A DNA stretch of 36,533 nucleotides from Chloroflexota bacterium (lineage in GTDB: Bacteria > Chloroflexota > Dehalococcoidia > Dehalococcoidales > UBA2162): NCBI GenBank assembly GCA_016199495.1, contig JACQGQ010000067.1, positions 1-36,533 of the forward strand, in the 5' to 3' direction. The number at the start of each line of letters is the position of its first letter. The first letter of the stretch is position 1. The translations under genes were made by a program, and so were the position numbers. The notes below the pieces were generated by a model. The model did no database searches and was not told where the DNA came from. It saw only the letters and a list, made by a program, of their open reading frames with translations. Positions 1-36,533 of this stretch are shown one piece after another.

Positions 1-144
1 ATGATACTCGGTGAGGGACAGCAGAAGCTGGATGGTAAAATATTCCGCATCGGGCACCTGGGCTGGGTAACCGTGAGTGACATTAAAGCCGTAATCTCAG
101 CCCTGAAGACGGCACTGCCACAAGCTGGATTTACGGGTGGTTGA
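1..144 (+). CDS. Class V aminotransferase, C-terminal end (partial)
   Basis: Frame 1 is open from the first base and stops with TGA at 142-144, giving a 47-residue tail that includes GKIFRIGHLGWVTVSDIKA. This is the typical end of the class V PLP aminotransferases (alanine-glyoxylate / serine-pyruvate / phosphoserine type), where a GKIFRIGHMG-like strand leads into a final helix. The gene starts outside the window. It ends only 9 bases before serA on the same strand. In several bacteria and archaea a class V enzyme of this kind is paired with SerA and is thought to supply the transamination step of serine synthesis; here that role is inferred from neighbourhood. The PLP lysine is not in view, so substrate cannot be judged. 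Confidence 0.75.
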   Translation: MILGEGQQKLDGKIFRIGHLGWVTVSDIKAVISALKTALPQAGFTGG

Positions 145-153
145 TTTGGATTT

Positions 154-1728
154 ATGAAGGTACTAATTGCGGAACCGGTTGGAGAGGAAGGAATCGACCT
201 TCTCCGTCGCCAGGCTGAGGTTGATATCAGACCAGACCTGAAGCCTGAGGAGTTGCTATCCCTTATCGGTGACTACGAAGCCCTGGTAGTGCGCAGCCAG
301 ACCCAGGTCTCAGCCAGGGTGATAGAAGCCGGGAAGAAACTACAGGTCATCGCCCGAGCTGGTGTGGGCGTGGATAATATCGATGTTGAAGAAGCGACAC
401 GGCGGGGCATCGTGGTGGTCAATGCCGCTACGAGCAATACCACCTCAGCCGCTGAGCACACCATTGCCCTTATGTTTGCCCTGGCTCGCCATATTCCTCA
501 GGCTAATGCCGTCCTCAAGTCCGGGGTATGGCGGCGAGCTGACTTCATGGGCACCGAGCTCAGAAACAAAACATTAGGTATCATTGGCTTGGGTAATGTC
601 GGTTCAGAGGTAGCCAGACGTGCCCGCGGCCTGGAGATGAAACTGATTGCTTATGACCCCTTTATCTCGGCTGACTACGCGCGCAACCTTCAGGTTGAGC
701 TTACTTCTCTAAAACAGCTACTTAAGGAAGCGGACTTTATCACTCTCCATATACCGCTAACAAAATCAACCAGGGGATTAATCGGCGCCAAAGAGCTGGC
801 TCTGGTCAAGCCAACGGCTCGCTTCATCAATACCGCCCGGGGCGGGTTGATTGACGAAGAGGCGCTGGTTAAAGCGATCAAGGAGAAAAGAGTAGCTGGT
901 GCCGCCTTTGATGTCTTTAACACAGAACCGCTGGAAGATAGTGTCCTCTTTGAAGATGACTCTATTATTATTACCCCTCATTTAGGGGCTTCTACCACCG
1001 AAGCTCAAGCTATGGTCGCCCAGGATATAGCCGAGCAGATTATTGCTGTCTTTAAGGGAGAGCCAGCCCGATACGCGGTTAATGCCCCCTTTATCTCAGC
1101 CGAAACTCTATTGGCGCTGGCGCCCTTTATTAAGGCGGCTTCCGTAGCCGGCCGGCTGGTCAGCCAGTTAGTCGAAGGCCAGATGAGTTCTATCCAGATT
1201 AAATATGATGGTGAGGTTTCTAATTATGATACTAATGCTCTCAAGGCAACTGTCCTCGGGGGGTTACTGGAAGGCGTAAGTGAGGAACGGATTAATCTGG
1301 TTAATGCTAACATCGTGGCTGCCCGGCGTGGTCTAACCGTGGTGGAACAAAAGGAGGCTACCTGTGAAAACTATGCCAGCCTTATTACTATCGAAGTTAC
1401 CACCAGCAGCGGCACCACGGCTGTGGCCACCACCGTACTGCGTGGTGAGACACATGTTGTCCGTGTTAATGACTACTGGATTGATATTGTCCCTACCGGA
1501 GGTTACTTCCTGTTCAGCGACCATCTCGACCGTCCCGGTCTTATCGGGGCTGTCGGCAAGATAACCGGCGATGCCAATATAAACATTAGTTCTATGCACC
1601 TCGGCCGTCTCAAGCAGAGGGGGCAAGCGCTAATGATACTCGCCCTGGATGAACCCCTGCCCGAGAAGCAACGGCAACAAATCCTATCCGTCCCTGGTAT
1701 CGATACCGTTAAGCTGATAAAGCTGTAG
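154..1728 (+). CDS. serA: D-3-phosphoglycerate dehydrogenase (long, ACT-containing form)
   Basis: This enzyme oxidises 3-phosphoglycerate to 3-phosphohydroxypyruvate with NAD, the first committed step of serine synthesis in the cytoplasm. The 524 residues match the long form. An N-terminal catalytic segment is followed by the Rossmann motif GLGNVG at 145-150. The D-2-hydroxyacid dehydrogenase catalytic trio is visible as R229 (NTARGG), E258 (NTEPL) and H276 (TPHLGAS). Residues about 315-440 form the intervening ASB-type domain, and about 452-524 an ACT domain with the sequence DHLDRPGLIGAVGKI, which in this family usually mediates serine feedback or oligomerisation. The ATG at 154 follows the upstream aminotransferase stop by 9 bases with only a weak ribosome site, suggesting translational coupling. 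A hairpin straddles the stop codon. Confidence 0.96.
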   Translation: MKVLIAEPVGEEGIDLLRRQAEVDIRPDLKPEELLSLIGDYEALVVRSQTQVSARVIEAGKKLQVIARAGVGVDNIDVEEATRRGIVVVNAATSNTTSAAEHTIALMFALARHIPQANAVLKSGVWRRADFMGTELRNKTLGIIGLGNVGSEVARRARGLEMKLIAYDPFISADYARNLQVELTSLKQLLKEADFITLHIPLTKSTRGLIGAKELALVKPTARFINTARGGLIDEEALVKAIKEKRVAGAAFDVFNTEPLEDSVLFEDDSIIITPHLGASTTEAQAMVAQDIAEQIIAVFKGEPARYAVNAPFISAETLLALAPFIKAASVAGRLVSQLVEGQMSSIQIKYDGEVSNYDTNALKATVLGGLLEGVSEERINLVNANIVAARRGLTVVEQKEATCENYASLITIEVTTSSGTTAVATTVLRGETHVVRVNDYWIDIVPTGGYFLFSDHLDRPGLIGAVGKITGDANINISSMHLGRLKQRGQALMILALDEPLPEKQRQQILSVPGIDTVKLIKL

Positions 1729-1740
1729 TTATCAGCTTTT
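1711..1740 (+). terminator. Hairpin straddling the serA stop codon, possible terminator
   Basis: AAGCTGATAA (1711-1720) and TTATCAGCTT (1729-1738) form a perfect 10-base-pair stem around an 8-base loop that contains the serA stop codon. The right arm runs into only four T residues before a run of A. The stem is AT-rich and the T-tract is short, so termination may be partial. It separates serA from the next gene, which has its own candidate promoter. Confidence 0.45.
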
Positions 1741-1762
1741 AAAAAAGTTACCGAATATCCTG

Positions 1763-1791
1763 TTGACCCTGACTCTGTTCGGGGCAACAAT
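1763..1791 (+). promoter_or_regulatory. Candidate sigma-70 type promoter for the crotonase-fold gene
   Basis: TTGACC (1763-1768) and AACAAT (1786-1791) are separated by 17 bases. The -35 box matches consensus at 5 of 6 and the -10 box at 4 of 6. The predicted start lies about 25 bases before the ATG at 1823, with the ribosome site GAAAGGAGA in between. No experimental support. Confidence 0.4.
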
Positions 1792-1822
1792 GGCCTCACT
1801 ACAGAAAGGAGATTGTTAGGCA

Positions 1823-2626
1823 ATGGAATACGAGTGGGTTATCTACGAAAAGGAAGATGGGATTGCCATCCTCACCTTAAATCGGCAGGATAGACTTAAC
1901 TCCTGGATACCGCCGATGCGAGTGGAAGCAAGAAAGTGCATCGAAGATGCCGGCGCGGACAGCGCTGTCAGGGTACTGATTGTGACGGGAGCCGGTCGTG
2001 GCTTTTGCGCCGGGGCTGACGTGGGCACCGTCGTCGCCGGAACAGAGGAGGCTGACGATGAGCCACCACGGCAGCGCCTGATGCTGCCGGTATCGACAGT
2101 GCGGCTGATGGATGCTCTCCATAGCTTGAACAAACCGACCATCGCTGCCATAAATGGCATTACCGCCGGGTCAGGCATCGGCTTTGCCCTGGCCTGCGAT
2201 GTCATAATTGCCTCCGAGCAGGCCAGATTCCGTATTGCCTTCACCAGGATAGGTGTCGTCCCGGGAGATGGAATAACCTGGCTGATGACGCGAGCGATTG
2301 GAACACACCGTGCCCTGGAGCTTGCCTATACCAATGACATCATTGATGCCAAAGAGATGGAGCGAGTCGGCCTGGCAAACAGGGTTGTGCCCCACGACGA
2401 GCTGATGAAGGCAGCTAAAGAGATGGCAAAAAAGATGATGCAAATACCCCCGCTTACCCTTGCCATGACTAAGAAAGCCATATATCACAGCCTTGGGGCG
2501 TCCAGTCTGGAAGACCAGATAGTCTTTGAGCATGCGGCGGGCAGCGCCATCAGGGGCACGCAGGACTCCAAAGAGGCATCTAGCTCCTTTATGGAGAAGC
2601 GGCCGCCAGTATATAAAGGCAAGTAA
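1823..2626 (+). CDS. Enoyl-CoA hydratase/isomerase (crotonase) family protein lacking both hydratase glutamates
   Basis: A 267-residue crotonase-fold protein that should bind an acyl-CoA thioester in the cytoplasm. The first oxyanion-hole segment is GRGFCAGAD (58-66) and the second lies in NGITAGSGIGFALACDV (111-127). Aligned by eye to rat mitochondrial enoyl-CoA hydratase, the two catalytic glutamates (E144 and E164 there) fall on G120 and F140. A plain hydratase reaction is therefore unlikely. The segment TRIGVVPGDGITWL (141-154) resembles that of PaaG-type isomerases, which use aspartates, and D149 is a candidate acid/base. The start has a good ribosome site (GAAAGGAGA, 9-17 bases upstream). 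It stands alone between serA and lexA, so its pathway is unknown; isomerase, dehalogenase-like or hydrolase activity are all open. Confidence 0.8.
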   Translation: MEYEWVIYEKEDGIAILTLNRQDRLNSWIPPMRVEARKCIEDAGADSAVRVLIVTGAGRGFCAGADVGTVVAGTEEADDEPPRQRLMLPVSTVRLMDALHSLNKPTIAAINGITAGSGIGFALACDVIIASEQARFRIAFTRIGVVPGDGITWLMTRAIGTHRALELAYTNDIIDAKEMERVGLANRVVPHDELMKAAKEMAKKMMQIPPLTLAMTKKAIYHSLGASSLEDQIVFEHAAGSAIRGTQDSKEASSSFMEKRPPVYKGK

Positions 2627-2669
2627 ACCTGGAGTGTCTAACATACTCTGGACACCGCACGACAAAAAC

Positions 2670-2698
2670 TTGACAAGAAGCTTTATTAGTTCTAAAGT
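2670..2698 (+). promoter_or_regulatory. lexA promoter
   Basis: A perfect -35 box TTGACA (2670-2675) is followed after 17 bases by TAAAGT (2693-2698), which matches the -10 consensus at 4 of 6. The predicted transcription start is near 2705, which falls on the left half of the SOS operator. The leader to the lexA ATG would be about 45 bases. Confidence 0.65.
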
Positions 2699-2703
2699 TA
2701 TCT

Positions 2704-2717
2704 AGAACAAGTGTTCG
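2704..2717 (+). promoter_or_regulatory. SOS operator (LexA box) at the lexA transcription start
   Basis: The sequence AGAACAAGTGTTCG contains a perfect inverted repeat GAAC-N4-GTTC at 2705-2716. This is the Gram-positive / Bacillus-type LexA (DinR) box rather than the E. coli CTGT-N8-ACAG box. It lies directly downstream of the -10 box, where bound repressor would block initiation. That implies autorepression of lexA, as known in many bacteria. I did not see a second copy in front of dinB or elsewhere while reading, but no exhaustive search was run. Confidence 0.75.
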
Positions 2718-2750
2718 CAATAGCCAGGAGCTAACCCGGTAAGGTGATAG

Positions 2751-3392
2751 ATGAAGACACTCTCAGCCAGGTCGCAGCAAATTATTGATTTTACCCACCA
2801 TTTTTGGGCAGAGAGGGGCTATCCACCCACTGTGCGGGATATAGTCAGCGGGTGTCGAATTAGCTCCACATCGGTGGTCGATTATAACCTTGATATATTA
2901 GAGAGGGCGGGGTATATTCGCCGCCACTCCGGGATTTCGCGGGGTATTGAGCTACTTACCCGGTCTCCCCTTGCGGGGAACAGCTCTCAAGTGCCCGTTA
3001 TTGGCCAGATAGCGGCTGGTGAGCCGATACCGGTACCCACTCCTGATACCTGGGATGTTACTGCTGCCGCAGAGATTCTGGATATCAGCGAAGACTTAAC
3101 CCGAGGCCGGGAAGGGATTTACGCTCTCAAGGTAAAGGGTTCATCGATGGTGGATGCCCTGATTAACGATGGTGATATTGTCTTGATGCAGTATGTCAAC
3201 GTGGTGGAAAATGGGGAGATGGCCGCGATATGGCTTAAGGCTGAAAAGGAAGCTACCCTGAAAAAAGTTTATCGGGAGCCGGGCCGCATCCGACTCCAGC
3301 CAGCCAACCGGCGGATGAAACCCATCTATGCCGAGCCGGACAATGTTGAAATTCAAGGCAGGGTTATCGCCGTCATCAGGCAATTAGCCTAG
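2751..3392 (+). CDS. lexA: LexA repressor, self-cleaving SOS regulator
   Basis: LexA represses DNA-repair genes and cleaves itself when stimulated by RecA bound to single-stranded DNA. The 213-residue protein has the usual two parts. An N-terminal winged helix-turn-helix occupies about 1-70 (TVRDIVSGCRISSTSVVDYN). A C-terminal S24 peptidase-like domain follows. The cleavage site is the Ala-Gly bond A89-G90 in GQIAAGEP. The catalytic dyad is S132 (GSSM) and K171 (ATLKK). The length is close to the B. subtilis and E. coli proteins. The ATG at 2751 is preceded by AAGGTGAT. Its own promoter and a perfect operator lie upstream, so autoregulation is likely. It converges with ilvE. Confidence 0.96.
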   Translation: MKTLSARSQQIIDFTHHFWAERGYPPTVRDIVSGCRISSTSVVDYNLDILERAGYIRRHSGISRGIELLTRSPLAGNSSQVPVIGQIAAGEPIPVPTPDTWDVTAAAEILDISEDLTRGREGIYALKVKGSSMVDALINDGDIVLMQYVNVVENGEMAAIWLKAEKEATLKKVYREPGRIRLQPANRRMKPIYAEPDNVEIQGRVIAVIRQLA

Positions 3393-3518
3393 CCACCTGA
3401 ATTACCTTTTATTACCAATAGGCGTAAATCAACCACATTTTAACCAGATATTCTCATCGGAATTGGCCAGACCTGAGAGATAAGCAGTGATTACAGCCAT
3501 GGACTCATTACCTGTCAT

Positions 3519-4442
3519 TCAGACCTCTGTTACCGGGGTCTTTTTATCGGCCGGTGTGCACCAGCTCAGGTATTTCGGGTTATTGCCCCGTATTACATTG
3601 AAGTAGATTTGTTGTAATCTCTTGGTTACCTCACCGATTTCACCGTTACCTATCCGGCGCCGGTCTATCTCGGCGACCGGTGTTATATGAGCCGCGGTAC
3701 CGGTAAGGAAGCACTCATCAGCCGTGTAAAGTTCGATGCGGTCGACATGTCTTTCCGTAGTCTTGATACCCAGCTCAGCTTCCGCCAGTGCCATTACCTT
3801 ATCGCGAGTAATACCCATCAGAATACCATCGTAACTGGCTGGAGTTACCAGTTGGCTATCTTTGACGAGAAAGAGGTTCTCCCCACTCCCTTCAGCGACA
3901 TAACCATCCGTGGTCAGCATAATTGCCTCATCAAAGCCATTATCAGCGGCTTCTGTCTTGGCCAGGGCATTGGTGACATAGAGCCCGGTAAGCTTCTCCC
4001 GTGGTACTTCACCGGGGAACCGCCATGAAGAGATGCAACACCTCGCTTTTTCCGGCAAATATGGTCCCCAGGGAAAGGCAAATGCCAGAAAATCAGATTC
4101 AAGGTCATGGAGACGAACCCCCAGGGTCTCGGAGCTTTTATAAGCTAAAGGACGGATATAGATGTCCTCCTTAAAACCACACTTGGTTACCAGTTCCACC
4201 GTTATGCGGCATAACTCATCAATATTATAGGGCAGGTCAATTTTCAATATCCGGCAGCCCCGCTGCAGGCGTTGATAGTGTTCTTTGAGACAGAAGAGGT
4301 AAATCCGCTGCTTCTCACCATTCCAGTTACCCCGGATGCCTTCAAAGACCCCGGTGCCGTAGTGAAAGAAGTTGGTCATCACTCCCAGGTTAGCTTCTTC
4401 CAGAGGAACAAATTCATTATGAAAAAAGGCATACGATGGCAT
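3519..4442 (-). CDS. ilvE: Branched-chain amino acid aminotransferase (class IV PLP enzyme)
   Basis: This enzyme carries out the last step of valine, leucine and isoleucine synthesis, moving an amino group from glutamate to the 2-oxo acid in the cytoplasm. The 307 residues match the family length. The PLP lysine is K150 (REKLTGLYV), within the longer signature that continues NALAKTEA. The class IV segment EGSGENLF (184-191) and the late GTAAHITPVAEID stretch are both present. R36 or Y28 near HYGTGVFEGIRG (27-37) belong to the substrate pocket in known structures. The ATG at 4442 has a strong ribosome site (AAAGGAGA) and its own promoter. A D-amino-acid or aminodeoxychorismate lyase role is less likely because the ILVE-type signature is well kept. 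Confidence 0.93.
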   Translation of the reverse strand: MPSYAFFHNEFVPLEEANLGVMTNFFHYGTGVFEGIRGNWNGEKQRIYLFCLKEHYQRLQRGCRILKIDLPYNIDELCRITVELVTKCGFKEDIYIRPLAYKSSETLGVRLHDLESDFLAFAFPWGPYLPEKARCCISSWRFPGEVPREKLTGLYVTNALAKTEAADNGFDEAIMLTTDGYVAEGSGENLFLVKDSQLVTPASYDGILMGITRDKVMALAEAELGIKTTERHVDRIELYTADECFLTGTAAHITPVAEIDRRRIGNGEIGEVTKRLQQIYFNVIRGNNPKYLSWCTPADKKTPVTEV

Positions 4443-4472
4443 TTTGGCAATCTCCTTTCTTAGATGGGCTTT

Positions 4473-4501
4473 ATTATAATCATTGCCGCAGTATGAGACA
4501 A
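4473..4501 (-). promoter_or_regulatory. ilvE promoter
   Basis: On the minus strand, TTGTCT (4501-4496) and a perfect TATAAT (4478-4473) are spaced by 17 bases. The start would be near 4466, giving a leader of about 24 bases with the AAAGGAGA ribosome site. There is no room for an attenuator or T-box leader. Confidence 0.6.
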
Positions 4502-4523
4502 GTAGATTTATTGAGAGGGGTAA

Positions 4524-5171
4524 TTATTCCTCTTTTGCCTCCTCTTCGGCTGATGGGATTGCTTCAGGCGCTTTAACGGCGGCGGCCTCCCTCTCCTTCT
4601 CTACCACCTCTACCGGCCGTGAGCTAATTCTTACCACCACCACTTCAGGGTCCCTGAGAGCAGTGACCTCCTTGTCCAGTTCAAGGTCCTTGACGCGCAC
4701 GACTTGCTCTGGCTCGGTGAGGGAACTGAGGTTCACGGCTACACTGGCAGGAATTTTAGCCGGGAGGCACTCGACAGTCAAAATGCTGAGCTCCTGTACC
4801 AGCATATTCTCTTTTAACTTTAAGACTGGCGCTTCCCCAAGTAAAATAACAGGAATCTCCACCTTTACCTTTTCTGCCATTCTTACTTGATAAAAATCGA
4901 CATGAAGCAACCCTCCAGTTAGTGGCTCTATCTGAACTTCACGCACCATAACGTTCCTCGGTATTTTTTCATTATTAAGCTTGAGACTGACAATCCTCGT
5001 CTTCCCGGCTTCAGCTAACACCCGCCGCAGGTTGGCGGTCTCACTTTGTAATGCCACTGACTCGATGCCGTGACCAAAAAGATGCAACGGAGTAATCCCC
5101 TGGCGCCGTAAAAACCTGACTTTTTTACCCAGAATCTCCCGGTTAGCCGTCTTTAACTCTATTTGCTCCAT
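4524..5171 (-). CDS. rplY: 50S ribosomal protein L25, long TL5/CTC form
   Basis: L25 binds the 5S rRNA in the central protuberance of the large ribosomal subunit. At 215 residues this is the long TL5/CTC form rather than the 94-residue E. coli form. The N-terminal half (about 1-95) is the 5S-binding beta-barrel, beginning with KTANREILGKKVRFLRRQG and including HVDFYQV. The C-terminal domain (about 96-185) carries the usual VEIPVILLGEAP strand. It ends with an acidic, low-complexity tail rich in E, A and K. The ATG at 5171 follows a ribosome site, AAGGAGAGG. In many bacteria the gene neighbours pth or prs, but neither is here. Because the long form was first named Ctc, a general stress protein in Bacillus, stress-linked expression is possible but not shown. 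Confidence 0.92.
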   Translation of the reverse strand: MEQIELKTANREILGKKVRFLRRQGITPLHLFGHGIESVALQSETANLRRVLAEAGKTRIVSLKLNNEKIPRNVMVREVQIEPLTGGLLHVDFYQVRMAEKVKVEIPVILLGEAPVLKLKENMLVQELSILTVECLPAKIPASVAVNLSSLTEPEQVVRVKDLELDKEVTALRDPEVVVVRISSRPVEVVEKEREAAAVKAPEAIPSAEEEAKEE

Positions 5172-5250
5172 CCAACCTCTCCTTTGATATTAACATCTTA
5201 TGTATTAAAACATATTTTAACGAGATTGTATATACTATCACAAGATAGCT

Positions 5251-5327
5251 AACCTCACCCCCTTAATCCCCCTCTCCTTTTAAGGAGAGGGGGAAGATTG
5301 TTTTTGAAGGGGCTTTGCCCCTTCAAA
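5251..5327. repeat. Dispersed two-hairpin intergenic element, copy 1
   Basis: The unit starts with AACCTCACCCCC. It continues into a perfect 12-base-pair hairpin, CCCCCTCTCCTT (5268-5279) with AAGGAGAGGGGG (5282-5293) and a 2-base TT turn. A second hairpin follows with TTTGAAGGGGC (5303-5313), loop TTT and GCCCCTTCAAA (5317-5327). It fills the gap between the L25 promoter region and the end of dinB. The first hairpin arms are identical in the copy at 12774-12852. Confidence 0.8.
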
Positions 5328-5361
5328 CTACCCATTATTGGTTGGATAGATTTCTAGCTTG

Positions 5362-6627
5362 CTACCTCGATAAGCTCGGCGTGTGGATGGTGTAGCCATC
5401 ATCGTCTGAGGGGAAGAGGTCTTTGAGCCGCAGGGTTTGTCCGCTCTGGATGGCGGTGAAGCCATACTTATTGCGGATGCGGTCAATGGCTTTATTTAGC
5501 TGCTCCAGCCTGGGGGCTGATGCCTCCAGCAGAGCCAACTGCCGGCCCGGTTCAACCAGGCTTGAGACCCCGATGCCAATAAGACGAACCGGCTGTTTCT
5601 CCCCAGAGAGCGCCCTATCCAGCAACTCTACCCCGGTCTGAAAAATCGTCTGGTCGCTATCGGTGGTTTGCCGCAGGGTGTAACTGCGGGTAATGGTGGT
5701 GAAATCAGCGTACCTCAGCTTCAGGGTCAGGCACCCGGCTTGCTTGCCTCGCCCTCGTAAATCAGCCCCAACCCTTTCGCCAAGATAGCGCAGTGTCGCC
5801 CTGAGCAGTACCCGGTCTTTGGTGTCTTGAGCAAAGGTAGTCTCCCGGCTGATGGACTTAGCCGCCGCCGGTGGCTCCACCTTTCTATCGTCAATACCGT
5901 TGGCAGAGCGATGCAGAACTTCACCAGACACACCAAAATGGCTTTTCAGGAGGCTTAACGGCGTAACAGCTAATTCACCAATTGTATGTATGCCCAGGCT
6001 CTCTAATATCCGCCCGGTCTTTTTGCCTATTCCCGGTAATTTAGCTACCAGCAGGGGTGCCAGGAAGGCACGTTCCTCCCCTCTGCCTACCTCCACCAAC
6101 CCGTCTGGCTTGGATAAATCAGAGGCAACCTTGGCGACGACCTGGCAACTGGCAATACCGACTGACGCGCCGAGACCCAGTTCGCCTTTAACCCGCTGTT
6201 TGATAGCTATCGCCATCTGGGGAATAGAGCCGTAGATAGATTCAAAGCCGGTTACATCCAGATAGGCTTCATCAAGGCCAAGCGGCTCAATAAAAGGCGA
6301 AAAGTCAGCCAGGATAGCCATAAATCTTTGCGAAGCAGCCCGGTACCTGGGAAAGCTACCTTCGATAAAGATGGCTTGCGGACAGAGACGGCTGGCGGTC
6401 TTCAATGGCATGGCGGAGTGCACGCCAAAAGCTCGAGCCTCATAAGAAGCGGCGGCAACTACTCCCCTTCCTCCCGGCCGGCCGCCAACAACTACCGCTT
6501 TACCCTGAAGCTCAGGATTGAGCACTTGCTCTACCGAGACAAAGAAAGCATCAAGGTCGACATGCATAATGATGCGGCTTGTCGTATTTTTAAGTGTTCT
6601 CACTGGCAGTAAAAACCTCCGACTCAT
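5362..6627 (-). CDS. dinB: DNA polymerase IV (Y-family translesion polymerase)
   Basis: A Y-family polymerase for bypass of damaged template bases. The palm carries IIMHVDLDAFFVSVEQ (19-34) with metal ligand D24, and LGLDEAYLDVTG with D119 and E120. F29 occupies the steric-gate position that excludes ribonucleotides. SVGIASCQVVAKVASDLSKP marks the fingers/thumb border, and a little-finger domain fills about 260-375. The C-terminal stretch includes LKDLF, which could serve as a clamp-binding peptide, but this is weak. The start is uncertain. The ATG at 6627 has no ribosome site, whereas GGAGG lies inside the frame, 12 bases ahead of a GTG at 6603, which may be the real start (413 residues). 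No GAAC-N4-GTTC LexA box was seen in front. The gene sits 56 bases after the O-methyltransferase gene. Confidence 0.93.
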   Translation of the reverse strand: MSRRFLLPVRTLKNTTSRIIMHVDLDAFFVSVEQVLNPELQGKAVVVGGRPGGRGVVAAASYEARAFGVHSAMPLKTASRLCPQAIFIEGSFPRYRAASQRFMAILADFSPFIEPLGLDEAYLDVTGFESIYGSIPQMAIAIKQRVKGELGLGASVGIASCQVVAKVASDLSKPDGLVEVGRGEERAFLAPLLVAKLPGIGKKTGRILESLGIHTIGELAVTPLSLLKSHFGVSGEVLHRSANGIDDRKVEPPAAAKSISRETTFAQDTKDRVLLRATLRYLGERVGADLRGRGKQAGCLTLKLRYADFTTITRSYTLRQTTDSDQTIFQTGVELLDRALSGEKQPVRLIGIGVSSLVEPGRQLALLEASAPRLEQLNKAIDRIRNKYGFTAIQSGQTLRLKDLFPSDDDGYTIHTPSLSR

Positions 6628-6683
6628 TGCCCGGGAGCATTAACGCTGGGAAAAACCGGCTGCCTGACACTCTACCGTAGCTT

Positions 6684-7697
6684 CTAGGGTTTGACGGATA
6701 TAACCAGAGATGCGCCCATCGACTGGGGAATAGGGATGACTCTGGGTCCGATAAAACCCACCGCTTCCATCAGGCTCATAACCTCCGTCCCGGAGTAGGA
6801 CTGGCCCTCACCGGTGTTCACCAGCATGTTCAGCGAGAACAGCACCGCTCGCAGGGGGGAGGTGCCCTCGTCGCTGATAAGATTTTCATGGACGACTACC
6901 AGCCCGCCGGAGATGAGGGAATCATAGGCTTTCAGCAGCAGGCTCTGGCTCCGCTCCGGTCCCATGGAGTGCAAGATAGCCGAGAGCAATACCACGTCAT
7001 TACCCTGGCCAAAGTCGTCCTTAAAGTAGTCGCCGCTACGGGTGGTAACCAGGTCAGCAACGCCGAAGTCGGCGATGATTTCTTTGGTAATCTCGATGGT
7101 CTGGGGCAGGTCGAAGACGATGGCCCGTAGGCCAGGATAGCGCCTTACCAGGAATATGGAATAGGTGCCGGGGCCACCGCCGGCATCGAAGAACTGCCGC
7201 CGGCCGCTGAGGTCTAAACTCTCAGCGAGCAGGGATGCTCCCCGCATCGCCCGGTTGTGCATCGCCAGAATGAAGTTGCGGTGTGCCTCAGACTGCTCGA
7301 TCGCAGTGTAATCCCTAACCACCGGGCGGTTGGTGCGTACTGCCTCGTGCAGCTTGCCCCAGCGCTGCCACATGTCATCCTGATGAGCAATGGCATCACC
7401 GATGTAACCAGGCTTACCCCGGAGCAGAGATTCCCGAGCCTCGGCTGAGTTACGGTAGAGGTCGCCCTCTTTCTCCAGGATACCCAGGGCAACGCAGGCG
7501 TTAAGCAACGTCCGGGTGGAACGGGGGTGAGTGCCACAGCGTGAGGCAACATCCCCGGCGGTGAGAGCCTCATCCCCGAGGACGGTGAAGAAATCGAGGT
7601 GGTTAGCCGCCATTAGCACTCTGGCTGGCTGCCAGCCGCCTAGAGCACGGTCGATAGGATTAGGCCGCTGCTTCCCCCGGCTGGATTCGGTTGTCAT
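6684..7697 (-). CDS. SAM-dependent O-methyltransferase (methyltransferase family 2, dimerising type)
   Basis: A 337-residue protein with the architecture of the acetylserotonin / hydroxyneurosporene / caffeate O-methyltransferase family. An N-terminal winged-helix dimerisation domain (about 15-90, with the family-typical GDVASRCGTHPRSTRTLLNA) is followed by a Rossmann methyltransferase core. Motif I is FDAGGGPGTYS (170-180). D196 in VFDLP is the expected SAM-ribose contact, and D223 in SGDYF marks the later motif. H243 lies near the usual general-base position (ILHSMG), though its role is not certain. The acceptor cannot be read from sequence; phenolic, quinone or isoprenoid hydroxyls are typical. 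The ATG at 7697 has a good GGGAGG site. It sits in a run of minus-strand genes with a TauE-like exporter and dinB at gaps of about 55 bases. Confidence 0.85.
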   Translation of the reverse strand: MTTESSRGKQRPNPIDRALGGWQPARVLMAANHLDFFTVLGDEALTAGDVASRCGTHPRSTRTLLNACVALGILEKEGDLYRNSAEARESLLRGKPGYIGDAIAHQDDMWQRWGKLHEAVRTNRPVVRDYTAIEQSEAHRNFILAMHNRAMRGASLLAESLDLSGRRQFFDAGGGPGTYSIFLVRRYPGLRAIVFDLPQTIEITKEIIADFGVADLVTTRSGDYFKDDFGQGNDVVLLSAILHSMGPERSQSLLLKAYDSLISGGLVVVHENLISDEGTSPLRAVLFSLNMLVNTGEGQSYSGTEVMSLMEAVGFIGPRVIPIPQSMGASLVISVKP

Positions 7698-7751
7698 TTC
7701 AACCTCCCTTTGTCTACCAGTATATTACCATGACCGCAGAGTTCGGCAAAA

Positions 7752-8480
7752 TCATCCCGGCAACTCCACTATGACAGAAACAATAATTACTATCGCAGTC
7801 ACAGACATTAAAGACGGGACAATTTTCCTGAAAAGAGTCATATTTATCCTGGGTAACAATTTGACACCCACATAGGAGCCGACAAACAAGGCCGGTAGCA
7901 GGATAGCTACCTTAGTCAAGAGGTCGGTGGTAATCATCCCCAGGGACGAAAAAGCAGCGATAGACATCAGACCAACTAAAAGAAAATAGGCGGCCAGAGT
8001 AGCCACAAACCTTTGCGGGGCCAAGCCCTGGTTGAGTAAAAGGAGCACCACCGGTGGGCCACCCAGACTGGTACTGGCGGTAAGCAGCCCACTGACAACA
8101 CCAGCCAGACCACAAACAAGGCTGTCCTGCTTAAACTGGTGCGAGCGCCCCAGCAGCAATAGCACTGAGAAGGGAATAACCAGCACGGCTATGGTTAGTT
8201 TTATTATTGAGGGGTCGAGCCAGGACAACAGATAGGCACCCAGAGGGACACCAAAGATACCGCCCAGGCTAATAAATGCCAGTCTTTTGAAATCAATATG
8301 CCGCCTCGTTTGCCACAACACCAGTATATTGCTGGTAATACCCAGGATAATGTTCATCACCACCACCGATTTGGCATCAAAAACAAATATCAGCAGGGGA
8401 GTAGCCAGCAGCGCGTAGCCAAATCCAGAAACAGAGCGAACGAAGGCAGCCAGCAAAACAATAAGCGTAGCCCAAAGCAA
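7752..8480 (-). CDS. TauE/SafE family membrane exporter/permease
   Basis: A small integral membrane protein of 242 residues with about eight hydrophobic segments. It opens with WATLIVLLAAFVRSVSGFGY, whose SGFGYALLATPLL stretch is characteristic of the TauE/SafE (DUF81) family. The second repeat shows GVVSGLLTASTSLGGPPVVLLL. Family members move sulfite, sulfoacetate or other organic anions across the cytoplasmic membrane; the substrate here is unknown. The start is a TTG codon at 8480, preceded at 8 bases by GGAGG, which makes this start convincing. It lies between a radical SAM gene (103 bases upstream) and the O-methyltransferase gene (54 bases downstream), both on the same strand, so co-transcription is plausible. 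Confidence 0.85.
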   Translation of the reverse strand: MLWATLIVLLAAFVRSVSGFGYALLATPLLIFVFDAKSVVVMNIILGITSNILVLWQTRRHIDFKRLAFISLGGIFGVPLGAYLLSWLDPSIIKLTIAVLVIPFSVLLLLGRSHQFKQDSLVCGLAGVVSGLLTASTSLGGPPVVLLLLNQGLAPQRFVATLAAYFLLVGLMSIAAFSSLGMITTDLLTKVAILLPALFVGSYVGVKLLPRINMTLFRKIVPSLMSVTAIVIIVSVIVELPG

Positions 8481-8583
8481 AGCCTGCGCCTCCTATTTTT
8501 GTGCCTACTTCAGGAAGTTCTTACTGGCTAAACACTGTTTGCTAAGACTCGGAGCTTGCCAGTAAAGGACAGCTTAGCCGTGT

Positions 8584-9582
8584 TTAGACAACAGACTGGT
8601 TAAGGCTTCCAAGAAAGGGGTTACGTTTGGGTTCGCCTGTCCGTCGCCACTCCGCCAGAGCCCGGTCGATAGACTTCAGCAACTTCTCTTTATCCTCCGG
8701 AAACTTACCATCGACTCCTCCCATAAAGAAATTAGAGGCAAAATCGCTGGTTATCAGCTCAGAAGTTACCTCCAAATCTTCGATAAATCTGCGAATCTCT
8801 AGCAGAACCCCTTCAACTGAGTTAACATGAAATTCACCCTGTTTAGCCTTCTCGTATAGTGGTGTCCCCTGGCTAAGGCGCAGGCTTCTCAGCCTGATGA
8901 AGTGAGGGTTTATTGCATTTAAGACTCGAGCCGTATTCTCAGCGTGCTGCCGCCACCCCTCCCTTCCCCCCAATCCCGGCATTACATATTCAGAAAGCTC
9001 AAAACCAGCTTCAATGGCTTTCCTGCCAGCCTGCACCATCTCATCAGCCGTGGTTCCCTTCTGGACACGGGCTAACAACTCATCATCCCCCGTCTCCAGG
9101 CCGATATGCAGACGCGAAAGTCCGGCTGCTCTCAGGCGTCTCAATTCCTCGGGCTTCTTCCTGAAGACGGTTTTTCCCCTGGCATAGGAGCATACCCTCT
9201 CCAGGGTGGGAAATGTTTCACACAGAAATGCCACTATCTCACTAAGCGGCTCTGTTTTCATTATCAGGCTATCCGCGTCTTGCAGAAAGGCACTTTTTAC
9301 CCCATCATTCTCCAGCCAGGGAATACCGTTATAGCGGGCGATATCACCGAGTCTATCACCAAGCCCGGCCTGTTCGGCCCATCTCCGGATGGCATCCACC
9401 TGCTCCCTGGCAGCCAGGATATCATCTTTTACCTCAGCCACAGTCCTTAGTTGAAACCTTTTCCCCTTGAAGACAGAACAAAACTCGCACCTGTTCCAGG
9501 GACAGTTTACCGTTACCCTTATCAATAAAGAGTGAGCTTCGGAAGGGGGTCTAATCGGGCCGACTGTACGCTCCGTGACCAT
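8584..9582 (-). CDS. Radical SAM protein with CX4CX2C cluster motif
   Basis: A 332-residue radical SAM enzyme with a TIM-barrel-like core. The [4Fe-4S] ligands are C27, C32 and C35 in NCPWNRCEFCSVFKGKRF, spaced CX4CX2C rather than the standard CX3CX2C. The same spacing with an NKCTFC-like motif recurs, from memory, in a subgroup of uncharacterised HemN/Elp3-like radical SAM proteins. GLETGDDELL is the conserved SAM-contact strand, and EYVMPGLGGREGWRQHAENT a later family motif. No extra C-terminal Fe-S cluster or B12 domain is visible, so a simple single-cluster enzyme is likely. Substrate unknown. The ATG at 9582 follows GAGGT at a proper distance. Neighbours downstream are a TauE-like exporter and a methyltransferase. 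Confidence 0.85.
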   Translation of the reverse strand: MVTERTVGPIRPPSEAHSLLIRVTVNCPWNRCEFCSVFKGKRFQLRTVAEVKDDILAAREQVDAIRRWAEQAGLGDRLGDIARYNGIPWLENDGVKSAFLQDADSLIMKTEPLSEIVAFLCETFPTLERVCSYARGKTVFRKKPEELRRLRAAGLSRLHIGLETGDDELLARVQKGTTADEMVQAGRKAIEAGFELSEYVMPGLGGREGWRQHAENTARVLNAINPHFIRLRSLRLSQGTPLYEKAKQGEFHVNSVEGVLLEIRRFIEDLEVTSELITSDFASNFFMGGVDGKFPEDKEKLLKSIDRALAEWRRTGEPKRNPFLGSLNQSVV

Positions 9583-9862
9583 TCTGGCTACCTCGAACCT
9601 GTCACCACATTGTACCTGAACCTATCATACATCACGGGGCGGGGCGAGGCAACAATGACAGCCATAAAAGTACTCCGCGGTGGATTGAAGAGGCACAGCC
9701 CTGTGGGAGTATTTAATGTAATTCTATCTCTGAACCCCCTCGGTTGTTATCGCCGATATCAAGAAGAAGGGGTTATTCTTCACAAGTGAAGGACTAATCA
9801 CAGGGACCGGTATAATAGCTTGATTTTCCACGGCTGCCTTGTTTATAATAGAGACCACTAGG
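9583..9862. other. Non-coding spacer before the tRNA
   Basis: About 280 bases between the divergent radical SAM gene and tRNA-Ile. It holds the tRNA promoter at its right end and a small perfect palindrome, CTTCAC-AA-GTGAAG at 9778-9791. A short frame starting at ATG 9655 has no ribosome site and no family resemblance, so it was not called. Confidence 0.5.
9820..9849 (+). promoter_or_regulatory. tRNA-Ile promoter
   Basis: TTGATT (9820-9825) and a perfect TATAAT (9844-9849) with an 18-base spacer. The predicted start is about 7 bases before the mature tRNA 5' end at 9863. A second TATAAT occurs at 9811-9816 without a clear -35 box. Confidence 0.6.
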
Positions 9863-9939
9863 GGGCCATTAGCTCAGTTGGTTAGAGCACAGTCCTGATA
9901 AGACTGGGGTCTCTGGTTCGAATCCAGAATGGCCCACCA
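9863..9939 (+). tRNA. tRNA-Ile (anticodon GAT)
   Basis: A complete 77-base cloverleaf. The acceptor stem is GGGCCAT (9863-9869) with ATGGCCC (9929-9935). The D-stem is GCTC/GAGC. The anticodon arm is CAGTC-CTGATAA-GACTG, so the anticodon is GAT. The variable loop is GGGTC and the T-arm is TCTGG-TTCGAAT-CCAGA. The CCA end is encoded in the DNA (9937-9939). The anticodon reads ATC and ATT isoleucine codons. It stands alone rather than in an rRNA spacer. Confidence 0.97.
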
Positions 9940-10069
9940 TCGTGGACGATAGGCAGAGCTTTTCGAGACTAGAAGAATCAAGTAATGCCAGAGTAACACT
10001 GCTTCTTCTTCACCTGAAGCTGCTCTGACGATTTATCAACTCGCAGTGTGGTGGCACCAGTTTCAAGGG

Positions 10070-12700
10070 CTAATATCTCAGATGAAACAGCCGTTTGAGG
10101 AAGGCCGGATATATTCTTTTCCAGGATTTTCGTAGCATCCCTCTTTGCCAGTGGTCCAATTCTTTTCTGCGGCTAAACTGTCTCTCGACATAAGTTTGGA
10201 CAATACATTCAAGGGCTTCAACCTGCCTGGGAAAAACTGAAGCTAGTCTGGCATAATACTCTAAGGGTGTCTGCTGAGATTTGGGTTCCAGTCTGAGCAG
10301 CGAAGCCAGGAAGTACATCTTACGGTATACCTCAGAGGCATAATCTGACCTGACGAGACGCTGGCGTCGATGAGAAAAGGCTGACCACAAAATATAAACC
10401 AGCAAAATAGTAACGATAACAGGAAAAAAGAGAATTATTCCTGACTGGTTCCGGGAGGTTGCCACGGCATCGCTCACATTACTACCTTTCGCCACGATAT
10501 CAGACTGCAGTTGCTCCTGCTGCTCCAGCCACTCCAACCACTCATCCAACTCTTCCTGTCTCCACCCCACTGACTCCAGCCACTCACGCCTCTCCGGCTG
10601 CTCCAGCCCCCTCAGCCACCGCAGCAATGCCAACCAGTTGTCCAACTCCTCCTCATCCTCCAACGCCGGCCGTAACCCCAAACTCTCAAGTCTCCCACCT
10701 GCTACTGGTATTGCTTCTTGTTCACCGCCGGCTCTGGGTGTCGCTTCAAATCCCACCCAGCCGTAACCAGAGAAATAAACCTCTGGCCAGGCATGACGCT
10801 CCTTAGATGTCAATATAGAGCTTCCTGTCGCCGCATCCCATTCACCAGGAGCATAGCCTCGGCTGACTCTCGATGGTACGCCGATAGCGCGCAGCATGAC
10901 GGCCATCGCCGAGGAAAATTGGACACAATTGCCCGATTTCTGGGTAAACAGAAAATAGTCCACACCATCAACCCCTTGAGGTGGAGCTTCCACTTCTATA
11001 CGATACTCAAACTGGGAAAGATAGCGCTCAATCGCCAGCGCTTTAGCGTAAGGCGTCTTCGCTTCTCTGGTTACGCTCTCGCTCAATTGCCTCAGGCGCT
11101 CAGGCAAAGCCAGTGGTAGTTGCAGATAATAATCTTTAACCCAGTGTGGATAGTCATCACCAGCTTCAGATAAGTCCTCGGGAGTAGCTGAGCTGATGCT
11201 GGCCGTAACCGTATAGCGCCGGTCAGGCCGGAGAGGGTGAAAACTGGTAACCGCCACTATATTACTGCTGGCTGGCTGTAGGCGAGTTATGTCGATAGTG
11301 CTCAACTGGGCACTATCCAATACTGGCTCTGGAGCATAGTCAGCCTCATCCGAACTATAATAGGTTGTCCCGGCATTAGTTAGCGTCAGGTCTTCAGGCA
11401 GGAGTTGCCAGAGCTCATTCAGCCTGATTTTCTTGTTTTCGACTTGCATATCTCGAAAAGAGTCAGCCAGAGATGCCACATCCGGAGGCAAAGAACGGTC
11501 ATCGTCGGGGCGAAGCAGGTCGATATCGAAACTCAGTGGCGTGAGTGTCTGCACTGAAGTGGCAATATCCGAAGATATAAACTCTCCGGTAATAAGCAAG
11601 GCATCTGTTCTCAACTTGGTTATCACGGTGTAAGTTAGTTCTCTACGTTTGGCAATTCCATCAGCTTCAGTCTGAAGGGTTCTTTGCCGGAGCATTTGTT
11701 CCGTAGCGTGACTGCTTGTCCAGCCAGAAGATGTGTAAATGTCATGCATTCGTGTTCGCAAATAGAGGGGGCCTTCGGAGATGACGACACCCTGTAACCA
11801 GTCACCTTGGTCAAAGGAGGAATCTCCAAAAAGTAAGGCTCCCTGTTCATTGCTCCTAAGGAAAGGCTGCTTCGCCGGGATAGAAGCCAATAAATTATTA
11901 AAATGTCTCTCGATATCCTTTCGCCACAGCGTTTCTGTACTTACCCAAGTCTCCAATCGCTCCACTCGTACCTCAGGTGTGAGCCAGGCAGTAGCAACGG
12001 CTAAAATACTGAAACAAAGTAGAGGTGCCATGAAGTAGAATAGGCCGCGATTAGGATAACTGATGCCGCCTTTTTTGAACCAGTGATTGTAGAGCGCTAG
12101 ATTCGTCATGCCAATCAGCACCAGTGCCAGGAAAAGGTAAAGGAAGAAAAAAGTGTAATGCTGCTGCGGGAGGTTACCCAGATTTACCAGGATAATGATT
12201 GCGCCCAGAGATACAGCCACCCAGGCATTTTGTCTTCGCAGAATAAACCATGTTGAGATATAGCCTGTTATCCAGGTAACAAAGATGAGAAATACGGCAA
12301 AATGTATGGTACCTTGGCTGGGTTCAGCCGCACTTGTCGTCTGCCACCAGGATTGTAAAGCAAGCAGTAACTGGTAAACCCTTGAGGTTGTTGCTACCGA
12401 GGGCAAAAGGTTTGACGCCTGCCAGAGCGTTACCGCAGCCCCGAGAACTACGGCCAGTGGATGAATTACTATAGTGGGTAATCGGCTTTTGCCCAGTAAC
12501 CAACCGGTCAGCACAGCCAGGACAAGGACAAGCGTCAACGATGGATGAGGTGTAATCCATCGAGCCTGCTCGATTGAACCGACTGCAATCTCAAGGGCGA
12601 GAAAAAGGGGAATGATAATTCCCCATTCCTGCCAGCCGCCCAACCATGACTTAAAACTTACTCGTAACATTGGCCTTTTTCTGTTATTTCTCGATTTCAA
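10070..12700 (-). CDS. Membrane-anchored transglutaminase-like protein (TgpA type) with DUF4129 tail
   Basis: An 876-residue polytopic protein. About six hydrophobic segments between residues 27 and 240 form the TgpA/DUF3488-like N-terminal region. A large extracytoplasmic part leads to a transglutaminase-like core (about 540-660) with SGNCVQFSSAMAVMLRAIGV containing C592, and RHAWPEVYFSGYGWVGFEATP containing H636. The third catalytic position appears to be E652 instead of the usual Asp. A Glu/Trp-rich linker (681-735, with repeated WLE units) precedes a last membrane segment (754-774) and a cytoplasmic DUF4129-like tail with QQTPLEYYARLASVFP. It is the last gene after moxR and DUF58, the usual partners. 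Family members are proposed to act as peptidases or cross-linkers on envelope proteins; the substrate is unknown. Confidence 0.9.
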   Translation of the reverse strand: MKSRNNRKRPMLRVSFKSWLGGWQEWGIIIPLFLALEIAVGSIEQARWITPHPSLTLVLVLAVLTGWLLGKSRLPTIVIHPLAVVLGAAVTLWQASNLLPSVATTSRVYQLLLALQSWWQTTSAAEPSQGTIHFAVFLIFVTWITGYISTWFILRRQNAWVAVSLGAIIILVNLGNLPQQHYTFFFLYLFLALVLIGMTNLALYNHWFKKGGISYPNRGLFYFMAPLLCFSILAVATAWLTPEVRVERLETWVSTETLWRKDIERHFNNLLASIPAKQPFLRSNEQGALLFGDSSFDQGDWLQGVVISEGPLYLRTRMHDIYTSSGWTSSHATEQMLRQRTLQTEADGIAKRRELTYTVITKLRTDALLITGEFISSDIATSVQTLTPLSFDIDLLRPDDDRSLPPDVASLADSFRDMQVENKKIRLNELWQLLPEDLTLTNAGTTYYSSDEADYAPEPVLDSAQLSTIDITRLQPASSNIVAVTSFHPLRPDRRYTVTASISSATPEDLSEAGDDYPHWVKDYYLQLPLALPERLRQLSESVTREAKTPYAKALAIERYLSQFEYRIEVEAPPQGVDGVDYFLFTQKSGNCVQFSSAMAVMLRAIGVPSRVSRGYAPGEWDAATGSSILTSKERHAWPEVYFSGYGWVGFEATPRAGGEQEAIPVAGGRLESLGLRPALEDEEELDNWLALLRWLRGLEQPERREWLESVGWRQEELDEWLEWLEQQEQLQSDIVAKGSNVSDAVATSRNQSGIILFFPVIVTILLVYILWSAFSHRRQRLVRSDYASEVYRKMYFLASLLRLEPKSQQTPLEYYARLASVFPRQVEALECIVQTYVERQFSRRKELDHWQRGMLRKSWKRIYPAFLKRLFHLRY

Positions 12701-12773
12701 TAAACCAGGGGTTCCCGGTTACTAGTGTTCAGTCTCATAAATAGCTTCCATCAACAGCTCAAACTATTTACTC

Positions 12774-12852
12774 ACCTCACCCCAAGTGTCCCCCTCTCCT
12801 TTCAAGGAGAGGGGGGAAGAGATTTTAGAGAGGGGGCTTCGCCTCCCCTTCC
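12774..12852. repeat. Dispersed two-hairpin intergenic element, copy 2
   Basis: It begins ACCTCACCCC and contains a perfect 12-base-pair hairpin, CCCCCTCTCCTT (12790-12801) with AAGGAGAGGGGG (12804-12815) and turn TC. The arms are identical to those of the copy at 5268-5293. A second, imperfect hairpin follows, GAGGGGGC-TTC-GCCTCCCC, at the same relative place as in copy 1. It lies within the 176-base gap between DUF58 and the transglutaminase gene, inside what is otherwise a tight operon, and could act as a processing or attenuation point. Confidence 0.78.
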
Positions 12853-12876
12853 TTTTACTCCCCCTTCCCTTCATAT

Positions 12877-14082
12877 CTATCTCACCTGTGGGATGAGCCT
12901 GCGGCTATCAAGTGCTCTGTTTAGCTCCTCTCCATGTCTGATAACATAGACCTGGAAGCTCCCGGAGACAAGACTACCAGTAGCCCTTCCCCCGAAGCTG
13001 GCGGAATCAAGTGACACAATTATGACCGGGGCGCCACGGCTTCTTACCTGGCGGAGAGATGCCACCAGTTGTTCATTAGCCGCCGGGGTGATAACAATAA
13101 CGACAGAGTTAATACTAAAGCGGCCAATCTCTCGTGAAAGCAAGTGCTCAACCGGCACTTCACCAGTTGCTTTTATTAATGCCAGAGCTTCTAACATATC
13201 CGATAAGTGTTGACTCCCCGTTTCCAGTGGGAAAAGGTAAGGCTGCCCGCCTGATGCAATTAATCCTACTCGCCGGCCGCTATCTACATATTTTTTTAAC
13301 AAAGAGGCCGCTATGGTTACACCATACTCCTCTGTACTATCATCGCCAGCCCCGGCTTGAACTGCCTGATACATATCGAGCACAACCCAAACATTCTTAG
13401 AAGCAGCATTAGAACGGTCAGCATCAAACTCCTTGACCATCAGTTTCCCGGTGTGAGATGTACTGCGCCAGTGGATACGGTTGAGAGTATCGCCGCTAGC
13501 GTACTCACGCACACGAGCCGCGTCGGTGCCAATCTCACTTAATAACCAGCGGCTAAGACCGGGACCAGGTTCATTACGGGATAGTGGCTGGAAAAAAGGC
13601 AATTCTAAGGTCGCCGGGTAGACAATGATATTCTGAGACTGCCGCAGGTCACGTTGCCGCGAGAAAAAGCCAAAGGGGTCGGCGACCGTAACCATGAGAC
13701 TACCTAAACGATAATGCCCACGACGCTGACAATAGTATTCGGTCTGCCAGCAATAGGAACCTTTTGGAGACAAATTAAAAATGGCAACATTATGGTATCC
13801 AGGCAAATTGGTATTTTCCTCCGCCTTAATCAGAAGCTTGGGTATTCGGCTACTACTGAAGACTGTAATCTCCTCACCAAACCGGTCACCAACCTGGCAG
13901 CGTTCGGCTGATTTCTTGACCTGGCTGCTAATGCCACGGACACCCAGCCGCACCCACAAATAACTCAGCAACAGCACTAATACCGCGAGAGAAAAGAGGC
14001 GTAGCATCAGAACCGAGCCGGTAGCTAAAGCTACCGCCAGGATAACAAGGGGGACAATAATAAGAGCCGGTCGACTCTTCAT
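12877..14082 (-). CDS. DUF58 membrane-anchored protein of the MoxR/TgpA cluster
   Basis: A 401-residue protein with two hydrophobic segments at about 5-20 and 27-45, then a soluble region. Family landmarks are VADPFGFF (133-140) and the long REYASGDTLNRIHWRSTSHT stretch (192-211) running into GKLMVKEFD (212-220), which defines DUF58. The C-terminal part resembles a von Willebrand A fold, starting at VWVVLDMYQA (231-240). The metal-site pattern DxSxS is not kept there (D236 followed by MYQA), so metal binding is doubtful. In many bacteria MoxR ATPases act with DUF58/VWA proteins as chaperone-like assembly factors; the client here is unknown. It lies 53 bases downstream of moxR on the same strand. 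Confidence 0.9.
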   Translation of the reverse strand: MKSRPALIIVPLVILAVALATGSVLMLRLFSLAVLVLLLSYLWVRLGVRGISSQVKKSAERCQVGDRFGEEITVFSSSRIPKLLIKAEENTNLPGYHNVAIFNLSPKGSYCWQTEYYCQRRGHYRLGSLMVTVADPFGFFSRQRDLRQSQNIIVYPATLELPFFQPLSRNEPGPGLSRWLLSEIGTDAARVREYASGDTLNRIHWRSTSHTGKLMVKEFDADRSNAASKNVWVVLDMYQAVQAGAGDDSTEEYGVTIAASLLKKYVDSGRRVGLIASGGQPYLFPLETGSQHLSDMLEALALIKATGEVPVEHLLSREIGRFSINSVVIVITPAANEQLVASLRQVRSRGAPVIIVSLDSASFGGRATGSLVSGSFQVYVIRHGEELNRALDSRRLIPQVR

Positions 14083-14135
14083 AGCTTCATACCCCGAAAA
14101 CCCTGTGCTAGAAAAACCATAAGCCTGGTCCTGGC

Positions 14136-15116
14136 TTATCGACCGGGTATTGCTCCAGGGACAGGCACCTTTTCCAGTATCTCGGCTATACTAGCCCGGG
14201 CACTTCTGTCTTGTGCGCCATCGGTCGAGGGTAGTATTAACCTGTGGGCAAGGACAGGTTCGGCAAGAGCTTTAACATCATCAGGCATAACATAGTCGCG
14301 CCCCTGTACTAAAGCTCGTGCCTGAGCAGTACGAAAAAGAGCTAAGGAGCCGCGCGGAGAGGCGCCAAGATATATCGAATGGTGATGGCGCGTCGCTTCG
14401 ACTATCGCGGCTATGTACTGTTTGACCAGGTCGTCGACATAAATATTCTTCACCCTTTCTTGCAACGTGACAATGTCAGCCGCGTCAGCTATCGGGCTAA
14501 GTTGCTCAATAGGGTGGATATATTGTTGCCTCTCCATAATGACTATTTCCTCAGATACAGAAGGATAGCCGAGGCTTATCTTTAACAGAAACCTGTCTAA
14601 TTGTGCCTCGGGAAGAGGGAAGAGACCCTCGTATTCAATCGGGTCCTGTGTGGCTAAAACGTGGAAGGGAACCGGCATCTGGTAGGTGATACCATCGACA
14701 GTAACCTGCCTTTCTTCCATCGGTTCTAACAGGGCTGACTGTACCTTAGGGGTGGCTCGATTGATTTCATCTGCCAGAACTATCTGGGACACGATTGGCC
14801 CAGGACGAAACTCAAACTCATTAGTTTTTTGATTATAGACTGAGACTCCGGTAATATCCCCGGGCAGCATGTCCGGGGTAAACTGGATTCTCTTGAAGGT
14901 ACAGTTTATTGATTTAGCCAAACTGCGCGCCAGTATAGTCTTACCGACCCCCGGTGCATCCTCAATAAGCAGATGCCCCTGGCTGATGACAGCTATGACC
15001 GCTAGTTCTATCGCCTTTCGCTTACCGACAACTACCTTCTCGATATTACCGATTATCTCCGCCACCAACTGGTGAGCACTTACTATTTCACTAGCCAACA
15101 TTCCCCTCCGTGACAC
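14136..15116 (-). CDS. moxR: MoxR-family AAA+ ATPase
   Basis: A 326-residue AAA+ ATPase of the MoxR family, thought to remodel or activate partner proteins in the cytoplasm. Walker A is EDAPGVGKT with K59. Walker B is [10 protein letters not shown] with D116 and E117. The sensor-1 stretch is [13 protein letters not shown], and the family's arginine-finger and lid regions follow ([21 protein letters not shown]). The longest frame starts with GTG at 15116. However, GGAGGGG lies just after it, so the ATG at 15101 or the TTG right behind it are alternative starts (321 or 320 residues). It is first in the moxR, DUF58, transglutaminase order. An extended -10 promoter lies about 50 bases upstream. 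Confidence 0.93.
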
Positions 15117-15172
15117 CTGGTTCTATTCAATCAAGGCGCCAATAATTAAGATAAGTAAGCTAACTACTTCTA

Positions 15173-15178
15173 ATTATA
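15173..15178 (-). promoter_or_regulatory. Extended -10 promoter for the moxR cluster
   Basis: On the minus strand a perfect TATAAT is preceded by TG and one base (TGTTATAAT), an extended -10. The -35 position 17 bases upstream reads TTTCCT, a poor match that an extended -10 can tolerate. The predicted start is near 15166, about 50 bases before the coding start. Confidence 0.5.
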
Positions 15179-15203
15179 ACAAAAGGCGAAGAGAAAGGAA
15201 AAA

Positions 15204-15220
15204 GGTAACGCCCTGTTACC
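15204..15220. promoter_or_regulatory. Palindrome between divergent promoters, possible operator
   Basis: GGTAAC (15204-15209), five bases, then GTTACC (15215-15220) is a perfect 6+5+6 inverted repeat. It lies in the 225-base spacer between moxR and the exchanger gene, just behind the moxR promoter. It may be an operator. There is no T-tract, so it is not a terminator. Confidence 0.3.
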
Positions 15221-15292
15221 CGTCCTGCCGTTTGTCCAGTTTTTCATCGCCAGATTCTACTAACCCTACCACTGGCTTTACTAGCTCGCTCC

Positions 15293-15301
15293 TGATATAG
15301 T
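15293..15301 (+). promoter_or_regulatory. Candidate extended -10 promoter for the exchanger gene
   Basis: TGATATAGT gives an extended -10 (TG, one base, TATAGT with 5 of 6 matches). No good -35 box is visible. The start would be about 35 bases before the TTG start codon. Confidence 0.35.
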
Positions 15302-15341
15302 ATGCTAGCAGAGTGATGTTGACCCCCGGGAGCCCCAATCC

Positions 15342-16352
15342 TTGGTCTGGTTAAAGTTTCTCCTTGCCGCTATTATTATCCTGTTTGCCGGGACAAAGCT
15401 AGCCCGCTATGGTGATGCTATTGCCGAGAAGACAGGTTTGGGCAGGTTGTGGATAGGCCTGGTACTTTTGGCTGCCGTTACCTCCAGCCCTGAATCAGTT
15501 ACCGCAGTGAGTTCGGCCGCTCTGATTAAACTTCCCGACCTGGCTCTGGGCACTCTCCTCGGCAGTTGTCTCTATAATCTCACTATCCTGGCTTTACTGG
15601 ATGTGCTCTATCGCGGTGCTCCGATTCTGAGTAAAGTAAGCCGGGGACACATGGCATCGGCGGGGATGGGGGCATTACTTATGGCTCTGGCCGGCGGAAG
15701 TATCCTTGCCGGGGAAAGGTTTTCTGAATTAAGCCTGGGGTGGGTAGGCATCCCAAGTATTGTCATCATCATATCGTATCTGGTCTATGCCAGGCAGACA
15801 TTTTACTTTGAGCGAAAGCGGAACTCGGTGCCATCACCAACCGAGTCGCTCATGCATAGCCAGATTCCGACAGGGACTGCCTATCTCAGATTTAGCATGG
15901 CAGCGGTAGCTGTTATTGCTGCCGGAATCTGGCTATCATTCATTGGCGATGAGATTGCCCGGACTACCGGCTGGGGTATCAGCTTTGTCGGCAGTCTGTT
16001 TCTGGCGATTTCTACCTCAATGCCTGAGCTGGTGGTTACGGTGGCGGCTGTCCGTTTGGGGGCAGCCGATATGGCGGTAGCCAATCTATTAGGCGCCAAT
16101 ATGCTAGATGTTGTCGCTATTCTCTGGGCTGACCTCTTCTATACTCAAGGACCTCTGCTGGCAGTAGTATCAAAGACTCATCTCATCACTGCTGGAGTGA
16201 CGATAATAGCGAACCTGCTGGTTATCGCGGGGCTTGGGTTCCGGCAGAAGCGTAAGACCTTTATCGTCACCAGTTGGTATGGGCCGCTCTTAATCGGGCT
16301 CTATCTCTTTGCCGCCTATGCCTTGTTCGTTTCGGATATAAGCCCGGGATGA
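15342..16352 (+). CDS. Cation/calcium antiporter (NCX/CaCA family)
   Basis: A 336-residue membrane protein with about ten hydrophobic segments arranged as two inverted halves, the CaCA (sodium/calcium exchanger) design. The first alpha-repeat is AAVTSSPESVTAVSSAALI (44-62) with acidic ligand E51, followed by GSCLYNLTIL. The second is AISTSMPELVVTVAAVRLG (222-240) with E229, followed by GANMLDVVAI. In both repeats the usual GTS.PE and GSN..N patterns are altered, so ion preference may differ from the classical Ca/Na exchangers. The only in-frame start is TTG at 15342, because TAG lies at 15306 and no other start codon intervenes; GGGAG lies 11 bases ahead. It is divergent from moxR and upstream of purH, with which no functional link is obvious. 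Confidence 0.87.
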   Translation: MVWLKFLLAAIIILFAGTKLARYGDAIAEKTGLGRLWIGLVLLAAVTSSPESVTAVSSAALIKLPDLALGTLLGSCLYNLTILALLDVLYRGAPILSKVSRGHMASAGMGALLMALAGGSILAGERFSELSLGWVGIPSIVIIISYLVYARQTFYFERKRNSVPSPTESLMHSQIPTGTAYLRFSMAAVAVIAAGIWLSFIGDEIARTTGWGISFVGSLFLAISTSMPELVVTVAAVRLGAADMAVANLLGANMLDVVAILWADLFYTQGPLLAVVSKTHLITAGVTIIANLLVIAGLGFRQKRKTFIVTSWYGPLLIGLYLFAAYALFVSDISPG

Positions 16353-16402
16353 GTTTGGTCTCAACGCTTACAGCCTCCCTTTCCACTCCGCCAGACTAAT
16401 GC

Positions 16403-16408
16403 TATAAT
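16403..16408 (+). promoter_or_regulatory. purH promoter (-10 box)
   Basis: A perfect TATAAT at 16403-16408 with TTTCCA (16380-16385) 17 bases upstream, a 4 of 6 match to the -35 consensus. The leader to purH would be about 100 bases. It includes a small hairpin CTCGT-CTA-ACGAG (16454-16466), too short to call a riboswitch. No purine-riboswitch core was recognised. Confidence 0.45.
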
Positions 16409-16518
16409 GACGGTGAATGAATATGCTGGCTGGGCTTAATCGACAAAAGGAGACTCGTCTAACGAGATAGATTTACTACTCAGCAACAGGCCGGTGATAA
16501 AGCGATTGGAGGTATTTA

Positions 16519-18063
16519 ATGCGGGCGATTATCAGTGTTTTTGATAAGACGGGTGTGGTCGATTTGGCTAAAGGCTTAGCCCGGTTGGGCTTTGAGCTCT
16601 TTTCCACCGGTGGCACGCAGAAGGCGCTGGCAGAAGCGAAAGTAGCGGTGAAAAGTGTCTCCGGGCTTACCGGTTTTCCCGAGATTCTCGATGGCCGGGT
16701 AAAGACCCTGCACCCGATTATCTACGGCGGTATCCTGGCGCGGCGTGACCAGCCAGAGCACCTGGCACAGCTCGCCGAGCACAAGATTGAGAGCATTGAC
16801 CTGGTGGCGGTCAATCTCTACCCCTTCGTGCAGACGGTAGCTAAGGAGGGCGTTAGCCTGGATGAGGCGCTGGAGAATATCGATATCGGCGGACCGAGCA
16901 TGATTCGGGCTTCAGCCAAGAATTTCCCCAGCGTCATTGTGGTCGTAGACCCGGCTGACTATCAGTCGGTTCTGGAAAATTTAGGGGCAGGAGGCCTGGC
17001 ACTGGATGAGCGTCAACGGCTGGCGCAGAAGGCGTTTCAGCATGTCGCTACCTATGATACCGCCATATCACAGTACTTGAGACAGGATAGCGACAGCTTC
17101 CCTGATGAGATGACGGTGGCTCTCAAAAAACGTTACAGCCTGCGCTACGGCGAAAACCCTCACCAGCCGGCGGCCTTTTATGCCGAGCAGGTGGTGGGGG
17201 GAGGCAAGAATACTGGCATCACCTGGGCAAAACAGCTCGGGGGCAAGGAGCTTTCCTTCAATAACATCCTGGATGCCGATGCCGCCTGGGGTGCCGTCAT
17301 TGACTTTGCCGCACCCACGGTGGCTGTTATCAAACATACCAACCCCTGTGGCCTGGCCAGCCATGAAGATATTGCCCAGGCCTATCGGCGGGCTTTTAGC
17401 GGTGATGAAGTAGCCGCTTTTGGCGGCATTGTCGCTGCCAACAGGGTGGTTACCTTGGCTATGGCTGAGGCAATGAAGTCGGTCTTCTACGAGATAGTTA
17501 TCGCCCCTGAATACGAGGCGGAAGCCCTCAAGCGATTAAAGCGTAAGAAGGACCTGCGTATCCTCGTTGCCGGGTTACCGCCAGACTATGGTCAGGCAGA
17601 AGCGGGCTACCTTGATTTCCGCCGGGTGAAGGGCGGATTCCTTGTCCAGGTTGCTGACTCGTTACCCGAAGGTAGCGTCAATGTAAAAACGGTGACCAGG
17701 CGTGAGCCGACCGGGGTAGAAATAGCAGACCTGCTTTTCGCCTGGCGCGCCGTGAAGCATGTTAAGTCCAACGCTATCGTGCTGGCTAAAGATAAAACAC
17801 TTGTGGGCATGGGTGCCGGCCAGCCCAGCCGTATTGTCAGTGCCCAGATTGCTCAAGAAAAGGCTGGGGAGAAAAGCCGGGGGAGTGTCCTGGCTTCGGA
17901 TGCAATGTTCCCGTTTTCTGATGTGGTCGAGGCGGCGGCCGCTGGCGGGGTAACGGCTATTATCCAGCCCGGCGGCTCGATAAGGGATGAAGACTCAATC
18001 AAGATGGCTGATGAGCACAATATCGCCATGGTTTTTACCGGGACGAGGCACTTCCGACACTAA
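16519..18063 (+). CDS. purH: Bifunctional AICAR transformylase / IMP cyclohydrolase
   Basis: PurH carries out the last two steps of purine synthesis, formylating AICAR with 10-formyl-tetrahydrofolate and closing the ring to IMP. The 514 residues match the family. The N-terminal MGS-like cyclohydrolase domain (about 1-195) shows FSTGGTQKAL, ILDGRVKTLHPIIYGG (56-71) and IDIGGPSMIRASAKN. The C-terminal transformylase domain starts at YSLRYGENPHQPAAFY. It carries the catalytic K272-H273 in IKHTNPCGLA, then AAFGGIVAAN, LVGMGAGQPSR and the terminal IIQPGGSIRDEDSI and FTGTRHFRH blocks. The ATG at 16519 has the ribosome site TTGGAGGT. It appears to be a single-gene unit; no other pur gene is in the window. 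Confidence 0.97.
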   Translation: MRAIISVFDKTGVVDLAKGLARLGFELFSTGGTQKALAEAKVAVKSVSGLTGFPEILDGRVKTLHPIIYGGILARRDQPEHLAQLAEHKIESIDLVAVNLYPFVQTVAKEGVSLDEALENIDIGGPSMIRASAKNFPSVIVVVDPADYQSVLENLGAGGLALDERQRLAQKAFQHVATYDTAISQYLRQDSDSFPDEMTVALKKRYSLRYGENPHQPAAFYAEQVVGGGKNTGITWAKQLGGKELSFNNILDADAAWGAVIDFAAPTVAVIKHTNPCGLASHEDIAQAYRRAFSGDEVAAFGGIVAANRVVTLAMAEAMKSVFYEIVIAPEYEAEALKRLKRKKDLRILVAGLPPDYGQAEAGYLDFRRVKGGFLVQVADSLPEGSVNVKTVTRREPTGVEIADLLFAWRAVKHVKSNAIVLAKDKTLVGMGAGQPSRIVSAQIAQEKAGEKSRGSVLASDAMFPFSDVVEAAAAGGVTAIIQPGGSIRDEDSIKMADEHNIAMVFTGTRHFRH

Positions 18064-18248
18064 ACCTGCCGTCGCCGCAGCTTCCCGGTGCTGATAATTA
18101 CTAGAATAGTCTTTTCGCGAGAAGGATGATTCCAGCTAAATCCTCCTAACCTGAAGTGTCCAGTCTCAAGGGTTCACGACGGACTTGACAAAAGAAGAGG
18201 TGGCTGGCTAAACTGTTCATTACTAATTGGCGCCGCTATTACCGCTGA

Positions 18249-18276
18249 TAGACACCATCATTGTCACGCTTATAAT
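18249..18276 (+). promoter_or_regulatory. Proximal promoter of the osmoprotectant operon
   Basis: TAGACA (18249-18254, 5 of 6) and a perfect TATAAT (18271-18276) with a 16-base spacer. The start would be near 18283, about 40 bases before the ATG, with the ribosome site AAAAAGGAGAG. A second possible promoter lies farther up: TTGACA (18185-18190), 18 bases, TAAACT (18209-18214). Two promoters would allow constitutive and stress-driven expression, which is inference. Confidence 0.55.
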
Positions 18277-18323
18277 CAGCCATTAAAATTCATTAAGGTA
18301 ATATCGGTAAAAAGGAGAGTAAC

Positions 18324-19268
18324 ATGCAGAGATTGTTAAGTTTACTCGGATTTGTCGTGATGACACTGGCGCTACTGGTATCAGGCTGCACTGGTGGTGG
18401 TAGCCAGGGTGAGGTTACCAAGGGACCCATTACCATCGGCTCAAAGATTGATACCGAGGGGGCGTTATTATCACAAATGATTATCTTAATGCTCCGAGAT
18501 AACGGCTTTGAAGTAATCGATAAGTCGCAGTTCGGGCCCACTTCAATCGTGCGCAAAGCACTGGAAAGCGGTGAGCTTGACATCTACCCGGAGTACACGG
18601 GAAACGGCGCCTACTTTTTTGATGAGGCTGATTCAGATGTCTGGAAAGACGCCCGGAAGGGCTACGATAGAGTAAAGCAGCTTGATATGGAAACCTATAA
18701 CATCGTCTGGCTCAAGCCGGCGCCAGCTAACAACACCTGGGCAATAGCCATGCCCCGGGAGCTTGTCGAAGAGAAAAATTTACAGACCCTGGACGACTTC
18801 GCCGCTTATGTCAACGGGGGCGGTTACGTCAAACTAATCGGCTCCGAAGAATTCGTCAATAGCCCGGCCGCCCTGCCGGCATTCCAGGAGGCCTATGGCT
18901 TCACTCTGACTAAAGAGCAGTTGCTCACGGTATCCAGTGGTGATACGGCACAGACGGAGAAGGCGGCATCGGAAGGCACCGATGGAGTTAACGCCGCCAT
19001 GGCCTACGGCACCGACGGCTCACTCAGCGCCTTCGACCTGGTTGTCCTCGGTGACCCACGGGGTGTACAACCAGTTTATCAGCCGGCACCCAGGGTGCGC
19101 CGTGAAATAGCCGACAAATACCCTGAGATTGCCACCATTCTTGACCCGGTCTTCGCCTCCCTCGACCTGGAAACTCTGCAAACGCTCAATGCTAAGATTG
19201 CTGTTGCCGGCCAGAATGCGGCCGATGTCGCCAGGGAATACCTGACGACAAAGGGTTTCTTGCCGTAG
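18324..19268 (+). CDS. osmF: Osmoprotectant (glycine betaine/choline type) ABC transporter binding lipoprotein
   Basis: The substrate-binding part of a quaternary-amine ABC importer. The 314-residue protein has a lipoprotein signal ending in the lipobox LVSGC with C22 as the lipidated cysteine, so it is tethered outside the cytoplasmic membrane. The mature part begins with ITIGSKIDTEGALLSQMI and contains ALESGELDIYPEYTGNGAYF, the conserved core of the OpuAC/OsmF (YehZ) family. It continues to VNAAMAYGTDGSLSAFDLVVL. The closest design by context is E. coli YehZ, which leads the operon yehZYXW; the same order is seen here. Substrate within betaine, choline, carnitine or other compatible solutes cannot be read. 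The promoter and a strong ribosome site precede it. Confidence 0.88.
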   Translation: MQRLLSLLGFVVMTLALLVSGCTGGGSQGEVTKGPITIGSKIDTEGALLSQMIILMLRDNGFEVIDKSQFGPTSIVRKALESGELDIYPEYTGNGAYFFDEADSDVWKDARKGYDRVKQLDMETYNIVWLKPAPANNTWAIAMPRELVEEKNLQTLDDFAAYVNGGGYVKLIGSEEFVNSPAALPAFQEAYGFTLTKEQLLTVSSGDTAQTEKAASEGTDGVNAAMAYGTDGSLSAFDLVVLGDPRGVQPVYQPAPRVRREIADKYPEIATILDPVFASLDLETLQTLNAKIAVAGQNAADVAREYLTTKGFLP

Positions 19269-19292
19269 ATTTATTAGCGCCAAAGGGAAGAG

Positions 19293-20474
19293 ATGATTCG
19301 GCGATTTATCAGCCGTGACAGTGTTGCCCTGGTCGGCTCCATCATCGGTCTCTCCTCGGTGCTGCCTGGTTGGTTGACACTAAAGCCCAGTCGCATTGTT
19401 GCCGGGACGAGCCTGCGCCTGTGGCAGAGCAGCGACTGGGAAGGAAGCACCGTCATACTGGGACTATGGCTGCTTTGTTTTGTCCTTAGTTTACTGAGAG
19501 GGAGCAAGTTATCGGCGCTAATGCTGGGCACGGCCGCCAATCTTATCATCATCGTTACTTTCCTGCTCGCCGGGCTGGTTGCCAGTAATCTCCTCGAGGG
19601 CGCAGCCCCCTCCGCCCGCGTATCACTTGGTGCCGGCATCTGGATGACCCTGGGCGGCGCCTACGTGGTCATATTTGCCGCTCGTCAGAGACTGCCTGAT
19701 TCGCCCCTGTGGCGAAACCTGGTCTCATGGGCCGGGCTGGCAGCTCTCGGGGTTCTGCTGACTATCGGTTGGCTTGGCAACCTATCGATACTACAGGAGT
19801 TTAGCGGACGTGAAGAGCGTTTCGTGCAGGAGCTGCTGCAGCATCTTTTTCTCTTTGGCAGCAGTGTCGCCGCCGGCACCGTCCTCGGTATTCTGCTGGG
19901 TATCCGGGCAGCACGGAGTACTGGCGCCGCCGGGCCGATATTCTTCATTAGCAACATTACCCAGACGATACCCAGCCTGGCACTCTTTGGCTTGCTTATT
20001 GCCCCGCTTTCCGCATTGTCTTTCGCCTTCCCTGTCCTGCGTGAATTCGGTATCCGCGGCGTCGGTGTTGCCCCGGCCATCATGGCTCTAATCGTCTATT
20101 CGCTGCTGCCCGTCGTGCGCAATACCTATGTCGGCTTTCATCAATTAGACCCGGGCGTCATCGATGCCGGGCGGGGAATGGGGATGAGTCGCGGTAATAT
20201 CTTCCGCAAACTGGAGGTTCCTTTAGCAGCACCGCTTATCTTAGAAGGTGTGCGCACCGCCGCTGTGCAGTCGGTCGGTCTGACGGCGGTGACGGCACTT
20301 ATTGGTGCTGGCGGACTTGGCTGGTTTATCTTCCAGGGTCTGGGGCAAGCCGCCGCCGACCTTATTCTGCTTGGTGCCATTCCCATCATTGTCCTGGCTC
20401 TGCTGGTGGACGCCGTGATGCGGGCTATCATCACCTTAGCCACACCTAAGGGACTGGGGGTAGGCAAGCAATGA
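19293..20474 (+). CDS. yehY: Osmoprotectant ABC transporter permease, long YehY-like form
   Basis: A 393-residue permease. Residues about 175-393 form the standard BPD transport domain with the EAA loop VIDAGRGMGMSRGNIFRKLE (289-308), which contacts the ATPase. The N-terminal 170 residues add about four extra hydrophobic segments. This long form matches E. coli YehY (about 385 residues) and differs from OpuCB (about 215). It starts 24 bases after the binding-protein stop, with AAAGGGAAGAG as ribosome site, and overlaps the ATPase gene by 4 bases (ATGA). The function of the extra N-terminal part is not known to me. Together with the short permease it should form a heterodimeric channel. Confidence 0.87.
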   Translation: MIRRFISRDSVALVGSIIGLSSVLPGWLTLKPSRIVAGTSLRLWQSSDWEGSTVILGLWLLCFVLSLLRGSKLSALMLGTAANLIIIVTFLLAGLVASNLLEGAAPSARVSLGAGIWMTLGGAYVVIFAARQRLPDSPLWRNLVSWAGLAALGVLLTIGWLGNLSILQEFSGREERFVQELLQHLFLFGSSVAAGTVLGILLGIRAARSTGAAGPIFFISNITQTIPSLALFGLLIAPLSALSFAFPVLREFGIRGVGVAPAIMALIVYSLLPVVRNTYVGFHQLDPGVIDAGRGMGMSRGNIFRKLEVPLAAPLILEGVRTAAVQSVGLTAVTALIGAGGLGWFIFQGLGQAAADLILLGAIPIIVLALLVDAVMRAIITLATPKGLGVGKQ

Positions 20475-21577
20475 TACGTCTGGAGCAGGTAACCAGGTAT
20501 TATGGAAACACCATCGCCGTCAATGAACTTTCGCTTGAGGTCAGCCAGGGCGAAGTCTGTGTCCTTATCGGTCCCTCGGGCTGCGGCAAGACAACAACGC
20601 TACGGATGGTTAATCGCCTGATTGAGCCTACCGCCGGGCACATTTTCATTAACGGTCAGGACAACAGCCAAATCAAGCCGGAGCGGCTGCGCCAGTCAAT
20701 TGGCTATGCGATTCAAAGTGTTGGCCTTTTCCCTCACATGACGGTGGCCGCCAATATCGCGACCGTACCGGAGCTGCTACACTGGGAGAAAAGCCGCATT
20801 GCCAGTCGCATTGAGGAACTGCTGATACTGGTCGGGCTTAACCCGGCTGAGTATGCCCGAAAATACCCGAACCAGCTCTCCGGTGGGGAAGCCCAGCGTG
20901 TCGGGGTGGCGCGCGCCCTGGCGGCTGACCCGCCGATTCTACTCATGGACGAACCATTCGGGGCAGTCGACCCTCTCACCCGGGAGAGACTGCAGTCCCA
21001 ATTCGCCCGCATTCAGCAAAAACTGAAGAAAACCACTATCCTGGTGACCCACGACCTCGACGAGGCTATTCGGCTGGCTGACCGGATAGCCATAATGGCA
21101 TCAGGCAAACTGGTGCAATATGATACACCAGAGACAATCCTCTCCAGGCCGGCCAATAAATTTGTCCACGACTTCGTCGGCACGGACCGGGCACTGAAGC
21201 GCCTGTCTCGTATCTCCATCCAGAGCGTCATTAAGCCCTCTCCGGCTATCGTCATGGACGTCTCTATCGAAGAGGCAGTATCAGTCATCGGCAGCCGCCC
21301 CTCGGTCTGGGTCGTCGCTGATGATGGGCGCTTTATCGGTTGGGTTGACATGACGAGTCTATCAGCGGCCACTTCGGTCAGGGAGGCGATAGTCCCGGGA
21401 GACGTCGATGAAATCGCCATCACGGCTAGTGCCACCCTTCGGGAAGCTCTCTCACGAATGCTAGGGCAGGGATTGAGGAACATCCCGGTGGTTGATGAAA
21501 AGAAACACTTCATCGGTGAGGTGACACTGAGTGATGTCGAGGCGGTGACGGCTGAGACGGCTGAGACGGGAGCGTAG
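20471..21577 (+). CDS. opuCA: Osmoprotectant ABC transporter ATPase with tandem CBS domains
   Basis: The ATP-binding subunit, 368 residues. Walker A is GPSGCGKTT (34-42), the Q-loop lies in YAIQSVGLFPHM, the signature is LSGGEAQRVG (136-145) and Walker B ILLMDEPFGAVD (156-167). Residues about 245-362 hold two CBS repeats (IQSVIKPSPAIVMDVSIEEA and VDEIAITASATLREALSRML). In OpuCA/OpuA-type importers CBS domains sense ionic strength or c-di-AMP and gate transport. E. coli YehX lacks them, so this subunit is OpuCA-like in an otherwise Yeh-like operon. The start ATG overlaps the previous stop (ATGA). The C-terminal codons contain a 9-base tandem repeat giving TAETAETGA. Confidence 0.92.
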   Translation: MIRLEQVTRYYGNTIAVNELSLEVSQGEVCVLIGPSGCGKTTTLRMVNRLIEPTAGHIFINGQDNSQIKPERLRQSIGYAIQSVGLFPHMTVAANIATVPELLHWEKSRIASRIEELLILVGLNPAEYARKYPNQLSGGEAQRVGVARALAADPPILLMDEPFGAVDPLTRERLQSQFARIQQKLKKTTILVTHDLDEAIRLADRIAIMASGKLVQYDTPETILSRPANKFVHDFVGTDRALKRLSRISIQSVIKPSPAIVMDVSIEEAVSVIGSRPSVWVVADDGRFIGWVDMTSLSAATSVREAIVPGDVDEIAITASATLREALSRMLGQGLRNIPVVDEKKHFIGEVTLSDVEAVTAETAETGA

Positions 21578-21579
21578 CT

Positions 21580-22332
21580 ATGCCTAAAGCGCAAATGAGA
21601 CGTTGGCTCCTTTTGGCGATACTGGTTGTGGCTTTTACTGTCCTCATTAGCCGCATGGAATTGTGGGAGGCAACGCTCCGCTTTCTCTTCCCCCAGGAGA
21701 GCCGGGTACTGCACCCCCGCGCCAGCCTGCTCGTCCTCGTCGGGGAGCATATTCGGCTGGTCGCTATCTCCAGTGGTCTCAGCATCCTCTGCGGCATACC
21801 GCTTGGAATATGGGTAACCCGTCCCGGTGGCCGTAACTTCTTGCCCATAGTTACCGACCTTACTTCATTTGGCCAGACATTTCCCCCGGTGGCTGTTCTT
21901 GCCCTAGCGGTGCCTATGCTCGGCTTTGGACTACTACCGACAGTATTTGCCCTCTTCCTTTACGGGCTGTTGCCTATCGTGCGCAATACTATTGCCGGGC
22001 TGAGCGCCGTGCCAGCGGATGTCCTGGAGGCGGCGGCTGGTATGGGCATGGGCCGAGCGCGGCGCCTGCTTCGAGTAGAAATTCCCCTGGCAGCAACGGT
22101 CATTCTGGCGGGTGTGCGGATATCGGTCATCATTAACATCGGGACCGCGATGATAGGTGCCGTTATTGGTGCTGGCGGACTCGGTTCGCCAATTATCGCC
22201 GGCCTGGTACAGGATAACCTTGCCTATATCATTGAAGGGGCACTGCCAGCGGCGCTGCTGGCTGTTTTAGCCGACCAATTATTAGCCAATATCGAGAGGG
22301 TCTTCGCCTACTCAGCCGAAACGCTAACTTAA
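21580..22332 (+). CDS. yehW: Osmoprotectant ABC transporter permease, short YehW-like form
   Basis: A 250-residue inner-membrane permease with about six hydrophobic segments. The BPD transport EAA loop is VLEAAAGMGMGRARRLLRVE (148-167), very similar to that in the long permease of the same operon. The conserved LPIVRNTIAGL precedes it, and GAVIGAGGLGSPIIAGLVQDN follows. It starts 2 bases after the ATPase stop, so translation is coupled. It is the last gene of the four-gene operon, 67 bases before fur, which has its own promoter. No clear terminator hairpin lies between them. Confidence 0.88.
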   Translation: MPKAQMRRWLLLAILVVAFTVLISRMELWEATLRFLFPQESRVLHPRASLLVLVGEHIRLVAISSGLSILCGIPLGIWVTRPGGRNFLPIVTDLTSFGQTFPPVAVLALAVPMLGFGLLPTVFALFLYGLLPIVRNTIAGLSAVPADVLEAAAGMGMGRARRLLRVEIPLAATVILAGVRISVIINIGTAMIGAVIGAGGLGSPIIAGLVQDNLAYIIEGALPAALLAVLADQLLANIERVFAYSAETLT

Positions 22333-22367
22333 AAGATGGCCCGATTATTTGAAACCAGTACAGGGGC

Positions 22368-22397
22368 TTGACAACGATATATTTATTGTGTTATATT
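22368..22397 (+). promoter_or_regulatory. fur promoter
   Basis: A perfect TTGACA (22368-22373), 18 bases, then TATATT (22392-22397, 5 of 6). The predicted transcription start is near 22404, which is at or inside the first codons of the reading frame. This suggests a leaderless mRNA beginning at the ATG at 22406. Confidence 0.65.
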
Positions 22398-22399
22398 AA

Positions 22400-22873
22400 T
22401 TGCGAATGGAAAGCATTAGCGATAATGAAATGGGCACTGAAACTAAAACAACGGATAAAAATCGTCGGATATTAAATGTCCCCGGACTGAGGATTACCCA
22501 TCAGCGAGCTTCAATTCTGGAAATCATTCGCCAGGGGAAGGGACACCTGGACGCTGATGAGGTCTATCGTCGCGCCCGAGAGAGACAGCCCCGCCTCAGC
22601 CTGTCCACTGTTTATCGAACCATGCAGACGCTCAAGAAACTAGGTCTAATCGAGGAAGTTCATTTTGACGAGGAACACCACCACTATGAGATGAAACCCT
22701 CGACGGAGCATCACCACCTGGTTTGTCTCGGCTGCGGTCGGGTGGTTGAATTTAATTACCCGTTAGCTCGCCTGATAAAGAGACACGTTACTGAAGCCAA
22801 GGGTTTTGAGATTACCGGTAGTGAAGTCCGCATGACCGGCTATTGCCCCACCTGCCGCCAGGAAAGGAAATAA
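22400..22873 (+). CDS. fur: Fur-family metal-dependent repressor
   Basis: A Fur/Zur/PerR-family repressor. The longest frame has 157 residues from TTG at 22400; the ATG at 22406 (155 residues) fits a leaderless start. An N-terminal winged helix holds TVYRTMQTLKKLGLIEEVHF (70-89), with LSLSTVYRT as recognition helix. The dimerisation domain carries HHHYEM (93-98) and EHHHLVCLGCG. Two CXXC pairs, C109/C112 and C149/C152, form the structural zinc site. Regulatory-metal ligands among H93-H95 and H104-H106 are present, but sequence alone does not separate iron, zinc and peroxide sensors. Its position directly in front of fbpABC and FTR1 argues for iron. The unusually long N-terminal extension (about 25 residues, rich in E, T and K) may not be fully translated. 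Confidence 0.92.
   Translation: MRMESISDNEMGTETKTTDKNRRILNVPGLRITHQRASILEIIRQGKGHLDADEVYRRARERQPRLSLSTVYRTMQTLKKLGLIEEVHFDEEHHHYEMKPSTEHHHLVCLGCGRVVEFNYPLARLIKRHVTEAKGFEITGSEVRMTGYCPTCRQERK
22402..22420 (+). promoter_or_regulatory. Candidate Fur-family operator at the fur start
   Basis: GCGAATGGA-A-AGCATTAGC has the 9-1-9 geometry of a 19-base Fur box, with 6 of 9 positions symmetric. It matches the site at 22892-22910 at 13 of 19 positions (15 of 20 over 22400-22419). It overlaps the predicted transcription start, so binding would repress fur itself. It does not match the E. coli Fur consensus closely. Confidence 0.45.
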
Positions 22874-22891
22874 TTTTTTGCCGTGCTTGTT

Positions 22892-22910
22892 GCAAATAAG
22901 AAGCATTTGT
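22892..22910 (+). promoter_or_regulatory. Candidate Fur-family operator of the ferric importer
   Basis: GCAAATAAG-A-AGCATTTGT mirrors the site at the fur start in sequence and geometry. The identical core is A-AGCATT plus GC.AAT on the left. It lies between a candidate -35 box TTGCAA (22890-22895) and -10 box TCTAAT (22912-22917, 5 of 6; spacer 16), where bound repressor would block RNA polymerase. The promoter call is weaker than the motif match. Confidence 0.45.
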
Positions 22911-23041
22911 ATCTAATAGAGAGAACCGGCTTAACCGAAAAGACTGAGAAGGGAGTAATACTAATATGAGGGATTAAACAGAATTGCCCAGACTTAACTA
23001 CTAATCGAAAAAGAAGGTAATTTTAGAAAGGAGAAAAACAA

Positions 23042-24067
23042 ATGTATAAGCGAAAATGGGTTTTTGGTTTGGCCAGTTTGATACTGGCAGCCACATTAGT
23101 ACTCGGTGCCTGTACACCAGCGGCTGAGACTACCCCAAAGGAGCAGACGCTTACCGTATACTCGGGGCGTAGTGAAGCTCTGGTGGCACCGATAATTGAC
23201 CAGTTCAGCAAGTCCACAGGGGTCAAGGTTCAGGTGCGCTATGGTAGCACCTCGGAAATGGCCGCCACCATCTTAGAAGAGGGCAAGAATAGCCCGGCGG
23301 ATGTCTTCTACGCTCAGGACCCAGGTGGACTTGGTGCGGTGGAGCATCTTTTTACGCGGATTCCAGATAGTATCGTGAGCCAGGTTGAGCCGCGCTTCCG
23401 CTCGCCGGAGGGTAAGTGGGTCGGCATCTCCGGACGGGCTCGGGTAGTCGTCTACAACACGCAGAAGCTGAAGGAGGCTGATTTGCCCGATGACATCTGG
23501 GACTTTACCGACCCGAAGTGGACTGGACGGATTGGCTGGGCGCCAACTAATGCTTCTTTCCAGGCAATGGTTACCGCCATGCGAGTGCTCTGGGGTGAAG
23601 ATAAGACCAGACAATGGCTGAAGGGCATCCAATCCAATAATCCGAAAGTCTACCCTGGTAATACTCAGATTGTCGCTGCCGTCGGGGCTGGGGAAGTTGA
23701 GGTCGGTTTCCCCAATCACTATTACCTGTACACCTTCCTTCGGGATAAGGGGGAATCCTTCCCGGTCCGGAACTATTATGTGAGGGCAGGTGGGCCAGGA
23801 GCAGTCATTCTGGTTGCCGGTGCCGGAATTCTCCAAACTTCAAAGAATAAAGATGCCGCCCAAAGCTTCTTGGGCTTTCTACTTTCACCGGCTGGTCAGC
23901 AGTACTTTGCCTCACAAACTTTTGAGTACCCGGTGATTGAAGGGATTATAACCCACCGTTTGCTGAAACCTCTTTCAGAAATCAAGAGCCCAGATATTGA
24001 GATGGCAGCGATGGCTGACCTGAAAGGTACGCTCAATCTTTTGCGGGAGATAGGGATAGTACCGTAA
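23042..24067 (+). CDS. fbpA: Ferric iron ABC transporter binding lipoprotein (FbpA-like)
   Basis: A 341-residue extracytoplasmic iron-binding protein. The signal peptide ends in lipobox LVLGAC with C24, so it is membrane-tethered, as expected for a cell without a conventional periplasm. The mature part begins with LTVYSGRSEALVAPIIDQF, the FbpA/FutA/AfuA opening. VGFPNHYYLYTFL contains the tyrosine pair Y227-Y228, the ferric-iron ligands of this family. SPADVFYAQDPGGLGAVE and GRARVVVYNT are further family blocks. A strong ribosome site (AGAAAGGAGAAAAACAA) precedes the ATG. It leads fbpA-fbpB-fbpC and has its own Fur-type operator candidate upstream. Binding of another metal or of a polyamine-like ligand is less likely given the tyrosine pair. 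Confidence 0.92.
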   Translation: MYKRKWVFGLASLILAATLVLGACTPAAETTPKEQTLTVYSGRSEALVAPIIDQFSKSTGVKVQVRYGSTSEMAATILEEGKNSPADVFYAQDPGGLGAVEHLFTRIPDSIVSQVEPRFRSPEGKWVGISGRARVVVYNTQKLKEADLPDDIWDFTDPKWTGRIGWAPTNASFQAMVTAMRVLWGEDKTRQWLKGIQSNNPKVYPGNTQIVAAVGAGEVEVGFPNHYYLYTFLRDKGESFPVRNYYVRAGGPGAVILVAGAGILQTSKNKDAAQSFLGFLLSPAGQQYFASQTFEYPVIEGIITHRLLKPLSEIKSPDIEMAAMADLKGTLNLLREIGIVP

Positions 24068-24072
24068 CCAGA

Positions 24073-25716
24073 ATGGCAGTAATAACAGGTAGAACTTCAA
24101 ACCTAATAGCCAGACTAGGTCGGGCTGGCCGGGGGGCGCATGTCTCCCGGCCGCCTGCTATTATCTGGCTACCGGCCACCTTGGTAGCGGTTGCCGTGCT
24201 CCTCCCTCTGGTCTACCTGGTGCTACGAACCCTGGGGGTCGGAGGAGAGATATGGGAGTTGCTGTTCCGGGCACGAACCTTCGCTATTTTGGGGCGCACA
24301 GTGGGCTTGGTCATCGCCGTAACCGGGATTTCGATAGCTATCTCGTTACCGCTGGCATGGCTTACGGCCCGCACCGACCTTCCACTACAGCGAATGTGGT
24401 CAGTGCTGACTGTCCTTCCCCTGGTTATCCCCAGTTACGTAGCCGGTTTTATTGTCGTAGCCGCGCTGGGACCCCGAGGAATGCTGCAGCAATTACTGGC
24501 CGTACCCTTCGGGCTGGAGCGCTTGCCCGAGATTTATGGCTTCCCCGGAGCAACGCTCACGATAACCATGGTTACTTTCCCCTATGTGCTGATTACCCTT
24601 CAAGCCGCCATACGGGGGCTGGACCCTTGCCTGGAAGAAGCCTCCCGTAGCCTGGGGCATGGTCCCTGGGACACCTTTCGCCGCGTAACACTACCGCAAC
24701 TGCGCCCGGCTATCGCCGCCGGTGCCTTGCTGGTGTCCCTTTATACCCTGCACGATTTCGGGGCAGTATCGCTGCTACGCTACGAGACCTTTACCTGGGC
24801 TATTTATCTCCAGTACCAGACGTCTTTCGATAGGACGGCGGCCGCCGCCCTATCGCTAATCCTGGTAGTTATCGCGGTGGTTATCCTCTTTACTGAAGTT
24901 CGCACCCGGGGTAGAGCCCAGTACCACCGCAGCAGCGTCGGGGGAGCTCGTCCACCAGCTTGTGCTCAGCTAGGGCGATGGCGCTGGCCGGCTTTTGGCT
25001 TTTGCTCCCTGGTTGTTCTGCTGTCACTCGTTATGCCGATGTCGATACTGGGCTACTGGTTGGGGCGCGGCGTTGCCGCCGGAGAGCCGTTCCAGGTGGT
25101 CTGGAGTTCGGCTTTGAACTCAGGGTACGTCGCCGCACTAGCGGCCTTAGCCATAGTAGTCGCCGCCCTGCCGGTGGCAATTCTGGCGGTACGTTATGCT
25201 AGCCGTATCAGCAGCCTGCTGGAGCGGGCTACTTATATCGGCTTTGCTCTGCCCGGCATCGTCATCGCACTGGCCCTGGTTTTCTTCGGGGCAAACTACG
25301 CTACCCCTATCTACCAGACTTTAGGGCTTTTAATCTTCGCCTACGTTATCCTCTTTCTGCCCCAGGCAATCGGGGCGGTCAGGTCATCGTTACTGCAAGT
25401 TAGCCCCCGGGTGGAAGAAGCCGCCCGTAGCTTAGGCAGCACATCGTGGCAAGTGCTGGGTAGGGTCACTCTCCCGATGATACACCGCGGAATTTTAGCG
25501 GGAGCGGCCCTGGTCTTTCTGACGACGCTGAAGGAGCTACCAGCGACACTAATCCTGAGTCCTATCGGCTTTAAGACGCTGGCCACTTCAATTTGGTCAG
25601 CGACCTCGGAGGCATTCTTCGCCCGGGCGGCCGTGCCGGCCCTGCTCCTGATACTAATAGCATCGGTGCCAATGGCAATCATCGTTACTCGAGAGCGGAG
25701 AGAACAGCATGACTAA
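24073..25716 (+). CDS. fbpB: Ferric iron ABC transporter permease, fused double-domain form (FbpB-like)
   Basis: A 547-residue permease made of two BPD domains in one chain, typical of FbpB/AfuB. About twelve hydrophobic segments are visible. Each half has an EAA loop for ATPase contact: CLEEASRSLGHGPWDTFRRV (186-205) and RVEEAARSLGSTSWQVLGRV (446-465). A charged linker of about 30 residues (277-305) joins the halves. It begins 5 bases after the fbpA stop and overlaps fbpC by 8 bases, which indicates tight coupling. The N-terminal 25 residues are basic and not membrane-spanning, so the exact start is a little uncertain. Confidence 0.92.
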   Translation: MAVITGRTSNLIARLGRAGRGAHVSRPPAIIWLPATLVAVAVLLPLVYLVLRTLGVGGEIWELLFRARTFAILGRTVGLVIAVTGISIAISLPLAWLTARTDLPLQRMWSVLTVLPLVIPSYVAGFIVVAALGPRGMLQQLLAVPFGLERLPEIYGFPGATLTITMVTFPYVLITLQAAIRGLDPCLEEASRSLGHGPWDTFRRVTLPQLRPAIAAGALLVSLYTLHDFGAVSLLRYETFTWAIYLQYQTSFDRTAAAALSLILVVIAVVILFTEVRTRGRAQYHRSSVGGARPPACAQLGRWRWPAFGFCSLVVLLSLVMPMSILGYWLGRGVAAGEPFQVVWSSALNSGYVAALAALAIVVAALPVAILAVRYASRISSLLERATYIGFALPGIVIALALVFFGANYATPIYQTLGLLIFAYVILFLPQAIGAVRSSLLQVSPRVEEAARSLGSTSWQVLGRVTLPMIHRGILAGAALVFLTTLKELPATLILSPIGFKTLATSIWSATSEAFFARAAVPALLLILIASVPMAIIVTRERREQHD

Positions 25717-26767
25717 GATAGCAGTGCGTTGTACTGACCTGACCAAAAACTTCGGACGGACCCCGGCGGTCCAAGGGGTTAACCTGGAGGTAGAGGAGGG
25801 GAGCTTCCTGGCTCTACTTGGTCCCAGCGGTTGTGGTAAGACGACATTGCTGCGGCTTATCGCCGGTTTTGAGATGCCTGACCGGGGAACTGTCGCCGTG
25901 GGCGAGAGAATAGTCACCGGCCATAGAGTATTTGTGCCACCGGAGAAGCGCCGGGTAGGTATCGTCTTCCAGGACTACGCCCTGTTTACCCACCTGGATG
26001 TGGCTGCCAATATCGGCTACGGTTTACCTAAGGGTACTAACCGCCAGGAGCGGGTTCAGGAAATGCTTTCCCTGGTGGGGCTGAAGGGGCTTGAGCTCCG
26101 AATGCCCCATGAACTCTCGGGAGGGGAGCAGCAGCGGGTAGCCCTGGCACGTGCCCTCGCCCCCGGGCCAGAGGTGCTCTTGCTGGATGAGCCTTTCTCC
26201 AATCTGGATGCCGATTTACGAGCTCGGATACGAACTGAGGTCAAGGGCATACTCGCCTACGCCGGGGCTACCGTCATCTTCGTCACTCATGACCAGGAGG
26301 AGGCCTTCTTTATCGGTGACCGTGTTGGGGTAATGAATGCCGGGCGGCTGGAACAAATCGACCTGCCCGAAGCCATCTTCCACCGGCCGGCGACACCATT
26401 TGTCGCCCAGTTTGTCGGCACGGCCGATTTCCTCGCCGGCGAGGTTCAGGATAAGGCGATTGCTACCGAACTCGGCCGCTTGTCTCTTACCCAGGAGCTA
26501 CCTAACGGGACAAAAATCAAAGTAATGGTGCGCCCCGACTTCATAGATATACGACCAAAGGCAGACGGAGCCGGGATTATCGTGGAGCGGGTATTCCAGG
26601 GTATTAATTACCTGTACCGGGTACAATTACCCTCTGGAGCCACTATCCAGTGTCAACAACATCACAACCGGTCTTACTCTGTAGATACACGGGTGGGCAT
26701 CAAGATAAACCCTGGTCATAATCCAGTCTATTTTATAGACCGAGTAGAAAACCATGAATGGAGATAA
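25709..26767 (+). CDS. fbpC: Ferric iron ABC transporter ATPase (FbpC-like)
   Basis: A 352-residue ATPase that powers ferric import. Walker A is GPSGCGKTT (38-46), the Q-loop is in VFQDYALFTH, the signature [15 protein letters not shown] (136-150) and Walker B VLLLDEPFSNLD (156-167). A C-terminal TOBE-like domain begins at about 235 (FVGTADFLAGEV) and runs to the end. It overlaps fbpB by 8 bases. The length and TOBE tail match FbpC/PotA-type subunits. A gap of 119 bases separates it from the FTR1 gene; that gap has no clear terminator, so read-through into the second iron system is possible. Confidence 0.92.
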   Translation: MTKIAVRCTDLTKNFGRTPAVQGVNLEVEEGSFLALLGPSGCGKTTLLRLIAGFEMPDRGTVAVGERIVTGHRVFVPPEKRRVGIVFQDYALFTHLDVAANIGYGLPKGTNRQERVQEMLSLVGLKGLELRMPHELSGGEQQRVALARALAPGPEVLLLDEPFSNLDADLRARIRTEVKGILAYAGATVIFVTHDQEEAFFIGDRVGVMNAGRLEQIDLPEAIFHRPATPFVAQFVGTADFLAGEVQDKAIATELGRLSLTQELPNGTKIKVMVRPDFIDIRPKADGAGIIVERVFQGINYLYRVQLPSGATIQCQQHHNRSYSVDTRVGIKINPGHNPVYFIDRVENHEWR

Positions 26768-26886
26768 GGCATCCAATGACTAAAGGAGGCTAGCAAGGGA
26801 CAAGGGGCTTAAAGTAAAAAGACTGGAGTAGAAGAATACTAATCCGTAGAGATTTTGATTAAAGGTGAGGTAGTGAAAGAAGTAAT

Positions 26887-28182
26887 ATGATAACAGCTTT
26901 AGTAATTACCCTGCGCGAAGGTATGGAAATCGCTCTGGTATTGGGGATTATCCTGACCTATTTGCGGCGCACTGGTCGCGCTTCTCTTAACCATTATGTT
27001 TACCGGGGGCTAGGTCTGGCTCTTTTGCTGAGTCTAATCGGCGGTGTTGTGCTGCAAATTATTGGCTTGGACCCGGAGAATGAGTATCTGGAAGGCACCC
27101 TGATGGCTATTGGCGCTGTCTTTGTCGCCAGTATGGTGCTGTGGATGTGGCGCAGCGCCAAGAATATCCGCCACCAAATGGAAGCCAGGATGGCAAAGAT
27201 GATGACTGATGACCGCCGTTCCCGGAAGGCCGCGGTTGGCCTCTTGGTCTTCACCTTTTTTATGGTAGTCCGGGAGGGAGTGGAGATGGTAGTCTTTTTG
27301 GCCGCGGCAACACTGGGCCAGAGCGGTATCCTGACGGTCATCGGTGGTGTTTTTGGAGTTGGACTGGCCACCCTCTTTGCCATCCTGTTTATCCGGGGCA
27401 GCCTGAAAATTAACCTGGGCCGCTTTTTCACCGTGACAACTATCATCCTCCTCATTCTAGCCGTCCGCCTCTTGGTAGGCAGCGTTCATGAGTTTGCCGA
27501 GGTGGGGGCTATTCCCATGTCAGCCGGCATCATGAAAGTCCTGGGCTATTTACTGCGAGATAAAGCCTCCGCTCTTCTTCTTACCGGGCTAATACTGGTA
27601 CCAATTCTACTTCTCATCTGGGATTTCCGGCGGTCGGAAGCCAGTCTGCCTCCGGCGGAGGGGACTGACGCCCAGCGGCGGAAATGGCGCGCCGCCCGCC
27701 GCTGGGAGCAAATCTGGCAATCGAGTCTGATTGGCACGACTGCAGTCGTTGTCTTGGCAATGGGTTCTCAGGTCCTGGCGTCCAGCCCCTTCCTTGACCC
27801 AATCCCTCAGCCGGTCACGGTGACTCTGGATAATGACATAAGCCTATCAACAGAGGCATGGCCACCTGGCGAACTACAAAAATTCACCTATGTGGCTGGC
27901 GGAGATGAAGTCCGCTTTCTGGCGGTGAAATTAGTCGATGGTAGTATGGCTACCGCCCTGGATGCCTGCCAGATTTGCGGCATCACGGGCTATATGCAGG
28001 ATAGGAACGAGCCAATTGCCATCTGCAAAAACTGTAATGCCCCCATCCCGATAAATACCCTCGGCCGGGGTGGGGGCTGTAATCCCCTACCCCTCTCCTC
28101 CCGGATGGAGGGCACGACTCTAGTCATCCCCACGGAGGGGCTGGAAAGTCAGGCTCATCTCTTTACCAAGGAGACCAAGTGA
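26887..28182 (+). CDS. FTR1-family iron permease with C-terminal DUF2318-like cysteine domain
   Basis: A 431-residue membrane protein. The first 250 residues form the FTR1 high-affinity iron permease fold with about seven hydrophobic segments and the two REGxE motifs, REGME (10-14) and REGVE (129-133), whose acidic residues carry iron in yeast Ftr1p and bacterial EfeU. After a basic loop and another membrane segment (281-299) an external domain follows, with DACQICGITGYMQ (C361, C364), ICKNC (C380, C383) and C398. This looks like DUF2318, a predicted metal- or cluster-binding domain found beside FTR1 in P19-type iron loci. The ATG at 26887 has only a weak ribosome site. The next gene overlaps by 4 bases, so a four-gene unit is likely. 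Confidence 0.88.
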   Translation: MITALVITLREGMEIALVLGIILTYLRRTGRASLNHYVYRGLGLALLLSLIGGVVLQIIGLDPENEYLEGTLMAIGAVFVASMVLWMWRSAKNIRHQMEARMAKMMTDDRRSRKAAVGLLVFTFFMVVREGVEMVVFLAAATLGQSGILTVIGGVFGVGLATLFAILFIRGSLKINLGRFFTVTTIILLILAVRLLVGSVHEFAEVGAIPMSAGIMKVLGYLLRDKASALLLTGLILVPILLLIWDFRRSEASLPPAEGTDAQRRKWRAARRWEQIWQSSLIGTTAVVVLAMGSQVLASSPFLDPIPQPVTVTLDNDISLSTEAWPPGELQKFTYVAGGDEVRFLAVKLVDGSMATALDACQICGITGYMQDRNEPIAICKNCNAPIPINTLGRGGGCNPLPLSSRMEGTTLVIPTEGLESQAHLFTKETK

Positions 28183-29513
28183 CCTGGCGCTTGCTTCGGG
28201 AGACGCTATGGCACCGTAAGGCGCCGGTGGGACTAGCCCTACTAGCCATTGTGGTCGGCACCTCGCTGGCGATGGCTTTACTCAGTGTCTCGGCCAATAT
28301 CCTGGGGAAGATGAGTCAGGAACTTCGTTCTTATGGGGCTAATATCGTGGTTACGCCACGCTCAGAGCGGGTGGAGATAGATATTAGCGGAGTGACCTAC
28401 TCGCCACCGGGGGCTGCCAGCTATATTGATGAAGGCGAACTGGTTAAGCTCAAAACCATCTTCTGGGCGAATAACATCCTGGGGTTTGCCCCCTTTCTCA
28501 GTATTCCGGTTCAGGTCGGGGAAAGCCGTCAACCAGTGGCTCTCACCGGTACCTGGTTTGATAAAGAGGTCACTTTGGCGAAAGGCACCGTTATTCGCAC
28601 CGGTTTTACCGAGGAAAGCACCATCCGCGAAGGAATCTCCTTTAGCACCGGGGTGAAGACGATATCTTCATGGTGGCAGGTCACCGGAGCCTGGCCCGAG
28701 GAGGCTAACAGGGAAACCGTGCTGGTGGGGATTTCCCTGGCCCAGCGGCTGGGGATTCGTGTTGGCGATACTCTGCCGCTAGAGTATGATGGGCGGCTTC
28801 ACCATTTTACAGTGGTCGGGCTGGTCAGCACTGGTGGCTTTGAGGAGGACCAGATTATCGCTAGCCTACCTCTGGTGCAGGGGTTGCTGGGTCTGCCCTA
28901 TGGTGCCAGCCGGATTATGGTTAGTGCTATGGTTCTGCCCAAAGAAAAACTGATACCGGAGTTGAAGGACAAGAAGCCAGAGGAGATGACGCCTCGGGAA
29001 TACGAGCTCTGGTATTGCAGCCCGATTAGTGAGGCGGTGGTCAAACAAATAGAAGAGGTTCTTCCCGGGAGCCAGGCCGGCGTCATCCGCCAGATTGCTG
29101 AAGCCGAAGGCGCTTTTCTAATGAAGATGGAAGGATTAATAATATTGATTACCCTGATTGCCTTAATCGTCTCTATTGCCGGCGTTATGGCCACTCTCCA
29201 CACGACTATTCTGGAACGTCGGGGAGAGATTGGTTTAATGAAGGCGCTCGGTGCCCAAAATACACAGATAACCGCTCTTTTCCTCTCGGAGGCCGGTGTC
29301 CTGGGGATAATTGGCGGTTTCCTGGGATATTTGTCCGGCAGTATTTTAGCCTGGTTCATCGGAGAGAGGGTATTTAGCTCGGTGATTCCCCCCGACTCCA
29401 CCCTCTTACCCCTGGCTCTTTTCCTGGCTTTAGCCATTTCACTTCTGGGGAGTGGCCTTCCGCTATGGCAAGCCGTAAAAATAGAACCAATCAGACTGAT
29501 TAGAGGTGGTTAA
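28179..29513 (+). CDS. FtsX/MacB-like ABC permease, first of a pair in the FTR1 cluster
   Basis: A 444-residue permease with the MacB layout: one membrane segment near the N-terminus (about 17-37), a large external domain (about 40-315), then three segments in the FtsX domain (about 318-342, 368-396, 410-432). The external domain carries SSWWQVTGAWPEE (163-175), a motif repeated in the partner permease. The cytoplasmic loop has RRGEIGLMKALGA, typical for FtsX-type ABC permeases. The start is GTG at 28179 within GTGA, overlapping the FTR1 stop, with AAGGAG 5 bases ahead. MacB-type systems do mechanical work or export rather than classical import, so its job in iron uptake is not obvious. In Campylobacter similar permeases sit in the P19/FTR1 locus. 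Confidence 0.88.
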   Translation: MTWRLLRETLWHRKAPVGLALLAIVVGTSLAMALLSVSANILGKMSQELRSYGANIVVTPRSERVEIDISGVTYSPPGAASYIDEGELVKLKTIFWANNILGFAPFLSIPVQVGESRQPVALTGTWFDKEVTLAKGTVIRTGFTEESTIREGISFSTGVKTISSWWQVTGAWPEEANRETVLVGISLAQRLGIRVGDTLPLEYDGRLHHFTVVGLVSTGGFEEDQIIASLPLVQGLLGLPYGASRIMVSAMVLPKEKLIPELKDKKPEEMTPREYELWYCSPISEAVVKQIEEVLPGSQAGVIRQIAEAEGAFLMKMEGLIILITLIALIVSIAGVMATLHTTILERRGEIGLMKALGAQNTQITALFLSEAGVLGIIGGFLGYLSGSILAWFIGERVFSSVIPPDSTLLPLALFLALAISLLGSGLPLWQAVKIEPIRLIRGG

Positions 29514-29516
29514 GTT

Positions 29517-30644
29517 ATGTGGTGGCGAATTATTAGTCGCTCCTTCCGAAATCGTAAGGCTCGCCTGGCGCTAAGTATCTTATCGGTAGTGCTCGGCGCC
29601 AGCTTGGTCGCTGCCCTGAGCAACCTCTCACTGGAGATACCAGCGAAGGCTGGCTCTCAACTGCGCGCTTACGGAGCAAATCTTCTCATATTGCCTCAGG
29701 TTCCTCCTGGAACCAACGAAGCTTACATCTCAGAAAACGACCTTTCCTTCTTAGAGCGAGGAGAGGTAGCCCAGGCCGTGACCAGCTATGCCCCTTCTCT
29801 CTACAGCCTGGTCGAAATAGCCGGGCAACCGATAGTCATGGTAGGTACCTGGCTGGACGTAATGCCACAGATTAGCCCTTGGTGGCAGATTACCGGATAT
29901 TGGCCAGAAGGTCGGGAGAATATGGCCGAGGCGCTGGTGGGCACTCAGGTGAGTGAAAAACTCGGGCTGGGGTTAGGCAAAGAATTTACCGTTAGCTCCG
30001 GGGATAATACCCGGCGCTTTAAGGTAGCCGGTGTGGTCACGACGGGGGCGGCCGAAGACAAGCAAGTTCTCGTCAGCCTGAAGGCTGTCCAGGAGCTAAC
30101 CGTATTGCCGGGCAAGGTGGGGCTGGTCCAGGTGAGTGCCCTGACCCAATCTCATCCCCTGGCTCATCTGGCTAAACTTATCGAAGAGGGTATCCCGGGT
30201 AGCGAAGGGCGCGTCTTGGGGCAAATCGCCAAAGCCGAAAGCCGGATATTGAGCAAGGTACAACTTTTGCTGGCGCTGGTCGCCGGTTTAATCTTGACTG
30301 CTTCCGGGCTGGTTATTTTGAGCACGATGACCACAACCCTGCTGGAAAGGACAGCCGAGATTGGTTTGATGAAGGCGCTGGGGGCTTCTAGCCAGCGTAT
30401 CGCCGGGCTATTTAGCGCCGAAATCGGTATTATTACTTTGGGTGGGGGCATTTTGGGTTATCTACTAGGCTATATCCTGGCTCAATTTATTGGTTACCGG
30501 GTGTTTGCTTCAGCTATTTCCCCTCATCCCCTGGCTTTTCTGGTTACGATTACCATAGCCGCTATGGTCACCTGGTTTAGTAGTATCCTGCCATTACGTC
30601 GGGCAACACAGATTGACCCGGCAATAACATTAAGGGGAGATTAA
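29517..30644 (+). CDS. FtsX/MacB-like ABC permease, second of a pair in the FTR1 cluster
   Basis: A 375-residue paralogue of the preceding permease. It has the same order: an N-terminal membrane segment (17-36), an external domain with SPWWQITGYWPEG (120-132), then an FtsX domain with ERTAEIGLMKALGA and three membrane segments. The shared WWQ-TG-WPE motif and LRAYGANLLILP (49-60; LRSYGANIVVTP in the first) show the pair arose by duplication. The external domain is about 70 residues shorter than in the first, so a heterodimer with unequal outer parts is likely. It starts 3 bases after the previous stop and ends 3 bases before the ATPase, so the three genes form one translational unit. Confidence 0.88.
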   Translation: MWWRIISRSFRNRKARLALSILSVVLGASLVAALSNLSLEIPAKAGSQLRAYGANLLILPQVPPGTNEAYISENDLSFLERGEVAQAVTSYAPSLYSLVEIAGQPIVMVGTWLDVMPQISPWWQITGYWPEGRENMAEALVGTQVSEKLGLGLGKEFTVSSGDNTRRFKVAGVVTTGAAEDKQVLVSLKAVQELTVLPGKVGLVQVSALTQSHPLAHLAKLIEEGIPGSEGRVLGQIAKAESRILSKVQLLLALVAGLILTASGLVILSTMTTTLLERTAEIGLMKALGASSQRIAGLFSAEIGIITLGGGILGYLLGYILAQFIGYRVFASAISPHPLAFLVTITIAAMVTWFSSILPLRRATQIDPAITLRGD

Positions 30645-30647
30645 ATA

Positions 30648-31352
30648 ATGATAAACTCAGAACTTAGCTTAGCGGTCGAGGAACTAACCAAATATTATGC
30701 GGCACGGGTACTTGCCCTGGACAATGTTTCCTTATCGGTAGGCCATGGGGAACGGGTAGCTATTATGGGACCATCAGGCTCGGGCAAGACGACCTTGATG
30801 AACATCATTAGTGGCCTGGACCGGCCCAGCCAGGGGCAGGTTTGGGTAAACGGGCAGGATATTACCGGGTTAACCGGGGCGGAACTCACCCGCTTCCGAC
30901 GAGAGACAATAGGGCTGGTCTTTCAGCAATTCTACCTTATCCCGTACCTAAATGCGCTGGAGAATGTAATGCTGGCTCAGTATTTCCATAGCCTGGCTGA
31001 CGAAGAAGAAGCCCGCCAGGCGCTGGTGAGAGTGGGACTGAACGACCGTCTGTATCATTTACCCTCCCAGCTCTCCGGTGGGGAACAGCAGCGGGTTTGC
31101 CTCGCCCGAGCGCTAATCAATAGTCCACAGATTCTCCTGGCCGACGAGCCTACCGGAAATCTGGATAAAGCTAATGAAGAAATGGTGATGAAGCTCTTCC
31201 ACGAACGACACCAGGAAGGTTATACCCTTATCATGGTCACTCACGACCCGGATATTGCCCGGATGGCCGACCGCATTATCCGCTTTGACCACGGACGGGT
31301 GGTACCAGAGGATGTGGTGGGAAATAGCTCTCTGGCTAAGCCTCTCTTATGA
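30648..31352 (+). CDS. LolD/MacB-like ABC ATPase of the FTR1 cluster
   Basis: A 234-residue stand-alone ATPase for the two FtsX-like permeases. Walker A is GPSGSGKTT (41-49), the Q-loop [17 protein letters not shown], the signature [15 protein letters not shown] (142-156) and Walker [13 protein letters not shown] (162-173). [10 protein letters not shown] is the hallmark of the LolD/MacB/FtsE class, which pairs with FtsX-like permeases rather than BPD importers. The gene begins 3 bases after the second permease and is the last of the iron block. Because the cell probably lacks a classical outer membrane, a Lol role is unlikely, and the context points to support of FTR1-dependent iron uptake. 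Confidence 0.9.
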
Positions 31353-31369
31353 GAATGCTGAAAAAGCTA

Positions 31370-31392
31370 GGGGTTTGTCTTGAGCTAACCCC
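31370..31392. terminator. Hairpin between convergent genes, possible bidirectional terminator
   Basis: GGGGTT (31370-31375) and AACCCC (31387-31392) form a 6-base-pair stem around an 11-base loop in the 58-base gap between the iron-cluster ATPase and the convergent kinase gene. No clear T-tract follows on the plus strand, so the call is weak. Confidence 0.28.
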
Positions 31393-31410
31393 CTTATCAG
31401 GCAAGGCACT

Positions 31411-32382
31411 TTAGTTACTGGCCGGGAAGGACGCTTTCGCCCGCTGCCTGACTGGTAATTCCCAGACTTTGATTTGTGGCAGCAGTCTTTCCACATCAGC
31501 TCTGTGGCACAACTCGGTGCCGGGTGTTAACACGGCCGCCGTGCCCATAGCCACCGCCAGTCGGCAGGCTTCTATCAATGGCTCCCCATAAGCCAGCTTC
31601 AGGGCTAGTCCGGCTATGGTACAGTCGCCAGCCCCCACGGCGCTGCTCACCTTTACCGGGGGCGAGACTGCTTTGAAAAGGCGGCCCTTAGTCGAGGCAA
31701 TGATGCCCTCTTTCCCCCTGGAGATGACGGTAACTTCAATACCCATCTCCCCCAGGTCAAGAGCGGCTTCAATGATTGCCTCTTCGCTGGGGAGTTCCCT
31801 CTTCAGCAGTACCTCAGCTTCGCGGACATTAGGCTTGATGAGGTAGGGTTTCGCTTTTATTCCCTCCTCCAACCATTGACCGGCGGAGTCCAGGATGGTT
31901 CTGACCCCGAAGCCTTTAGCCCCCGTGATGATATCGTAATAGATACTGGCCGGCACACCGGGTGGTACACTGCCACCAAGAACCAGTAACTCCGGGCTGG
32001 GACGAATAGTTCTTAACTTCTTACGGAACCTCTGTAGTGCATTTGTTGAAATGTGAGGCCCGGGGGCAGAAATCCTCGTCTGCTGGTTAGTTTTAGTATC
32101 CGTAATGATAAAATTGGTGCGTGTCTCCTCCTGGACAGGGGTAAAGTTGAAGAGCACGCCTTCCTTATCAAGCAATATCTCCACCGCCCGGCCAGTGGCA
32201 CCACCGCTGAATCCATAGGCGATACTGACACCACCCATCTCGTGAATAGCCCGCGAGACATCAATGCCTTTGCCTCCAGCATAGCGCTGCCGTTTGAGCC
32301 AGCGATTAGTCTCATCCACCACCAGTCCATCCACCATAATATGTTCGTCCAGGGAGGGGTTAAGGGTAACAGTAGCAATCAT
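31411..32382 (-). CDS. lacC: PfkB-family sugar-phosphate kinase (LacC / 1-phosphofructokinase type)
   Basis: A 323-residue ribokinase-fold kinase of the 1-phosphofructokinase / tagatose-6-phosphate kinase group. It opens with MIATVTLNPSLDEHIMVDGL, typical of this group. GGKGIDVSRA (36-45) is the first PfkB signature and SSAVGAGDCTIAG (246-258) the second, with catalytic base D253. GGSVPPGV (137-144) marks the sugar-phosphate site. It lies 15 bases after the lacD-like aldolase gene, so together they could convert tagatose 6-phosphate to the 1,6-bisphosphate and cleave it to triose phosphates. The kinase group is promiscuous, so fructose 1-phosphate or fructose 6-phosphate are alternatives. No PTS or lacAB isomerase gene is in the window. 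Confidence 0.85.
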   Translation of the reverse strand: MIATVTLNPSLDEHIMVDGLVVDETNRWLKRQRYAGGKGIDVSRAIHEMGGVSIAYGFSGGATGRAVEILLDKEGVLFNFTPVQEETRTNFIITDTKTNQQTRISAPGPHISTNALQRFRKKLRTIRPSPELLVLGGSVPPGVPASIYYDIITGAKGFGVRTILDSAGQWLEEGIKAKPYLIKPNVREAEVLLKRELPSEEAIIEAALDLGEMGIEVTVISRGKEGIIASTKGRLFKAVSPPVKVSSAVGAGDCTIAGLALKLAYGEPLIEACRLAVAMGTAAVLTPGTELCHRADVERLLPQIKVWELPVRQRAKASFPASN

Positions 32383-32397
32383 AATATCTTTCCGATT

Positions 32398-33393
32398 TTA
32401 ATATCCTTGGTACCACCTTTCCGATGTATCAGCCAGCTCATCGGCGGTTAGCCCGAACTTCCTGTACCAGGGTGCAGCGTATTCGCTGGCTATTTCAGTC
32501 AGTCTTTTCAGCCGGTCGGCCCCTACCGTTGACAGATAGCGAACTCTTTCTCGAGCATCATCGATATGCATTGCCTCCTGCCAGATAGCCCGGCCACCGA
32601 GGAAGCCTGATGCCCCAGCCCGGCAGGCGATTTCTACCTGCTGGTAAAAAAGCTCGAAATCGACGCCGGCGCTGAGAATAACCCACGGCACCTGAGACGC
32701 CGCGTCTAGTTGATGACAGAGTTCGATTAGTTCAGACCTATCCTTTTTATAATGCAGGTCAGCCGGAAATTCAGCCTTCAGGACATCGATTGGCAGAGCA
32801 GTGATATCCCGGGCGGTTTTAAGCACCAGTTCTCCCTTAAGGTCAGCAAATTCCCTGGGATTATTCACCTCCCTGCCTAGTGGGTAGCTCACCGGCTCAA
32901 CTAAAAAGGGCAGGTCATATTCGATACATTCCCTGGCTACCATATTCACTGTGTCCAATTGCTGGCCTGCCATTTGTTTCAAATCCGGGCGGTAATAGAC
33001 CAGAATCTTTACTGCCGAGGCACCCATTCGCTTAATCTTCTCGACGCTCCAGTCAGGTAGTAACCTGGTTAAGCGGCTCTCTTTTCCGCCACCATAGCCG
33101 GAGGCTTCGATACTAATCAGCAGTCCGGTGCTCTTTGGTAAGGCACTACGGCTGATGCATTGAGCCGCACCGAATATTGAATCCAGTAGCACGGCACTGG
33201 CATGTTCCGCCAGACTGGAGCATAGTTCCAGCTTACGCTTAACCATTTCTTCATAGCTGACTTTCCCCGGGCTCTCCTGGTCAATCATACTGCGTAACGA
33301 ATCACGGTGGTCCATAGCACACATTGTCAGGATACCATCTGGATTGGCAATCTGTTGCAAACCCCTTATCTTACCAATGGTTAGCTTCTTCAT
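32398..33393 (-). CDS. lacD: Tagatose 1,6-bisphosphate aldolase-like protein (LacD family, class I)
   Basis: A 331-residue class I Schiff-base aldolase of the LacD family, close to the usual 325 residues. CAMDHRDSLRSMI (25-37) is the family's opening block. The Schiff-base lysine is K206 in DVLKAEFPAD. LVEPVSY (164-170) carries E166, and a late LSAGVDFELFY and ASGFLGGRAIW close the phosphate site. LacD cleaves tagatose 1,6-bisphosphate to dihydroxyacetone phosphate and glyceraldehyde 3-phosphate. Relatives are known to act on fructose 1,6-bisphosphate or on 6-deoxy-6-sulfofructose 1-phosphate, so the substrate is not fixed by sequence. It precedes the lacC-like kinase and is first in the pair; a candidate promoter lies upstream. 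Confidence 0.87.
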   Translation of the reverse strand: MKKLTIGKIRGLQQIANPDGILTMCAMDHRDSLRSMIDQESPGKVSYEEMVKRKLELCSSLAEHASAVLLDSIFGAAQCISRSALPKSTGLLISIEASGYGGGKESRLTRLLPDWSVEKIKRMGASAVKILVYYRPDLKQMAGQQLDTVNMVARECIEYDLPFLVEPVSYPLGREVNNPREFADLKGELVLKTARDITALPIDVLKAEFPADLHYKKDRSELIELCHQLDAASQVPWVILSAGVDFELFYQQVEIACRAGASGFLGGRAIWQEAMHIDDARERVRYLSTVGADRLKRLTEIASEYAAPWYRKFGLTADELADTSERWYQGY

Positions 33394-33425
33394 ATTCCCG
33401 TCTCGGATATTATCAGTATTTAGGT

Positions 33426-33454
33426 ATTATGGAATAAAAAGTAAATTTAATCAA
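33426..33454 (-). promoter_or_regulatory. lacD-lacC promoter
   Basis: On the minus strand TTGATT (33454-33449) and CATAAT (33431-33426, 5 of 6) are 17 bases apart. The start would be near 33420, about 27 bases before the ATG at 33393. Confidence 0.5.
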
Positions 33455-33480
33455 GGGGCTAATGTGGAGGTCGTTTAATA

Positions 33481-33592
33481 ACCTATCCCCCTGCCCCCTT
33501 CTCCTTGAGAAGGAGAGGGCCTGCCCGCCGACCCGCCTGCCGAGCCTTGGCGGGCAGGGCTTTAGCAGGCGGGGGGTGAGGTTGGTAAGTAA
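33481..33592. repeat. Dispersed intergenic hairpin element, copy 3 (inverted, with GC-rich insert)
   Basis: Read on the minus strand it starts AACCTCACCCCCC and later contains CCCTCTCCTTCTCAAGGAGA, matching the starts and first hairpin of copies 1 and 2. The hairpin arms are 33497-33506 and 33510-33519 with one G-U pair. Between the two ends lie extra GC-rich arms: CCTGCCCGCC (33520-33529) pairs with GGCGGGCAGG (33549-33558), and CCGCCTGC (33533-33540) pairs with GCAGGCGG (33565-33572). These pairings interlock, so they are alternatives or a pseudoknot. It fills the gap between lacD and the response-regulator gene. Confidence 0.7.
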
Positions 33593-33637
33593 CCTCAATC
33601 TGGCTGTTAGCTGTGGTGTGAGGCGGAGGCTCTGGCA

Positions 33638-34351
33638 TTACCTTGCCTTTTGAAAAGAGTAACCGACTCCGGGTTCAGTGATGATATATCTGGGTAGGGC
33701 AGAGTCAGGCTCTATCTTCTGGCGCAGGTGCGAAATATAGATGCGCACATAATCCAGGTCATCGGTATATTCCCAGCCCCACACCTTTTCCAGGAGTTGC
33801 TTATGGGTAAGGATATGGCCAGCCCTCTCTACCAGGAGGGCAAAGAGACGAAACTCCCTGAAGGTTAGTTTCACCCGTTCTCCCTTTACCAGGACTTTCC
33901 TTTCAGCGATATCCACGCTGAGGAAGCCATCGGCATAGCTAACTTCTCGCTTTGTCTCCGTTGGGGAAGGCAATTCGGCGCGGCGTAATACGGCACGCAC
34001 CCTGGCCACCAGTTCTCTATTCCCCACCGGCTTAAAGAGATAGTCATCGGCGCCATAGTCAAGCCCGCGCACTACGTCTTCCTCAGCCTTCTGCTCACCA
34101 GTGAGCATGATGATGGGGACATCAGTAATTTCACGGATGCGCTGGCAGGTCTGCCAGCCATCCATTTCAGGCATGGCTACATCCAACAGCACTAAATCTG
34201 GCTTCTCGTTAAACAGGAGCCGCAGGCCCTCCGGGCCACTAGCGGCTTGGAGCACCTCGTAGCCCTGATGGCTGAGAAGCTGGTCGACCAGTTTAAGAAA
34301 GATGGGGTCATTATCAATTATCAGGGTCTTCTTGGCCACTACTATCTCCAT
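33638..34351 (-). CDS. OmpR/PhoB-family response regulator
   Basis: A 237-residue DNA-binding response regulator. The receiver domain (about 7-120) has the acidic pocket D13/D15, phospho-acceptor D57 (LLDVAMPEMDG), T84 and K107 (FKPVG). The C-terminal winged helix (about 140-235) shows VKLTFREFRLFALLVERAGH and DDLDYVRIYISHLRQKIEPD, ending with the GVGYSF hairpin typical of OmpR/PhoB. It starts 2 bases after the CheY-like gene and is the last gene of the cluster. It would be the transcriptional output of the phosphorelay; its targets are unknown. The first five residues (MEIVV) are unusual but the ATG fits the coupling. Confidence 0.92.
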   Translation of the reverse strand: MEIVVAKKTLIIDNDPIFLKLVDQLLSHQGYEVLQAASGPEGLRLLFNEKPDLVLLDVAMPEMDGWQTCQRIREITDVPIIMLTGEQKAEEDVVRGLDYGADDYLFKPVGNRELVARVRAVLRRAELPSPTETKREVSYADGFLSVDIAERKVLVKGERVKLTFREFRLFALLVERAGHILTHKQLLEKVWGWEYTDDLDYVRIYISHLRQKIEPDSALPRYIITEPGVGYSFQKAR

Positions 34352-34353
34352 CG

Positions 34354-34743
34354 CTACCAGGGGTTGTCTTTTTGCCGTCGTGACAGTATCGTGGTAATAA
34401 TTTCAGGTAATTCATGGGTGTCGATAGGCTTTGACAGATAGACATCGCACCCGGACTCAATAATCCTCTCTTTGTCTCCCTTCATGGCATAGGCGGTAAC
34501 ACCAATAATAGGGATATGGCGGAAGGCCGGGTCTTGCCTGAGCTTCCGGGTCACTTCAAGCCCGTTCACTTTGGGCAGCCAGATATCCATTAAAATAAGG
34601 TCAGGGCGCTCTCTCATCGCCATGTCCAGTGCCTCTTCACCATCAGTTGCCTTGAGTAAGGTATAGTTCTTCGCCCTGAGGGTCATTTCCATCAGTCTCA
34701 TATTCTGGGGGTTATCTTCGACAATCAGTATTTTCTTTTTCAT
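34354..34743 (-). CDS. Single-domain receiver (CheY/DivK-like)
   Basis: A 129-residue stand-alone receiver. The acidic pocket is E9/D10 (VEDNPQN), phospho-acceptor D53 (LMDIWLPKVNG), T83 (GVTAYAMKGD) and K105 (LSKPID). The VEDNPQNMRLMEMTL opening and VTAYAMKGDKE block resemble DivK-type receivers and the receivers of hybrid kinases. It has no output domain, so it most likely shuttles phosphate between the histidine kinase and another partner, or acts by protein contact. It lies 24 bases after the kinase gene and 2 bases before the OmpR-type regulator, in one likely operon. Flagellar chemotaxis is unlikely, as no che gene is nearby. Confidence 0.9.
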   Translation of the reverse strand: MKKKILIVEDNPQNMRLMEMTLRAKNYTLLKATDGEEALDMAMRERPDLILMDIWLPKVNGLEVTRKLRQDPAFRHIPIIGVTAYAMKGDKERIIESGCDVYLSKPIDTHELPEIITTILSRRQKDNPW

Positions 34744-34767
34744 CGTCTGTGCCTCTCCCGAATAGGG

Positions 34768-36363
34768 CTAACTGCTGGCTGACAGGGGCAGGCTAAAAGT
34801 AAAGCGGCTCCCCTTCCCATATTCACTCTCTAGCCAGATTTGCCCGCCGTAGCTTTCCACAATCTGCTTCACCAGGGGCAGTCCCAGCCCGGTGCCTCTC
34901 TCCCCTCTGGCTAGAGGATTGTCCAGCTGACAAAAAGGGTCGAATATTCGTTCCTGGTCTTCCTTTTTGAGACCAATGCCATTATCAATCACGCTTACCC
35001 GGCAGTAATCGCCCTCCCTGAGTGCCTTAATCTTCAGCTTGCCTCCATCCGGGGTAAATTTGGAGGCATTGTCCACCAGATTCAGCAGCACCTGCTTCAA
35101 TTTGGCTTCATCGGCAAGAACTGGAGGCAGCCTGTCTTCTATCTCAACGGCAAGGCTTTGCTCTCTTGGGGTCAGTATCGGCATCATTGTTCTGGCTAGC
35201 GATTCTACTACCTCGGTCAGGGCGATATTTCCCAGCTTGAGCTCTGTTTTGCCCGATTCAATCCGGGACAGGTCGAGGACATCGTTGATTAAGTCCAGCA
35301 GGCGCCGAGCGTTGTCCAAGACATCGTTAAGGCTCTGTCTCTGCTCCTCATTAATCTTGCCCGGTACCTCATCAATCATCAATTCCGAAAAACCGATAAT
35401 GACATTGAGTGGCGTGCGCAACTCGTGAGACATTTGAGCCAGGAATTCGGATTTTAGCTGGTTTGCCCTGACCACCTCCCTGGTTTTCTCGATGAGTTCT
35501 TGCTCAATTCGCTTGCGTTCGGTGATGTCCTCTAAAATGCCATCAAAATAGAGGATTTCGCCATTGCTACCGCGCACCGCCGTCTTCGTGTCCGAGACGA
35601 CTATTTCGCTCCCCTTCTTTTTCCTGAAGTTCAGCTCCCTGGTTACTTTCCCTTTAGCCGAGGTTATTTCCTCCAACGTGGTTTCTCTTTCCTCCGGATG
35701 CACATATATGTCAGAAACATGCATCTGCAACAACTCTTCCCGAGAGTAGCCGGTAATCTCCTCCATGGCCGGATTTACTGCCAGGAATCTGCCCGTGGCT
35801 CCCGGTGTACTCCTGAATATGCCTAACCTGACATTATTCACCAGGCCCCGGTATCTCGCTTCCGATTCCCGCAGCGCCTCTTCTGCCTGCCGGCGCTCGA
35901 TAATTTCATTATGCAATCCTTCGTTGGCTTTAACTAATAGCTGGTTGGCGCCCTGCACGCTCTGCACAAGTCTTTTGTTTTCCAGGGAGAGCCTTTGCTG
36001 CTTGAGGGCATTGGCCAGGGTGGTCTTTATCTCGTCAGGGTTAACCGGCTTAACAAAATAGGCGTAAGCACCCCGGTTTACGGCTTCTATTGCCGTCTCG
36101 ACAGTGGCATAGCCGGTCATTATAATCACGGCCGTATCGGGATTTACTTCTCTGGCTTGCCTCAGTATCTCCAGTCCGCCAGCATCGGGCAATCGTATGT
36201 CGGTAATGACAGCATCGAAGGGGATTTTTCGTATCATCTCCAGGGCATCGCCGCCTCTGGCTAGCCCGATAACCCTGTAGCCAGCCTCCTCTAGGATGCC
36301 GCACATGGTTATCCGGTTACCAGTATCATTCTCGGTCACGATGATGGTGGCATCTGTCGGCAT
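34768..36363 (-). CDS. Histidine kinase with N-terminal receiver and PAS domain
   Basis: A 531-residue soluble sensor kinase with an inverted hybrid layout. The N-terminal receiver (about 5-120) has phospho-acceptor D55 (VITDIRLPDAGG), T83 (IMTGYATVETA) and K105. A coiled-coil-rich linker (120-165) leads to a PAS domain (about 168-285; GIFRSTPGATGRFLAVNPAM). The HisKA domain carries H313 in FLAQMSHELRTPLN. The ATPase domain shows the N-box LVDNASKFTPDGG, DNGIGLKKED (460-469) and GTGLGL (490-495). No membrane segment is visible, so it senses a cytoplasmic cue or is driven by another kinase through its receiver. Its ATG overlaps the stop of the upstream receiver gene by one base (TAATG). Confidence 0.93.
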   Translation of the reverse strand: MPTDATIIVTENDTGNRITMCGILEEAGYRVIGLARGGDALEMIRKIPFDAVITDIRLPDAGGLEILRQAREVNPDTAVIIMTGYATVETAIEAVNRGAYAYFVKPVNPDEIKTTLANALKQQRLSLENKRLVQSVQGANQLLVKANEGLHNEIIERRQAEEALRESEARYRGLVNNVRLGIFRSTPGATGRFLAVNPAMEEITGYSREELLQMHVSDIYVHPEERETTLEEITSAKGKVTRELNFRKKKGSEIVVSDTKTAVRGSNGEILYFDGILEDITERKRIEQELIEKTREVVRANQLKSEFLAQMSHELRTPLNVIIGFSELMIDEVPGKINEEQRQSLNDVLDNARRLLDLINDVLDLSRIESGKTELKLGNIALTEVVESLARTMMPILTPREQSLAVEIEDRLPPVLADEAKLKQVLLNLVDNASKFTPDGGKLKIKALREGDYCRVSVIDNGIGLKKEDQERIFDPFCQLDNPLARGERGTGLGLPLVKQIVESYGGQIWLESEYGKGSRFTFSLPLSASS

Positions 36364-36533
36364 TATTCTTTCTTCTCCCTGGTTATATTCTCCACCAAGG
36401 CTATCACCTTCTCCATATTGAAGGGCTTGTACAGGCAGGTGTAAGCGCCTTCGCTTACCGCCTGCTTGACTAAATCCTCTACGGAATACGCCGTCATCAT
36501 GAGTACCACCGCCCTGGGGTCTATTTTCTTGAC
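36363..36533 (-). CDS. Response regulator receiver, C-terminal part (runs off the window)
   Basis: On the minus strand the frame is open from the window edge to a TAA at 36365-36363, giving the last 56 residues of a receiver: VVLMMTAYSVEDLVKQAVSE followed by GAYTCLYKPFNMEKVIALVE. The T of MMTAY and the K of LYKPF are the conserved receiver threonine and lysine. The phospho-acceptor Asp lies outside the window. The gene ends after a charged tail (REKKE), so it has no output domain on this side. Its stop overlaps the kinase start (TAATG), so it is the gene before the kinase in the same operon. What precedes the receiver is unknown. Confidence 0.85.
   Translation of the reverse strand, partial: VKKIDPRAVVLMMTAYSVEDLVKQAVSEGAYTCLYKPFNMEKVIALVENITREKKE

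Follow-up and report, generated by a model that had tools for sequence, protein, structure and literature searches.

A joined FTR1-FtrD protein in a candidate reduced Fet-type iron-uptake operon of a Chloroflexota bacterium

The window, meaning the whole stretch of 36,533 nucleotides that was analysed, comes from contig JACQGQ010000067.1 of a Chloroflexota assembly (GCA_016199495.1). One of its genes encodes a single chain in which an FTR1 permease domain is followed by a charged linker, a last membrane helix and an FtrD-like domain. Three genes of an ABC unit follow it; a Fur-family gene and an ABC importer set precede it. The features are given below; A1 is an alignment of nine sequences, namely the window chain and those of related loci L002-L009.

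22400..22873, + strand: Fur/PerR-family regulator gene, upstream context (PF01475, E 9.2e-35)
23042..24067, + strand: solute-binding protein of an ABC importer, context (PF13416/PF01547/PF13343)
24073..25716, + strand: two-segment ABC permease of the importer, context (PF00528, two stretches)
25709..26767, + strand: ATPase of the importer, context (PF00005 and PF08402; NCBIfam matches, including a ferric type, below cut-off)
26887..28182, + strand: FTR1-FtrD protein in the FetA position (open reading frame of 431 aa; Pfam FTR1 and FtrD-like)
26890..27507, + strand: FTR1 permease domain, residues 2-207 (PF03239, E 3.3e-39)
26914..26928, + strand: REGxE motif 1 (REGME, residues 10-14), invariant across the 9 A1 sequences
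27271..27285, + strand: REGxE motif 2 (REGVE, residues 129-133), invariant across the 9 A1 sequences
27622..27780, + strand: charged linker and last membrane helix, residues 246-298 (hydropathy; charge, 8 K+R and 5 D+E)
27868..28164, + strand: FtrD-like domain, residues 328-426 (PF10080, the former DUF2318, E 7.8e-24; predicted fold Rieske-like)
27967..27978, + strand: CxxC motif 1 (C361, C364), invariant across the 9 A1 sequences
28024..28035, + strand: CxxC motif 2 (C380, C383), invariant across the 9 A1 sequences
28078..28080, + strand: fifth cysteine, C398 in GGGCNP, invariant across the 9 A1 sequences
28179..29513, + strand: FtsX/MacB-type ABC permease, FetB-like (PF02687, PF12704; FetB tree)
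29517..30644, + strand: FtsX/MacB-type ABC permease, FetC-like (PF02687, PF12704; phmmer against E. coli FetC, 1e-50)
30648..31352, + strand: LolD/FtsE-type ABC ATPase, FetD-like (PF00005; top NCBIfam kinds FtsE/MacB/LolD, below cut-offs)

Both domains of the chain score well above their Pfam cut-offs: 135.3 bits against 25.3 for PF03239, and 84.2 bits against 26.3 for PF10080. Two NCBIfam models match below cut-off, TIGR00145 (147 bits; cut-off 303.8) and EfeU NF041756 (145.9 bits; cut-off 255), and a sequence search for solved relatives of the whole chain finds none at E<=0.01. The chain has five cysteines and none besides, spaced as CxxC-x15-CxxC-x14-C. Both REGxE motifs, an HEFAE motif and the five cysteines are kept in 9/9 sequences of A1. 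The initial annotation had described an FTR1 permease and a DUF2318-like domain in one chain (here E 3.3e-39 and 7.8e-24), with both REGxE motifs and C361, C364, C380, C383 and C398. All of this is present, and the profile search that it had proposed places the domain borders at residues 2-207 and 328-426.

FTR1 permeases have a membrane domain of seven helices. Hydropathy gives nine peaks in the window chain, some of them overlapping, and the AF2 model has a helix at residues 261-297, where its confidence is low. The loop before the last helix contains 8 K+R and 5 D+E; the C-terminal part contains 9 K+R and 15 D+E. By the positive-inside rule, a charged linker followed by an acidic C-terminal part would place the cysteine domain outside.

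The FetB-like reading frame shares its first 4 bases with the end of the FTR1-FtrD frame, and the gaps before the FetC-like and FetD-like frames are 3 bases each. No thioredoxin or FMN-binding gene lies directly after the FetD-like frame; the next long reading frame is on the opposite strand. Upstream, the top NCBIfam matches of the solute-binding protein are 2-aminoethylphosphonate types, far below cut-off. The best matches of the importer set (2-aminoethylphosphonate, molybdate, polyamine and ferric types) all fall below cut-off, and its substrate is therefore left unassigned. The Fur box consensus, with up to three mismatches (<=3), gives 0 matches across the window. The Fur-family gene is preceded by a promoter-like site (11 of 12); this is given no weight because 8 such sites were found against 5.8 expected.

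The joined chain is shared by a family of loci. A search for related loci returned 11, of which eight (L002-L009) encode the two-part chain with 48-63% identity in the best segment; the other three match within the FTR1 part only. At E<=0.001, PF10080 is found in 31/245 genomes of the class. These were sorted into chain types by reading frame length, blastp and FTR1 match. Ten encode the FTR1-FtrD chain (G000, G018, G021, G024, G027, G038, G041, G045, G047 and G059), three of them with a short PF10080 form as well (G021, G027, G045); one (G007) has a FetA-type chain, and the other 20 have only shorter or weaker forms. The phylum set of 350 genomes, which overlaps the class set, includes 18 with PF10080 and adds one intact chain (G359) and one FetA-type chain (G352). 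Once loci present in both searches are counted once (L002 = G059, L004 = G038, L007 = G021, L009 = G024), there are 15 distinct intact chains: the window, L002-L009, G018, G027, G041, G045, G047 and G359. One of the 15 loci is recorded as Actinomycetota and the rest as Chloroflexota. The five cysteines are present in 15/15 chains and both REGxE motifs in 14/15; G041, truncated at a contig edge, retains the second motif. The FtsX-FtsX-LolD set lies directly after the chain in 13/15 loci, including L003, where the second permease is broken into two reading frames. The exceptions are G045, where only the first permease precedes the contig end, and G041, where the chain is followed by a solute-binding gene instead of the FtsX genes. 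An architecture common to 15 distinct loci excludes chance. The initial annotation had asked whether the joined form might be the family norm: it is conserved in its own family, and it is found in only 10 of the 55 class genomes (of 245) that have FTR1 and cannot count as the norm among FTR1 proteins. Beyond cellular genomes, 19 stretches of viral contigs fitted a FetA pattern, with 0 relatives among them, and the phage collection yielded 5 records whose FTR1 matches are partial only.

Partner proteins known from other FTR1 systems were sought in the genome of the window and in those of relatives. The own assembly (1.38 Mb in 91 contigs, 80.84% complete) has no match to P19 (PF10634) or to M75/EfeO (PF09375) at E<=1, and no match to FeoB_C or FMN_bind at E<=0.001. 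This agrees with the initial annotation, which had reported no P19-like gene next to the FTR1-FtrD gene and had suggested a genome-wide search for P19 or EfeO homologues. A single FTR1 match is found there at E<=0.001; it coincides with residues 2-207 of the joined chain, and no separate FetM permease gene is thus seen in this incomplete assembly. Because of that incompleteness, P19 was also sought in relatives. The sample consisted of 18 genomes picked for a PF10080 match: 11 with the intact chain (including the own genome; 64-96% complete, five of them 93-96%), two with a FetA-type chain and five with short FtrD proteins. P19 was found in 0/11, 2/2 and 0/5 of these, respectively, and M75 in 0/18 (0/11 with the intact chain). 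The joined protein is the sole FTR1 match in 8/11 intact-chain genomes; G018 and G047 have one extra match each and G038 has two. In the class search, P19 is found in 2/245 genomes, G007 and, as a weak match, G089, which has no PF10080 match. A P19 gene hidden elsewhere was considered and set aside: across the own genome and the 17 others, P19 was never found alongside an intact chain.

The published system closest to this arrangement is the Fet (P19) system of Campylobacter jejuni and uropathogenic E. coli. C. jejuni fetMP-fetABCDEF encodes FetM (an FTR1 protein), P19, FetA, the permeases FetB and FetC, the ATPase FetD and two thioredoxins (PMC10783030, PMC6083913). FetA is described there as having eight TM helices with a C-terminal DUF2318 domain, plus YHS (PMC10783030, PMC6083913), and its DUF2318 pattern is given as CxxC-x13-CxxC-x14,15-C (PMC6083913, PMC10783030). 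Deletion of fetA, fetB, fetC or fetD in C. jejuni is each reported to harm growth in low iron, and the biochemical function of FetA is called unknown by its authors (PMC10783030). A further source records an FMN-binding gene in 260 P19 clusters, mainly in Gram-positive bacteria (PMC8238504). The window locus resembles this system in the order fetA-fetB-fetC-fetD, with related proteins, and differs in that FetM and P19 are missing and the ATPase is followed by neither a thioredoxin nor an FMN protein. The window chain keeps both REGxE motifs, whereas the FetA proteins of E. coli, Fusobacterium and two Chloroflexota lack them; a YHS domain is present in E. coli FetA and absent from the window chain. 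Relative to the published Fet system, a separate FetM, P19 and the thioredoxin/FMN protein are gone, and the FetBCD-like ABC transporter is kept.

The same phylum also contains a P19 locus of the published kind. In G352 (L065), FetM (421 aa), FetP (209 aa), FetA (422 aa), FetB, FetC and FetD are encoded together; in G007, a genome with 9% contamination, FetA lies on a different contig from P19 and FetM. The FTR1 domain of the window matches G352 FetA by phmmer (E 3e-6), and the Pfam FTR1 model gives that protein E 2.4e-5 and 24.2 bits, slightly below the cut-off of 25.3; it has no match at E<=10 on the FetA proteins of G007 and E. coli. In profile comparison with hhalign, where all alignments are shallow and E-values apply to single comparisons, the four FetA membrane parts match the 13 intact-chain FTR1 domains at 97.4% (E 1.1e-11, 222 columns) and nine separate FTR1 proteins at 96.8% (E 2.1e-10). 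As controls, FtsX and ABC-permease profiles reach <=0.2% against FetA, reversed profiles <=0.5% and 60 block-shuffled profiles <=4.4%. Taken singly against the intact-chain profile, FetA of G352 reaches 96.4% and that of G007 95.5%, against 0.3% for E. coli, 6.6% for Fusobacterium and 0.3% for Pasteurella. As a set, the membrane parts of these last three are not significant against FTR1 (0.9% and 1.4%); all five FetA sequences together reach 95.1% and 96.3% against the FTR1 profiles, and the three align with Chloroflexota FetA at 72.6% (E 3.2e-5, 229 columns). At the position of the first REGxE motif, the two Chloroflexota FetA proteins have KNALE and KGGLE; the first 200 residues of E. coli and Fusobacterium FetA contain no REGxE-like stretch. 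Full-length FetA and the intact chain are collinear across 409 columns (E 1e-45), with the cysteine domain as the main driver; the linker compared alone gives 8.6%, which is not significant.

From these comparisons it is well supported, at the level of sequence, that the membrane part of Chloroflexota FetA is a degenerate FTR1 relative without REGxE. We infer that FetA of E. coli, Pasteurella and Fusobacterium are likewise FTR1 relatives, linked through Chloroflexota FetA. The FetA of P19 loci is thus probably a motif-degenerate FTR1 bearing the same C-terminal domain. Fusobacterium FetA is motif-degenerate and has no FetM or P19 in the 5 kb upstream, so a degenerate motif and an adjacent P19 are not always paired.

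Gene trees bear on the same relationship. In the FetB-type tree, the genes of intact-chain loci (13) form a clade with support 99/97, those of FetA-type loci (4) a clade with 100/99, and the two together a clade with 98/98 that stands apart from the FtsX proteins of short-FtrD loci and from FetC. The order of fetA, fetB, fetC and fetD and the sister relationship of the FetB-like permeases together indicate that the window gene occupies the FetA position. The tree of FtrD domains is poorly resolved; two short proteins were left out of it because their cysteines did not fit the pattern by which the domain was excised. In the membrane-domain tree, a branch with support 99/99 sets intact chains and FetA on one side and standalone FTR1 on the other. 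The AU test does not reject a tree in which FetA joins standalone FTR1 (p-AU 0.41), and FetA sits on a very long branch; the membrane-domain tree fails to decide between a single and a double origin of the FTR1-FtrD architecture.

The initial annotation had recommended structure prediction for the C-terminal region, and the prediction gives a confident model. For the FtrD domain alone, AF2 reaches pLDDT 93.9 and pTM 0.87; in the whole-chain model the blocks of residues 301-420 stand at 81-92 and the membrane part is poor. When the domain model is compared by VIA-align with 1000 chains, all of the best 50 are of Rieske kinds, with Z from 9.0 to 6.6; 22 of the 1000 have Z >=8. The best is 3gce (Z 9.0, rmsd 3.3, 95 aligned), and 3gce, 1vm9 and 1fqt reach Z 9.0, 8.8 and 8.3 over 95-98 residues. 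Nine of the matches are titled only as bc1 complex or supercomplex, and the matching chain is taken to be the Rieske subunit; five arsenite oxidase and three nitrite reductase small-subunit matches are presumed to be of Rieske fold. The matches are not independent, since 12 of the 50 are carbazole dioxygenase ferredoxins from one enzyme system and many are near-copies of a few proteins. Values of Z below 8 may reflect merely a common arrangement. Foldseek also returns mostly Rieske proteins for the domain model, at E 0.03 and weaker. In VIA-align of the whole chain, several matches outside the C-terminal part are to unrelated helical proteins that fit the unreliable membrane part, and these were discounted.

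At the level of sequence the same domain gives no Rieske Pfam match at E<=10 and nothing credible among solved relatives at E<=10. Set against three E. coli Rieske domains by profile comparison, it reaches a non-significant 4.5% (NirD alone 0.1%); a short and likewise non-significant alignment pairs C361 with the first Rieske cysteine and C380 with the second. In the model, the two CxxC motifs fall in the connections of strands 4-5 and 6-7, where Rieske proteins carry their cluster ligands. Those ligands are CxH/CxxH in Rieske proteins, whereas the window domain has CxxC...CxxC...C. Judged from the predicted model, the FtrD domain is probably Rieske-like, with cysteines replacing the histidines.

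These results allow the functional suggestions of the initial annotation to be revised. It had proposed that the two domains are fused here instead of being separate, and that the cysteine domain may replace the separate iron-handling or redox protein of P19 loci. The two domains are indeed joined; however, the published cysteine domain is the C-terminus of FetA and not a free-standing protein. Since Chloroflexota FetA itself has an FTR1-related membrane part, the cysteine domain of the window chain corresponds to FetA and not to P19. Redox activity remains plausible for it, and replacement of P19 is not borne out.

The likeness to FetA could also have arisen by later assembly and not by inheritance: an ordinary EfeU- or FetM-like FTR1 would have replaced the FetA membrane part, or would have joined the FetA cysteine domain when P19 was lost. 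In its favour, hhalign pairs the window-type FTR1 domain much more strongly with standalone FTR1 (E 2.8e-45) than with the membrane part of FetA (E 1.1e-11), the AU test leaves a grouping of FetA with standalone FTR1 standing (p-AU 0.41) and the linker comparison is weak (8.6%). However, the FTR1-like membrane parts of Chloroflexota FetA give both types the same two-part architecture, whole chains are collinear across 409 columns, the FetB permeases of intact-chain and FetA-type loci form sister clades, and a 99/99 branch of the membrane-domain tree separates intact chains plus FetA from standalone FTR1; such a secondary fusion is a serious but not a likely explanation. The part played by the FtrD domain can be read differently as well. 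It might bind zinc, or serve solely for thiol/disulfide exchange or as a chaperone for iron, in a relay of metal and not of electrons. The two CxxC knuckles do look like those of zinc ribbons or rubredoxin, and there are weak sub-threshold Pfam matches of that kind; the predicted fold fits Rieske kinds and not zinc ribbons in the best 50 VIA-align matches, and the fifth cysteine is invariant, which makes a metal relay unlikely.

Two further explanations supply the chain with a periplasmic iron-binding partner after all. P19, or another such protein, could be encoded in the fifth of the genome that the assembly lacks, or be too divergent for the P19 model to find, so that this would be an ordinary Fet system with scattered genes. 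The assembly is indeed 80.84% complete and in 91 contigs, and in G007 (contamination 9%) P19 and FetM are not on the contig of FetA. Against this, P19 is absent from 11/11 intact-chain genomes, five of them 93-96% complete, while the same search found it in both FetA-type genomes, and an overlooked P19 is very improbable. Alternatively, the solute-binding protein of the adjacent importer could feed FTR1 in place of P19. In three loci (the window, L005 and L006) the importer set lies directly upstream, and in G041 the chain is followed by the first two genes of the set, giving 4/15 loci in total; it is not seen in the other 11 loci within the stretches at hand, several of which are short. With its own permease and ATPase the set needs no FTR1, and its best family matches, all below cut-off, leave its substrate unassigned. 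There is accordingly little likelihood that it serves the chain, although slightly more than that a P19 was overlooked.

The reading favoured here, and thought probable, is that the window locus belongs to a reduced Fet-type operon whose FTR1-FtrD protein is a one-chain, redox-coupled iron importer that does the work of both FetM and FetA without P19. The REGxE motifs are intact, and the own assembly has no other FTR1 match and no P19 match; most simply, the chain would be the permease with its own redox partner, and the ABC unit would take the role of FetBCD. Iron would arrive at the outer face and pass through the FTR1 domain by way of the two REGxE motifs. The additional helix would return the C-terminal domain to the outside, where the Rieske-like domain, with its CxxC/CxxC/C set, would hold a redox-active iron-sulfur or iron centre. 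This centre would exchange electrons with iron at the mouth of the permease, and the FetB/FetC/FetD-like ABC unit would energise or supply the redox step. What the analysis establishes directly are the domains, the motifs, their conservation, the gene order and the lack of any P19, M75, FeoB_C or FMN_bind match in the own assembly. The relation to FetA and the Rieske-like fold of the FtrD domain are supported by comparison; iron transport, the cofactor, electron exchange and the role of the ABC unit are what we infer. As to the direction of electron flow, oxidation of Fe(II) with the FtrD domain as acceptor is slightly preferred, since two sources describe FTR1 homologues as dependent on an oxidase (PMC10783030, PMC11966278). 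In the second of these, the FTR1-type FtrC is predicted to be powered by Fe(II) oxidation, and the copper protein FtrB is named as the likely oxidase (PMC11966278). The cysteine domain could also work in the other direction and reduce Fe(III).

A broader proposal is made more tentatively. The FtrD/DUF2318 domain may be a Rieske-type electron-transfer domain with cysteines only, and the FetA family, the window gene included, a group of FTR1 permeases that carry it. The window would then show permease and redox domain in one chain without P19 or a copper protein, and the P19-type FetA of pathogens would be a degenerate, non-transporting sister that has kept the redox domain and is probably paired with FetM.

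Other FTR1 systems share less with the locus. The window chain resembles FTR1/EfeU in its PF03239 match, far above cut-off, and in both REGxE motifs; it differs by the added linker, helix and FtrD domain, and its assembly has no M75/EfeO match. The FtrABCD system of Bordetella and Brucella also has an FTR1-type permease, FtrC, with accessory proteins (PMC11966278); it consists of four separate proteins including the cupredoxin FtrB (PMC11966278), whereas the window has one chain. Its likeness to the window cysteine domain is through the Pfam name 'FtrD-like' alone. FtrA of this system is presumably of P19 type. In the literature covered, mostly outside subscription journals and bioRxiv and hence weak evidence of absence, there is no report of FTR1 and DUF2318 in one chain, FetA is not called an FTR1 relative and DUF2318 is not called Rieske-like.

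The window operon can be seen as a pared-down relative of a system by which gut bacteria take up iron, and it hints at the nature of FetA. The same architecture with intact permease motifs suggests where FetA came from, and the Rieske-like fold of DUF2318 suggests what it does; if the FetA family is indeed an FTR1 permease with a Rieske-type domain, FetA gains a testable function. Dehalococcoidales are anaerobes. The locus suggests that neither P19 nor EfeO may be needed for FTR1-type uptake, an arrangement that would fit a lineage with Dehalococcoidales relatives.

PF10080, the FtrD-like domain, occurs in a third arrangement in Chloroflexota, in addition to the intact FTR1-FtrD chain and the FetA-type chain of P19 loci. 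This is a short protein of 191-256 aa, found at six loci (L054, L056, L062, L064, L066 and L067). The short proteins that were inspected have a single apparent membrane helix N-terminal to the FtrD domain. Next to the gene for the short protein, each locus encodes a LolD-type ATPase and one FtsX permease, with a second such permease in L054; at these six loci there is no P19, and the short chain contains no FTR1 domain. In L062, the genes lie on a single strand:

L062:9321-11783, single strand: FTR1, lipoprotein-like protein, short FtrD protein, FtsX permease, LolD-type ATPase, in that order

The lipoprotein-like protein between FTR1 and the short FtrD protein is presumably rhodanese-like.

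The window's Fur-family gene is immediately preceded by a transport gene set:

18324-22332: OpuAC (glycine-betaine-type binding protein), ABC ATPase, permease-like ORF, in that order

A single 1010 aa open frame holds two FTR1 matches (G037:C37:6230-7879), and is possibly a tandem FTR1. At the FTR1-FtrD locus L003, the second FtsX permease is broken up into two ORFs (3013-4143); the gene may be genuinely disrupted, or the assembly may be at fault.

The Fusobacterium locus (L037:5026-10149) contains fetABCD and a small FMN-binding-like protein; neither FetM nor P19 is found in the 5 kb upstream of fetABCD. A separate FTR1 gene is found immediately upstream of the FTR1-FtrD gene in L006 (7123-9272), and also upstream in L058 (4504-7216), where a Fur-family gene lies in between. 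Unlike the Fet system, these two loci lack P19, but their gene order resembles that of FetM before FetA.
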